NCBI GenBank assembly: GCA_016195825.1
Contig: JACPYV010000110.1
Location: 1 to 47,006, forward strand
Direction of reading: 5' to 3'
Length of the DNA stretch: 47,006 nt
From: Burkholderiales bacterium
GTDB taxonomy: Bacteria > Pseudomonadota > Gammaproteobacteria > Burkholderiales > Burkholderiaceae_C
Part shown: positions 1 to 47,006 of the stretch, one piece after another
How positions within the stretch are numbered: position 1 is the stretch's first letter
Layout: each line of letters begins with the position of its first letter
The notes under the pieces: generated by a model
The model's input: the letters and a program-made list of their open reading frames with translations, nothing else
Database searches by the model: none
What the model was told of the DNA's origin: nothing
Program-made: the position numbers and the translations under genes

Positions 1-247
1 GCAGGGCGCACAGGCACCAACGGTCGCCCGGTTTCAGGCCCGCGAAGCGCCAGGCCGGGCGCGGGGTGACGAGATCGTTGCCGCGGGCCAGCGAAAAGTC
101 CAAGAATTCCTGCGTCATCCGCGCGCAAACCAGGTGGGTGCCGCGGTCCTGTGCGTCCGCGGAGCAGCAGCCGTCGCGCAGGAAGCCGGTCAAGGGGTCG
201 AACGAACAGGCCTGTAAGGCCGTGCCCAGTACATTCACCGTCGTCAT
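1..247 (-). CDS. DUF2237 family protein (3' end outside window)
   Basis: The first 82 codons are present; the gene continues past the left edge. The translation has the DUF2237 pattern: a conserved N-terminal NVLGT, then SFDPLTGFLRDGCC with a Cys pair, then FLDFSLARGNDLVTPRP, and GLKPGDRWCLCA with two more Cys. The conserved cysteines and the short globular form are typical of this family, whose biochemical role is unknown to me. The ATG lies 84 bp from the divergently transcribed helicase gene, so both promoters must sit in that gap. Identification is by motif; function is not inferred. Confidence 0.8.
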   Translation of the reverse strand, partial: MTTVNVLGTALQACSFDPLTGFLRDGCCSADAQDRGTHLVCARMTQEFLDFSLARGNDLVTPRPAWRFAGLKPGDRWCLCAL

Positions 248-331
248 GCGCCGCGCTCCTGTTGTCCTACCTTGCATCTTGCCGGCAAAGCCAGGGCCGC
301 GGGTGAGCGGGCCCATCGCCGAGGTTGCCGC

Positions 332-2650
332 ATGAGCGACTGGACCTACACCGTCTCGGTGCGCAGTCTGTGCGAGTTCACCGCCAAGCGCGGCAGCCTG
401 GACCGCCGCTTCACGCCCTCGGCCACGGCGCTGGAAGGACAGGCCGGCCAGATGGCCGTGCTGGCGCGCCGCTCGCCGGGCTACGAGACCGAGTTGCCGC
501 TGGAGGGCCGGTACGGTCAGTTGCGCGTGCGCGGCCGGGCCGACGGCTACGAGGCAGACGTGAACCGGCTGGAGGAGATCAAGACCATCCGCGGCCCGGT
601 CGAACTCATTCCGGAAAACCGCCGCGCGCTGCACTGGGCCCAGCTGGAGACCTACGGCGCGCTGATTGCCGCCGACCGTGGCCTGGCCGAGCTGGAGCTG
701 GCCCTGGTCTACGTGGATGCCGACACGCAGAACGAGACCGTGCTGCGCGACAAGGCCACGGCCGCCGCGCTGCAAGCCGCCTTCGAGGCGCGCTGCCTGC
801 AGTTCGAAGCCTGGGCCGCGCAGGAGGCCGAGCACCGCACGGCGCGCGACGCCGGCCTGGGCACCCTGCCCTTCCCTCTGGGCGAGCTGCGCCCCGGCCA
901 GCGCCTGCTGGCCGAAGCCGTCTACCGTGCGGCCACCAACGGCCGCTGCCTTCTGGCCCAGGCGCCCACCGGCATCGGCAAGACGTTGGGCACGCTCTAC
1001 CCGCTGCTGCGCGCCATGCCGGGGCAGCAGCTCGACAAGATCGGCTACATGACCTGCAAGGGCACCGGCCGCATCACCGCGCTGGAGGCCCTGCACGCGC
1101 TGCGAGAGGCTGCACCCACCCAGGCGTTGCGCGTGCTGACGCTGGTGGCCAAGGAGCAGGCCTGCGAGCACCCGACCAAGGCCTGCCACGGCGACGCCTG
1201 CCCGCTGGCTCACGGCTTCTACGACAAGCTGCCCGCCGCTCGCGCCGAAGCCGTGCAGCTGGGCTGGCTGGACGCCGGTGCCCAGCGCCGCGTCGCGCTG
1301 CAGCACGGCGTGTGCCCCTACTACCTGGGCCAGGAACTGCTGCGCTGGGCCGATGTGGTGGTGGGCGACGTGCACCACGCTTTCGACCCCTACGGCCAGC
1401 TCTACGGCCTGGCACAGGCGCAGGGCTGGAAGCTGGCGCTGCTGGTGGACGAGGCCCACAACCTCATCGACCGCACACGCGACATGTACAGCGCCAGCCT
1501 CAGCCTGGCGCGCGTGCGTGGGGCCGTGGCCAACGCGCCGGTCAGCCTGCGCGCGCCGCTGCGCGGGCTGGCCAAGGAACTGGCTGCGCTCGGCCGCGCG
1601 CAGACCGTGGACTACCAGCCGCTGCCCGCTGTGCCCGAAGCCCTGGCCGAGGCGCTGCAGCGCGTCATCGTCGCGCTGGGCGAGTACGTGCAAAACCACC
1701 CGCTCGAAGTCGGCCCCATGCTGGAGTTCTATTTCGAGGTGCTGGGCCTGCAGCGCCTGCTGGACCGTCTGGACACGCACTCGCTGTGCGACCTGCAACG
1801 CCGCGCCAGCGCCACGCGGCCGGTCGCGGCGGCGCCCGCCAACCTCTCGCTGCTGGACGATGGCCATGAGGACGACGGCAGCGGCGACCTGCTGCTCTCC
1901 GTGCGCAACATCGTCCCCGGCCACTTCCTGAAGGAGCGCTTCGAGGGTCTCAGCAGCGTCACGCTGTTCTCGGCGACGCTCGGTCCGCCGGACTACCCCC
2001 GCCACCTGCTGGGCTTGCCCGACGACACTGCCTGGATCGACGTACCCGCGCCCTTTCCGCCGGAGCACTTGACGGTCCAGATCGCCCACCGCCTGTCCAC
2101 CCGCTACGAACACCGCCATGCGTCGCTGGACGCCCTGGTAGAGCTGATCGCGACGCAGTTCGGCCAGCACCCAGGCAACTACCTCGCCTTCTTCAGCAGC
2201 TTCGACTATCTGGACCAAGCTGCTGCACGCCTGGCACTGCGCCACCCCGACGTGCCGCAATGGAGCCAGTCCCGCGCCATGGGCGACGGCGCGCGGCGCG
2301 CCTTCCTCGACCGCTTCGTGGCGGATGGCCATGGCATCGGCTTCGCCGTGCTGGGCGGCGCCTTTGCGGAAGGCGTGGACCTGCCCGGCACGCGGCTCAT
2401 CGGCGCCTTCATCGCCACGCTGGGCCTGCCGCCCGTGTCGCCGCTGCAGGACCAGGTCCGCGAGCGGCTAGACGCGATGTTCGGCGCAGACCACGGCTAC
2501 GCCGACCTCGTCCCGGGCATGCAGAAAATCGTGCAGGCCGCCGGCCGGGTGCTGCGCTCGGCAGACGACCGCGGCTGGGTCTGGCTGCTGGACAAGCGCT
2601 ATGCGCGGCACGACGTGCGCGCGCTGCTGCCGACGTGGTGGCAGATCTAG
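332..2650 (+). CDS. ATP-dependent DNA helicase, DinG/XPD-like, with N-terminal PD-(D/E)XK-type nuclease domain
   Basis: The product is 772 residues, an SF2 helicase of the iron-sulphur XPD/DinG type. Residues 1-180 resemble a RecB/Cas4-like nuclease: Asp71 in GRADGYEAD, EIK at 82-84, and Gln104/Tyr108 in HWAQLETYG match motifs II, III and QxxxY. The helicase part has Walker A APTGIGKT at about 211-218, a cysteine cluster (EQACEHPTKACHGDACPL, then HGVCPYY) fitting a 4Fe-4S site, DEAH in LLVDEAHNL, SATLGPP, and the motif VI region QAAGRVLRS. The ATG at 332 is chosen because conserved sequence begins there; a TTG 60 bp upstream would only add a basic stretch. Likely role: DNA repair or unwinding of damaged structures. 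The helicase class is secure; nuclease activity is inferred from motifs. Confidence 0.9.
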   Translation: MSDWTYTVSVRSLCEFTAKRGSLDRRFTPSATALEGQAGQMAVLARRSPGYETELPLEGRYGQLRVRGRADGYEADVNRLEEIKTIRGPVELIPENRRALHWAQLETYGALIAADRGLAELELALVYVDADTQNETVLRDKATAAALQAAFEARCLQFEAWAAQEAEHRTARDAGLGTLPFPLGELRPGQRLLAEAVYRAATNGRCLLAQAPTGIGKTLGTLYPLLRAMPGQQLDKIGYMTCKGTGRITALEALHALREAAPTQALRVLTLVAKEQACEHPTKACHGDACPLAHGFYDKLPAARAEAVQLGWLDAGAQRRVALQHGVCPYYLGQELLRWADVVVGDVHHAFDPYGQLYGLAQAQGWKLALLVDEAHNLIDRTRDMYSASLSLARVRGAVANAPVSLRAPLRGLAKELAALGRAQTVDYQPLPAVPEALAEALQRVIVALGEYVQNHPLEVGPMLEFYFEVLGLQRLLDRLDTHSLCDLQRRASATRPVAAAPANLSLLDDGHEDDGSGDLLLSVRNIVPGHFLKERFEGLSSVTLFSATLGPPDYPRHLLGLPDDTAWIDVPAPFPPEHLTVQIAHRLSTRYEHRHASLDALVELIATQFGQHPGNYLAFFSSFDYLDQAAARLALRHPDVPQWSQSRAMGDGARRAFLDRFVADGHGIGFAVLGGAFAEGVDLPGTRLIGAFIATLGLPPVSPLQDQVRERLDAMFGADHGYADLVPGMQKIVQAAGRVLRSADDRGWVWLLDKRYARHDVRALLPTWWQI

Positions 2651-2756
2651 CACCGGCTCGAATGGCCGGACACCGCGCTCGGCGAAACCCAAGAGCCTAC
2701 AGTCGGCGCCGCCCGCTTCGGGCCAAGCCCCCATCCACGAGCACTGGAGACTGACC

Positions 2757-3176
2757 ATGAACCCCATCACTCGCAAGGCCCTTTCGGCCGCGCTGCTGTC
2801 GATCTCGTTGGTCGCCTGCGCCGGAATGTCAGGCACCGGCGGCGTCAAGCTGTCGGGCGAGCAGGAAGTCCCGCCGGTGACGACTGCGGCCGCCGGCGAG
2901 GCGCGCATCAGCGTGGCCCAGGACGGCAGCGTCTCCGGTGCCGTCACCACCAGCGGCCTAGACGGCACCATGGCCCACATTCACTGGGCCGCGGCCGGCA
3001 AGAACGGTCCTGTCGTGGTGCCACTGACCCAGACCGCGCCGGGCCAGTGGTCCGTGCCGGCGGGCGCCAGGCTGACGCCTGAACAGCTCAAGGCATACCA
3101 GGCTGGTGAGATGTACGTCAACGTGCACAGCGCCTCCAACAAGCCCGGCGAAATCCGCGCGCAGCTCAAGCCCTGA
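2757..3176 (+). CDS. CHRD domain lipoprotein
   Basis: This is a 139-residue exported protein. A short signal sequence ends in the lipobox LVAC with Cys21, so it is predicted to be lipid-anchored. Residues 30-139 form a CHRD (chordin-like) domain: LSGEQEVPPV near its start, TMAHIHWAAAGKNGPVVVPL in the middle, and MYVNVHSASNKPGEIRAQL at the end. The repeated His-containing strands are the family signature. CHRD proteins are extracytoplasmic, and no enzymatic role is established. It follows the helicase on the same strand after 106 bp and probably has its own promoter. The ATG is placed directly before the signal peptide. Confidence 0.9.
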   Translation: MNPITRKALSAALLSISLVACAGMSGTGGVKLSGEQEVPPVTTAAAGEARISVAQDGSVSGAVTTSGLDGTMAHIHWAAAGKNGPVVVPLTQTAPGQWSVPAGARLTPEQLKAYQAGEMYVNVHSASNKPGEIRAQLKP

Positions 3177-3188
3177 GCACTCGGCCAG

Positions 3189-3214
3189 CAGGGGCCGCTG
3201 CGCTGCAGCCCCTG
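3189..3214 (+). terminator. Possible terminator hairpin after the CHRD gene
   Basis: A 7-bp perfect stem, CAGGGGC (3189-3195) with GCCCCTG (3208-3214), closes a 12-nt loop 12 bp after the CHRD stop codon. There is no U-rich tail, so intrinsic termination is uncertain. Confidence 0.35.
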
Positions 3215-3360
3215 GTCTTGCGCCGGGTTGGTCTGCCGACCAGGCGCGCGCGGCACTGAGACAAAGGTCGCACGAGACGGCGTTCGCCATCGCCAGTTGT
3301 GTGGGGATGTTGCACCCGGTCTCGCTCCGCTGCACCCGGTAACGGACCCTCAGGGCGGGC

Positions 3361-4020
3361 ATGCCACGCTGGCGGCCTATGAGATTTCACCGCACAGCAC
3401 CCCTTCCCTCCTGGGCGACGGCACCTGGCCTTTCGCCGATCACCGCGCTGGTCACTGCGCTCACGCTCGCCGGCTGTGGCGGCGGTGGCGGCGGCAGCAC
3501 TGAACCCGGCAGTCCGGCAGCCGCCGCACCGGCGACGCCCGGCTCCTCGACGCCGCAGCCCGCCACCGCAGGCACGCGCCTGACTTGCAACCTGCCCAAC
3601 TTCAAGGCTGACATGCTGGCGGCCGTCAACGCCCGCCGCCGCAGCGGTGCCACCTGCGGCGCTCAGGGCAGCTTTGCGGCTGCGGCAGACGTGGTCTGGA
3701 ACGAGTCCCTGACCCAGGCCGCCGCGGCCCACAGCGACGACATGGTGGCGCACAACCTGTTCAGCCACACCGGCAGCGACGGCAGCAGCCTCGGCGCGCG
3801 CGCGACCGCAGCCGGCTACGTCTGGAGCGGCCTGGGCGAGAACATCGCCGCCGGTCAGGCCACGGTCGCCGACGTGGTGGACGGCTGGATGAAGAGCGAC
3901 GGCCATTGCGCCAACCTGATGAACGCGAACTTCCGCGACATCGGCGTGGCCTGCGTGGCGGGCAACGCCGGCACGACCTACCGCACCTACTGGACCCAGG
4001 ACTTCGGCACCCTGCGCTAG
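3361..4020 (+). CDS. CAP (SCP/PR1) domain lipoprotein
   Basis: The product is about 219 residues. An N-terminal signal sequence ends in LAGC (Cys39), followed by a Gly6 and a Pro/Ala/Ser linker typical of Burkholderiales lipoproteins. Residues about 75-219 form a CAP domain: AAAHSDDMVAHNLFSHTGSD carries the first conserved His and the region round SHTGSDG, then GLGENIAAG, VVDGWMKSDGHCANLMN with the second His, and NFRDIGVAC. Two Cys in this region could form a disulphide. Secreted CAP proteins are common in bacteria, with mostly unknown function. The start is ambiguous: ATG at 3361 has AGGGCGGG just upstream, while ATG at 3379 gives a shorter signal peptide. Confidence 0.88.
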   Translation: MPRWRPMRFHRTAPLPSWATAPGLSPITALVTALTLAGCGGGGGGSTEPGSPAAAAPATPGSSTPQPATAGTRLTCNLPNFKADMLAAVNARRRSGATCGAQGSFAAAADVVWNESLTQAAAAHSDDMVAHNLFSHTGSDGSSLGARATAAGYVWSGLGENIAAGQATVADVVDGWMKSDGHCANLMNANFRDIGVACVAGNAGTTYRTYWTQDFGTLR

Positions 4021-4095
4021 GCGCCCAGGCAATCACCGAGACGACCGCCAGACCGCCCGCGCTACGCTCGTCGTTCCAAAGCCAGGGAGCACCCC

Positions 4096-4473
4096 ATGAA
4101 ACGCGTCACCGGCCTCGGCGGCATCTTCTTCAAAGCCAAGGACCCCAAGGCACTGGGCGAGTGGTATCGCCAACACTTGGGCATGGACGTCAGCGAATGG
4201 GGCGGCGTCGCGTTCCAGTGGGCGGACGACAGCCCTGCTGGCACAACGATCTGGAGCCCGTTCAAGGAAGACACAAGCTACTTCGCACCCAGCAACGCGC
4301 CCTTCATGGTCAATTTCCGCGTCGCGGACCTGCATGCACTGCTGGCCGCGCTGCGCGCCGAGGGCTGCGACGTGCAGGACAAGGTGGACGAGTCCGAATA
4401 CGGCAAGTTCGGCTGGGTCGTGGACCCGGAGGGCAACAAGGTGGAACTTTGGGAGCCACCCGCCGGCAAGTGA
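4096..4473 (+). CDS. VOC family (glyoxalase/bleomycin-resistance fold) protein
   Basis: A 125-residue single VOC module. It opens with a beta strand and the element KDPKALGEWYRQHLGM, typical of the family, and ends with GWVVDPEGNKVELWEP, whose Glu is the usual metal ligand position. The ATG has a ribosome-binding site, AGGGAGC, 5 bp upstream. Members are metal-dependent isomerases, dioxygenases or resistance proteins; nothing here fixes the substrate. It is a lone gene between the CAP protein and the convergent YjbR-like gene. Confidence 0.9.
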   Translation: MKRVTGLGGIFFKAKDPKALGEWYRQHLGMDVSEWGGVAFQWADDSPAGTTIWSPFKEDTSYFAPSNAPFMVNFRVADLHALLAALRAEGCDVQDKVDESEYGKFGWVVDPEGNKVELWEPPAGK

Positions 4474-4528
4474 CCGGACCGGAAACTGCACCAACGCCCA
4501 GGGCCTGTTCACACGACGGCTACAGGCC

Positions 4529-4882
4529 CTAGTCGATACCCAGGCCGAGCCTCAGCCTGCGGGTCAGCTTGCCCGCGACCAGCGCATGCGAGCGCGCCAC
4601 CAGCGCCTGGAGTTCTGACAAGGGCAACGCTTTCGCGTCCGACACCGCCACCCAGCGGTACCTGGCGGCATACGGCGCCGGCGCGAACCCGGGCAGGCCG
4701 GTCAGCTCCAGAAACCGGTGGTCATCGACCTTGAAGCTGCAATGCGTCCAGGCGCCGGGGTGCGGTCCGCCGACCAGGAACATCTTGCCGCCCACGCTGG
4801 CGACCCAGTCGGCACCCCACTTGATGTCCTGCGTGGCGCCGGGCAGCGCCAGGGCGAACCGGGCAAGGGCAGGAAAACTCAT
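4529..4882 (-). CDS. MmcQ/YjbR family DNA-binding-fold protein
   Basis: A 117-residue protein of the YjbR type. It opens FPALARFALALPGATQDIKWG and continues with VGGKMFLVGG, CSFKVDDHRFLELTG, APYAARYRWVAV and a helical C-terminus, all standard for the family. YjbR has a CyaY-like fold; its cellular function is unresolved. The start chosen is the ATG at 4882, where family similarity begins. An upstream alternative adds 17 residues lacking similarity. A perfect inverted repeat 53 bp upstream may be an operator. Confidence 0.85.
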   Translation of the reverse strand: MSFPALARFALALPGATQDIKWGADWVASVGGKMFLVGGPHPGAWTHCSFKVDDHRFLELTGLPGFAPAPYAARYRWVAVSDAKALPLSELQALVARSHALVAGKLTRRLRLGLGID

Positions 4883-4934
4883 GGTTCCGGGGTTGGTCGA
4901 GTCGACACGTATTCTGCCCACGCCGCGTCGCAAC

Positions 4935-4951
4935 CCGTGAATACATCACGG
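4935..4951. promoter_or_regulatory. Operator-like inverted repeat upstream of the YjbR-like gene
   Basis: CCGTGA-ATACA-TCACGG is a perfect 6-bp inverted repeat with a 5-bp spacer, 53 bp upstream of the YjbR-like start codon. It has the size of a dimeric regulator site. The binding protein is unknown. Confidence 0.3.
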
Positions 4952-5178
4952 CAAGCAGGCTTACGGCCCGGTCGCAGGCACAAACCAGGAGGCTGGCAGC
5001 CCTTGTCGGCCTGTGGCCCGGCCGACAATCAGCGAAGCCGCTGGGCGTTTGCGCAGCCCTCTCGCTGCGCCGCCCGGCCGGCCGAGGATCTGCGCGGGCG
5101 ACGCTGTCGGCCTACCCTGCGGCGCCATGCGGATGCCGCCGCCCTGTCCCTGCTGTCGCCGCGCCGCGGTTTTTCCGG

Positions 5179-5982
5179 ATGCACACCCGAGATCCGGGCT
5201 CCTGCCCGCCCCAGACCCCCGCCTCACTGGCAACACCGCCGATCGACCCGCTCAAACACGGGCTGGCCCTGTTCCATGCCGCCGAGCCCGACTTCAAGCG
5301 GGCGGCGGGCTGGTTCCATGCGGCCGCTGGCGGCGGTGATCGCGACGGCATGGCCATGCTGGGCCTGTGCTACCTGGAGGGGCTGGGCCTGGCAAGCGAC
5401 CCGGTGCAGGCCCGCGAGCTGCTGGAGCGCGCCGCATCACGTGGCAGCGTCATCGGGCGCTTCCAACTCGGCCGCGTGCTTGTGACCGGCCGCGGCGGCC
5501 CAGCGGACGAGGCACGCGGGTTCTCGGCCTATGTCGCTGCCGCCGCGATGGGTCACGCTGAGGCCAGCTTCAATCTCGCCAACTGCCTGCACGCAGGCGT
5601 GGGCTGCCTGCCGGACCGGCTGGCGGCCAAGGCCTTGTATCTGCGCAGCCGCAAGCTGGGCTGCGCGCTGAGCCCGAACGGCGTACGGGTGCGGCGGCAC
5701 GAGCTGAAGGCCGTACGCACGCTGGCCCAGCGCTTCGCCGACCCCAACCGCTTGATCTTCCTGATGCGCGAGCGCCAGCAGCAACTGACACTGATGCAGG
5801 CCTTGACGCAGCCGGCGCTGCCGCGCGTGCGGCACGGGCGCGTGGCCGAGACGCCGATGCAGCGTCGTTGGCGCCGGGCCGGGCGGCTGGCCGTGGGCGT
5901 GATGGCGGCGATGGCCGGCACGCTGGGCCAGTACCTGCGGCCGAGGCGCCGCGACGCCGGCCCGACGACGCTCAACTTCTGA
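5179..5982 (+). CDS. Sel1-repeat (tetratricopeptide-like) protein
   Basis: A 267-residue protein with about three Sel1-like repeats between residues 40 and 160. The recurring pattern is a pair of helices with GMAMLGLCYLEGLG, IGRFQLGRVLVTGRGG and EASFNLANCLHAGVG as the repeat cores. The C-terminal third is basic, with one hydrophobic stretch (about 235-255, around LAVGVMAAMAGTLGQYL) that could be a single membrane segment before a short basic tail. Sel1 repeats mediate protein-protein contacts; no partner can be named. It ends 50 bp before the LysR gene on the same strand. Confidence 0.85.
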   Translation: MHTRDPGSCPPQTPASLATPPIDPLKHGLALFHAAEPDFKRAAGWFHAAAGGGDRDGMAMLGLCYLEGLGLASDPVQARELLERAASRGSVIGRFQLGRVLVTGRGGPADEARGFSAYVAAAAMGHAEASFNLANCLHAGVGCLPDRLAAKALYLRSRKLGCALSPNGVRVRRHELKAVRTLAQRFADPNRLIFLMRERQQQLTLMQALTQPALPRVRHGRVAETPMQRRWRRAGRLAVGVMAAMAGTLGQYLRPRRRDAGPTTLNF

Positions 5983-6032
5983 CGCCCCGGCGCCGGGCCG
6001 GGAGCGACACGCCCGCTGGGTACGATGAGCGC

Positions 6033-6959
6033 ATGCCCCCGCGCCCCATCCGCTTGCCCTCGCTGGACGCCCTGCTCGCCTTCGACGCCGTGGCGCGCGC
6101 CGGCAGCTTCGAGGCCGCGGCAGCCGAGCTGGCGCTGAGCGCCAGCGCCGTCGCCAAGCGAGTGGCCGGCCTGGAGGAGCGGCTGGACCAGGCCCTGTTC
6201 CTGCGCCAGCCCGCCAAGGGTCTGGCCTTGACCCCGGCCGGCCACGAGTACCTGCCCCAGGTGCGCCAGGCCCTGGCCCTGCTGCAGGCCATGCCGCTGC
6301 ACCAGCGCGCCGCGCCGCAGCGGGAACGCCTGCGCGTCAGCTCCACACCCACCTTCGCCCGCCAGGTCCTGGTGCCTGCGCTGCCCAGCTTCACGGCCGC
6401 CCATCCGCACATCGAGCTGGAACTGACCTTGTCGGTGCCGCTGCTGGCCGAGGGCGACGCGGGTGCCGACGCGGAGATCCGCCACGGTGCGGCGCCCGGC
6501 GACATCGACCCCGCCCAGGTACTGCTGCGCGATCGCCTGACACCGCTGGCCGCACCGGCCCTGCTGGCCCGGCATCTCCCGCTGCGCGAGCCGGCCGACC
6601 TACTGGCCCTGCCGCTGCTGCGCACGCCGCTGCAGCCCTGGGCGCCCTGGCTGCGCGCTGCCGGCCTGGCCGACGCGCCCGAGCCCGACGAAGGTCCGCG
6701 CTTCGTCGACCTGGGCCTGACGCTGGCCGCGGCGCTGGCTGGCCAGGGCGCAGTGCTGGCACGGCTGAGCCTGGCGAGGCACGAGCTCGCCGAGGGCCGG
6801 CTGCTGCAGCCGTTCGCGCTCACCGTGCCGGCCGAGCGGCACTACGGCCTGGTGGTGCACCGGCCCAGCGCGGCGGCCGAGGCCTTCGCGGCCTGGCTGC
6901 ACGGCCACGGCCGCGCGCTAGAGACGGCGCAGGCGGAAAACTCTTCCGGCCCGGCCTGA
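6033..6959 (+). CDS. LysR family transcriptional regulator
   Basis: A 308-residue LysR-type regulator. The winged helix-turn-helix lies at about residues 6-65: LDALLAFDAVARAGSFEAAA, then SASAVAKRVAGLEERL as recognition helix, then LFLRQPAKGLALTPAG. The rest is a periplasmic-binding-protein-like effector domain (about 90-290), GcvA-like in layout. It lies 68 bp upstream of, and co-directional with, the FMN-dependent lactate dehydrogenase gene, so it may control that gene, though LysR genes more often diverge from their targets. The ATG is chosen because the DNA-binding domain begins just after it. Confidence 0.93.
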   Translation: MPPRPIRLPSLDALLAFDAVARAGSFEAAAAELALSASAVAKRVAGLEERLDQALFLRQPAKGLALTPAGHEYLPQVRQALALLQAMPLHQRAAPQRERLRVSSTPTFARQVLVPALPSFTAAHPHIELELTLSVPLLAEGDAGADAEIRHGAAPGDIDPAQVLLRDRLTPLAAPALLARHLPLREPADLLALPLLRTPLQPWAPWLRAAGLADAPEPDEGPRFVDLGLTLAAALAGQGAVLARLSLARHELAEGRLLQPFALTVPAERHYGLVVHRPSAAAEAFAAWLHGHGRALETAQAENSSGPA

Positions 6960-7027
6960 GGTTTTTTCCGGGGCACGGCAGCGGAGGCTGGCCTAGCATC
7001 GCGGCCATCCCCCAGAAGGCCAGCCCC

Positions 7028-8182
7028 ATGCCCGTCATCACCTGCATCGAAGACCTGCGCCAGCTCAGCCGGCAGCGCGTGCCGCGCATGTTCTACGACT
7101 ACGCCGACTCCGGCTCTTGGACCGAGACCACCTACCGCGCCAACGAGAGCGACTTCCAGGCCATCAAGCTGCGTCAGCGCGTGGCCGTCAACATGGAGGG
7201 GCGCAGCACGGCGGTGAAGATGATCGGCCAGGATGCCCAAATGCCGGTGGCCATTGCGCCGGTGGGCCTGACCGGCATGCAGCACGCCGACGGCGAAATC
7301 CACGCCGCGCGCGCGGCCGAGAAGTTCGGCATCCCGTTCACGCTGTCGACGATGAGCATCTGCTCCATCGAGGACATTGCCGAGAACACCTCGTCGCCGT
7401 TCTGGTTCCAGCTCTACATGATGCGCGACCGCGAGGCCATGGCGCGCATGATTGATCGCTGCAAGGCAGCCAAATGCTCGGCCCTGGTGCTGACGCTGGA
7501 CCTGCAGGTCATCGGCCAACGCCACAAGGACTTGAAGAACGGCCTCACCGCGCCGCCACGGCCCACGCTGGCCAACATCGTCAACCTGATGACCAAACCG
7601 CGCTGGTGCTTGGGGATGGCCGGCACCCGCCGCCACACCTTCCGCAACCTGGTCGGCCACGTGAAGGGCGTCAGCGACATGCGCTCCCTGTCGGCCTGGA
7701 CCAACGAACAGTTCGACCCCCGCCTGAGCTGGGCTGACATCGCCTGGGTCAAGGAGAAGTGGGGCGGCAAGCTCATCCTCAAGGGCATCATGGAAGCAGA
7801 AGACGCCAGGCTCGCCGCGCAGGCCGGGGCTGACGCCATCGTGGTGAGCAACCACGGCGGCCGGCAGCTGGACGGCGCACCCAGCAGCATCCATGCGCTG
7901 CCCGCCATCGTGGCCGAGGTGGGCTCGCGCACGGAGGTGTGGATGGACGGGGGCATCCGCTCCGGCCAGGACGTGCTGAAGGCCTGGGCGCTCGGCGCAC
8001 GCGGCACCATGATCGGTCGGGCCATGGTCTACGGCCTGGGTGCGATGGGCGAGGCAGGCGTGACCAAGGCGCTGCAGATCCTGCACAAGGAGCTGGACGT
8101 GACCATGGCCTTCTGCGGCCACACGCAGCTGACGGGCGTGACGCGCGACATCCTCGTGCCCGGCACCTACCCGACGGCCTAA
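7028..8182 (+). CDS. lldD: FMN-dependent alpha-hydroxy acid (L-lactate) dehydrogenase
   Basis: A 384-residue enzyme of the FMN-dependent 2-hydroxy acid dehydrogenase family. It probably oxidises L-lactate to pyruvate and passes electrons to the respiratory chain. Seen: MFYDYADSGSWTE at the start (FMN barrel entry), APVGLTGMQHADGE, FWFQLYMM, LVLTLDLQVIGQRHKD, LILKGI with the flavin-contacting Lys252, and the active-site SNHGGRQLD with His276 and Arg279, then WMDGGIRSGQDVLKAWALGA for phosphate binding. Length and motifs fit LldD-type enzymes. Close relatives act on glycolate or mandelate, so the substrate is inferred. AGAAGG lies upstream of the ATG. Confidence 0.88.
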   Translation: MPVITCIEDLRQLSRQRVPRMFYDYADSGSWTETTYRANESDFQAIKLRQRVAVNMEGRSTAVKMIGQDAQMPVAIAPVGLTGMQHADGEIHAARAAEKFGIPFTLSTMSICSIEDIAENTSSPFWFQLYMMRDREAMARMIDRCKAAKCSALVLTLDLQVIGQRHKDLKNGLTAPPRPTLANIVNLMTKPRWCLGMAGTRRHTFRNLVGHVKGVSDMRSLSAWTNEQFDPRLSWADIAWVKEKWGGKLILKGIMEAEDARLAAQAGADAIVVSNHGGRQLDGAPSSIHALPAIVAEVGSRTEVWMDGGIRSGQDVLKAWALGARGTMIGRAMVYGLGAMGEAGVTKALQILHKELDVTMAFCGHTQLTGVTRDILVPGTYPTA

Positions 8183-8269
8183 AGGCCGTGACATCCGGCC
8201 TGCCGCGGGCGGCCCGAGTGCCCTGACGCGCCGCTTGCTGCAGTCACGACGACGCCTTTAGGCTCCGGC

Positions 8270-9451
8270 ATGCCTTGCAACTTCATTGCGCGCCACATCG
8301 CTGGAAAGGTCGGCAGTCTGATTGCCACCCTGCCGCTGCTGGCGGCGGCAGCCTCGCCCGGGCTTCCCGCCGCGGCCGCCATTGACGCCGAAGTCGCGCG
8401 GCTGATGGCCGCCACGCAGGCCCAGGGCATGGCCGTCGCCGTGGTCGACGCGGGCGAGGTCGTCCACGTGGGCGCCTACGGCCGGCGCAACGCGGCGGGC
8501 GAGCCGCTGCTGACTGACACGGTGATGTACGCCGCCTCGCTGACCAAGACCGTGTTCGCCTACTGGGTCATGCAGTTGGTGGAAAGCGGCCAGCTCGACC
8601 TGGACCGGCCGCTGGCGGACTGCCTCGACAGGCCGCTGCCCGACTACCCCAACGACGCCAGATACGGCCCTTGGCGCGACCTGGCCGGTGACGAGCGCTG
8701 GCGACGGCTGACCGCGCGCATGCTGCTGACGCACAGCGGCGGTTTTGCCAACTTCCCCTTCCTGGAGCCCGACCGCCGGCTGCGCATCCACTTCGACCCT
8801 GGCACGCGCTATGCCTACTCGGGTGAGGGGCTGATCCTGCTGCAGTTCGTGCTGGAGCGCGGCCTGGGGCTGGACGTGGGCGCTGAGGTGCAGCGCCGTG
8901 TGTTCGATCGCCTGGGCATGACGCGGACCGGCCTGATGTGGCGCGCGGACTTCCGGCCCAACCTGGCGGACGGCTGGACGAGCGACGGTCGGGTTGAGTC
9001 GCACGACGAGCGCAGCAAGGTGCGCGTGGCGGGCTCCATGGACACCACCATCGCCGACATGGCCCGCCTGGTGGCCAGCCACATCCGCGGCGTGGGGCTG
9101 TCACCCGAGGGCACCGCCGCGCTGACAGCGCCGCAGCTGCCCATCACCACCGCCTCACAGTTCCCGACGTTGCAACCCGAGCTGCCTCCGGGCCGGCGCC
9201 GGGCTGACCTGGCCGCAGGCCTTGGCGTCGTCACCTTCAGCGGGCCGCAGGGCGCGGGCTTCTTCAAGGGCGGGCACAACGACAGCACCGGCAACACCTG
9301 GGTGTGTGTGAAGCAGCCCCGGCGCTGCGTCGTCGTCCTCGCCAACGACGTTCGCGCGGAACGGGCCTTCCCGCGCCTTGTCGAGTTCATCCTCGGCGAG
9401 ACGGGTGTGCCCTGGGCCTGGGAATACGGCGGGATGGCCTTCGTGCGCTGA
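8270..9451 (+). CDS. Exported serine hydrolase, beta-lactamase class C family
   Basis: A 393-residue protein with a signal peptide of about 37 residues (hydrophobic core IATLPLLAAAASPG). It has the penicillin-binding fold signatures: SLTK at residues 90-93 (nucleophile Ser90, Lys93), the tyrosine motif region RYAYSGEG near 180-187, LLTHSGG at 152-158, and a late KGGHNDSTGN in place of the KTG box. The family includes esterases, D-aminopeptidases and true beta-lactamases; resistance should not be assumed. It stands alone, transcribed away from the lactate dehydrogenase and convergent with the DUF1566 gene. Confidence 0.87.
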   Translation: MPCNFIARHIAGKVGSLIATLPLLAAAASPGLPAAAAIDAEVARLMAATQAQGMAVAVVDAGEVVHVGAYGRRNAAGEPLLTDTVMYAASLTKTVFAYWVMQLVESGQLDLDRPLADCLDRPLPDYPNDARYGPWRDLAGDERWRRLTARMLLTHSGGFANFPFLEPDRRLRIHFDPGTRYAYSGEGLILLQFVLERGLGLDVGAEVQRRVFDRLGMTRTGLMWRADFRPNLADGWTSDGRVESHDERSKVRVAGSMDTTIADMARLVASHIRGVGLSPEGTAALTAPQLPITTASQFPTLQPELPPGRRRADLAAGLGVVTFSGPQGAGFFKGGHNDSTGNTWVCVKQPRRCVVVLANDVRAERAFPRLVEFILGETGVPWAWEYGGMAFVR

Positions 9452-9485
9452 TCACGCAACGGCGCAGAGCGCCGGCCTGACGACG

Positions 9486-10043
9486 TCAGGGCGGCAGCGC
9501 ACGCACCAGGCGGACCAGCAGCTTGTCGCGCTTGGGGCTCTCGCGCACCGCGCCGCCCGGCTGCTCCAGCGACCAGCCGGCCTGAGGGGCCAGGCGGTCG
9601 ACCTGACGCTCGGTCGCGCCCTTTTGCACATTGCCGTAGCTGTAGGGATTCACGGCCTCGGTCTCAATGCGCACGGTGGCGGTCCAGTACCAGCCCCGCG
9701 GTACATCGGGCGCCAGTTGCGCGGCGTTGGGCGCGCGGCCCAGGTGCTCACCCAGCCGCTTGAACTCCTGGACGCGCGGCAGTCGCCAGGGCCGGCTGTC
9801 GGCGTCGCTGCGCGCGCGGGCCAGCGCCAGCGCCTCCTTGTGGGTGACCAGCGTCGGCTCGCCTTCGCAGTGCCGGCCGGTCCAGCGCATGCCTTCCACG
9901 CAGCGCGACCAGGACAGGCCGGCGCCGGCGTCCCGCAGCTCGCGGCCGTCGTCGCCGAGTTCCAGCCTGGGTGCATCCTGGGCGACGGCCGGCAGGGCCG
10001 CCGTGAACACCAGTGCAAGGACAACCCTCGGACAGCGTTGCAT
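9486..10043 (-). CDS. Exported DUF1566 (Lcl C-terminal domain) protein
   Basis: A 185-residue protein with a clear Sec signal peptide (residues 1-22, ending PAVAQ). The mature part has DUF1566 features: DAGAGLSWSRCVEGMRW with a paired Cys later (RHCEGEP), LALARARSDADSRPWRLPRVQEFKRL, GWYWTATV and a C-terminal LLVRLVR strand. These modules occur in secreted and surface proteins with lectin-like folds; function here is unknown. GGAG lies upstream of the ATG. It follows the YkuD-like lipoprotein gene after 22 bp on the same strand and probably belongs to that transcript. Confidence 0.8.
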   Translation of the reverse strand: MQRCPRVVLALVFTAALPAVAQDAPRLELGDDGRELRDAGAGLSWSRCVEGMRWTGRHCEGEPTLVTHKEALALARARSDADSRPWRLPRVQEFKRLGEHLGRAPNAAQLAPDVPRGWYWTATVRIETEAVNPYSYGNVQKGATERQVDRLAPQAGWSLEQPGGAVRESPKRDKLLVRLVRALPP

Positions 10044-10065
10044 AGGATCTCCTGCGTGCGGCGGC

Positions 10066-11394
10066 TCAGCGCCCTGCCGCGTTCACCAGCGCCAGCGCCT
10101 CGGCCGGTGTCACCGGCCCGTCGCCCACCAGATCAACGACGATGAGATAGCCCGACAGATCGTTGCGCAGGCTGGCGGCGGCGTAGGTCTGTGCCAGCGT
10201 CAGTTGCCGGCTCGCCAGCAGACGCCCGGTGGCCGGGTCCCAGTCCTCGCTGGAGATCATGCAGCCCTGCTGCGGCGTGCCGGGAAAGTAGGAGCTGCCG
10301 GCGTAGTAGGCGGGGTTGATCGTCGTACCGTGCACCAGCAGATCGTCACGGCCGGCACGGCCGGCAAGCCAGGCTTCCTTGAACGGCGCAAAGGCGCGCC
10401 AGCCCGGCGGCAGGAAGCTCTCGTAGACGGCCTCGCTCCATTCGGTCGTGTCGGCGATGGCCGCATGCTCGAACTCGGCCACCTTCGCCTCGATGGGCAG
10501 CTTGCTGTGCAGGTAAGGCGTGGGCCCGATATTGGGGTTGGTGGCCGTGCCGGCACCGACGATAGTGAAGACGCCCTGCGGCGTATTGCCGTTGGTGATG
10601 GTGCCAGGCAGGCCGGTGCGCGCGAGCGCGAGCTGGGGCGAGGTGAACAGCTGCCCGCCCGCGTCACGCACGAAACGGCCATCGGCAGCGCGCACCAGAG
10701 CCAGACCCATCTGCTGGCGACCAGGCCGCTGCAGGCTGACGATGGCCGGGAAGCCCGGGCGCAGCGGCGCGGCCAGCAGCTCCGGAACGGGCGGCTGGGC
10801 GAAGGCGGGGCGGCGCAGACTGAACATCAGCGCCATCAGGCGCGGGTCGTCGGGCCAGGCGGGGAATCGCTGCGGCACGACCTCGCGCAGGCGCTGCGCG
10901 GCGCTGGCGTCGGTCTGCAGCAGCGTGTAGGCGGCGATGGCAAAGGGCTTGCTGGCCGTCAGCTGCGGCAGTAGCGGCCACAGCAGCGGTGCAGACTCGG
11001 CCGGGTACAGCGTGTGGGCCGCGGTCAGCAGCGCGCGCTGGTAGTCCGCATCCCGCGTGCCCAGCGTCGGCAGCGCTTCGAGCAGCAGCGGCCGGGCCGC
11101 ATCGATGGCAGCGTTGTACTGGGCGACCAAGTCGAACAGCCCGGGCAGGGCTGCGTCGCGTTCCGGGCCGGCGGCCAAGGCGATGCGGGCGCGGATGTCG
11201 GCGAGCGCGGCCTCGCGCTGCGTGCGCTCGCCGTCGATGGACATGGCCGGCCACACGAAGGCGGCCGGCTGCAGCGCGCGCAGCTCGGTGGCGTCGTAGC
11301 GCTTCTCAGCGGGTTTCTGTTGCGGCTTCAGCGGGGCGCAGGCGGCCAGCAGCAGCGCGAGGCCCAGCGGGGGGAGAAGATGGCGGAGACTCAT
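10066..11394 (-). CDS. Lipoprotein with L,D-transpeptidase (YkuD)-like catalytic region
   Basis: A 442-residue protein with a signal peptide ending in LLAAC (Cys19). The N-terminal half is Ala/Leu-rich and helical. The C-terminal third has features of YkuD enzymes: ITNGNTPQGVFTIVG, comparable to the TPxGxF strand, then LLVHGTTINP, then TPQQGCMISS, giving a His (HGT) and a Cys (GCM) 23 residues apart. In YkuD enzymes the nucleophile is the Cys of SHGC; here it would be QQGC, a variant with a longer spacing. The stop of the glycosidase gene overlaps this start (ATGA), so they are translationally coupled. The lipoprotein call is strong; peptidoglycan transpeptidase activity is a hypothesis. Confidence 0.7.
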   Translation of the reverse strand: MSLRHLLPPLGLALLLAACAPLKPQQKPAEKRYDATELRALQPAAFVWPAMSIDGERTQREAALADIRARIALAAGPERDAALPGLFDLVAQYNAAIDAARPLLLEALPTLGTRDADYQRALLTAAHTLYPAESAPLLWPLLPQLTASKPFAIAAYTLLQTDASAAQRLREVVPQRFPAWPDDPRLMALMFSLRRPAFAQPPVPELLAAPLRPGFPAIVSLQRPGRQQMGLALVRAADGRFVRDAGGQLFTSPQLALARTGLPGTITNGNTPQGVFTIVGAGTATNPNIGPTPYLHSKLPIEAKVAEFEHAAIADTTEWSEAVYESFLPPGWRAFAPFKEAWLAGRAGRDDLLVHGTTINPAYYAGSSYFPGTPQQGCMISSEDWDPATGRLLASRQLTLAQTYAAASLRNDLSGYLIVVDLVGDGPVTPAEALALVNAAGR

Positions 11395-12188
11395 GGGGTC
11401 AGCAGTTGCAAGGCGTTGGCCACGCGGCGCAGCGCGGGCTCGTTGAAGGGTCGCGGCAACCGGGACTCGCCGGCGATCAGCAGCGTGGACGAGCCGCCTC
11501 CGTCGAGGTTGAAGGCCTGCACGGCACCCAGCTCGCGCATCAGCGCGGCGGTCTGGGTCAGCGTCAGGCCCACCACCTCGCCGCGCCGGCCGGCGGCCAG
11601 CAGCAGGAAGAGGTGCCGGCCCGAGGCATCCAGACCCACCGCCGTGCGCGGGTGGGTGTGGGCGCAAAGGTAGGCGCAGGTCGCGTCGTCGTCGGCCGTG
11701 CGCGACTGGCCATCGCGCACCAGCCATGGCGTGCCGCTGACGGCCAGCCGCCAGCCGGGCTCGGGCGCGGCCGGCGTATCGAAGCGGATGACGCAGCGGG
11801 CTGGCAGGTCACCGCAGGCCAGCAGCGGGTCTTGGGCAGCGGCCGGCGCCTTCACCAGCTCCGGCCAGGGCAGGCCGTCGGACACGGTCAGCCCGCGCGG
11901 ACGGAACTCGCGGTCGAAGAAGGACGCATTGACACTGGCCAGTGCGCCACGGCTGCTGGCCATCTGGTCCAGCGACTGGCCGGCGTCGGCCGGCGGGGAA
12001 AGGCTGACGCGCACCCGCGCGAGGTCCACGCGCAACGCCTGCACGGCACTGTCGGGCCAAGGCACCCAGGCGCGGTGAGCCAGGCCGGGCGCCAGCGGCT
12101 GCCAGCCGTCGGGCGGTGACGCGACGCTGGCGCAGCCGGCCAGGAACAGCAGCAACAAGCCGAGCAGATGCAGGTGAAGGCGAGGCAT
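11391..12188 (-). CDS. Phosphodiester glycosidase family (NAGPA domain) lipoprotein
   Basis: A 265-residue exported protein with lipobox LAGC after a very hydrophobic signal sequence. The NAGPA fold shows in ALASVNASFFDREFRPRGL, RTAVGLDASGRHLFLLLAAG, and the hallmark AFNLDGGGSSTLLIAG. The family hydrolyses the phosphodiester bond of GlcNAc-1-P linked compounds, as in human uncovering enzyme, and in bacteria probably acts on envelope or exopolysaccharide polymers. The start at ATG 12188 directly precedes the signal peptide; an upstream start at 12215 is possible. Overlap by ATGA with the downstream YkuD-like gene suggests joint action in the envelope. Confidence 0.85.
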   Translation of the reverse strand: MPRLHLHLLGLLLLFLAGCASVASPPDGWQPLAPGLAHRAWVPWPDSAVQALRVDLARVRVSLSPPADAGQSLDQMASSRGALASVNASFFDREFRPRGLTVSDGLPWPELVKAPAAAQDPLLACGDLPARCVIRFDTPAAPEPGWRLAVSGTPWLVRDGQSRTADDDATCAYLCAHTHPRTAVGLDASGRHLFLLLAAGRRGEVVGLTLTQTAALMRELGAVQAFNLDGGGSSTLLIAGESRLPRPFNEPALRRVANALQLLTP

Positions 12189-12294
12189 GCCAAAGATACT
12201 AACGGGCCGCTGCACGGCGGCTGTCGAAAGACGGCGCTGCCGTTCGTCGTTGGGTTGACGCTCCAGTCACCCCACACCCACCCGAGGACCCCCG

Positions 12295-12864
12295 ATGAAA
12301 GCCCTGCCCCTGCTGGCCTGCGCCCTGTTTACCGCCGCCGCGCACGCCGCACCGACCACCTACGAGATCGACCCCACCCACACATACCCCAGCTTCGAGG
12401 CCGACCACATGGGCCTGTCGGTCTGGCGCGGCAAGATCACGAAGAATGCCGGCAGCGTCGTCTACGACAAGGCCACGGGCAGCGGCAACGTGGACGTGCA
12501 GATGGACCTGGCCAGCATCGACTTCGGCCTGGCCGCGATGAACGCCTGGGCCCGAGGCGACAAGTTCTTCAACGTCGCAACGAACCCGACAGCCGGCTTC
12601 AAGGGTCGGTTCGACGGCGGTACCGGCGGCGTGCCGGCGCGTGTGGTCGGCGAGCTGACGCTGAACGGCCGCACCCAACCCGTGACACTGGTCGTGAACC
12701 AGCTCAGGTGCATCCCGCACCCGATGTTCAAGCGCGAGCTGTGCGGCGCGGACGCGTCCGGCAGCTTCAACCGCGAGGACTTCGGCCTGAGCGCCGGCAA
12801 GGACTGGGGCTTCAAGATGGATGTGAACCTGCGCATCCAGGTCGAAGCCATCGCCAAGGAATAA
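12295..12864 (+). CDS. YceI family periplasmic protein
   Basis: A 189-residue protein with a signal peptide of about 18 residues (ends AAAHA). The mature sequence follows the YceI lipocalin pattern: TYEIDPTHTYPSFEADHMGL, WRGKITKNAGSVVYD, MDLASIDFG, FFNVATNPTAGFKG, GELTLNGRTQPVTL and a closing FKMDVNLRIQVEA. YceI proteins bind polyisoprenoids in the periplasm. Two Cys (RCIPHPMFKRELCGAD) may form a disulphide. Its gene is divergent from the glycosidase operon and convergent with the S46 peptidase, with a shared terminator between. Confidence 0.95.
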   Translation: MKALPLLACALFTAAAHAAPTTYEIDPTHTYPSFEADHMGLSVWRGKITKNAGSVVYDKATGSGNVDVQMDLASIDFGLAAMNAWARGDKFFNVATNPTAGFKGRFDGGTGGVPARVVGELTLNGRTQPVTLVVNQLRCIPHPMFKRELCGADASGSFNREDFGLSAGKDWGFKMDVNLRIQVEAIAKE

Positions 12865-12875
12865 GCCAGCCACGA

Positions 12876-12902
12876 AAAGCCGGCCCCGCGGGGCCGGTTT
12901 CG
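12876..12902. terminator. Bidirectional terminator between yceI and the S46 peptidase gene
   Basis: CCGGCCCC (12880-12887) pairs with GGGGCCGG (12890-12897) over a 2-nt loop. AAAA precedes it and TTT follows, so it can serve both convergent transcripts. The T tail is short. Confidence 0.75.
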
Positions 12903-12920
12903 CGCTGGGCGCATGAGTCG

Positions 12921-15107
12921 TTACTTGACTCCCATTTCGTCGAGCAGGCGCGTCGTCTTGTCCACCGTACTCATCTGCCACAGCATGTAGCGTGAGTCCA
13001 GGCAGATGCTGCGAACCATCTTGGGGTTGAAGTCCCAGTCGGAGATGACGGCATCCAGCGTGCCGTCGAACAGCAGGCCCACCAGTTCGCCCTTCTTGTT
13101 CAGCACCGGGCTGCCGGAGTTGCCGCCGGTGGTGTCCAGCGTGGACAGGAAGTTCACCGGCACCGAGTTCAGCGACTTGACGCGGTAGCTGCCGAAGTTG
13201 CGCGCCTTGATGGCGGCAAGCTGCTCGACCGGCGCATTGAACTCGCCACCAGCTTCGTCCGGGCCCTTGTGCTTGGCGACGATGCCGTCCACGGTCGTGA
13301 AGGCCTTCCACGTTTCGCCGTCGCGGCCGGTGTCTCGGCCCTGCACCTTGCCGTAGCTGATGCGCAGCGTGCTGTTGGCGTCAGGGTAGACGGCCTCGCC
13401 GCGGCTGGCGTGGTAGTCGATCAGCGCCTGCTGCACCCCGGCGTAGGCCTTCTGCAGCTTGCCGGCGAGTTCCTTGTCGCGGTTCTCCAGGCGGCGGTCG
13501 TCGTCATACAGCGCCACGGCGGCCTTGATGAAGGCGTCGTCACTGGCCTTGAAGGCGGCGACGTCCTTGTCCAGCCAGGCCATACGGGTGGCGGTGTCGG
13601 CGAGCTTGCTGCCGGCGTAGGCCTTGTCGATCTGGGCGCGGACGCTGGCTTCGTCCTGGCCCGCTTTCAGGCCAAACACGTCCACCCAAGCCGGGTTCAG
13701 GGTGTTCGCGGGCTGGGCCAAGTACTGGGCCAGGAAATGGGCGACGAGGCGCTTGTCGGTGGGTTCGTCATAGCGGCGGTCCAGCGACTGCTGGCCAGCG
13801 CGAAGGCGCGGCAGATCACGGTCCTGGTAGCCGGTCTTGCGCTCGGCGTCGGGCTTGGCACGCTCCTGGGCCAGCAGGTAGAGCTGGCGCGAGGAGTTGA
13901 GCAGCGCCGGCATCATGAAGCTGCCCAGCAGCTCGGCGCGCAGGATGGCCTGGCGCTCGGCCAGCAGGCTCTCGGTGGCGGCCAGGTCGGCGCCGTAGCG
14001 GGCCTGGCGCTTGGCGTCGGCGTTGACCCAGGCCTTGAGCTTGGCGAAGTCTGCCTGCTTGCGGGCCAGGATGTCGCTGCCGTCCCAGCTCTGCTGCTGG
14101 CCTTCCAGGTTCTTGTAGTAGTTCTGCAGGCCCTGCATGCGCGCAGCCATCTTGATCTCGCCGTCGCGGCGGCCTGCGGTCTCGGCCTTGATGAGGGCGA
14201 TGGACTCACCCATGGCCTTGACCTGGGCCGGCTGCTGCCAGCCGAAGGCGAAGTCGACTTCCGTAGGCAGGCGGTGGCGGTTGGTGCGGCCCGGGTAGCC
14301 GGCCACCATGACGAAGTCGCCGTCGTTCAGCGGGCTGGCCACGGGGGATGCCACCTGCAGGTGGTGCTTGGGCTGGTAGGGCTTGTTGTCTTTGCTGAAC
14401 TCGGCCGGCTTGCCGTCCGGACCCACATAGGCGCGGTAGAAGCTGTAGTCGCCGGTGTGGCGCGGCCACATCCAGTTGTCGGCATCGCCGCCGAACAGGC
14501 CCACGCCCGTGGCGGGCGCGTGCACCAGGCGCACGTCGCGGATCTCCAGCTGCTTGATGAGCTGGTATTGCAGGCCGCCGAAGAACGGGTACACGTTGCA
14601 GCGGTGGCCAGCGTCGGCCTCGCAAGCGGCGACGAGCTTCTTCTCGGTGGCCTCGATGGCGTCGGTGCGGGCCTTCCCGGTGAGCGCCAGCGTGCTGGCG
14701 TTCAGGATATCCGCCGTCACGTCCTTCATGTCGACGGTGACGAGGATGCGGCTGCCGGGCGCGGCGGGCAGTTCGTCGGCCAGCGTGGTGGCGTAGAAGC
14801 CGGTCTTCAGCAGGTCACGGTCGGGCTTGGAGTTGTACTGGATGCTGCCGTAGGCGCAGTGGTGGTTGGTGACCGCGAGGCCTTGGGCCGACACGAAGCT
14901 GGCCGTGCAGCCGCCCAAGGAGACAACGGCGCCCATCGGGAAGGCGGTCAAGTCGTTGAGTTTGGCCGGGTCCAGCGCCAGGCCGCCGGCCTTCAGGGCC
15001 TTGGCGATCTGCGGCAGTTGCTTGGGCATCCACATGCCTTCGTCGGCATGGGCGGTGGTGACCAGCGCCGCGGCAACGGCCAGCAGCGAAAGGGAGTGAC
15101 GGTTCAT
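12921..15107 (-). CDS. S46 family dipeptidyl-peptidase (DPP7/DPP11-like), exported
   Basis: A 728-residue secreted serine exopeptidase removing dipeptides from peptide N-termini, with signal peptide 1-21 (ends AHA). Family signatures are complete: GMWMPKQLP at the mature start, TNHHCAYGSIQ with catalytic His83, DNWMWPRHTGDYSFYRAYVG with the catalytic Asp, and TTGGNSGSPVLNKKGEL with Ser664. Eighteen residues after the Ser, the position that is Arg in DPP11 (acidic P1) is Gly682 (FDGTL), as in DPP7-type enzymes that prefer hydrophobic P1. That specificity is inferred. The start at 15107 precedes the signal peptide. Likely role: periplasmic peptide nutrition. Confidence 0.95.
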   Translation of the reverse strand: MNRHSLSLLAVAAALVTTAHADEGMWMPKQLPQIAKALKAGGLALDPAKLNDLTAFPMGAVVSLGGCTASFVSAQGLAVTNHHCAYGSIQYNSKPDRDLLKTGFYATTLADELPAAPGSRILVTVDMKDVTADILNASTLALTGKARTDAIEATEKKLVAACEADAGHRCNVYPFFGGLQYQLIKQLEIRDVRLVHAPATGVGLFGGDADNWMWPRHTGDYSFYRAYVGPDGKPAEFSKDNKPYQPKHHLQVASPVASPLNDGDFVMVAGYPGRTNRHRLPTEVDFAFGWQQPAQVKAMGESIALIKAETAGRRDGEIKMAARMQGLQNYYKNLEGQQQSWDGSDILARKQADFAKLKAWVNADAKRQARYGADLAATESLLAERQAILRAELLGSFMMPALLNSSRQLYLLAQERAKPDAERKTGYQDRDLPRLRAGQQSLDRRYDEPTDKRLVAHFLAQYLAQPANTLNPAWVDVFGLKAGQDEASVRAQIDKAYAGSKLADTATRMAWLDKDVAAFKASDDAFIKAAVALYDDDRRLENRDKELAGKLQKAYAGVQQALIDYHASRGEAVYPDANSTLRISYGKVQGRDTGRDGETWKAFTTVDGIVAKHKGPDEAGGEFNAPVEQLAAIKARNFGSYRVKSLNSVPVNFLSTLDTTGGNSGSPVLNKKGELVGLLFDGTLDAVISDWDFNPKMVRSICLDSRYMLWQMSTVDKTTRLLDEMGVK

Positions 15108-15412
15108 GGAGCGGTTCGGCAAAAGACGAAACCGCGAGGGTACCGCGGGGCGGGCTGAGACCCCGAGTGAGGAAAGACAGGCTTCGGCTCCGGGAAAGCC
15201 CGGAGCGTCTCAGTTGCGGGCCGAGCCCCGGGCCACGCCCAAACCGGCCCGCCTTGGGCGAAGTGCGTGCGGCTCGATGCCGCGAGCATCGCCGTCCCTT
15301 CGGGGGCTGAAGCCGGACACGTCGAGCCCGGTGGGCTCCATGTGCCTGCCGAAGCGCAGCTGCCGCTGGCTGAGGCGCCGTCCCGGCCAAGCCACTCCTT
15401 GCACGAGGGGCT
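15108..15412. repeat. Gene-free stretch holding intergenic repeat copy 1
   Basis: This 305-bp gap between the S46 peptidase start and the end of a small hypothetical gene carries no credible gene. About 15214-15311 aligns with two other gaps. It shares 18 identical bases (15285-15302) with 31450-31467, plus the segment GGCCGAGCCCCGGGCC, which has one mismatch to the second copy. The rest is GC-rich with local hairpins, such as GGCTCCGG/CCGGAGC at 15185-15205. The peptidase promoter must lie at the left end. Confidence 0.65.
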
Positions 15413-15790
15413 TCAGTGTGCCAGCCCAATCCACTCGCCGGCGGCTTGGTAGGCGTCGAACAGGTCGAGCGCCAGCTCGCTCAGGCCCGCATGCTGGCTG
15501 CCATGGGCCTCGGCCAGGCGCTCGTGCGCATAGCGGCGGTCGTAAAGCATGCGCGTAGGGTTGATGGCCAGGCCGACGTCGTTCATCAGCTGGCCGAAGC
15601 GCAGCAGGTCACCCGTGCTGACCGGGCCGCTCGTGGCGCCTGCCACCGTCAGGCCCAGGGCCCGGATATCGCCCAGGTGCATGCCCTGCGCAATCCTCAG
15701 CCCGCTGTCGCGCTGCCAGGCATGGCCCGGGTCGCCCAGGCCGCGGGGTTCGTCGGCGGGAACGGGGATCAGGTGCAGCGGGATCAGCAT
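15413..15790 (-). CDS. Hypothetical protein, last gene of the sigma factor region
   Basis: A 125-residue soluble protein that I do not recognise. It lacks a signal peptide or membrane segment. The N-terminus (MLIPLHLIPVP) is hydrophobic. The middle has GDIRALGLTVAGATSGPVST and the C-terminal 45 residues are helical with charged heptad-like spacing (MLYDRRYAHERLAEAHGS, then LSELALDLFDAYQAAGEWIG). The amino-acid make-up looks like a real protein rather than an antisense artefact. It lies 109 bp downstream of the bicupin gene on the same strand and may share the operon or be independent. Confidence 0.6.
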   Translation of the reverse strand: MLIPLHLIPVPADEPRGLGDPGHAWQRDSGLRIAQGMHLGDIRALGLTVAGATSGPVSTGDLLRFGQLMNDVGLAINPTRMLYDRRYAHERLAEAHGSQHAGLSELALDLFDAYQAAGEWIGLAH

Positions 15791-15899
15791 GGCGGGCCTC
15801 GGACAGCTTGGGCGTGATGCCTGTCATCGTGCCCGGGCCTCGGCAACGCGAAGGCCGGATAAAGCCCAAAAAGGCCGGTCTATCCGCCGCTGATGCCGC

Positions 15900-16706
15900 T
15901 CAAGTGAAGCGCAGCTCTGCGTCGCCGTGCGCATAGATGACGACCCCGGTGTCCGTCTCGGTGATGCGGTGGCCGGTGCCGGCCGGGGCGAGCTGGTAGT
16001 CGCCCTGCTGCAACAGCACGTCATCCAGGAACAGCTCGCCCTGCACCATCAGGCATTCCTCGTCATAGCCATGGCTGTGCGTGGGCACACTGGCGCCGGG
16101 GTCGGCGCGGTACAGCAGCGCGGACTGCCCGCCACCCGTCCACAACACGCGGCGGCGGATGCCTGGCGCGAATTCGGGCCAGCCGGCCTCCGCGTCACGC
16201 ACCAGGGTGCGCTCGACAGCCGGGCCTTCGGCCTCGCGCACGAAGACGTGGGCGCCATCGACGCTGCTCAGCACGGGCGTGGCACCCGCCGGCAGCAGCA
16301 GGAAGTCGCGCAAGCCCAGGTGCTCGGCGTCGACCGCCGCGCTGCCGCGTAGCACCAGGAACTCGCGCGGCCCGCCGGTCGCCAGCGCGAGGCACGCGCC
16401 GGCCTGCAGCTCGATGACGCTGGCTGCACGCGGCTCGCCTGGGCGCAGCGCGCGCTGCCGCGGGGCGCGGTAAAGCCAGCGCTGCTGAACGCCGTCTGCC
16501 AGGGGCTCCGGCTGGGCCTTGCGGCGGCGCACGGTGACCATGCCCCGCTCGGCTTGCAGGGACTGGGCCAGCCGCCCGCCCAGGCGCTCGCCCAGCCTGC
16601 CGGCCAGGCCAGGGGTTGGTGTCGCCCAGGCCTGGGCAAAGGGTTCACTGAGCAGCAGGCTCATGTCGTCATTGGCATCAGATTTGGGGGTGTCGGTCGT
16701 TGTCAT
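15900..16706 (-). CDS. Bicupin protein, ChrR-like anti-sigma/sensor candidate
   Basis: A 268-residue cytoplasmic protein. After an about 95-residue N-terminal region come two cupin domains: the first around FLVLRGSAAVDAEHLGLRDF (about 140-170), lacking obvious His ligands, and the second with HSHGYDEECLMVQGELFLDD and a later PAGTGHR, which keeps the HxH, Glu and His metal ligands. GAGGGG lies upstream of the ATG. It starts 10 bp after the ECF sigma stop, the normal place for an anti-sigma factor. Known ChrR proteins carry an N-terminal zinc domain (HxxxCxxC) that binds sigma; none is visible here. The role as anti-sigma factor or metal/redox sensor is therefore inference from position. Confidence 0.8.
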   Translation of the reverse strand: MTTTDTPKSDANDDMSLLLSEPFAQAWATPTPGLAGRLGERLGGRLAQSLQAERGMVTVRRRKAQPEPLADGVQQRWLYRAPRQRALRPGEPRAASVIELQAGACLALATGGPREFLVLRGSAAVDAEHLGLRDFLLLPAGATPVLSSVDGAHVFVREAEGPAVERTLVRDAEAGWPEFAPGIRRRVLWTGGGQSALLYRADPGASVPTHSHGYDEECLMVQGELFLDDVLLQQGDYQLAPAGTGHRITETDTGVVIYAHGDAELRFT

Positions 16707-16716
16707 GGCATGCCCC

Positions 16717-17430
16717 TCAGGCCGGCAGCGCGTGGGCGCCGGCGTCACCAAGCGCCTCACGCAGCGTGATCAGCGCGCGGCGGATCTGCGATTTGACCGT
16801 GCCCAGCGGCAGGCTGGTCTGGCTGGCGATTTCCTCGTGCGACAGACCGTTGAAGAAGGCCAGCGCGACGAGCTGGCGCGGCTGGGGCTTGAGCAGCAGC
16901 AACGCGCGGTGCAACTGGGCGTGGCCCTGGGCCACGGCCAGTAGCTCGTCACCGGACTCGGCCGCGGGCGCCGACAGCGGCGCGCTCTCCTCGTCCAGCT
17001 CCTCGTGCTGGAAGCGCGACTCGCGGCGGATGGCGTCGATGGCGCGCGAACGGGCCATGCCCAGCAGCCAGGTCAGCGGCCGGCCCCGCTCGGCGTCGAA
17101 GCGCGGCGCCTGGCGCCAGACCTGGAAATAGACCTCCTCGGCCACTTCCTCGGCCAGCTGGCTGCGCCGCACCAGGCGCAGAACCAGGCCATAGACGCGC
17201 GATAGCGTGGCCTCGTACAGCGCCAGCAGTGCGCGCTCGTCATGCTCAACGATGCCGCTGATCCAAGCCTGGAGCTGGGCGTCGTCCAGCGGCACGCAGC
17301 CGGGCTTGGCCGCCACCTCGGCGCAGACCGCCTCGGCATGGGCTTCCACGTCGTGCAGCTCGGCGTCGTCGAACAGCAGCGCGTGGGGAGGCAGCTCGTC
17401 GGCAGCCTCGGGTGAACGCGGGAGGGTCAT
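16717..17430 (-). CDS. ECF-type RNA polymerase sigma factor
   Basis: A 237-residue sigma-70 family protein, longer than a minimal ECF sigma because of an acidic about 50-residue N-terminal extension. Region 2 spans about 58-125: ALLALYEATLSRVYGLVLRL, then VYFQVWRQAPRFDAERG, then PLTWLLGMARSRAIDAIRR. Region 4 has LVALAFFNGLSHEEIASQT, then LGTVKSQIRRALITLRE as the recognition helix. GGAG precedes the ATG. The order is cupin, sigma, bicupin in one transcript with gaps of 22 and 10 bp. It likely drives an envelope, oxidative or metal stress regulon and its own operon; the inducing signal is not visible. Confidence 0.93.
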   Translation of the reverse strand: MTLPRSPEAADELPPHALLFDDAELHDVEAHAEAVCAEVAAKPGCVPLDDAQLQAWISGIVEHDERALLALYEATLSRVYGLVLRLVRRSQLAEEVAEEVYFQVWRQAPRFDAERGRPLTWLLGMARSRAIDAIRRESRFQHEELDEESAPLSAPAAESGDELLAVAQGHAQLHRALLLLKPQPRQLVALAFFNGLSHEEIASQTSLPLGTVKSQIRRALITLREALGDAGAHALPA

Positions 17431-17452
17431 GGGCGTCTCCTCGAACTTGGGG

Positions 17453-17860
17453 CTAGACCAGCAACTGGTCTACGTGCGGCTCGGCGCCGCGCAAAAAGAT
17501 GGTCGCGCCCGTGTCGGTGCTGATGCTGGCGTGCAGGCTGCCGGCGCGGGCCAGGTGGTAGCCCCCGGGGCCCACCTCGATCTGCGTGCCGACCTTGAGC
17601 ACTCCGTCCAGCACGACGCACTCCTCGTCCGCCGGGTGGCGATGGGCTTCGAGGCGGGCGCCGGGCGCAAACCTGAGCAGATAGCTCAGAATGCCCTCGT
17701 TCTCATGCAACACCTTGATCTGCACGCCGTCACCGAAAGGCTGCCAGCCGCCCGCGCCGGGCGGCACGGTCAGGTGGCGGTCTTCGGTGTCGGCAACCCG
17801 CTCCAGCAGGCGCCGGCGTATCGCGCGGGCCTGGGTCGGGGTGGCGGAGGACGAGGTCAT
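17453..17860 (-). CDS. Single-cupin protein, first gene of the sigma operon (ChrR-like)
   Basis: A 135-residue cupin. The sequence reads DRHLTVPPGAGGWQPFGDGVQ then FAPGARLEAHRHPADEECVVLDG, which carries the HxH and Glu ligands, then VGPGGYHLARAGSLHASI with the later His. This is the ChrR cupin-like pattern with a likely bound metal. It lacks the N-terminal zinc anti-sigma domain. As the first gene before the ECF sigma it may sense a small ligand or reactive species. It diverges from the SRPBCC gene across an 85-bp gap that must hold the operon promoter; a good Shine-Dalgarno is not evident. Confidence 0.85.
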   Translation of the reverse strand: MTSSSATPTQARAIRRRLLERVADTEDRHLTVPPGAGGWQPFGDGVQIKVLHENEGILSYLLRFAPGARLEAHRHPADEECVVLDGVLKVGTQIEVGPGGYHLARAGSLHASISTDTGATIFLRGAEPHVDQLLV

Positions 17861-17945
17861 GAGAAGGACTACGCAGGAGACTTATTTCCGGATGCAGCGT
17901 ACTCCCTAGCATCTACCCTGCCCAGCCGGTCGTATCCCATCCAGC

Positions 17946-18428
17946 ATGTCCCAGATCGCCTATTTCGACCTTGTCAGCCATTGGCGTCTGGATGCGCCGG
18001 TGCCACGCGTCTGGCGGGCCATCACCGAAACCGAACACTGGCCGCGCTGGTGGCCGGGGGTCGTCAACGTGAAGCGGCTCAGGAATGGCGACGAGATCGG
18101 CGTCGGCCGGGTGCAGCAGATTCACTTCCGCACCGGCCTGGGCTACCGCCTGCACTTAGAGCTGGAGGTCACCGAGGTCAAGCGCGAGGAGCGGCTGCGC
18201 GCCCGCGCCGGTGGCACGCTGGCCGGAGAAGGCATCTGGCTGATGGAGCAGGCCCCGGCCGATGCGGGTGGGCACACCGACGTGACCTTCGTGTGGCGCG
18301 TGACGCTGCCACCCGGCATCCTGCGCTGGCTGGCGCCGGTGCTGGGGCCGCTGTTCCGCTGGAACCACAAGCGGGTGATGCGGGCGGGAAGGTTGGGGCT
18401 GGAGAGCTACCTGGCGAGGGCGGGCTGA
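17946..18428 (+). CDS. SRPBCC (polyketide cyclase/dehydrase-like) protein
   Basis: A 160-residue START/Bet v 1-fold protein. The opening FDLVSHWRLDAPVPRVWRAI and TEHWPRWWPGVVNVKRL are typical of the SRPBCC lipid-binding fold, followed by the antiparallel strands YRLHLELEVTEVKR and HTDVTFVWRVTL and a long C-terminal helix (NHKRVMRAGRLGLESYLARAG). It probably binds a hydrophobic ligand. The gene is divergent from the cupin-sigma operon, so it is a candidate regulon member. No catalytic residues can be assigned. Confidence 0.85.
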   Translation: MSQIAYFDLVSHWRLDAPVPRVWRAITETEHWPRWWPGVVNVKRLRNGDEIGVGRVQQIHFRTGLGYRLHLELEVTEVKREERLRARAGGTLAGEGIWLMEQAPADAGGHTDVTFVWRVTLPPGILRWLAPVLGPLFRWNHKRVMRAGRLGLESYLARAG

Positions 18429-18485
18429 CCCGGGATCCGGCCCGACCGGCTTGGTGGCATGCTGCACGGCACCCCTGGAGCCCCC

Positions 18486-18887
18486 ATGAAGATCACCGGA
18501 GCCTGCCACTGCGGCGCCATCGCCTTCGCCGCGGACATCGACCCGTCCCGCGTGGTCGTCTGCCACTGCACCGACTGCCAGGTGCTATCTGGCGCGCCCT
18601 TTCGAGCGATCATCCCGACGCCCATCGAGAACTTCTCGCTGCTGCGCGGTGAGCCCAAGAGCTACGTGAAGGTCGCGCAGAGCGGCAACCGGCGGGCGCA
18701 GATGTTCTGCCCGGACTGCGGCACGGCGCTGTGGGGGACGGCACCCGAGAACGCCACGGCGGTGGTGATCCGGCTCGGTTGCGTCGAGCAGCGGGCGCTG
18801 CTCAGGCCCGGTTTCCAGGTCTGGCGGCACTCCGAGCAGCCCTGGATCGGCGAGCTGGGCGACGTGCCGGGATCGCCTCAGCAATAG
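18486..18887 (+). CDS. GFA family zinc protein
   Basis: A 133-residue protein of the glutathione-dependent formaldehyde-activating (GFA) fold. The zinc-binding cysteines are in the right places: ACHCGAI near the start, VVCHCTDCQVLSGAPF, and FCPDCGTALWG. Members form thiol-rich beta folds; most are not formaldehyde enzymes and their substrates are unknown. The ATG at 18486 puts the first Cys at residue 8, as in relatives. It ends 4 bp before the convergent dcd stop codon. A second GFA gene lies at 32093. Confidence 0.9.
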   Translation: MKITGACHCGAIAFAADIDPSRVVVCHCTDCQVLSGAPFRAIIPTPIENFSLLRGEPKSYVKVAQSGNRRAQMFCPDCGTALWGTAPENATAVVIRLGCVEQRALLRPGFQVWRHSEQPWIGELGDVPGSPQQ

Positions 18888-18891
18888 ACGT

Positions 18892-19458
18892 TCAAGCCTT
18901 GGGCAGAGTGACCCCCACCTGCCCCTGGTACTTCCCGCCGCGGTCCTTGTAGCTGACCTCGCAGACCTCGTCGCTCTCGAAGAACAGCACTTGGGCACAG
19001 CCCTCGCCCGCGTAGATCTTGGCCGGCAGCGGCGTGGTGTTGCTGAACTCCAGCGTCACATAGCCCTCCCATTCCGGCTCGAACGGCGTCACGTTGACGA
19101 TGATGCCGCAGCGGGCGTAGGTGCTCTTGCCCAGGCACACGGTCAGCACGTTGCGCGGGATGCGGAAGTACTCGACCGTACGGGCCAGCGCGAAGCTGTT
19201 GGGCGGGATGATGCAGACGTCCTTGTTGACGTCGACGAAGCTGTTTTCGTCGAAGTTCTTCGGGTCCACCACGGTGCTGTGGATGTTGGTGAAGACCTTG
19301 AACTCGGGCGCGCAGCGGATGTCGTAGCCGTAGCTGCTGGTGCCGTAACTGACGATCTTGCGGCCGTCCTGCTCGCGCACCTGGCCGGGCTCGAAGGGCT
19401 CGATCATGCCGTGCTGCTCGCACATGCGGCGGATCCATTTGTCGCTCTTGATGCTCAT
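18892..19458 (-). CDS. dcd: dCTP deaminase
   Basis: A 188-residue enzyme deaminating dCTP to dUTP, supplying the dTMP pathway; cytoplasmic, acting as a homotrimer in known cases. Clear family sequence: [12 protein letters not shown] at the start, [57 protein letters not shown] with the catalytic Glu region, and a C-terminal [13 protein letters not shown]. The ATG has GAGGACGAGAAG upstream. It starts 12 bp after the stop of the peptide-binding protein gene, so it is probably the last gene of the yafS-rnhA run. Confidence 0.98.
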
Positions 19459-19470
19459 CTTCTCGTCCTC

Positions 19471-21045
19471 TTAGCGGGGCAGAACCCCATCGAAATACAT
19501 GCCGCCATCCAGGTCCAGCACAAAGCCCTTGACCGCTGCGCGCTCGGGCACGGCCAGGCGGCCGTAGGCGATGGGCGTCCAGGGCAGCTGCTCCATCGCC
19601 AGCCGCTGTGCCTTGGCGTAAAGCAGCTTGCGGTCCTCTTGCTTCAAGGCCTGGCGGGCTTCGGCCAGCAGCTTGTCATAGGCCGGGTTGCACCAGAAGC
19701 TGCCGCTGGCCGCGCCGCAGGCCAGCTGGCCGGCAGTGTTGGCGGGCTCGGGATCGCCCATCCAGCCGCTCAGCGCGGCGTCGTGCTCACCGGCGTCGAT
19801 GCGCCGCAGGTACTCGCCCCACTCGTAGGTGACGATGCGCGCCGTGACGCCTACCTTGGCCCAGTCGGACTGGATCATCTGCGCCATGCGCTGGCCGTTG
19901 GGGTTGTAGGCGCGCACGACGGGCATAGCCCACAGCGTGAGGTTCAGCGGCAGCACGCCGGCCTTCTGCAGCAGTGCGCGGGCCTTGGCTGGGTCGTACG
20001 GCGCGGGCTTGATCGTCGCGTCATGCGCCCAGTTGGCGGCCGGGATGGGGCTGCTGGCCAGCGTGCCCGCGTCGCCGTAGACGGTGCGGACGATAGCGGC
20101 CTTGTCGATGGCCATGTCCAGCGCCTGGCGCACCTCCAGCCTGGCCGTGGCCGGCCGCTGGGTGTTGTAGGCCAGGATGCCCACGTTCATGCCGGGCGCC
20201 GTGGCGAGCTTGATGGCCGGGTCCTTCTTGAGCTCGTCCAGCTCAGCCGGGCCGACCGGCGCAGCGATGTCACACTCGTCACGCTTGAGGCGCTGGGCAC
20301 GCACGCTGGCATCGGTCGTGACGGCGAAAACGAGTTGGTCCGCTCGCGGGCGCTCGTCCTTGCGCCACCAAGTCGGGTGCTTCACATAGCGGATGACGCT
20401 GTCCTGCCGGAAGCTCTTGAACTGGAACGGTCCCGTGCCAACGGGCATCTGCGCGATGCGCTGCGGCGTGCCGGCCTTCAGCAGTTGGGCGCCCAGCTCG
20501 GCGGACTGGATCATCGTGAATGCGAAACTCAACGCCGACAGGAAGGACGCGTCGCGCTCGGCCAGCGTGATGCGCAGTTGGTGATCGCCCAGCTTCTCGA
20601 CCTTGCGTATCAGCTTCTCCCAGCCGAAGGACACGACGTAAGGCGACACGCTGGGTGCCGCCTTGGCGAAGGCACTATCCCGGCTGAGCAGGCGACCGAA
20701 GGTGAAGAGCACGTCGTCAGCATTGAACTCGCGCGTGGGCTTGAAGCCCTCGGCCGTATGCCAGCTCACGCCGCGGCGCAGGTCGAAGGTGTAGGCCAGG
20801 CCGTCGGGGCTGACGCTCCAACTCGTTGCCAGGCCGGGGATGAGTTCGTCCGTGCCACGCCTGACCTCGATGAGGTTGCTGAAGATGGGCAGGTGTGCGA
20901 CGTGGTCGATGCCGCTGTCGGTCATCGCCGGGTCGAAGGTCTTGGGGCTGCCGGCCGTGCAGAAGCGCAGCGTCGTGTCGGCCCGACTCGTCGACAAGGC
21001 CGCCAGCATCGGCAGCGCCAACAGCACAGCGGCGAATCGCCTCAC
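19471..21045 (-). CDS. Peptide/oligopeptide ABC transporter substrate-binding protein (SBP_bac_5)
   Basis: A 524-residue periplasmic binding protein with signal peptide 1-22. SBP family 5 features: TLRFCTAGSPKTFDPAMTD, the LATSWSVSPDGLAYTFDLR motif with WHTAEGFKPTREFNADDV, VGTGPFQFKSF, and a closing PWTPIAYGRLAVPERAAV. DppA-like proteins bind di- or oligopeptides, or sometimes haem or nickel. The start codon is GTG and overlaps the upstream amidohydrolase stop as GTGA, so the two are coupled. No permease or ATPase genes are adjacent: this is an orphan binding protein. Confidence 0.93.
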   Translation of the reverse strand: MRRFAAVLLALPMLAALSTSRADTTLRFCTAGSPKTFDPAMTDSGIDHVAHLPIFSNLIEVRRGTDELIPGLATSWSVSPDGLAYTFDLRRGVSWHTAEGFKPTREFNADDVLFTFGRLLSRDSAFAKAAPSVSPYVVSFGWEKLIRKVEKLGDHQLRITLAERDASFLSALSFAFTMIQSAELGAQLLKAGTPQRIAQMPVGTGPFQFKSFRQDSVIRYVKHPTWWRKDERPRADQLVFAVTTDASVRAQRLKRDECDIAAPVGPAELDELKKDPAIKLATAPGMNVGILAYNTQRPATARLEVRQALDMAIDKAAIVRTVYGDAGTLASSPIPAANWAHDATIKPAPYDPAKARALLQKAGVLPLNLTLWAMPVVRAYNPNGQRMAQMIQSDWAKVGVTARIVTYEWGEYLRRIDAGEHDAALSGWMGDPEPANTAGQLACGAASGSFWCNPAYDKLLAEARQALKQEDRKLLYAKAQRLAMEQLPWTPIAYGRLAVPERAAVKGFVLDLDGGMYFDGVLPR

Positions 21046-23072
21046 TTGGCCACCTCGGCAGCGGGGACGAAGGGCAGGATGCCCATGGACTGGTACAGCG
21101 CGGAGGGCGACAAGGCCCGCGTCTCGTTGTTCGCCCCCTGGATCACCAGCGCCACGCGGCGGATGGCGCGGATGTCAGCCACCGGGTCACCGTCCACCAA
21201 CAGCAGGTCGGCCCGCTTGCCGCGCTCGATGCTGCCGATCTCAGCCAGCCGGTCGCTGTACTTGGCGCCGTTCCAGGTGGCGATCTTGAGCGCCTGCGCG
21301 GCAGGAATGCCCGCCTGCACATACAGCTCCAGCTCGCGCTGCAGCGCGAAACCCGCCGTCGCGTCCGTGCCCGAGACCAGCGGGATGCCGGCCGCATGCA
21401 TTCGGCGCAGCAAGTCGGTCATGACCTTCCAACTCGCACCCCAGCGTTTGGCCTTGGCGTCGTCCAGGTCGACCTCGGCGGACAGGAAGCCGCGCTGCAC
21501 GACCGCCGGCAGGTTGGCGGCCACCATCGCGTAGCTGGGGTTTGGCTGGCCCTGCCGCTGGGTGTACTGGCCTTCGAAGGCGGTCATCGTGGGGTCGACA
21601 ACGGTGCCCCTCTTCTTCAGCAGCGCGATGAAGTCCTGCGTGCGGCGGTCGTTGAGCTTGAGTTCGGCCGCCTTGTCGCCCACCAGGTTAAAGCGCAGCA
21701 GCGTGCGCGTATCGTCGGTTTTGCTGACGAGGAAGTTCAGCGTGACCTGGTTGATGTGGTGCAGCTCGTCGTAGCCCGCCTCGACGGCTTCGCGCGCCGT
21801 CATGAAGGCCGGCACGTGGCCGCCGGTGCGCAGGCCCAGGGACCGCGCATGAGCCACCATGGGCTTGACCCACTCAGGGCGGATGGAGTTGTACAGCTTG
21901 AGCTGGCGGTAGCCGTGGGCGGCATACCAGTCGATGGCGGCCAGCGCATCGGGCAGTTTGTCAGGCACGAAATCGGCCTGCGACGAGAACGGGCTCTTCC
22001 CCTCGATGAAACCATTGGCCGCGATGCGCGGGCCCAGCACGTCGCCACGCTCGATGCGGCCTCGCAGCTCGGCCAGGTCGGCGTTGTTGTTGCCCACGTC
22101 GCGCACCGCTGTCACGCCGGCGGCCAGGTTGAGCAGCAGGTCACCAGGCGTCAGGTGCGAGTGCATATCGACGAAGCCGGGCAGCAGCGTGCGGCCCTTG
22201 CCGCTGATGCGCTGGGCCGGTGCGGCGTTCGTCAGGCTACCCGGCCTGGCGATGAAGGCGATGCGGCCGTCCTGCAGGTAGACGTCGGACGGGCCGCGCA
22301 GCTGGGCTGCCTGCGCGTCGAACCAGCGCACGCCCTCGATGACAGTCAGCCCCGGCAGCGGCTGCGGCAGCTCCTTGGCCAGGCGTTGCAAGTGAGTCAG
22401 CTGGGCGGCCTTCTGCGCGTCGCTGAGGCGGTCCAGTTCGGCCTCGAAGCCTTGTGGCAGCGTGCCGCCCCAGCCCGGATAGACCTGGGCGAACAGCGCG
22501 CGGTTGTCCTCGCGCAGCCATAGGTAGCTGGGCTCCAGGTCCAGGCCGGTGATGGCGTACAGACCGATCTCGAACGGCTGGCCGGGCAGGCCCAGCTTCT
22601 GCACGCGCTCGATGGACAGGCGCCCCACGGGCAGGGCTTCCATGCGCGGTGCCTTGCTGGCCAGCAGGCTCTGGGCCAGCCGTGCGACCCAGGCAGGGCT
22701 GGCCTGCACTGGCAGGTAGACCAGCTCGCGGCCTGCGCCGGCCCGCTCGCCGCTGTCCACCGGCGAGCGCCACACCACCTTGCCATCGGCCTTGCGCTCG
22801 AAGCGTTCGTCGATGCGCGCGCCGTAGGTGGACACGCCCTCAGCGCGGTAACCCAGCCAGGCACCGTCCGGCGCGAACTCCAGCGTCTCCTTCTGGTCCG
22901 GACCACGGCCGTTGTTGCGGTAGCTGAAGTCCACCTCCACTCGGCCGGCGGTCTCGTTGACCTTGAGCAGGCCGCAGGGCGTCTTGACGCACAGCACCGT
23001 GTAGGTCTGGGTCTGCGCCTGTGCGGCGCCGGCCATCAGCAACGCGGCAAGCAGAGTGGACAACAGCTTCAT
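21042..23072 (-). CDS. Exported amidohydrolase (metal-dependent hydrolase)
   Basis: A 676-residue protein with a Sec signal peptide (ends AQAQ). Residues about 20-230 are an N-terminal beta-rich region without a recognised match. The amidohydrolase barrel follows: LPGFVDMHSHLTPGDLLLNL with the HxH pair, AVRDVGNNN, YRQLKLYNSI (the Lys could be the bridging carbamylated residue), TGGHVPAFM, DELHHINQ, and VSGTDA for the final metal Asp, then ATWNGAKYSDRLAEIGSIER and KRADLLLVDGDPV. This is the pattern of exported Xaa-Pro dipeptidase or imidazolonepropionase-like M38 enzymes. GTGA overlap with the binding protein suggests peptide or amino-acid derivative use. Substrate unknown. Confidence 0.88.
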   Translation of the reverse strand: MKLLSTLLAALLMAGAAQAQTQTYTVLCVKTPCGLLKVNETAGRVEVDFSYRNNGRGPDQKETLEFAPDGAWLGYRAEGVSTYGARIDERFERKADGKVVWRSPVDSGERAGAGRELVYLPVQASPAWVARLAQSLLASKAPRMEALPVGRLSIERVQKLGLPGQPFEIGLYAITGLDLEPSYLWLREDNRALFAQVYPGWGGTLPQGFEAELDRLSDAQKAAQLTHLQRLAKELPQPLPGLTVIEGVRWFDAQAAQLRGPSDVYLQDGRIAFIARPGSLTNAAPAQRISGKGRTLLPGFVDMHSHLTPGDLLLNLAAGVTAVRDVGNNNADLAELRGRIERGDVLGPRIAANGFIEGKSPFSSQADFVPDKLPDALAAIDWYAAHGYRQLKLYNSIRPEWVKPMVAHARSLGLRTGGHVPAFMTAREAVEAGYDELHHINQVTLNFLVSKTDDTRTLLRFNLVGDKAAELKLNDRRTQDFIALLKKRGTVVDPTMTAFEGQYTQRQGQPNPSYAMVAANLPAVVQRGFLSAEVDLDDAKAKRWGASWKVMTDLLRRMHAAGIPLVSGTDATAGFALQRELELYVQAGIPAAQALKIATWNGAKYSDRLAEIGSIERGKRADLLLVDGDPVADIRAIRRVALVIQGANNETRALSPSALYQSMGILPFVPAAEVAK

Positions 23073-23106
23073 GGACGATCTCCCAGGGGGCTAGGCTGCG
23101 CGGACT

Positions 23107-23589
23107 TTACTGAGGGACTCGGCCCAGCGACGCCACGCCCTTGTTCGCCAGCATGTCGGCGCGCTCGTTGCCGGGGTCGCCGGCATGGCCCTTGACCCAG
23201 CGCCACTCCACTGCATGCAGCTTGCGCAGCGAGTCCAGCCGCTGCCACAGGTCGGCGTTCTTCACGGGCTTGCCATCGGCCGTCTTCCAGCCACGGCGCT
23301 GCCAGTTGATGATCCATTCGGTAATGCCCTTGCGCACGTACTCGCTGTCCAGATAGACGACCACGTCGCAGCTGCGCTTGAGCGAGGCCAGCGCCTCGAT
23401 GGGCGCGGTCAGCTCCATGCGGTTGTTGGTGGTCTCGCGCTCGCCGCCGAAGAGTTCCTTGTCGTGGCCGCCGCTGGACAGCCAGGCGCCCCAGCCGCCG
23501 GGACCGGGGTTGCCCTTGCAGGCGCCGTCGGTGTAGATCGTGACCTGCGGACGCTTGATGGCCAGCGCAGGCTTGGGTGTTTCAGTCAT
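23107..23589 (-). CDS. rnhA: Ribonuclease HI
   Basis: A 160-residue enzyme degrading the RNA strand of RNA-DNA hybrids. Catalytic residues are intact: Asp in [14 protein letters not shown], Glu in [15 protein letters not shown], Asp in [14 protein letters not shown], and the late His and Asp in [18 protein letters not shown]. The ATG overlaps the yafS stop as ATGA. It retains the order gloB-yafS-rnhA of E. coli, but dnaQ does not follow; the amidohydrolase starts 34 bp beyond. Confidence 0.97.
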
Positions 23590-24329
23590 TTTTTGTTCTG
23601 GTGGTTGTTCAGCGCGACCGCCGGTGCCGTCTTGGCTGCGGTGCGCGAGTTCTTGGCCAGGCCGATCATGCGCATGCCGTGCACGCGCTTGACCGCCTGG
23701 ATGAAATAGGCCGCCCCCAGCACCGGCCACCAGCGCGAGCCGATGCGGTCCACCCACTGCCAGCGCTGCAGCCAAGCCTCGGTGCGCAGGGGCGGCCGGT
23801 AGACGCCGAAGCGCGCCGCCTCGACGTCGAAGGACAGCAGCTTGAGCCAGTCGCGCAGCCGCCAGTAGCCGATGAACTCGCCGGCGCGCGGCAGGTAGGG
23901 CTCGCTGCGCGACCTCAGCCGGCCCAGGTTCTGGCGCAGGCCCCAGGCACTCGCCGGGTTGAGCCCGAAGATGATGAGCCGCCCCTCTGGCCGCAGCACC
24001 CGCTCCACCTCACGCAGCAGCACATGGGCGTCGCAGGCCAGCTCCAGCGCGTGCGGCAGCAGCACAAGGTCCAGGCTGGCGCTGTCGAACGGCAGCGCGT
24101 CGAAATCGCACTGGACGTCGCTGCCGGGGTCCCGGCCGGCCAGCCAACGGTGGGGCATGCGGTTGGTCTGCAGACCGTCCAGTTCGGGCATGCCGAGCTG
24201 CAAGGCGTGAAAGCCGAACAGGTCGGCCACCGCCACATCCACCTGGGCTTGCTCCCAGGCCAGCAGGTGGCGGCCGGGCGGGGTCTGCAGCCAGGCTGCC
24301 AAATCTATAATCGGCGCTTTATCTGTCAT
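23586..24329 (-). CDS. yafS: SAM-dependent methyltransferase, YafS-like
   Basis: A 247-residue protein of the Methyltransf_11 class. Motif I is degenerate. [45 protein letters not shown] gives the acidic loop and the motif II/III region (quoted in part as [18 protein letters not shown]). The C-terminal half is helical with an aromatic [17 protein letters not shown]. The target is unknown. Position is telling: between rnhA and the divergent gloB, as yafS is in E. coli. Its ATG is 12 bp from the putative gloB start, so each promoter overlaps the other gene. Confidence 0.85.
24283..24311 (+). promoter_or_regulatory. Probable gloB promoter inside the start of yafS
   Basis: A perfect TATAAT is at 24306-24311, with no good -35 at 17 bp. 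The predicted transcript would begin near 24318, a short leader before the gloB start. It lies within the yafS coding region on the other strand. Confidence 0.45.
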
Positions 24330-24341
24330 GGGTTGGCGCCA

Positions 24342-24365
24342 TTGACGCTCACGTTGACGCTCACG
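24342..24365 (+). repeat. 12-bp tandem duplication at the gloB start
   Basis: TTGACGCTCACG is present twice with no spacer (24342-24353 and 24354-24365). Each unit carries a TTG that could start gloB. The protein would have Thr-Leu-Thr-Leu-Thr-Leu-Thr repeats here. Confidence 0.9.
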
Positions 24366-25139
24366 CCTCTCCCCGCTTTCGACGACAACTACCTCTGGCT
24401 GCTGGACAACAGCCGCGAGGCCCTGGTCGTCGATCCCGGTGACGCCGCGCCGGTGGCTGCGGCGCTCGACGCCCGGGGCCTGACGCTGGCAGGCATTCTA
24501 TTGACCCATCACCACGCCGATCACGTCGGCGGCGTCGACGCGCTGCGCCCACGGCTGCAAGGCCCCATCTACGCCCCCGCCCACGAGCGCATGCCCGAGC
24601 CGGTGCATCGCGTGCACGGCGGCGACAGCGTCGAGCTGCTGGGCCTGCGCTTCGCCGTCATGGACGTGCCCGGCCACACGGCGGGCCACATCGCCTACTT
24701 CGCGGCCAGCGCCCAGGGCGCCGACCCGCTGCTGTTCTGCGGCGACACTCTGTTCAGCGGAGGCTGCGGGCGCCTGTTTGAAGGCAGCCCGACGCAGATG
24801 CACGCCTCGCTGCAGTCGCTCGCCGCGCTGCCGCCCGAGACGCGCGTTTGCTGCGCGCATGAGTACACGCTGTCCAACCTGCGCTTCGCGCACGAGGTGG
24901 ACCCCGCCAACGCAGCCCTGGCCGACTACACCGCCTGGTGCCAGGCCGAGCGTGCCGCCGGCCGGCCAACGCTGCCCGCCCGCATCGGCACCGAGATTCG
25001 CATCAACCCCTTCTTGCGCTGCACCGAACCCGCGCTGCGCGACGCCGCCCGGCGCCACGCGCCCATCAAACTCCCGACCGCGCCTAGCCCGGTCGACGTC
25101 TTCGCCACGCTGCGCGAATGGAAGAACGGATTCCGATGA
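24342..25139 (+). CDS. gloB: Hydroxyacylglutathione hydrolase (glyoxalase II)
   Basis: About 265 residues. It hydrolyses S-D-lactoylglutathione to D-lactate and glutathione, completing methylglyoxal detoxification. The metallo-beta-lactamase fold has the binuclear metal motif LTHHHADHVGG, later PGHTAGHIAYF, CGDTLFSGGCGR and CAHEYTLSN, with the C-terminal glutathione-binding part RINPFLRC. The start is unusual: no ATG exists in frame between upstream sequence and the conserved PLPAFDDNYLWLL, only TTG codons at 24333, 24342 and 24354, two of them inside a 12-bp tandem duplication. I chose 24342. Its stop overlaps the mltD start (ATGA). Confidence 0.93.
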   Translation: MTLTLTLTPLPAFDDNYLWLLDNSREALVVDPGDAAPVAAALDARGLTLAGILLTHHHADHVGGVDALRPRLQGPIYAPAHERMPEPVHRVHGGDSVELLGLRFAVMDVPGHTAGHIAYFAASAQGADPLLFCGDTLFSGGCGRLFEGSPTQMHASLQSLAALPPETRVCCAHEYTLSNLRFAHEVDPANAALADYTAWCQAERAAGRPTLPARIGTEIRINPFLRCTEPALRDAARRHAPIKLPTAPSPVDVFATLREWKNGFR

Positions 25140-26737
25140 CGCTGATTCACCGCCTGTCCCCGATCGCGATGGCCCTGCTGCTCGCGGCCTGTGCCACCAC
25201 CGCCCCGCCTGCGGAGGTCGCCGCCCCCGTCTCCCCCCCCTCCCCTCCCGCCGTCCTCGCTGCCGCCAGTGCCTCGTCCGAGGCGCCCATGGCCGCGGCA
25301 CCTGCGCGCGCGATGGCCGCCGAGCTGCTGGAGGACAACCTGCGCCCGGGCGAGAAGATCGACCTCGACTCGCCCGATGCCAGCGCCGACCTGTGGGCGC
25401 GCGTGCGATTGGGTTTCCAGCTGCAGGACCTTGACGACGACTGGGTGCACAAGGCCGAGGCCTGGTACAGCGCCCGGCCCGACTACGTCGAGCGCATGAC
25501 CACGCGCGGCAGCCGCTACCTGTTCCACATCGTCGACGAGGTCGAGAAGCGCGGCATGCCCACCGAACTGGCGCTGCTGCCCTTCATTGAGAGCGCCTTC
25601 GTCACGCACGCCGTGTCCAGCGCCAAGGCCACGGGCATGTGGCAGTTCATGCCAGCCACGGGCCGCGACTTCGACCTGAAGCAGAACATCTTCCGCGACG
25701 ACCGCCGCGACGTGCTGGCCTCCACCCGCGCCGCCCTCGACTACCTGGGCCGGCTGCACCGGCAGTTCGGTGACTGGCATCTGGCACTCGCCGCCTACAA
25801 CTGGGGCCAGGGCAATGTGCAGAAGGCGATCGCGCGCAACCAGCGCCTGGGTCTGCCCACGGACTACGCCAGCCTGAAGATCCCCGACGAGACGCGCTAC
25901 TACGTGCCCAAGCTGCAGGCTGTGAAGAACATCGTCTTCGCGCCCGACCGCTACGCGCTGAGCCTGCCGCCGGTAGCGAACCACCCCTACTTCCTGAGCG
26001 TGAAGATCGAGCGCGACATCGACGTCGCCCTGGCAGCCCAGTTCGCCGGCATCTCGCTGGAGACCTTCCAGCAGTTCAACCCGCAAATGAACAAGCCGGT
26101 CATCCTGGCCGCGGCCACTCCGCAGGTGCTGCTGCCCTACGACCAGGCCAGCGCCTTCGCCGAGAACATGGCCCGCCACAGTGGCGCCATGGCGACCTGG
26201 ACCGCCTGGGTCGTGCCCAAGACCATGAGCCCCGCCGACGCAGCCAAGCGCGCCGGCATGTCAGAGACGCTGCTGCGCGAGGTCAACCACATCCCGCCCA
26301 AGATGCTGGTCAAGGCCGGTTCCACGCTGCTGGTGCCACGCGGCGAGCATGTGCGCGACGACGTCTCGGAGCGCCTGGCCGACACCGCTGCGCTCAACCT
26401 GGCGCCCGACGCACCGCCGCTGCGCCGCTTGTCGCTGAAGGCCGGCAAGGCCGACACGGTCGCCAGCATCGCCGCGCGCTACAAGCTGCGCACGGAGCAG
26501 GTGGCGCAGTGGAACAAGGTGGGCAGCGCCTCGCGCTTCAAGCCCGGCCAGGCGGTGGTGGTCTACACAGCCTTCCAACCGACGCCGAACAAGGCGACCA
26601 CCGTGGCCACCAATGCACCGGTCAAGGCCAAGGCCGGCACGCGCACAGCCGCCAAGCCGGGCGCCAGTTCACGCCCCGTCGCCAAGGCGCGCGGTGGCAA
26701 GGGCGGCCGCAACGTCGTCGCATCCGCGGCGCCCTGA
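25136..26737 (+). CDS. mltD: Membrane-bound lytic murein transglycosylase D with LysM
   Basis: A 533-residue outer-membrane lipoprotein cleaving peptidoglycan glycan strands. The signal sequence ends in LLAAC, then a Pro/Ala/Ser linker. The Slt domain has ELALLPFIESAF with the catalytic Glu, SSAKATGMWQFMPATGRDFDL and a DWHLALAAYNWGQGNVQKAI helix. Two C-terminal segments are LysM-like, the clearest being SLKAGKADTVASIAARYKLR and RFKPGQAVVVYTAF. The tail is basic and Ala-rich. It is coupled to gloB by an ATGA overlap, and gloB-mltD adjacency is conserved with E. coli. A C8 run at 25233-25240 lies in the linker. Confidence 0.95.
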   Translation: MTLIHRLSPIAMALLLAACATTAPPAEVAAPVSPPSPPAVLAAASASSEAPMAAAPARAMAAELLEDNLRPGEKIDLDSPDASADLWARVRLGFQLQDLDDDWVHKAEAWYSARPDYVERMTTRGSRYLFHIVDEVEKRGMPTELALLPFIESAFVTHAVSSAKATGMWQFMPATGRDFDLKQNIFRDDRRDVLASTRAALDYLGRLHRQFGDWHLALAAYNWGQGNVQKAIARNQRLGLPTDYASLKIPDETRYYVPKLQAVKNIVFAPDRYALSLPPVANHPYFLSVKIERDIDVALAAQFAGISLETFQQFNPQMNKPVILAAATPQVLLPYDQASAFAENMARHSGAMATWTAWVVPKTMSPADAAKRAGMSETLLREVNHIPPKMLVKAGSTLLVPRGEHVRDDVSERLADTAALNLAPDAPPLRRLSLKAGKADTVASIAARYKLRTEQVAQWNKVGSASRFKPGQAVVVYTAFQPTPNKATTVATNAPVKAKAGTRTAAKPGASSRPVAKARGGKGGRNVVASAAP

Positions 26738-26745
26738 ACCCAGGC

Positions 26746-27138
26746 TCAGCGCACGAAGAACAGCGCTGCGCAGGTCACCAGGCCGGCCACCCACACCAGC
26801 GAGCGCAGCGACGCCTTGTCGGCGACGTAGAGCCCGACAAACGCCAGCCGCGCGGCAACGAAGCCTGCGGCCAATGCGTCCACCGTACCCTGTGCCGCCT
26901 GGTGCTGATGGGCCACGAAGAGACCGGCGATGAACACCGGCAGCGCCTCCCAGCTATTGGCCTGGGCCGCGTTGGCACGGGCCTGCCAGCCTTCCAGCCG
27001 GGCCAGCCATTCGCGCGGCTGGTTGTTGTCAAAGCCGCCTTCGCGGCGGCGCTTGCCGAAGCCCTTGGACTTGGCCAGCCCTGCGCAGGCGATGGGCAGC
27101 ACACAGGCGACCAGCAGACAGAGTTGGGCAAGGGTCAT
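26746..27138 (-). CDS. MAPEG family membrane protein
   Basis: A 130-residue integral membrane protein with three to four helices (start LCLLVACVLPIACAGLAK; middle SWEALPVFIAGLFVAHQ; end RSLVWVAGLVTCAALFFVR). The loop ANAAQANSWEALPVF is characteristic of MAPEG proteins, which in eukaryotes are membrane glutathione transferases; bacterial roles are mostly unknown. CAGGAGCACCC precedes the ATG. It is convergent with mltD, with 8 bp between the stops and no terminator visible. Confidence 0.85.
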   Translation of the reverse strand: MTLAQLCLLVACVLPIACAGLAKSKGFGKRRREGGFDNNQPREWLARLEGWQARANAAQANSWEALPVFIAGLFVAHQHQAAQGTVDALAAGFVAARLAFVGLYVADKASLRSLVWVAGLVTCAALFFVR

Positions 27139-27206
27139 GGGTGCTCCTGGAGGGTCTGACGTCTTTCCAAGCGTCCGCCGTGGAACTGGCCTGGCCAGAC
27201 GTCGGG

Positions 27207-27250
27207 CGGCACCACCGTGAGGGGGCCGGCGAAGCCGGTGAGGGGTGGGC
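27207..27250. repeat. GC-rich hairpin element just after the recR stop codon
   Basis: The stretch reads, on the plus strand, a run of G, then CCGGC-GAA-GCCGG, a run of G, then GTGGGCTCA ending in the complement of the recR stop. Its pattern matches the element after ybaB at 27921-27968. It could end or stabilise the recR transcript. Confidence 0.45.
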
Positions 27251-27832
27251 TCATCTTCTGTCGGTCAGCGCGTGGGCGATGGTGCCCAGGTCCACGTATT
27301 CGAGCTCGCTGCCCATTGGCACGCCGCGTGCCAGCCGAGTGGCCTTGATGCCGCGCGCGCGCAGCGCCTCGCTCAGCACATGGGCCGTGGCCTCGCCCTC
27401 GGCCGTGAAGCTGGTCGCGAGGATGACCTCCTCGACACCGGCCTCGCTCGCCCGCTCCAGCAGTTCCGCCGCGCCGATCTCGCGCGTACCGACGCCATCC
27501 AGCGGGGACAAGCGCCCCAGCAGCACGAAGTAGTAGCCGCGGTAGGAGGCGGTGCGCTCCAGCGCCGCCTGGTCCGCCGGCGTCTCGACGACGCACAGCA
27601 GCCGCGCATCGCGCTCGGCGTCTGCGCAGACGCTGCAGATCGGCGTCTCGCTAAAGGTGTGGCAGCGCTGGCAGTGGTTGATGTGCTCACCGGCCGCTGT
27701 CAACGCCGCAGCCAGCCGGCCCATCGCCAGCCGGTCGTGCTGCAGCAGGTGATAGGCCATGCGCTGGGCCGACTTCTGGCCCACGCCGGGAAGGCGCTTG
27801 AGCGCCTCGATCAACGTCTCTAGCGCGTTCAA
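27251..27832 (-). CDS. recR: Recombination protein RecR
   Basis: A 193-residue protein that joins RecF/RecO in loading RecA on SSB-covered DNA. Seen: the helix-hairpin-helix [21 protein letters not shown], the zinc finger [16 protein letters not shown], and the Toprim domain [16 protein letters not shown] with GREIG-like and EGEATAHVL motifs. The only plausible start is TTG at 27832; a stop codon lies in frame 21 bp upstream and no ATG or GTG intervenes. It follows ybaB on the same strand after a 136-bp gap, in the conserved dnaX-ybaB-recR order. Confidence 0.95.
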
Positions 27833-27920
27833 ACCGAAGCCGTGCGGTCAGAGATTGATCGCCTCCGCAGGCGCGATCTCATCAAGCAGCAGCCTTGGAA
27901 CTGGCTTTGCCAGGCCACTG

Positions 27921-27968
27921 GCTGCGCCCCCTTGAGGTGGGGGTGCGAAGCGCTTCGGGGGTGGGTCA
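27921..27968. repeat. Dispersed GC-rich hairpin element after ybaB
   Basis: GCGCCCCC at 27926-27933 can pair with GGGGGTGC at 27941-27948, then GCGAAGCGCTTCGGGGGTG follows, up to the ybaB stop. From memory this resembles an element common between genes in Burkholderiales genomes. Confidence 0.55.
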
Positions 27969-28295
27969 TCAAAACGGAAACTTCATCCCCGGGGGCATCG
28001 GCATGCCAGCGGTCAGCTTGCCCATCTTCTCGCTGCTGGTCGCCTCGGCGCGGCGGGCCGCATCGTTGAAGGCAGCGGCGACGAGGTCTTCCAGCATGTC
28101 CTTGTCATCAGCCAGCAGGCTGGGGTCGATGGTGACGCGGCGGACTTCGTTCTTGCAGGTCATGACAACCTTCACGAGGCCGGCGCCGCTCTGGCCTTCG
28201 ACCTCGATGTTGGCGAGCTCTTCCTGCGCCTTCTTCAGGTTGTCCTGCATCGCCTGGGCTTGCTTCATCAAGCCGGCGAGTTGGCCTTTCATCAT
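27969..28295 (-). CDS. ybaB: Nucleoid-associated protein YbaB/EbfC
   Basis: A 108-residue DNA-binding dimer protein. The family core is present: [60 protein letters not shown] and a C-terminal [18 protein letters not shown]. Two ATG codons (28295, 28292) open the frame; either works. It begins 13 bp after dnaX on the same strand, the canonical arrangement. It probably shapes the chromosome and may help RecR-linked replication-fork repair. Confidence 0.97.
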
Positions 28296-28308
28296 GATCG
28301 TGTCCTTG

Positions 28309-30207
28309 TCAAAGAGAGGGGGTCAGCGGCTGCACGGAGCCCGGCAGGATGCGCGCTGAAGGGAATTGAGTGAGCAGTGTGCGCGTCATTGGGTGCTGGG
28401 CGGCCAGGTCTTCGGCCGCACGCTGCTGCGCCTCGGCGCGGGCCACTGTGCGCAGCGCGATGGAATCCTCGGCCACGCCGGCTTCGATGTCCAGCCTGGC
28501 ATCCAGCGCGGCTTCAAGCTTGGCCACCAGGGCGGACGCGCGCAGCGATTCACGCTCGACACGCAGCGTCCAGACCTCGCGGCCGTCGACGGTCACGCAG
28601 CCCAGCGCCTGGGCCTGGCGGGCCAGCTCGCCCGTCATGCCGAGCAGGTTGAGCGCAGCGATGCGCTCGGCCCACTGCGCGCCTTCGGGCGTCTCGCGCA
28701 GCTCGGCACGCCGCGGCATCTCGGGTTCGCGGGTGGCAACAGGCGCCGACGCCGGTGCATCGTCCGCGTCCATCCAGGGCGGCGGCGCGTCGTCGGGCGG
28801 TGGGCCATCGGGGTCCATGCCGTCGTCATCGGCCGCAGCGGCAGGCTCGACCGGACGCGGGCGCAGCCGGTCGCTGAAGCTGGGAGCGGCCGGCTCGGCC
28901 AGCTTGGGCGCCAGCGCTACGGGCTGGGGCGCGGCAACCGGTGCCGCGACGACCGGCGCGGGTGCGGGAAGCGGCACGGGGACGGGGACGGGGGCCGCCA
29001 CGACCGGCACCGGCGCGGCCGCCTTGGGCAAGGGCACCGGCACGACTGCCTTGGCCACCGCCGCCGGCCGCACCAGAGCCGCGGCCTTGACCGGCTTGGG
29101 CTGTGTACCCGCAGGCCGGAACGCCAGCATGCGCAGCAAGACCATCAGTAGGCCCGCGTATTCGTCCGGCGCCAGGTGCAGCTCGGCGCGGCCGTGCAAG
29201 GCCATGCTGTACATCAGCTGGATCTCATCGGCCGGCAGCAGTGTGGCCAGGCGCTTGATCTCGGCAGTCTCGGGGTCAGCTTCGTCCAGCGCGGTGGGTG
29301 CGGCCTGCGCCAGCGCCATCTGCTGCAACAGCGTGGCCAGGTCCTCCAGCGTGCCGGCCGCAGACAGGCCCGCGCCGCGCAGCGCATCGGCCTGGGCGAC
29401 GACTGCCTCGCCGCTCGCTGCCGCCAGCGCGTCGACGATGGCGACAATGTGGCCGCGGTCCACACTGCCCAGCATCTGGCGCACGCCAGCCTCGCTCAAG
29501 CTGCCCGCACCGAAGGCGATGGCCTGGTCGGTCAGCGACAGCGCATCGCGCATGGAGCCGCGCGCCGCGCGTGACAGCAGCCGCAGTGCGCCGGGCTCGG
29601 CCGGCACGCTCTCGGCGCCCAGCACATTGCCGAGGTGCATCTGCACGTCCGCTGCGGCCATGGGGCGCAGGTTGAACTGCAGACAGCGCGACAGCACAGT
29701 GACCGGCACCTTCTGCGGGTCGGTGGTGGCCAGCACAAACTTCAAGTAGTCCGGCGGCTCCTCCAGCGTCTTGAGCATCGCGTTGAACGCGGTGTTGGAC
29801 AGCATGTGCACTTCGTCGATCATGTAGACCTTGAAGCGCCCGACCACCGGTTTGTAGACCGCTTGGTCCAGCAGCTGCGAGATCTCCTCGACGCCACGGT
29901 TGGAGGCGGCGTCCAGCTCCACGTAGTCGACGAAGCGGCCCGAGTCGATGTCCCGGCAGGCCGGGCACACACCGCAGGGCTGGGCCGTGATGCCGCCCGT
30001 GCCGTCCGGCCCGGTGCAGTTCAGGCTCTTGGCGAGGATGCGCGACACCGTCGTTTTGCCGACGCCGCGCGTGCCGGTGAACAGGTAGGCGTGGTGCAGG
30101 CGCCCTTGCGTCAGCGCGTTGGCCAGGGCCTGGACGACATGCTCCTGGCCGACGAGCTGCTCGAAACTCTGCGGACGGTATTTGCGGGCCAGGACCTGAT
30201 AACTCAT
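28309..30207 (-). CDS. dnaX: DNA polymerase III subunit gamma/tau
   Basis: A 632-residue clamp-loader ATPase. Seen: Walker [12 protein letters not shown], zinc Cys CTGPDG and [10 protein letters not shown], Walker B IDEVHMLS, sensor/SRC LSRCLQF, and lid residues to about 370. Residues about 375-450 form a Pro/Val/Ala linker, then acidic [14 protein letters not shown] segments, and the tau C-terminal domain for the polymerase alpha contact. No A-rich slippery heptamer was seen, so a gamma form made by -1 frameshifting is not predicted. It heads the dnaX-ybaB-recR cluster, divergent from the PurM-like gene with a 40-bp gap. Confidence 0.97.
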
Positions 30208-30247
30208 GGGACGGATTCTAGGTGGCCCCTCCGTCGATAATTACCGG

Positions 30248-31360
30248 ATGACCAGCACCGCAGCTCCCCTCACCTACGACCAGGCCGGCGTCAACTACGA
30301 CCTGATCGATCCGCTCAAGATCACCGCGCAGCGCGCCGCCGCCGCCACCGGCGCCCACCTGGGCGCGCACGGCTTTACCGAAGTCGCGGCCTCGCGAGGC
30401 GAGTCGGCTTACGTGGTCGACGTGGGCCCGTTCTACATGGCCTCCATCGTCGAGTGCCTGGGCACCAAGACGCTGGTGGCCGACGAGATGGCCAAGCTGA
30501 TGGGCAAGAGCTTTTTTGCCGGCATCGCGCAGGACACCATCGCGATGGCCATCAACGACCTGATCACAGTCGGCGCCACGCCGCTGGTCGTGCAGGCCTA
30601 CTGGGCCGCTGGCGGCAGCGACTGGTTCGGCGACGCGCAACGCGCCCAGGCGCTGGTGGCCGGCTGGAAGGCCGCCTGCGACACCTGCCAGGTTGCCTGG
30701 GGCGGCGGCGAGACGCCGGCGCTGGCCGGCATCGTGGAAGAAGGCCGAATCGACCTGGCCGCGTCCTGCACGGGTTTGATCAACCCGAAGGAACGCCTGT
30801 CGGTCGGCGACAAGCTGGGTGCCGGCGACGCCATCGTGCTGCTGGCCTCCAGCGGCATCCACGCCAACGGCCTGAGCCTGGCGCGCAAGCTGGCGGAGCG
30901 CCTGCCGGGCGGCTACCTGACCGAGATCGAGCCCGGCGTGACCTACGGCGAGGCACTGCTGGCCCCCACCGCGCTGTACTCGCCCGTGACCGAAGCGCTG
31001 TGGAAGGCCGGCATCGCGCCGCACTATTGCGCCAACATCACCGGCCACGGCTGGCGCAAGCTGCTGCGCCACCCCAGCCAGCTGACCTACCGCATCCACA
31101 CCGTGCCGCCCAAGACGGCGGTGCTGGAATTCATCCAGCAACAGGCCGGCCAAGACGACCGCGAGGCCTACTCGACGCTGAACATGGGCGCCGGCTTCGC
31201 GATCTTCGTCAAGGCGGAAGACGCCGAGCGCACGGCGCAGATTTCGCGCGAATGCGGCATCGAAGCCTGGGTGGCTGGCAGCGTAGAGGCGGGTGGGAAG
31301 CAGCTGCTGATCGAGCCGCTGGGCATCCGCTTCAGCGAAGACGACCTGCACCTGCGCTGA
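30248..31360 (+). CDS. AIR synthase-related (PurM-like) protein
   Basis: A 370-residue protein with the PurM fold. The N-terminal Gly-rich and Asp pattern YDQAGVNYDLIDPLKITAQ, then VECLGTKTLVADEM, QDTIAMAINDLITVGATPLV and QVAWGGGETPALAGIVEEG match phosphoribosylformylglycinamidine cyclo-ligases, followed by GHGWRKLLRH and TLNMGAGFAIFV. Length and several segments differ from ordinary betaproteobacterial PurM (about 346-350 residues), and I recall related proteins being listed as AIR synthase-related. It may be a paralogue rather than the true purine enzyme. A short divergent promoter gap separates it from dnaX. Confidence 0.82.
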   Translation: MTSTAAPLTYDQAGVNYDLIDPLKITAQRAAAATGAHLGAHGFTEVAASRGESAYVVDVGPFYMASIVECLGTKTLVADEMAKLMGKSFFAGIAQDTIAMAINDLITVGATPLVVQAYWAAGGSDWFGDAQRAQALVAGWKAACDTCQVAWGGGETPALAGIVEEGRIDLAASCTGLINPKERLSVGDKLGAGDAIVLLASSGIHANGLSLARKLAERLPGGYLTEIEPGVTYGEALLAPTALYSPVTEALWKAGIAPHYCANITGHGWRKLLRHPSQLTYRIHTVPPKTAVLEFIQQQAGQDDREAYSTLNMGAGFAIFVKAEDAERTAQISRECGIEAWVAGSVEAGGKQLLIEPLGIRFSEDDLHLR

Positions 31361-31377
31361 AATGTCAGGATCGCGGC

Positions 31378-31477
31378 TCCTGCAGGCCGAGCGCCGGGCC
31401 GCTCCCAAGCTGGCCCGCCAGGGTAATGAGCCTGGCGGTCAATCCGCCAAGCATCGCCGTCCCTTCGAGGGACCTGC
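31378..31477. repeat. Intergenic repeat copy 2
   Basis: This gap between the PurM-like and SirB2-like genes carries GGCCGAGCGCCGGGCC (31385-31400) and 18 bases identical to copy 1 (31450-31467), in the same order and spacing. It is a dispersed element of about 100 bp without coding potential. Confidence 0.65.
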
Positions 31478-31522
31478 TGGGCTCGCCTGCGTTCAGCAGT
31501 GCAAGACCGGACGGGGGGCGCC

Positions 31523-31909
31523 ATGACCTGGTTCTACTCGCAGATGGTCCAGTGGCATGTGCTGCTGGCCTGGTGCAGCGTGGCCTTGTTCTTCACGCGC
31601 GGGCTGCTGTTCCAGTTCGGCACGCCGCAACTGCAGGAGATCGCTAAGGATGCACGGCTGCTGGTGCTGGTGTTCGGCGTCAATGCCTGCCTGGTCGTCA
31701 CGGGCCTGAGTTTGTGGGGCTCCATCGGCTACAACCCGGTGACCGACTGGTGGTTGGGAGTCAAGCTGGTCGCGCTGGTGGGCTACATGGTGAGCGGCCA
31801 CTGGGCCATGAGCCAGCAGCGCCTGCATCTGCTGGGTTATTTCACGGCGCTTGCGCTGTTGATGCTGGCGATGGACCTGTCCATCAACCGGGCCTTCCTC
31901 CCCGGTTAG
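31523..31909 (+). CDS. SirB2-like integral membrane protein
   Basis: A 128-residue four-helix membrane protein. The helices are about WHVLLAWCSVALFFTRGLLF, LLVLVFGVNACLVVTGLSLW, WWLGVKLVALVGYMVSG and LLGYFTALALLMLAMDLSI. The layout (short loops, FTRGLLF, GVKLV) matches SirB2 proteins, which are of unknown function. A GGGGGG run precedes the ATG. Its TAG stop is part of the -10 box proposed for the 4.5S RNA gene just downstream. Confidence 0.75.
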   Translation: MTWFYSQMVQWHVLLAWCSVALFFTRGLLFQFGTPQLQEIAKDARLLVLVFGVNACLVVTGLSLWGSIGYNPVTDWWLGVKLVALVGYMVSGHWAMSQQRLHLLGYFTALALLMLAMDLSINRAFLPG

Positions 31910-31912
31910 AAT
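31907..31912 (+). promoter_or_regulatory. -10 box of the ffs promoter, overlapping the upstream stop codon
   Basis: TAGAAT at 31907-31912 lies 7 nt before G31920, the first base of the paired 5' end of the 4.5S RNA. The first three bases are the stop codon of the SirB2-like gene. No clear -35 was found. Confidence 0.5.
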
Positions 31913-31913
31913 C

Positions 31914-32020
31914 TCGCTCGACGGGCCTCCCCGCATGGAAGCGCGCCCAACCGGGTCAGGTGGGGAACCAAGCAGCCCTAAGCGTTGCAACCAGTGCCGG
32001 GGTCAGGCTCGTCACCCTCC
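31914..32020 (+). ncRNA. ffs: Signal recognition particle RNA, small (4.5S) type
   Basis: The SRP core is present: GGGTCAGGTGGGGAACCAAG then CAGCCC (31953-31978 region), the asymmetric loop and tetraloop domain that binds Ffh. The ends pair perfectly: GACGGGCCT (31920-31928) with AGGCTCGTC (32005-32013), followed inward by CCCCG with CGGGG. The RNA guides ribosome-nascent chains to FtsY at the membrane. In many bacteria this gene lies near dnaX, as here. Ends are approximate. No strong terminator is visible. Confidence 0.9.
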
Positions 32021-32092
32021 CGTCCTCACCACGCAGCATGGCGCCCGCCAAGGGCGGCTGATGTCTGCTAGAGCCAGCGAACGAGGCACAGC

Positions 32093-32485
32093 ATGGACCG
32101 ATTCACCGGCGGTTGCCTGTGCGGCAATGTGCGATTCGTGGCGGTGGGGCGGCCCTTTCGGGTCGGCATCTGCCACTGTCTGGACTGCCGCAAGCACCAT
32201 GGCGCCCTCTTCCACGCCTCGGCGATATTCCCGCCGGATGCGGTGACCCTCACCGGCGAGACGGGCGACTACGCCGGGCGGCATTTCTGCCGCCGCTGCG
32301 GTTCGCCCGTGTTCGGGCGCTCTGCGGACGAGATCGAGCTGAACCTGGGTTCACTGGACGAGCTGGACCAGCTGACGCCGACCTACGAACTCTGGACGGT
32401 CCGCCGCGAGGCCTGGCTGCCGGCGTTTGCGCTAACGCGACGCTACGCCAACGATCGCGACGAAAGCAGCCGCCACGAGGCTTAG
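32093..32485 (+). CDS. GFA family zinc protein (second copy)
   Basis: A 130-residue GFA-fold protein. Zinc cysteines: GGCLCGNVRF near the start, GICHCLDCRKHHGALF, and HFCRRCGSPVFG. The region after them has LNLGSLDELDQL and a C-terminal ELWTVRREAWLP. It resembles the GFA at 18486 in layout but is divergent in sequence. ACGAGGC is upstream of the ATG. It is convergent with the minus-strand envelope operon and follows ffs by about 75 bp. Substrate unknown. Confidence 0.9.
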   Translation: MDRFTGGCLCGNVRFVAVGRPFRVGICHCLDCRKHHGALFHASAIFPPDAVTLTGETGDYAGRHFCRRCGSPVFGRSADEIELNLGSLDELDQLTPTYELWTVRREAWLPAFALTRRYANDRDESSRHEA

Positions 32486-32496
32486 GCCGCGTCGCG

Positions 32497-32925
32497 TCAG
32501 TTGCCCGGCGCCTTCGGGATGTCGGTCGTGCGCACAGTCAGGGTCTTCATCTGGCCCCCAGCGGCGACGCTGCCGTCCACCTGGCCCTCACGCACCAGCC
32601 TTTCGCACATCTCGCGGTCTTCCGCGGGCTGAGCCTGGCAGCGCTTGAGCGCGTTGGCGGCCCACTGCTCCGGGCGGTCCCCGGGCGAGATCAGCCGGCC
32701 CTGGCGGGCCTGGCCGTAGGCCGCGCTGGCTTCGCGCAGGCAGGCGTTGCGTGGCTGGCTGGTCTTGCCGGTCATGCAGTCGGCTCTTTCGCGCTCGTAT
32801 TGAAGGCGCAGCGGGTCGGCGTGCCTGGCCGTGGGAGCAGCTTGCGCGGCGCCGCCCAAGGCCAGCAGGCCGGCGGCGAGCCAGGTGGCCACGGCGCGAC
32901 ATCGGTGATAGCTGGGGTGTGTCAT
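32497..32925 (-). CDS. Exported hypothetical protein with paired cysteines
   Basis: A 142-residue protein with a Sec signal peptide (residues 1-30, ending AAQAA). The mature part is helical and has four Cys: C50, C62, C96, C107, that is CX11C then CX10C, in two helical segments (ERADCMTG...NACLREASAAYGQ and LKRCQAQPAEDREMCERL). Two parallel disulphides across a helical hairpin are plausible. I do not recognise a family. AAGGAGATCACC precedes the ATG. It is the third gene after the DUF4398 and OmpA genes, 38 bp beyond. Confidence 0.75.
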   Translation of the reverse strand: MTHPSYHRCRAVATWLAAGLLALGGAAQAAPTARHADPLRLQYERERADCMTGKTSQPRNACLREASAAYGQARQGRLISPGDRPEQWAANALKRCQAQPAEDREMCERLVREGQVDGSVAAGGQMKTLTVRTTDIPKAPGN

Positions 32926-32963
32926 GGTGATCTCCTTGAGTTGATGTGCGCCGAGGCGCTGCT

Positions 32964-33887
32964 TCAGCCGCGCGCGCGAACCGGCTGGTTGTCGTTCGAG
33001 ATGTACACCTCGACACGGCGGTTCATCGCGCGGTCGGAGGTGCTCGCGTTACTGGCCACCGGGTATTGCTCGCCGTAGCCACGCGTGGCCACACGGGTCG
33101 GGTCGACGCCTTGGGCGCGCAGCGCATCGGCCACGGCCTGCGAGCGGCGCTGCGACAGCGTCAGGTTGGTCTGGTCGCTACCGGTGCTGTCGGTGAAGCC
33201 CTCGATCAGCACGCGACGGTCCGGGTGCTGGTTCAGGTAGCTGGCGAGCTTGGTGATGGAGGCCTGCGCGGCCGGCCGGATCTCGGCGCGGCCGGTCTCG
33301 AATAGCACGTCGCCCAGCGTGACGAGCATGCCGCGATCGGTCTGCTTGGCCTGCAGGTCGGCCAGCTCACGGGCGAGCAACGCGGCCTGGGCCTGCGCCT
33401 GGGCGGCATCCGCGGTGGCCCCAGCAGCCTGCTGGCGGGCGGCATTGGCGTCTGCATTGGCGTTGGCTGCGGCGACCTGCGCGCTGGCGGCCTGGGCCTG
33501 GGCGATGTTGGCGCGTTTGGCGTTGGCATCAGCGCGGGCACGCTCACGGTCGGCCTCGGCGGCCTTGATGGCGTCCTCCTCGGTCGCCGCCTTGGCCAGG
33601 GCCATCGCGGTGCGGGCCTGCGTAGAGGCCACGTAGGCGGCGGAATCGATGTCGGCCGGAGATTCACGCTTGGCGCTCAGCTCCTCGGCTCGCTTGAGCG
33701 AGTCGGCGGCCTTTTTGATGTCCAGCGACGCGTACTTCAGCACGCCGGGGTCGGTCTCGGCGGCGCGCACGTTGGCGCGGGCCTGCTGCAACTGGGGCGT
33801 GACGGTGGGGGCGCTGGCGCAGCCGGCGAACAGCGCACAGGCGGCGGCCAGTGCTGTCAGGGAGGTGGCAAATCGGGCGGAATTCAT
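32964..33887 (-). CDS. DUF4398 + OmpA family lipoprotein
   Basis: A 307-residue outer-membrane lipoprotein (lipobox LFAGC, Cys23). Residues about 30-115 form a DUF4398-type helical region (LQQARANVRAAETDPGVL, SLDIKKAADSLKRAEEL), followed by an Ala-rich coiled coil to about 190. The C-terminal OmpA domain, FETGRAEIRPAAQASITKLA, LIEGFTDSTGS, LSQRRSQAVADALRAQGV, ATRGYGEQYPVA and NRRVEVYI, binds peptidoglycan diaminopimelate. The whole suggests a spacer linking membrane to wall. It is 19 bp downstream of a second DUF4398 lipoprotein. Confidence 0.92.
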   Translation of the reverse strand: MNSARFATSLTALAAACALFAGCASAPTVTPQLQQARANVRAAETDPGVLKYASLDIKKAADSLKRAEELSAKRESPADIDSAAYVASTQARTAMALAKAATEEDAIKAAEADRERARADANAKRANIAQAQAASAQVAAANANADANAARQQAAGATADAAQAQAQAALLARELADLQAKQTDRGMLVTLGDVLFETGRAEIRPAAQASITKLASYLNQHPDRRVLIEGFTDSTGSDQTNLTLSQRRSQAVADALRAQGVDPTRVATRGYGEQYPVASNASTSDRAMNRRVEVYISNDNQPVRARG

Positions 33888-33906
33888 GCGGGTCCTTTCG
33901 AGGGAT

Positions 33907-34275
33907 TCAGGAACGGTTGAGCTGCGCCTGCAGCTGTCGGATGCTTTCGCGCACCTCGGTCAGCGCACGGCTGGAGCGGGCGGTCCGGGCGGTCGCCTGG
34001 GCCAGGGCCGCGTCAGCGGCAGCCTCATCGGCGAGCTGGCGGGCCTGCACATAGTCCTTGCGGGCCATGGCGGCGTTGGCGCGGGTCAGCTTGTCTCGCG
34101 CGGTGGAGAGCTCGGCAGGCGCCTCGGTGGCGTTGCCGGCGGCCTGGTCGACGGAGGCGTTGGCCACCGCCATCTGTTCCTTGGGCTCGGGGGTCGAGGC
34201 ACAGGCGGCCAGCGCAAGCGCGGCACAGGCCACGAGAACTGCCCGGCCATTCCTTGTTATCGAATGCGGATTCAT
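33907..34275 (-). CDS. DUF4398 lipoprotein
   Basis: A 122-residue lipoprotein (lipobox LAAC). The mature part is a single long helical region rich in Ala, Arg and Glu (MAVANASVDQAAGNATEA, AELSTARDKLTRANAAMARK, VQARQLADEAAADAALAQAT), matching DUF4398. AGGAG precedes the ATG at 34275. It is immediately upstream of, and shares a domain with, the DUF4398-OmpA gene, so the two products may form a helical assembly in the periplasm. Function unknown. Confidence 0.88.
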   Translation of the reverse strand: MNPHSITRNGRAVLVACAALALAACASTPEPKEQMAVANASVDQAAGNATEAPAELSTARDKLTRANAAMARKDYVQARQLADEAAADAALAQATARTARSSRALTEVRESIRQLQAQLNRS

Positions 34276-34603
34276 CAGAGACTCCTGTTTATGGTTTGAC
34301 CGGACGTTGGCGGGAGCCAGCGGGTCGGGTCGGTGCGGCTGCAGACTGCCATTCCAGTATTCGCTTGCGCTGCCTCGCGGCAGGTCGGAGGGCGCCGCGT
34401 GCGCGGTCGGCGTCTGGCCCCACACGCTGTGGGACAGGCCCTACGCCCCTGTAGGCATGTCAGCGCGGGCCGGGAGCCGGGCCGGCCTGCGGGCAATGTG
34501 CCGGCGGCTCAATGCCGCATGCGGCGCCGCCCCTCGGGCGCCGAGGCAGGCAAGACCGATCCGACGTGCCCTCGTCCAGCGAGGCAAGCCGAGGCGAGGG
34601 ACT
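34276..34603. repeat. Gene-free stretch holding intergenic repeat copy 3
   Basis: This 328-bp gap has no credible gene. At 34460-34551 it carries a more diverged copy of the dispersed element: GCGGGCCGGGAGCCGGGCC, GGCTCAATGCCGC and CCGCCCCTCGGG match copy 1 in order. The element's end, GAGGGACTTCA, reaches the stop codon of the kinase gene, as GAGGGGCTTCA reaches a stop at 15413. The promoter of the DUF4398 operon must lie at its left end; I could not define it. Confidence 0.55.
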
Positions 34604-36982
34604 TCAGGTACTTGCCTGCCGGAAGGCCATCACGGCCTGGTTGCGCAGCGTGCGCAGCAGCGAGAGCTGCTTGTCGTCCAGACGCACAGCGCCGGCTTGG
34701 GCATGGTCGGCGTAGATCAGGCCCAGCGGGGCGCCCTTGAGCATCAACGGCAGCAGCAGGAAGCTCTGCGCGTGCAACTCGCCCTTGAACCACACGGGCA
34801 GCCGGGCGGCAATGTTGGCGGCGCGGGCATCCTGGATCAGCGTGTCGGCGCCCTTCAAGCAGACCGCGGCCAGCAGGTCGGGCGGCTGGCCGGTCAGATC
34901 CACCCGCAGCAGCGGCGCGAGGCGCTCCACGTCGTCGCCCACGCCCAAGCGGCCGGTCAGCGTCTGACCGCGCGCGTCACGCAGGCAGAAGATGACGCGG
35001 CGCAGGCCCAGCGCACGGTAGATGGTCTCCAGGATCATGCGCAGCACGCCGTTGAGCTGGAAGCTGTTGACCATCGCGTCGGTGATCTCCTGGATGCCGG
35101 CGGCCAGCAGCTCGCTGGCCAGGGCCGAGTCCGGCGGCGCGCCGGCCTCGGTGCGCTCCAACACCTGGGTCGGTGCCAGCTCGTGGGCGGTCAGCGAGTC
35201 ATGCACCGACGGCGCCAGCGGGGCCAGCAGGCGCTGCGCGCGCGAGTCGCGCGGCAGGCGCAGGTCCAGCGCCTCTGTCATCTGCGCCAGGCGCTGGCGC
35301 GCAGTGTCGGCGGCCTGTTCGAAGGACTCGGCCGTGACGCCCAGCGCGCGTGCATGCCGCTGGGCCAGCGCACGCAGCCGGGCGTGGGCCTGCTCGGGCG
35401 GCGTCTGCAGGATGAGGTCGGCCATGTCGTTGGACGCGCGGGCCAGCCAGCGCTGGCGCTCGGCCGCGTCCTCGATCAGCTTGGGCGGCGCATCGCCACC
35501 GGGGCGGCGCATCGCGCGCTGCAGGCTGTCCGGCAGGCCCCATTGCCGGGCCACGCCCAGGCCCAGTGCCTCGTAGCTCATGCCCAGCACCTGCGCAGAC
35601 GCAGCCGCCTCGCTGAGCGGTGGCGGCCCGCCGTCCACGGCGCTGACGAGGCGGCGCACGGCCTCGGCCTCCTCGGGGAAGTAGAACTCGGTCAGCGAGC
35701 GCCCCAGGTGGTGGAACATCGCGCACAGGAACGCCTCCTCGGCGTCGCGCTCGTTCAGGCACAGCTCACGCGCCAGCGACGCAGCCATCAGCGAGCGCAG
35801 GAAGTCCTCGCGCAGCCGCTGGGCATGGCCCTTGTTTTCCATGCGCTCCAGCAGCACCAGGCTCAGCGCCAGGTTGCGAATGCCGGCGAAGCCGATCAGC
35901 GCCACCGCACGCGACACGGTGCTGATGCCACCGCCGCCCGCATGCCGGTAAGCCGCCGTGTTGACCAGGCGCAGCAGCTTCTGCGTCAGCGCCACGTCCT
36001 TCAGGATCTCGTTGGACATGCCTGCCAGGCTCTCGTGCTCGGACTGCGTCAGACGCTGGATGCGGCTGATGGCATCCGACAGCGCCGGGAAGTCGCTCTT
36101 GTGGCGCATCCGGCGCAGCAGGAAGTCCAGCACCGGCGCGTCCTGCGCGTCGGCGTCGGGCTCGGCGACGGGGCGCAGCCAGGCCGCCAGCGCATCGTGC
36201 ATCAACGCGGCGCTGGGCCAGCGCGCCGTGGGCTCGCGCGCCAGTCCCCGCTGCACGATGGCGCGCAGGGCGTCATCCACGTCGCTGGCAAGGCCCGAAG
36301 GCAGCACCAGGTCGGTGGTCTGCACACGCTGGATGGCGCGCCAGGGGTCGCTGTCATGATTGAGCCGCTGGCCGGACAGCATCTCGGCCAGCATGACGGC
36401 GGCGGCGAACACGTCCATCTGCGGGTGGGGCGGTGCGCCGCGCGCCGCCTCCGGCGAGATGTAGCCCGGCGTGCCGACGATGCGGGTCGGCGTGTCATTG
36501 GCCGGTGACACCCGCGCCGCGATGCCGAAGTCCATCACCCGCGCCCGGCCGCGTGCGTCCAGCAGGATGTTGCTGGGCTTGAGGTCACGGTGCACGATGC
36601 CAGCGGCATGCGCGGCGGTCAGCCCGTCTAGCACGCCCAGCATCAGCGTGACGGCCTCGGCCGCCGTGGGCTTGGGGCCGGCGCGCAGCCGCTGGCTTAG
36701 CGTGCCGCCGCTGACGTACTCGAAGACGAGGTAGGAGTGCCCGCCCTGGGTGTCGGCCTCGAAGACCGGCACGATGCTGGGGTGGGTCAGCCGGCTGACG
36801 GCGCGGGCCTCATGCAGCCATTCGTCCACGCTGCCCGGCTCGGCCGCGGGCTTCAGCAGCTTGACGGCCACCTCGCGGTCCAGCAGCGGGTCATGCGCCA
36901 GCCAGACCGTGGCCGGCGCGCCCTCACCCAGACGTTGTAGCATCCGGAAGCGGCCCAGTTGGGGTGGCAGGTCGTCGGCCAT
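34604..36982 (-). CDS. Serine/threonine kinase-HDOD-GAF signalling protein
   Basis: A 792-residue soluble protein. Kinase domain, about 12-270: glycine loop LGEGAPATVWLA (third Gly replaced), VAVK with Lys41, the HEA Glu58, HRDLKPSN at 131-138, DFG at 151-153, SPE at 176-178. All catalytic residues are present. HDOD domain, about 285-520: LSDAISRIQRLTQSEHESLA, ILKDVALTQKLLRLVNTAAY, SRAVALIGFAGIRNLALSLV. GAF domain, about 640-790: MILETIYRALGLRRVIFCL, FLLLPLMLKGAPLGLIYADH. HDOD proteins are signalling scaffolds without the metal ligands of true HD phosphohydrolases. Start at ATG 36982, before the kinase fold. It follows the pseudokinase-HDOD gene after 13 bp. Confidence 0.9.
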   Translation of the reverse strand: MADDLPPQLGRFRMLQRLGEGAPATVWLAHDPLLDREVAVKLLKPAAEPGSVDEWLHEARAVSRLTHPSIVPVFEADTQGGHSYLVFEYVSGGTLSQRLRAGPKPTAAEAVTLMLGVLDGLTAAHAAGIVHRDLKPSNILLDARGRARVMDFGIAARVSPANDTPTRIVGTPGYISPEAARGAPPHPQMDVFAAAVMLAEMLSGQRLNHDSDPWRAIQRVQTTDLVLPSGLASDVDDALRAIVQRGLAREPTARWPSAALMHDALAAWLRPVAEPDADAQDAPVLDFLLRRMRHKSDFPALSDAISRIQRLTQSEHESLAGMSNEILKDVALTQKLLRLVNTAAYRHAGGGGISTVSRAVALIGFAGIRNLALSLVLLERMENKGHAQRLREDFLRSLMAASLARELCLNERDAEEAFLCAMFHHLGRSLTEFYFPEEAEAVRRLVSAVDGGPPPLSEAAASAQVLGMSYEALGLGVARQWGLPDSLQRAMRRPGGDAPPKLIEDAAERQRWLARASNDMADLILQTPPEQAHARLRALAQRHARALGVTAESFEQAADTARQRLAQMTEALDLRLPRDSRAQRLLAPLAPSVHDSLTAHELAPTQVLERTEAGAPPDSALASELLAAGIQEITDAMVNSFQLNGVLRMILETIYRALGLRRVIFCLRDARGQTLTGRLGVGDDVERLAPLLRVDLTGQPPDLLAAVCLKGADTLIQDARAANIAARLPVWFKGELHAQSFLLLPLMLKGAPLGLIYADHAQAGAVRLDDKQLSLLRTLRNQAVMAFRQAST

Positions 36983-36995
36983 GGGGCAGGTGCCT

Positions 36996-38777
36996 TCAGG
37001 AGCCGCCGCCACGGCTTGCCAGCCGGTCGCGCAGCGGCGACGGCGAGGCCGCCTGGGCGGGCGCAGGCACCGGTGGCGCACTGCCGGGCCGTTGCGTACC
37101 GGGGTTGAGCGCTTCCATGACCTCGCGCAAGCCGATGCCCAGCGCCTTGGCGTAGCGGCGCGTGGCGGCGTCCACGCCGGGGCGGCGGCGCGCCTCGGGC
37201 AGGCCCAGGGCGTCGATCAGTTCATTGGCCAGGCTGCAGGTCAGGCGGATGCTGTCGGCGTCGCTGCGCGGCGGGTGCACGGGCGCATCCATCGGCTGGC
37301 GGCGGATCATCTGCACCAGCTCGTCGCCCAGGCCCCAATGGCGGGCCACGGCGGCGCCCAGCGCGTCCAGGTCGCAGCCCAGCACGGCGTAGGCTGCAGC
37401 CTGCTCGCTCAAGCTGGGCGGGTTGGGCTGGTCCTCGGTGGGCTCGGGCGGCACCATGAGCTGGCGGATCTGCTGCGCGTCGTCTGGGAAGTGGTACTGC
37501 AGCAGCAGCCGGCCCAGGTTCTGCATGACGGTGATGAGCTGCACTACCTCGGCGTCGTAGCCGGCCGGGCGCAGCGCCTGGGCGACCTGGCCGGCCTTGG
37601 TGACGCGGGCCATCAGCTTGCGCAGCAGCTCGGCTGCCACCGGCTGCAGCGGGCCCGGCCAGGGCTTGAGCGCGTTGGCGGCCAGTTGCAGGCCATCCAG
37701 TCCCAGCATTTGGATGGCGCGCTGCATGTTCAGCACGGTCTCGCCTGCATGGCCGTTCTGTTTGAGCGCGTTGTTGACGCGGCGCACCAACTCCAGGCTC
37801 AGCGCCATATCCTTCAGCACCAGGTCGGACAAGGCGCTGGCGTGCTGCGCCTCCAGGCCCGAGCCCGCCGTGAAGCGGTGCATGCCGGTCGTGGTGGTGG
37901 GCAGGTGGCCGATGCGCTGCAGCTTGTCCATCAGCAGTGCGATGGGGCCGCCACTGTCGTGCGCGGCGGCCGTGCGCCAGCCGTCCAGCGCGCGCCAGAA
38001 GCTGCGTGCCAGGTGGTACCGCTGGCGCAGCTGCCGGTCGGTCGCGCGGTTGCAGATGGCGCGCAGCGGGTCAGGGATGGGGTGCGGTGTCTCCCAGCCC
38101 AGGCGCACCATCTCGCGCCCGGCAGGCTGCATCTGCTGCACGACGGCCTGCAGGTCGTTTTCCTCCAGCACCGGCTTGCCGCTGAGGATGCGGTTCAGCA
38201 TCAGACCCACGCAGAGCACGTCCTCTTCGGCCGACTCGCGCACGGCGCGGCGGGTGACGGCGTTGAAGTCGACAGTCGCTGGGAAGACTTCCTGCGCCAC
38301 CTCCAGGCGGATGAGGCGGACCTTGTCGTTCGCATCGATGATCAGGCTGGCGGTCTGGATGTCGCGGTGCGCGTGGCCGGCCTCGTGGGCGAAGGCCAGG
38401 CCCTCCAGCAGTTGGGCGATCCAACTTGCCGCGTCCAGCGGCAGCGGCGCGTTCTGGCGCGCCAGGCGCTCATCCAGTGTCTCGCCGAGTGCGCGGTCGT
38501 AAGCGACATAGGGCCAGTTCTCGACCTGGCCGATCTCGAACGGCACCGCCAGGTTGGGATGCTGCACGCGCTCGGCGCCCTGGGCCATGCGCAGCCAGTG
38601 CTCCAGTGCGAGCGCACTGTTGGGCTTGTCGCGAGGCATACACAGCATCAGCTCCTGGCCGTGGCGTTCATCGAAGACACGCCAGACCAGGCTGCGCGCG
38701 CTCTTGGACAGCAGGGCGCGCAGCTCGAAGCGGCCAAAGCTTCGCAGCGGTGTGGTGGCGGGGCTGGGATCGGGCAC
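36996..38777 (-). CDS. Pseudokinase-HDOD signalling protein
   Basis: A 593-residue protein. Residues about 12-290 have the kinase fold outline (FELRALLSKSARSLVWRVFD, HPNLAVPFEIGQVENWPYVAY, LLEGLAFAHEAGHAHRD) but key residues are gone: the glycine loop has no Gly, the VAVK Lys aligns with Cys46, HRD at 137-139 is followed by IQTAS so that Lys is Gln141 and Asn is Ser144, and the DFG position reads IRL. Residues about 295-540 are an HDOD domain (LSDLVLKDMALSLELVRRVN, IQMLGLDGLQLAANALK). The C-terminus is Pro/Ala/Ser-rich. The start is GTG at 38777. The gene is first in a two-gene operon with the active kinase. Confidence 0.88.
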   Translation of the reverse strand: MPDPSPATTPLRSFGRFELRALLSKSARSLVWRVFDERHGQELMLCMPRDKPNSALALEHWLRMAQGAERVQHPNLAVPFEIGQVENWPYVAYDRALGETLDERLARQNAPLPLDAASWIAQLLEGLAFAHEAGHAHRDIQTASLIIDANDKVRLIRLEVAQEVFPATVDFNAVTRRAVRESAEEDVLCVGLMLNRILSGKPVLEENDLQAVVQQMQPAGREMVRLGWETPHPIPDPLRAICNRATDRQLRQRYHLARSFWRALDGWRTAAAHDSGGPIALLMDKLQRIGHLPTTTTGMHRFTAGSGLEAQHASALSDLVLKDMALSLELVRRVNNALKQNGHAGETVLNMQRAIQMLGLDGLQLAANALKPWPGPLQPVAAELLRKLMARVTKAGQVAQALRPAGYDAEVVQLITVMQNLGRLLLQYHFPDDAQQIRQLMVPPEPTEDQPNPPSLSEQAAAYAVLGCDLDALGAAVARHWGLGDELVQMIRRQPMDAPVHPPRSDADSIRLTCSLANELIDALGLPEARRRPGVDAATRRYAKALGIGLREVMEALNPGTQRPGSAPPVPAPAQAASPSPLRDRLASRGGGS

Positions 38778-38795
38778 GGTAAATGGACGCGGCTG

Positions 38796-38807
38796 TAACA
38801 GTTGTTA
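38796..38807. promoter_or_regulatory. Inverted repeat upstream of the pseudokinase gene
   Basis: TAACAGTTGTTA is a near-perfect palindrome (arms TAACA/TGTTA) 18 bp upstream of the GTG start of the pseudokinase gene, in an AT-richer patch of the 149-bp gap before hrpA. Operator or promoter element; unproven. Confidence 0.3.
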
Positions 38808-38926
38808 TCCCCGCATTGGACTCCAGGCTGGACTGGCCAAGCTGGCTGGCAGGCGTCGAAATGCGACGGATTTCTACCGCAATCCGGGTCTTGCGTGCAT
38901 CAGCTCACGGTCCGGTCTCGGGGGTC

Positions 38927-40390
38927 TCAGGCGGTCAGCTGAGCCCAGACCTTGTCCAACCGCTTCACGCTGACGGGCTGCGGCGTGCGCAACTCCTGCG
39001 CGAATAGGCTAACGCGCAACTCCTCCAACTGCCAGCGGAAGTCGTCCAGCCGCGCATCCCGCACACCCTTGAGCTCGGCCACGCGACGCGTGTAACGCTG
39101 CTCCAGCGGCTTGACCTCGCTCATCAGCTTGGCGTCACGGGCCGGGTCGGCACGCAGCTTGTCCAGCCGCGTGGTGATGGCCTTGAGGTAGCGCGGCAGG
39201 TGCTGCAGCTGGGTCCACGGGGTGTCGAGCGCAAAGCGCTTGGGCACCAGGCGTTGCAGCTGCGCGCTGACGTCGTCGGACACGTCCTTGGTCGGGCGCG
39301 AGTCCTTCAGCTTGCGGGTGGCGTTGGCCAGTTCCTGCAGCACTGCGTGCACGGCGCGGGCGACCTCCTGCGCGATCAGGTTGAGCCGGCTGCGGCCTTC
39401 CTCGATGCGCTTCTTGAAGCCGATGGGATCGGTCGGCAACGGGTCGGCCAGGAAGGCGCGGTCCAGCGCGACGCCGATGACCTGGTCGCGCAAGTCCTCC
39501 GCCGTGCCCAGGGCCATGTACAGCACGGACATGCGCTGCAGGTCGGGGATGTTCTTCTCCAGGAATCGCAACGGCTCCTTGAGCTGCAGCGCGATCAGAC
39601 GGCGCAGGCCGGCGCGGTGCCTCGCGGCGGCGACCTCGGGCTCGTCGAAGACCTCGATCTCGACGTGCGCGCCCTTGTCGATCAGCGCCGGGAAGCCGAT
39701 CAGCGTCTGGCCGCCCTTCTTCACTTCCAGCAGCTCGGGCAGTTCGCCGAAGGTCCAGTCCGTGTACGCCTGGCTGGCGTCACGCGCGGGCGCAACGGGC
39801 TTGACGATCTCGGCGCGGATGCCGCGTGCGGGCTGAGCTTGCTGGGGCTTGGGCGCCGGTTCAACCACCGGCAGCTTCAGCGCCGCCAGCGCCTGGAAGG
39901 CCGACCGCGCCTGCCCGCCCAGCTCCGCCTTCAGCGCGGCGAGCTGTCGGCCCTGCCCGAGCTGGCGGCCATGCTCGTCGACGACGCGGAAGTTCATGAA
40001 CAGATGCGGCGCCAGCTGCTCCAGCTTGAAGTCGTTGCGCTGCACGGCGATCTGGGAGCGATCCTTCACGGCCCGCAGCAGCGTGTCCACCAGACCGCCA
40101 TGGCAAAACGGCTGCAGTTCGACGAACTCTGCCACGAAGTCCGGCAGCGGCGTCAGCCGCGCACGCGGCTTCTGGTGCAGGCTTTTCAGCAGCGCCGTCA
40201 CCTTGGCGGCCAGCATGCCGGGCACCAGCCACTCGGCGCGCTCCTCGCTGACCTGGTTGAGCGCAAAGATGGGCACGGTCACCGTCAGGCCGTCGCGCGC
40301 GTCGCCAGGCTGGTGCAGGTAGGTCGCCGCACAGTCCACACCGCCCAGGCGGATGACCTTGGGGAAGGCCTCGCTGGTGACGCCCGACGC
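38927..40390 (-). pseudogene. hrpA: hrpA 3' part, separated by an in-frame TAG
   Basis: The 487 codons after the TAG continue in the same frame as the helicase part, with intact HrpA C-terminal sequence: AATYLHQPGDARDGLTVTVP, ALNQVSEERAEWLVPGM, SLHQKPRARLTPLPDFVAEF, and the C-terminal DRLRADPARD-like, RYTRRVAELKGVRDARLDDF and EELRVSLFAQELRTPQPVS. No frame change is needed, so the only lesion is the single stop. As read, this part would not be made unless the TAG is suppressed or translation restarts at a GTG at 40339. A base error is also possible. Confidence 0.85.
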
Positions 40391-42769
40391 CTAGTGGCGC
40401 ATCAGCTCGTCCTGGCTGAGCTGCAGCAGCTTGTCGTCGCTCTTGCTGGCCTCGCGCCACCACTTCAGCAGCGTGGCGCCGCTGAACACGTGCGCCGGCA
40501 GCTTGTCGTCGTAGAAGGCGTAGATCAGCTCGTCATCCACCAGCACGTCCTGCCGGCGCGACTTGTGCTCCAGCGCTTCGACCTTCGCGATCTGGCGGCG
40601 GTTGTGGGCCAGGAAGGGCAGCTGCCGCACCAGGTCTTCCGGCAGCTCGTCGTTGACGATGCCCTCACGGATGAAGATCTCGCGCGCCGCCTTGGGGTCC
40701 ACGCGGCCGAAGTTCACGCGCTTGTTGCTGTACAGAACGATCCCGTACAGCGTCGCCCGCTCCAGCGCCACGACCTCTGCGGCCTTCTTCTCCCAATGCG
40801 GCTCCAGCAGCTGGGTCTTGATCAAGTGGCCGGCGATGGGCGGCAGCCATTGCGGCTCGATGTTGGCGATGCCGCGGCCGTACAGGCGCGAGGTATCCAC
40901 CAGCTCGGCGGCCACGATCCAGCGGCCCGGCTTCTTGCTCAGGTGCGCGCCGGGGTGGCGGTAAAACTTGATGCCGCGCGCGCCGAGGTACCAGTCCTCG
41001 TCGTCACTCTTCTGGCCGATGTTGCCCAGCAGGCCGGCCAGCATAGACAGGTGCAGCTGCTCGTAGGTGGCAGGGCTCTGGTTCAGCCGCCAGCCGTGCT
41101 CGGCGATGACCGTGTGCAGCTGCGAGTAGACATCGCGCCACTCGCGCACGCGGCGTGGGCTGATGAAGTTCTCGCGCAGCAATTGCTCGTGACGGCGGTT
41201 GGACAGCTTGTGCTCCGTGCCACCGCCCTTGCTTTCTTCCAGCCATTTCCACAGCTTCAGGTAGCCGCTGAACTCGCTCTTCTCGTCGTCGAACTTCTTG
41301 TGCTTCTCGTCGGCGGCCTGCGCGGCCTCCATCGGCCGGTCGCGCACGTCCTGGCCGCTCAGCGCCGACGCGATGACCAGCACCTCCGATAGCGCCTCGC
41401 GGTTTTTGGCCTCCAGGATCATGCGACCCACGCGCGGGTCCAGCGGCAGGCGCGACAGCTCCTTGCCGAGGGGCGTCAGTTCGTTGGCGTCGTCGGTGGC
41501 GCCCAGCTCGGCCAGCAGCTGGTAGCCGTCGGCAATCGCCTTGGGCCGCGGCGGCTCAAGGAAAGGGAAGCGCTCGACCTCGCCCAGGTGCAGCGCCTTC
41601 ATGCGAAGGATGACGCCGGCCAGGCTGGACCGCAGAATTTCCGGGTCGGTGAACTTAGGCCGCTCGTTGAATTCCTTCTCGCTGTAGAGCCGGATGCAGA
41701 TGCCGTTGCTCACGCGGCCGCAGCGGCCCGCGCGCTGGTTGCTCGCCGCCTGGCTGACCGGCTCGATCAGCAACTGCTCGACCTTGTTGCGGTAGCTGTA
41801 GCGCTTCACGCGCGCCAGGCCAGGGTCGATGACGTAGCGGATGCCCGGCACCGTCAATGAGGTCTCGGCCACGTTGGTCGCCAGCACGATGCGGCGCTGG
41901 CCGTGGGGCTCGAACACCTTGTCCTGCTCAGCCTGCGATAGCCGCGCGAACAGCGGCAGCACCTCGACGCCGGGCGGGTGGTGTTTCCTCAACGCCTCTG
42001 CCGCCTCCCTGATCTCGCGCTCGCCGGGCAGGAAAACCAGCACGTCGCCGCCGCCCTCGCGCCACAACTCGTCCACCGCGTCGGTGATCGCGTTGTTCAG
42101 GTCGTACTCGCGGCTTTCCTCGAACGGCCGGTAGCGCTGCTCGACAGGGAACAGTCGCCCCGACACCGTCAGCACCGGCGCCGGGCCCTTGCTCGACGAG
42201 AAATGGTTGGCAAACCGGTCTGCGTCTATGGTGGCGGACGTGACGATGATCTTCAGATCGGGCCGGCGCGGCAGCAGCTCGCGCAGATAGCCCAGCAAGA
42301 AGTCGATGTTGAGGCTGCGCTCGTGGGCCTCGTCGATGATGATCGTGTCGTAGGCGCGCAGCAGCGGGTCGCTTTGCGTCTCGGCCAGCAAGATGCCGTC
42401 CGTCATCAGCTTGACCGACGCCGTCTTGGCCAGCCGGCCCTGGAAGCGAACCTTGTAGCCCACCACGTCGCCCAGCGGTGTCTTCAGCTCCTCGGCGATG
42501 CGCTTGGCCACGCTGCTGGCGGCAATCCGCCGCGGCTGCGTGTGGCCGATGAGGCCGCCACCGTTGATGCGGCCACGGCCCATCGCCAGCGCGATCTTCG
42601 GGAGCTGCGTCGTCTTGCCAGAACCGGTCTCGCCGCAGACGATGACGACCTGGTGCTCGGCCATCGCCTGTGCGATCTCGTCGCGGCGCGCGCTGACCGG
42701 CAGCGATTCAGGAAATGAAATGGAAAGAGCCGGCTGAACCGGCCGGCTCTCTGTGCGTTCTGAACTCAT
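40391..42769 (-). CDS. hrpA: ATP-dependent RNA helicase HrpA, N-terminal 792 residues (truncated)
   Basis: A DEAH-box helicase core. Walker A GETGSGKT at 46-53, motif Ia, DEAH at 146-149 (IIIDEAHERS), SAT in IIVTSATIDADRF, LVFLPGEREIRE, ATNVAETSLTVPGIRYVID, and QRAGRCGR motif VI, then the winged helix/ratchet (RSSLAGVILRMKAL) and OB-fold region. Full-length HrpA is about 1,280-1,300 residues; here a TAG ends the frame at codon 793. HrpA acts in RNA processing and ribosome rescue in E. coli. The ATG is 39 bp from the divergent argA start; a hairpin lies in codons 7-15. Confidence 0.92.
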   Translation of the reverse strand: MSSERTESRPVQPALSISFPESLPVSARRDEIAQAMAEHQVVIVCGETGSGKTTQLPKIALAMGRGRINGGGLIGHTQPRRIAASSVAKRIAEELKTPLGDVVGYKVRFQGRLAKTASVKLMTDGILLAETQSDPLLRAYDTIIIDEAHERSLNIDFLLGYLRELLPRRPDLKIIVTSATIDADRFANHFSSSKGPAPVLTVSGRLFPVEQRYRPFEESREYDLNNAITDAVDELWREGGGDVLVFLPGEREIREAAEALRKHHPPGVEVLPLFARLSQAEQDKVFEPHGQRRIVLATNVAETSLTVPGIRYVIDPGLARVKRYSYRNKVEQLLIEPVSQAASNQRAGRCGRVSNGICIRLYSEKEFNERPKFTDPEILRSSLAGVILRMKALHLGEVERFPFLEPPRPKAIADGYQLLAELGATDDANELTPLGKELSRLPLDPRVGRMILEAKNREALSEVLVIASALSGQDVRDRPMEAAQAADEKHKKFDDEKSEFSGYLKLWKWLEESKGGGTEHKLSNRRHEQLLRENFISPRRVREWRDVYSQLHTVIAEHGWRLNQSPATYEQLHLSMLAGLLGNIGQKSDDEDWYLGARGIKFYRHPGAHLSKKPGRWIVAAELVDTSRLYGRGIANIEPQWLPPIAGHLIKTQLLEPHWEKKAAEVVALERATLYGIVLYSNKRVNFGRVDPKAAREIFIREGIVNDELPEDLVRQLPFLAHNRRQIAKVEALEHKSRRQDVLVDDELIYAFYDDKLPAHVFSGATLLKWWREASKSDDKLLQLSQDELMRH
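42726..42750 (-). promoter_or_regulatory. Terminator-like hairpin in the first codons of hrpA
   Basis: On the minus strand AGAGCCGG (42750-42743) pairs with CCGGCTCT (42733-42726) over a 9-nt loop, followed by TTCCATTTCATTTCC. This resembles an attenuator. It may also be chance in GC-rich coding DNA. Confidence 0.35.
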
Positions 42770-42808
42770 TGGACGCTTATTGTCCCGCAGCCATGGAGAA
42801 TCCCGCTC

Positions 42809-44158
42809 ATGACCGCGCTCAGCCTCGTCTTCCCCCACACCTTCGTGCCCTGGTTCCGCGCCGTGGCGCCGTACATCCACGCCTACCGCGGCGAGACCTT
42901 CGTCGTCGGCATGCCGGGCGAGCTGGTCGCTGCCGGCAAGCTGAATGCCTTCGTGCAGGACCTGTCCATCCTGCATGCGATGGGCATCAAGATCGTGCTG
43001 GTCCACGGCTTCCGCCCCCAGGTCAACGAACAGCTGCTCGCCAAGGGCCAAACGCCGCGCTACAGCCATGGTCGCCGTATCACAGACGCCGTCGCGCTGG
43101 ACTGCGCCCAGGAGGCCGCCGGCCAGCTGCGCTTCGAGATCGAGGCCGCTTTCAGCCAGGGCCTGCCCAACACGCCCATGGCCAACGCCACCGTGCGGGT
43201 CGTTTCCGGCAATTTCCTGACGGCCCGGCCGGTCGGCATCGTCGACGGCGTGGATTTCCAGCACTCGGGCCTGGTGCGCAAGGTGGACGGCGCGGCCATC
43301 CAGCGCGCCATCGACATCGGCGCCATCGTGCTGCTGTCGCCCTTCGGCTTCTCGCCCACCGGCGAGGCGTTCAACCTGTCGATGGAGGACGTCGCCACGT
43401 CCGCGGCCATCGCGCTGCAGGCCGACAAGCTGTTGTTCGTCTGTGAAGTGCCCGGCGTGCCCGAGAACCCGGACGACCCCGAGAGCCCCATCGACACCGA
43501 ACTGGCGCTGGCCGACGCCGACCGCATGGTGGCCAAGGCCAGCCCGACGCCGGAGCCGACGGACGTCACCTTCTACCTTCGCCACTGCGCCGAGGCCTGC
43601 CGCGCCGGCGTCGAGCGCTCGCACATCATCCCGTTCTCCGTGGACGGCGCGTTGCTGCAGGAGGTCTACACCCACGACGGCATCGGCACCATGGTCGTCG
43701 ACGAGAAGCTGGAAAGCCTGCGCGAGGCCAGCTCCGACGATGTGGCCGGCATCATCCAGCTTATCGAACCCTTCGAGCGCGACGGCACGCTGGTCAAGCG
43801 CAGCCGCACCGAGATCGAACGCGACGCCGAGCTCTACACGGTCATCGAGCATGACGGCGTTATCTTCGGCTGCGCCGCGCTTTACCCGTACGTCGAGGCC
43901 CGCACCGCCGAAATGGCCGCGCTGACCGTCTCTGCCGAGGTGCAGGGCCAGGGCGACGGCGACCGGTTGCTCAAACGTATCGAGCAACGCGCCAAGGCCA
44001 TGGGGCTGGACAGCATCTTCGTGCTGACGACGCGCACCATGCACTGGTTCATCAAACGCGGTTTCCAGCAGGTCGACCCCGAATGGCTGCCCGAGGAACG
44101 CAAGCGCAAATACAACTGGGACCGGCGCTCGCTGGTGCTGGTCAAGAAATTCAACTAA
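42809..44158 (+). CDS. argA: Amino-acid N-acetyltransferase (N-acetylglutamate synthase)
   Basis: A 449-residue enzyme making N-acetylglutamate from glutamate and acetyl-CoA, the first step of arginine synthesis. Residues 1-about 290 are the amino-acid kinase-like domain ([56 protein letters not shown]), the usual site of arginine feedback. The C-terminal part (from about 295) is the GNAT domain: [51 protein letters not shown] and WFIKRGFQ. No ARG box could be defined in the 39-bp gap to hrpA. Confidence 0.97.
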
Positions 44159-44178
44159 GCCCCGAACGGCCCGTCGAT

Positions 44179-44217
44179 ACGGCCGGCGCGCTAAAGTGCC
44201 GGCCGTTTTCTCTTTTT
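44179..44217 (+). terminator. Intrinsic terminator after argA
   Basis: ACGGCCGGC (44179-44187) pairs perfectly with GCCGGCCGT (44198-44206) over a 10-nt loop, then TTTCTCTTTTT. Strong. It separates argA from yggX, which needs its own promoter or readthrough. Confidence 0.88.
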
Positions 44218-44235
44218 GTGTCCCAGGAGTCCGCC

Positions 44236-44514
44236 ATGCCCCGCATCGTCCAATGCGCCTATCTGAAGAAGGAAGCCGAAGGGCTGGACTTCCCACCCTA
44301 TCCCGCGCACACCGAACTCGGCAAGAAGGTGTGGGAAAACGTCAGCAAGGAGGCCTGGGCGGCCTGGATGAAGCACCAGACCATGCTCGTCAACGAAAAC
44401 CGCCTGAACCTTGCCGACCTGCGCGCTCGTCAATACCTGATGCGCCAGGCGGAGCAGTTTTTCTTCGGCACGGGTGCCGAAGCGGTGGCGGGATATGTCC
44501 CGCCGGCGGCCTGA
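44236..44514 (+). CDS. yggX: Probable Fe(2+)-trafficking protein YggX
   Basis: A 92-residue protein of the YggX family, linked in enterics to iron handling and protection of iron-sulphur clusters from oxidation. Diagnostic sequence: [20 protein letters not shown] with the conserved Cys, [20 protein letters not shown] and [20 protein letters not shown], then EQFFFG. CAGGAG precedes the ATG. It follows argA at a terminator, and the hrpA/argA/yggX grouping is familiar in betaproteobacteria. Confidence 0.96.
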
Positions 44515-44816
44515 GCACAGTCCGGCAGAAACTGCGGCGGACGCCCAGCTGCGCGCCGCGCAGGCGACGCGCCAGCCCGCGATTTTCGGCACGAGTGCCG
44601 AATCGCCGTGGGCCCTGCGCCGCTGATCCAGCGAATCGACCTATTCCGGCGCTGCTCTGTGGCTTTTGTCACTGGGCAATATCCGTGCAATGTCGTTCAG
44701 TGTCGCGCGCCGAGTATCGGCAGCAAGCCCACCGCCTCTGCCGAATGCCGCAAGCCGTTGCATCGGCACGAATCCAGATCGTGCAAACCCAGGCGCCGGC
44801 AATTCGGAGGCAACAT

Positions 44817-44858
44817 ATGAAAACCCGTAGCCACCAACCCACAAAAACTCTTGCCTGA
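44817..44858 (+). CDS. Possible 13-residue leader peptide upstream of the H-NS gene
   Basis: GGAGG at 44806-44810 sits 6 nt before an ATG; the frame reads MKTRSHQPTKTLA then TGA. The ribosome-binding site is better than most in the window. The peptide is basic and has no known match. It ends 123 bp before the H-NS start and overlaps the -35 region proposed for that gene, so it may belong to a longer leader or be fortuitous. Confidence 0.35.
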   Translation: MKTRSHQPTKTLA

Positions 44859-44879
44859 TTTCAGGAGCCGCGATTTAAT
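44851..44879 (+). promoter_or_regulatory. Probable sigma-70 promoter of the H-NS gene
   Basis: TTGCCT (44851-44856) and TTTAAT (44874-44879) with a 17-bp spacer, about 100 bp upstream of the start. A palindrome CCTGA-TT-TCAGG overlaps the -35 box and could be an operator. A second -10-like GATAAT is at 44891-44896. Confidence 0.45.
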
Positions 44880-44981
44880 TCAGCTGCGGAGATAATCGCC
44901 GGGCACCCGCCCCGCACCTCCGAGGCCCCCGCAGCCCCGCTGCGGCAGTCTCACCGGTCAAATCGCAAGAGGAATAGCAGC

Positions 44982-45278
44982 ATGTCCAATCTCAAGGAAC
45001 TCCTGGCTCAACGCGCCGCGCTTGATGAACAGATCAGCCAAACCAAGGAGCGTGAACGCAGCGAGGCTGTGGCCAAGGTCAAATCCCTGATGAGCGAGTA
45101 TGGCCTGTCGGTGGCCGACCTCAGCATGCGCACGCCCAAGCCGGTCAAGGTCTCGAAGGTGGCCGCCAAGTATCGCAACCAGGCCACTGGCGAAACCTGG
45201 AGTGGCCGTGGCCTGCAGCCTAAATGGCTGAAAGCTGCGATTGCCGGCGGCGCCAAGCTGACCGATTTCTCGGTTTAA
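44982..45278 (+). CDS. H-NS histone family protein
   Basis: A 98-residue nucleoid protein. The N-terminal half is a coiled-coil dimerisation segment (LKELLAQRAALDEQISQTKE), then a basic linker (PKPVKVSKVAAKYRNQ), and the C-terminal DNA-binding motif TGETWSGRGLQPKWLKAAI with the GRG hook and DFSV end. Such BpH3/MvaT-like Burkholderiales proteins silence AT-rich genes and often repress themselves. AGAGGAATAGC lies upstream of the ATG. It is a single-gene unit with a strong terminator. Confidence 0.96.
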   Translation: MSNLKELLAQRAALDEQISQTKERERSEAVAKVKSLMSEYGLSVADLSMRTPKPVKVSKVAAKYRNQATGETWSGRGLQPKWLKAAIAGGAKLTDFSV

Positions 45279-45334
45279 GCAGGCGATCCGCCTGCCCGAC
45301 CGGATTCCACCGGCCGGCGTACCCACCGCAAATC

Positions 45335-45367
45335 AGGGCCATCCTCAGGGTGGCCCTTTTTCTTTTG
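45335..45367 (+). terminator. Intrinsic terminator after the H-NS gene
   Basis: AGGGCCA (45335-45341) pairs with TGGCCCT (45351-45357) over a 9-nt loop, followed by TTTTCTTTT. Strong classical terminator 56 bp after the stop. Confidence 0.92.
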
Positions 45368-45562
45368 TCTGGCGCCGCCCCCTAAACTCCGGCGATGTCT
45401 TTCGTCACGCCGTCCGGGCTGTCAGGGCCAGGGTTTCTCCCCTGGCCGTGCAGGGGCCGTGGCGACGAGATTCGCGCCATGCCCGCCACCTGCCCACACC
45501 GCCAACACCCACCGCGCCCGATCGCGGCGGCTTCGGCATGCGCCCAGGCGGGCGACTGAGCC

Positions 45563-47006
45563 ATGGCCGTACATCCCGGCATCGGCGACATGACCGACAC
45601 GCGCAGCCTCGGCCGGACCGAGTCGAGCCTGGCGGCAGACCTGCCACCGTCCACGACGCTGCCGCCCGGCCCACGCCGCATCCAACCGCAACGCGGCTGG
45701 CGCCGGGCACGCCGCGTGGGCCATGCGGCACTGGCCGGCCTGGGCGGCGGCCTGCTGGCTGCCTGGGTGCTGGCGACCGACGCACTGCCGCCCCTGCTGC
45801 GGCTGCCCCAACCGCACGGCGCCACGCCGGCAGTCGATCTGCTGGTGCCAATGCTGCTCGCTGCGCTCGGCCTGGCGGCGCTCTGGAGGCTGAGTGCCTG
45901 GGTACTACCGCTTGTCATGGCCGGCCTGCTGCTCGGCTGCCGCGTACCGCTACTGCTCGACCCCCGAGCCAGCCCGCAGGGCTTGCTCACGTCTGCGCCG
46001 CTGTTGACGACGCTGGCCCTGCCGCTGCTCGCCGCGGTGCTGAACCGCACACTGCTGCGCCGGCTGGGCCTGACGGGCCGGTTCGCCACGCGCCGCGAGA
46101 TGGCCAGCTTCGCGTTGCTGGCCGGGCTGGCCGCGCCGCTGCTGGCCGGCCTGCTGGCGATGGGCGTATCGACGGCAGCCGGGCTGGCGCTGGGTGGCGC
46201 CCTGGCCAGCGCGCTGACGCTGGCCGGCGCTTGGGCCCTTGCCTTGCTGAGCGCCGGCACCGCGCTGCAGGCCAGTTCGCAGAGGCCGCAGCGCGGCGGG
46301 CGCCGGACCGGCCGGCTGATCGCCGCCGCCGCCGTGGTGACCCAGGTCGCGCTGGCCTGGCTGCCCGATCCCGGCGCGCTGCTGCTGGCGCCGCACCTCC
46401 TGCTGTGCCTGCACGCACTGCAGGCCGCGCCGCGCCACAACGCCGGGCTGGGCGCCGCCCTGCTCACGCTGTGGGCGCTGGGCGCGCCTGCGACACCGCT
46501 GGCCTACGCCGCGGGCCTGCTGCTGGCCCTGCTGCCGCTGGCCATCGTCGCGCTGAACCAGCATCGGCTGCGTGACCGCGACGGCTGGCGCAGTGCCATC
46601 GACGCCCAGGGGCTGGCGCTGGCCGAATGGCGCCTGCCCGAGGGCCGCCTGCACGCATCGGCCCGCTGGGTGGCGCTGACGACGCCGATCGACCCGATCG
46701 CTGCGCCAGGCAGCGCGCCGCTGGACTGGGTGCGTGTGGCCCACCCGCGCGACCGCGAAACGGTGCGCCGTGCGCTGCGCGACCTGCTGGCCAGCCCCGA
46801 GCGCGACCAACTGGGCCTGTCCCTGCGCATCGCGGCCGACGGCGGCGACTGGCGCTGGCATGAATTGCAGGCCCATGTACCGCAACGCGACCGCAAGGGC
46901 CGCGCCAGTTGCCTCATCACGACGCTGGCCGACGTCAGTTGGCGTCACACGGCCGAGGAGCGCGAGCGCATGTCGGCCACGCTGTTCCAGCAGGCCATCG
47001 AAGGCC
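45563..47006 (+). CDS. Multi-pass membrane PAS sensor protein (3' end outside window)
   Basis: An open frame of 481 codons runs off the right edge. After a charged N-terminal tail (about 50 residues) come about eight hydrophobic segments to about residue 335 (for example HAALAGLGGGLLAAWVLATD, DLLVPMLLAALGLAALW, LPLVMAGLLLGCRVPLLL, FALLAGLAAPLLAGLLAMG, LLALLPLAIVALN), then a PAS-like domain (residues about 345-460, WVRVAHPRDRETVRRALRDL, GDWRWHELQAHVPQRDRKGR) and the start of a second module (ERERMSATLFQQAIEG). This is the order of membrane sensors ending in histidine kinase or GGDEF/EAL output. The start could also be ATG 45590. No output domain is visible. Confidence 0.78.
   Translation, partial: MAVHPGIGDMTDTRSLGRTESSLAADLPPSTTLPPGPRRIQPQRGWRRARRVGHAALAGLGGGLLAAWVLATDALPPLLRLPQPHGATPAVDLLVPMLLAALGLAALWRLSAWVLPLVMAGLLLGCRVPLLLDPRASPQGLLTSAPLLTTLALPLLAAVLNRTLLRRLGLTGRFATRREMASFALLAGLAAPLLAGLLAMGVSTAAGLALGGALASALTLAGAWALALLSAGTALQASSQRPQRGGRRTGRLIAAAAVVTQVALAWLPDPGALLLAPHLLLCLHALQAAPRHNAGLGAALLTLWALGAPATPLAYAAGLLLALLPLAIVALNQHRLRDRDGWRSAIDAQGLALAEWRLPEGRLHASARWVALTTPIDPIAAPGSAPLDWVRVAHPRDRETVRRALRDLLASPERDQLGLSLRIAADGGDWRWHELQAHVPQRDRKGRASCLITTLADVSWRHTAEERERMSATLFQQAIEG

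Follow-up and report, generated by a model that had tools for sequence, protein, structure and literature searches.

Proteins with an HDOD domain are described as non-catalytic, and the passages on them report motility and attachment phenotypes in Xanthomonas, Pseudomonas and Campylobacter (PMC6543031, PMC11004494, PMC11813219); their mechanism is described there as not established. GsmR, HdpA, SadB and Cj0248 have HDOD domains without the HD pair, as do the two proteins P and K analysed here, but, unlike P and K, they are not described in those passages as fused to a kinase or pseudokinase (PMC6543031, PMC11004494, PMC11813219). Bacterial pseudokinases are experimentally largely unexplored according to a review of the bacterial Ser/Thr members, in whose main text HDOD occurs 0 times (PMC12599244). 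The same review gives allosteric activation of active partners as a known mode of action, and SelO and SidJ as bacterial pseudokinases with other activities (PMC12599244).

The MviN/Rv3910 pseudokinase with FhaA (in part after passages of PMC12599244) belongs to a membrane protein of cell-wall synthesis, in an operon not known to hold an active paralogue and with no known HDOD, in all of which it is unlike P. EssB/YukC is described there with degraded motifs and a short activation loop, both as in P, and a scaffold role (PMC12599244). In the GLW pseudokinases, as the review passages describe them, GLW replaces HRD and a transmembrane region follows the kinase domain (PMC12599244), whereas P keeps HxD and has HDOD after its kinase-like domain, and thus falls outside this class. 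The DLHK pseudokinases are described as keeping the HRD Asp, with changed ATP and metal motifs and often a helicase/DNA2 link (PMC12599244); the motif pattern of P appears alike, but the partner domain of P is HDOD, and our trees place P with K of its own family. From Hanks-type kinases of the PknA/PknB/Stk1 kind both P and K differ by the HDOD fusion, and P also because most catalytic residues are missing. EssB/YukC, a membrane component of type VII secretion that is not known to carry HDOD, differs from P in these respects. We found neither an HDOD pseudokinase nor a kinase fused to HDOD in the open-access literature searched (titles and the starts of abstracts).

The two genes lie co-directionally on the minus strand of the window (the whole stretch of DNA analysed, 47,006 nucleotides). 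The upstream gene, P (P0002, 36996..38777), starts with GTG and encodes a pseudokinase-HDOD protein of 593 aa, and a 13-bp spacer (36983..36995) separates its stop from the ATG of the downstream gene, K (P0001, 34604..36982), which encodes a Ser/Thr kinase-HDOD-GAF protein of 792 aa. P comprises a pseudokinase domain (residues about 12-270; 37968..38744) and an HDOD domain (residues 292-494; 37296..37904), and K a kinase domain with all catalytic motifs intact (residues 13-262; 36197..36946), an HDOD domain (residues 299-492; 35507..36088) and a GAF domain (residues 644-786; 34625..35053; 32.0 bits, Pfam cut-off 22.4). Pfam E-values were 3e-43 (Pkinase), 1.9e-32 (HDOD) and 2e-7 (GAF) for K, and 1.8e-12 (HDOD) and 2.5e-10 (Pkinase; 40.6 bits, cut-off 31.7) for P, which has the kinase fold expected of a pseudokinase and gave no Pfam match to GAF. 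HDOD (PF08668) exceeded its curated cut-off of 22.9 in both proteins (112.8 and 47.6 bits); in the structure model of P, pLDDT was under 50 across the first half of HDOD. Coordinates, strand, spacing and Pfam domains all agree with the original prediction, made from the sequence alone, of two co-directional genes 13 bp apart that both fuse a kinase fold to HDOD. The gene upstream of P, on the minus strand at 38927-40339 and 40391-44296, is in two frames in assembly GCA_016195825.1; we take it to resemble the helicase gene hrpA.

In the window K carries Lys41, HRDLKPSN (131-138) and DFG (151-153), where P has Cys46, Gln141 and Ser144, and IRL (156-158). These residues had been read correctly in the original prediction, and the difference holds among relatives. 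Across 58 motif rows (the window and the 57 loci described below), the VAVK Lys, alpha-C Glu, HRD Asp, catalytic Lys, Asn and DFG of K were identical in 57, the sole exception being a gap in the split gene of locus L023, and the VAIK Lys and DFG of P were gone in all 58. Position 157 of P is Gly in 57 of these sequences and Arg in the window only, neither of which gives DFG. As a single-genome oddity, residue 23 of K, in the glycine loop, is Pro in the window versus Gln in the 57 relatives. The pseudokinase domain of P lacks the glycine loop, VAIK Lys, alpha-C Glu, catalytic Lys and Asn, and DFG, and its activation segment is about nine residues shorter, without the GTPxYxxPE motif; the HRD His and Asp are retained as H137 and D139.

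The wider own-family set gave the same picture. The VAIK Lys, catalytic Lys and DFG Asp occurred in 0/61 P proteins and the alpha-C Glu in just 9/61. The HRD His was kept in 59/61 and the HRD Asp in 57/61, so that P has not lost all three motifs, and Gln replaced the catalytic Lys in 47/61, forming an HxDxQ loop; the first glycine of the loop, absent from P of the window, was present in 51/61. Each catalytic residue of K was kept in 59-61 of 61 proteins, with exceptions at L238 and L242. The K proteins of these two loci have degraded catalytic loops (HRNLKASN, and HRRLHPGN with DFS), and no P was among the matches listed for their genomes. By these residues K is predicted to be an active Hanks-type Ser/Thr kinase. 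The His-Asp metal pair is missing from both HDOD domains, which sets them apart from HD-GYP/HD phosphodiesterases: Gln-Asn replaces it in P (Ser in one row), and the second place is without Asp in 58/58 K rows. Leu292, Glu329, Trp373-Pro374-Gly375 and His429 are specific to the HDOD domain of P.

The collinear alignment of P and K spans 568 columns with 28% identity (E 2e-52), which makes them paralogues, and the trees support the duplication followed by specialization that had been proposed. P formed one clade in FastTree trees of the full proteins (1.0), HDOD only (0.997) and kinase only (1.0), and in a quick LG+C20 tree of HDOD (SH-aLRT 99; two P rows flagged long). In the LG+C20 tree P, the dead copies of genus g278 and the own-family K were together separated, at 98, from the 10 rows that represent other families; P may branch inside own-family K or beside it, as K forming one clade was not rejected (p 0.43). 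The stem of P was 0.89 long in kinase columns versus 0.36 in HDOD, and past this stem the two domains changed at about equal rates (ratio about 1). Sequence and trees thus support a scenario in which a kinase-HDOD-GAF gene would have duplicated in tandem to give P, whose kinase domain would then have lost its catalytic residues in a burst of change, with GAF absent and new residues fixed in HDOD.

Other dead copies bear on this origin. In genus g278, K is followed by a second dead kinase copy that has kept HDOD and GAF. This copy joins P at 98 in the LG+C20 HDOD tree and shares with it Leu292 (3/3; Phe in 127/127 other sequences) and His429 (2/3; Tyr in 126/127 other sequences), without the Glu329 and Trp-Pro-Gly of P; its grouping with K of its own genus was not rejected (p 0.17), and the gene order is reversed relative to P-K. 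The GAF-bearing g278 copy possibly represents an intermediate stage of the duplication that gave P. A single duplication for all pseudokinase-HDOD copies was rejected: the dead second copy at L101 (G122, family f36; TLASSA loop, HGDLRPGN, NFG, Lys at the VAIK place) could not be joined to the P clade (p 2.5e-5), and it arose independently of P. Tandem kinase-HDOD pairs in genomes G014, G243 and G281 keep the main motifs in both copies, and loci L099, L100 and L102 hold tandem kinase-HDOD-GAF pairs of other families, again with the main motifs in both.

We examined how strictly the two genes are paired. A scan with P0002 gave 57 distinct loci, a set chosen by P; the record titles of 45 name Roseateles, Pelomonas, Paucibacter, Mitsuaria or Rubrivivax. 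K followed directly on the same strand in 57/57 (in two frames in L023). Among 399 sampled genomes of the own family, at least 136 carried P (from a reading of the rows and later loci), and K (E ≤ 1e-90) was directly downstream in 99 of these 136. P stood without an adjoining K in 37 genomes; three are contig ends (G785, G668, G779) and 34 stand, each with at least 1,066 bases after P and no K in them. The predicted neighbourhood was thus upheld in the loci selected by P and in most P genomes, but a quarter of the P genomes do not conserve it, an outcome that had been named as counting against the pair. A strict, dedicated P-K pair is ruled out by these K-less lineages.

K was sought at E ≤ 1e-30 in 35 genomes (one a contig-end case; many are drafts, and in 16 the first-look candidates were scored in part). 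On this search, one of the 34 (G767) has an intact K elsewhere, nine have a K-like HDOD-GAF protein without the kinase (G430, G548, G628, G755, G696, G559, G635, G449, G469), and in the remaining 24 no K-like HDOD protein was found at this threshold, only P or kinase-part matches (none at all in G476). The available flank of 19 of the 34 K-less loci holds purM- and/or dnaX-like genes. A purM-like gene also accompanies the pair at 11 of the 24 paired loci of the family and at 26 of the 57 first-scan loci, so that it is the corresponding position from which K is absent. Parsimony was applied to a tree of 62 P proteins, of which 28 come from loci without K. It gave 10 changes by the Fitch method, or 11 losses when the pair is taken as ancestral, compared with 20.75 on average and a minimum of 14 in 500 draws of shuffled labels. 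The underlying tree is a FastTree topology in which several branches are weak; the count covers 28 of the 34 K-less loci, and one of its events is an unlinking (G767, with K elsewhere).

The converse also occurs, so that P and K are not always found together. Among the matches listed, K was without P in 45 of 148 K genomes; in six of the 45 the match to K lies wholly or almost wholly outside the kinase domain (G401, G757, G436, G698, G551, G171), and three carry the g278 dead copy. At L218, L219, L220, L221 and L244, K-like proteins have mostly or wholly lost the kinase and kept HDOD-GAF. HDOD is the part that persists, as the K-like proteins of several genomes have dropped the kinase and kept HDOD-GAF. 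Two tandem K-like matches in G043 (L257, L258) start after the kinase domain and hold only the HDOD-GAF part, and at L228 (2661-4049) an HDOD-like ORF unlike P, reading AFLHDFAE, lies directly upstream of K.

P remains under selection. By the Nei-Gojobori method (own script, 16 close sequences, dS about 0.4-0.5 in domains), median dN/dS was 0.147 for the kinase-like domain of P versus 0.149 for the kinase of K, 0.158 and 0.169 for the two HDOD domains, 0.21 for GAF and 0.52 for the C-terminal tail of P. The dead kinase domain of P is constrained like the live one of K. The pseudokinase/HDOD rate ratio was 0.94 with K adjacent (33 rows) versus 0.98 with K not adjacent (17 rows; p=0.22), and 0.90 for the 11 rows of a deep clade without K, i.e. 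by this ratio no speed-up of the pseudokinase domain was seen after the loss of K. Natural selection maintains the dead copy, including in many relatives without an intact neighbour.

We favour, at a probability of roughly 0.55, the reading that P is a catalytically dead protein that signals through HDOD on its own account, with the kinase fold as its control module and K as a frequent, dispensable partner. The main argument is the similar constraint on P with and without K: the neighbouring K appears to have been lost about ten times, with P still similarly constrained, which points to a P that is independent of K. In this model the dead kinase fold would serve as a non-catalytic control or interaction module for the protein's own HDOD output, so that P would signal via HDOD under control in cis. 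K, judged by its domains, would be a ligand-sensing active kinase, with GAF as the sensor and an HDOD output of its own, usually encoded just downstream. The 99/136 adjacency and the short spacer argue that P and K do something together. Where both exist they are probably co-transcribed, and they may touch each other, form mixed complexes or share targets. Motility and attachment, on which HDOD proteins act in other bacteria, are the first place to look for the output of P.

That P is instead a dedicated allosteric regulator or scaffold of K, its dead kinase domain docking on the kinase of K and switching it, had been the original proposal. The adjacency and shared direction (57/57 and 99/136), the common kinase-HDOD domain set, the equal constraint on both kinase domains and the precedent of pseudokinases that activate partners allosterically, as described in parts of the review (PMC12599244), are all consistent with such a role. 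However, the 34 of 136 P genomes without an adjacent K (24 of them without a K-like HDOD protein found), the 10-11 losses and the lack of relaxation of the pseudokinase domain after them leave it unsupported as the main role of P, and K without P in 45 of 148 genomes, among the matches listed, also speaks against it; we consider it unlikely.

It is more doubtful still that the pocket of P has been repurposed, either to catalyse a different reaction or to sense a nucleotide or ligand, through the conserved HxDxQ loop. The frequent His, Asp and Gln of this loop (59, 57 and 47 of 61) would fit, as would SelO and SidJ as precedents in the review passages (PMC12599244); with the first loop glycine, the kept HRD Asp leaves room for unusual catalysis or nucleotide binding. 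Against this, the VAIK Lys and DFG Asp are lost in 61/61, few proteins keep the alpha-C Glu and the activation segment is shortened, and the kept His and Asp can be structural. A decaying pseudogene hitch-hiking with K, as the degraded kinase motifs, stops counted within the match in 17 of 136 P rows and a P spread over two frames in L177 and L185 might suggest, is contradicted by dN/dS of about 0.15 in both domains, by the clade-specific fixed residues and by retention without K, and can be dismissed.

We would tentatively generalize, in the knowledge that the generalization may well fail: the kinase fold in these proteins would be mainly a non-catalytic switch for HDOD, with phosphotransfer optional, and the dead copy an independent regulator that outlived its active neighbour in about 10 lineages, a second dead copy having arisen separately at L101. 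Kinase-HDOD genes of bacteria would then span a natural range, from kinases that are active to proteins that serve purely as signalling scaffolds, and intermediates would survive today. The locus offers a conserved pseudokinase-HDOD family of known origin with its active parent. A possible intermediate that bears GAF, and sequenced bacteria that are natural knockouts of the parent, come with it, so that the service of the dead domain, to a partner or to its own output, can be compared between paired and K-less species.

At greater distances, in a sample of the order (399 genomes), P0002 (E ≤ 1e-25) matched in 107, for the most part in frames of roughly 800 aa; most of the frames fetched were kinase + HDOD + GAF. 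P itself (48% or more) occurred in 2 of these 399 genomes, both of its own family. P0001 (E ≤ 1e-55) matched in 23 of the 340 genomes sampled from the class, and in 7 of the 378 sampled from the phylum. K thus has a widespread architecture; all P orthologues seen belong to the own family. We found no relatives of P in the plasmid collection, and a generic kinase family was the only match in PHROGs. The catalytic loop is altered in two more kinase-HDOD groups, neither of which gave a GAF match: it reads HLDLNPNN, with DFD, in one (L113, L117, L119, L121) and HGDITPAN in the other (L109, L112, L123). Judged by these motifs, they are possibly more dead or unusual kinases.
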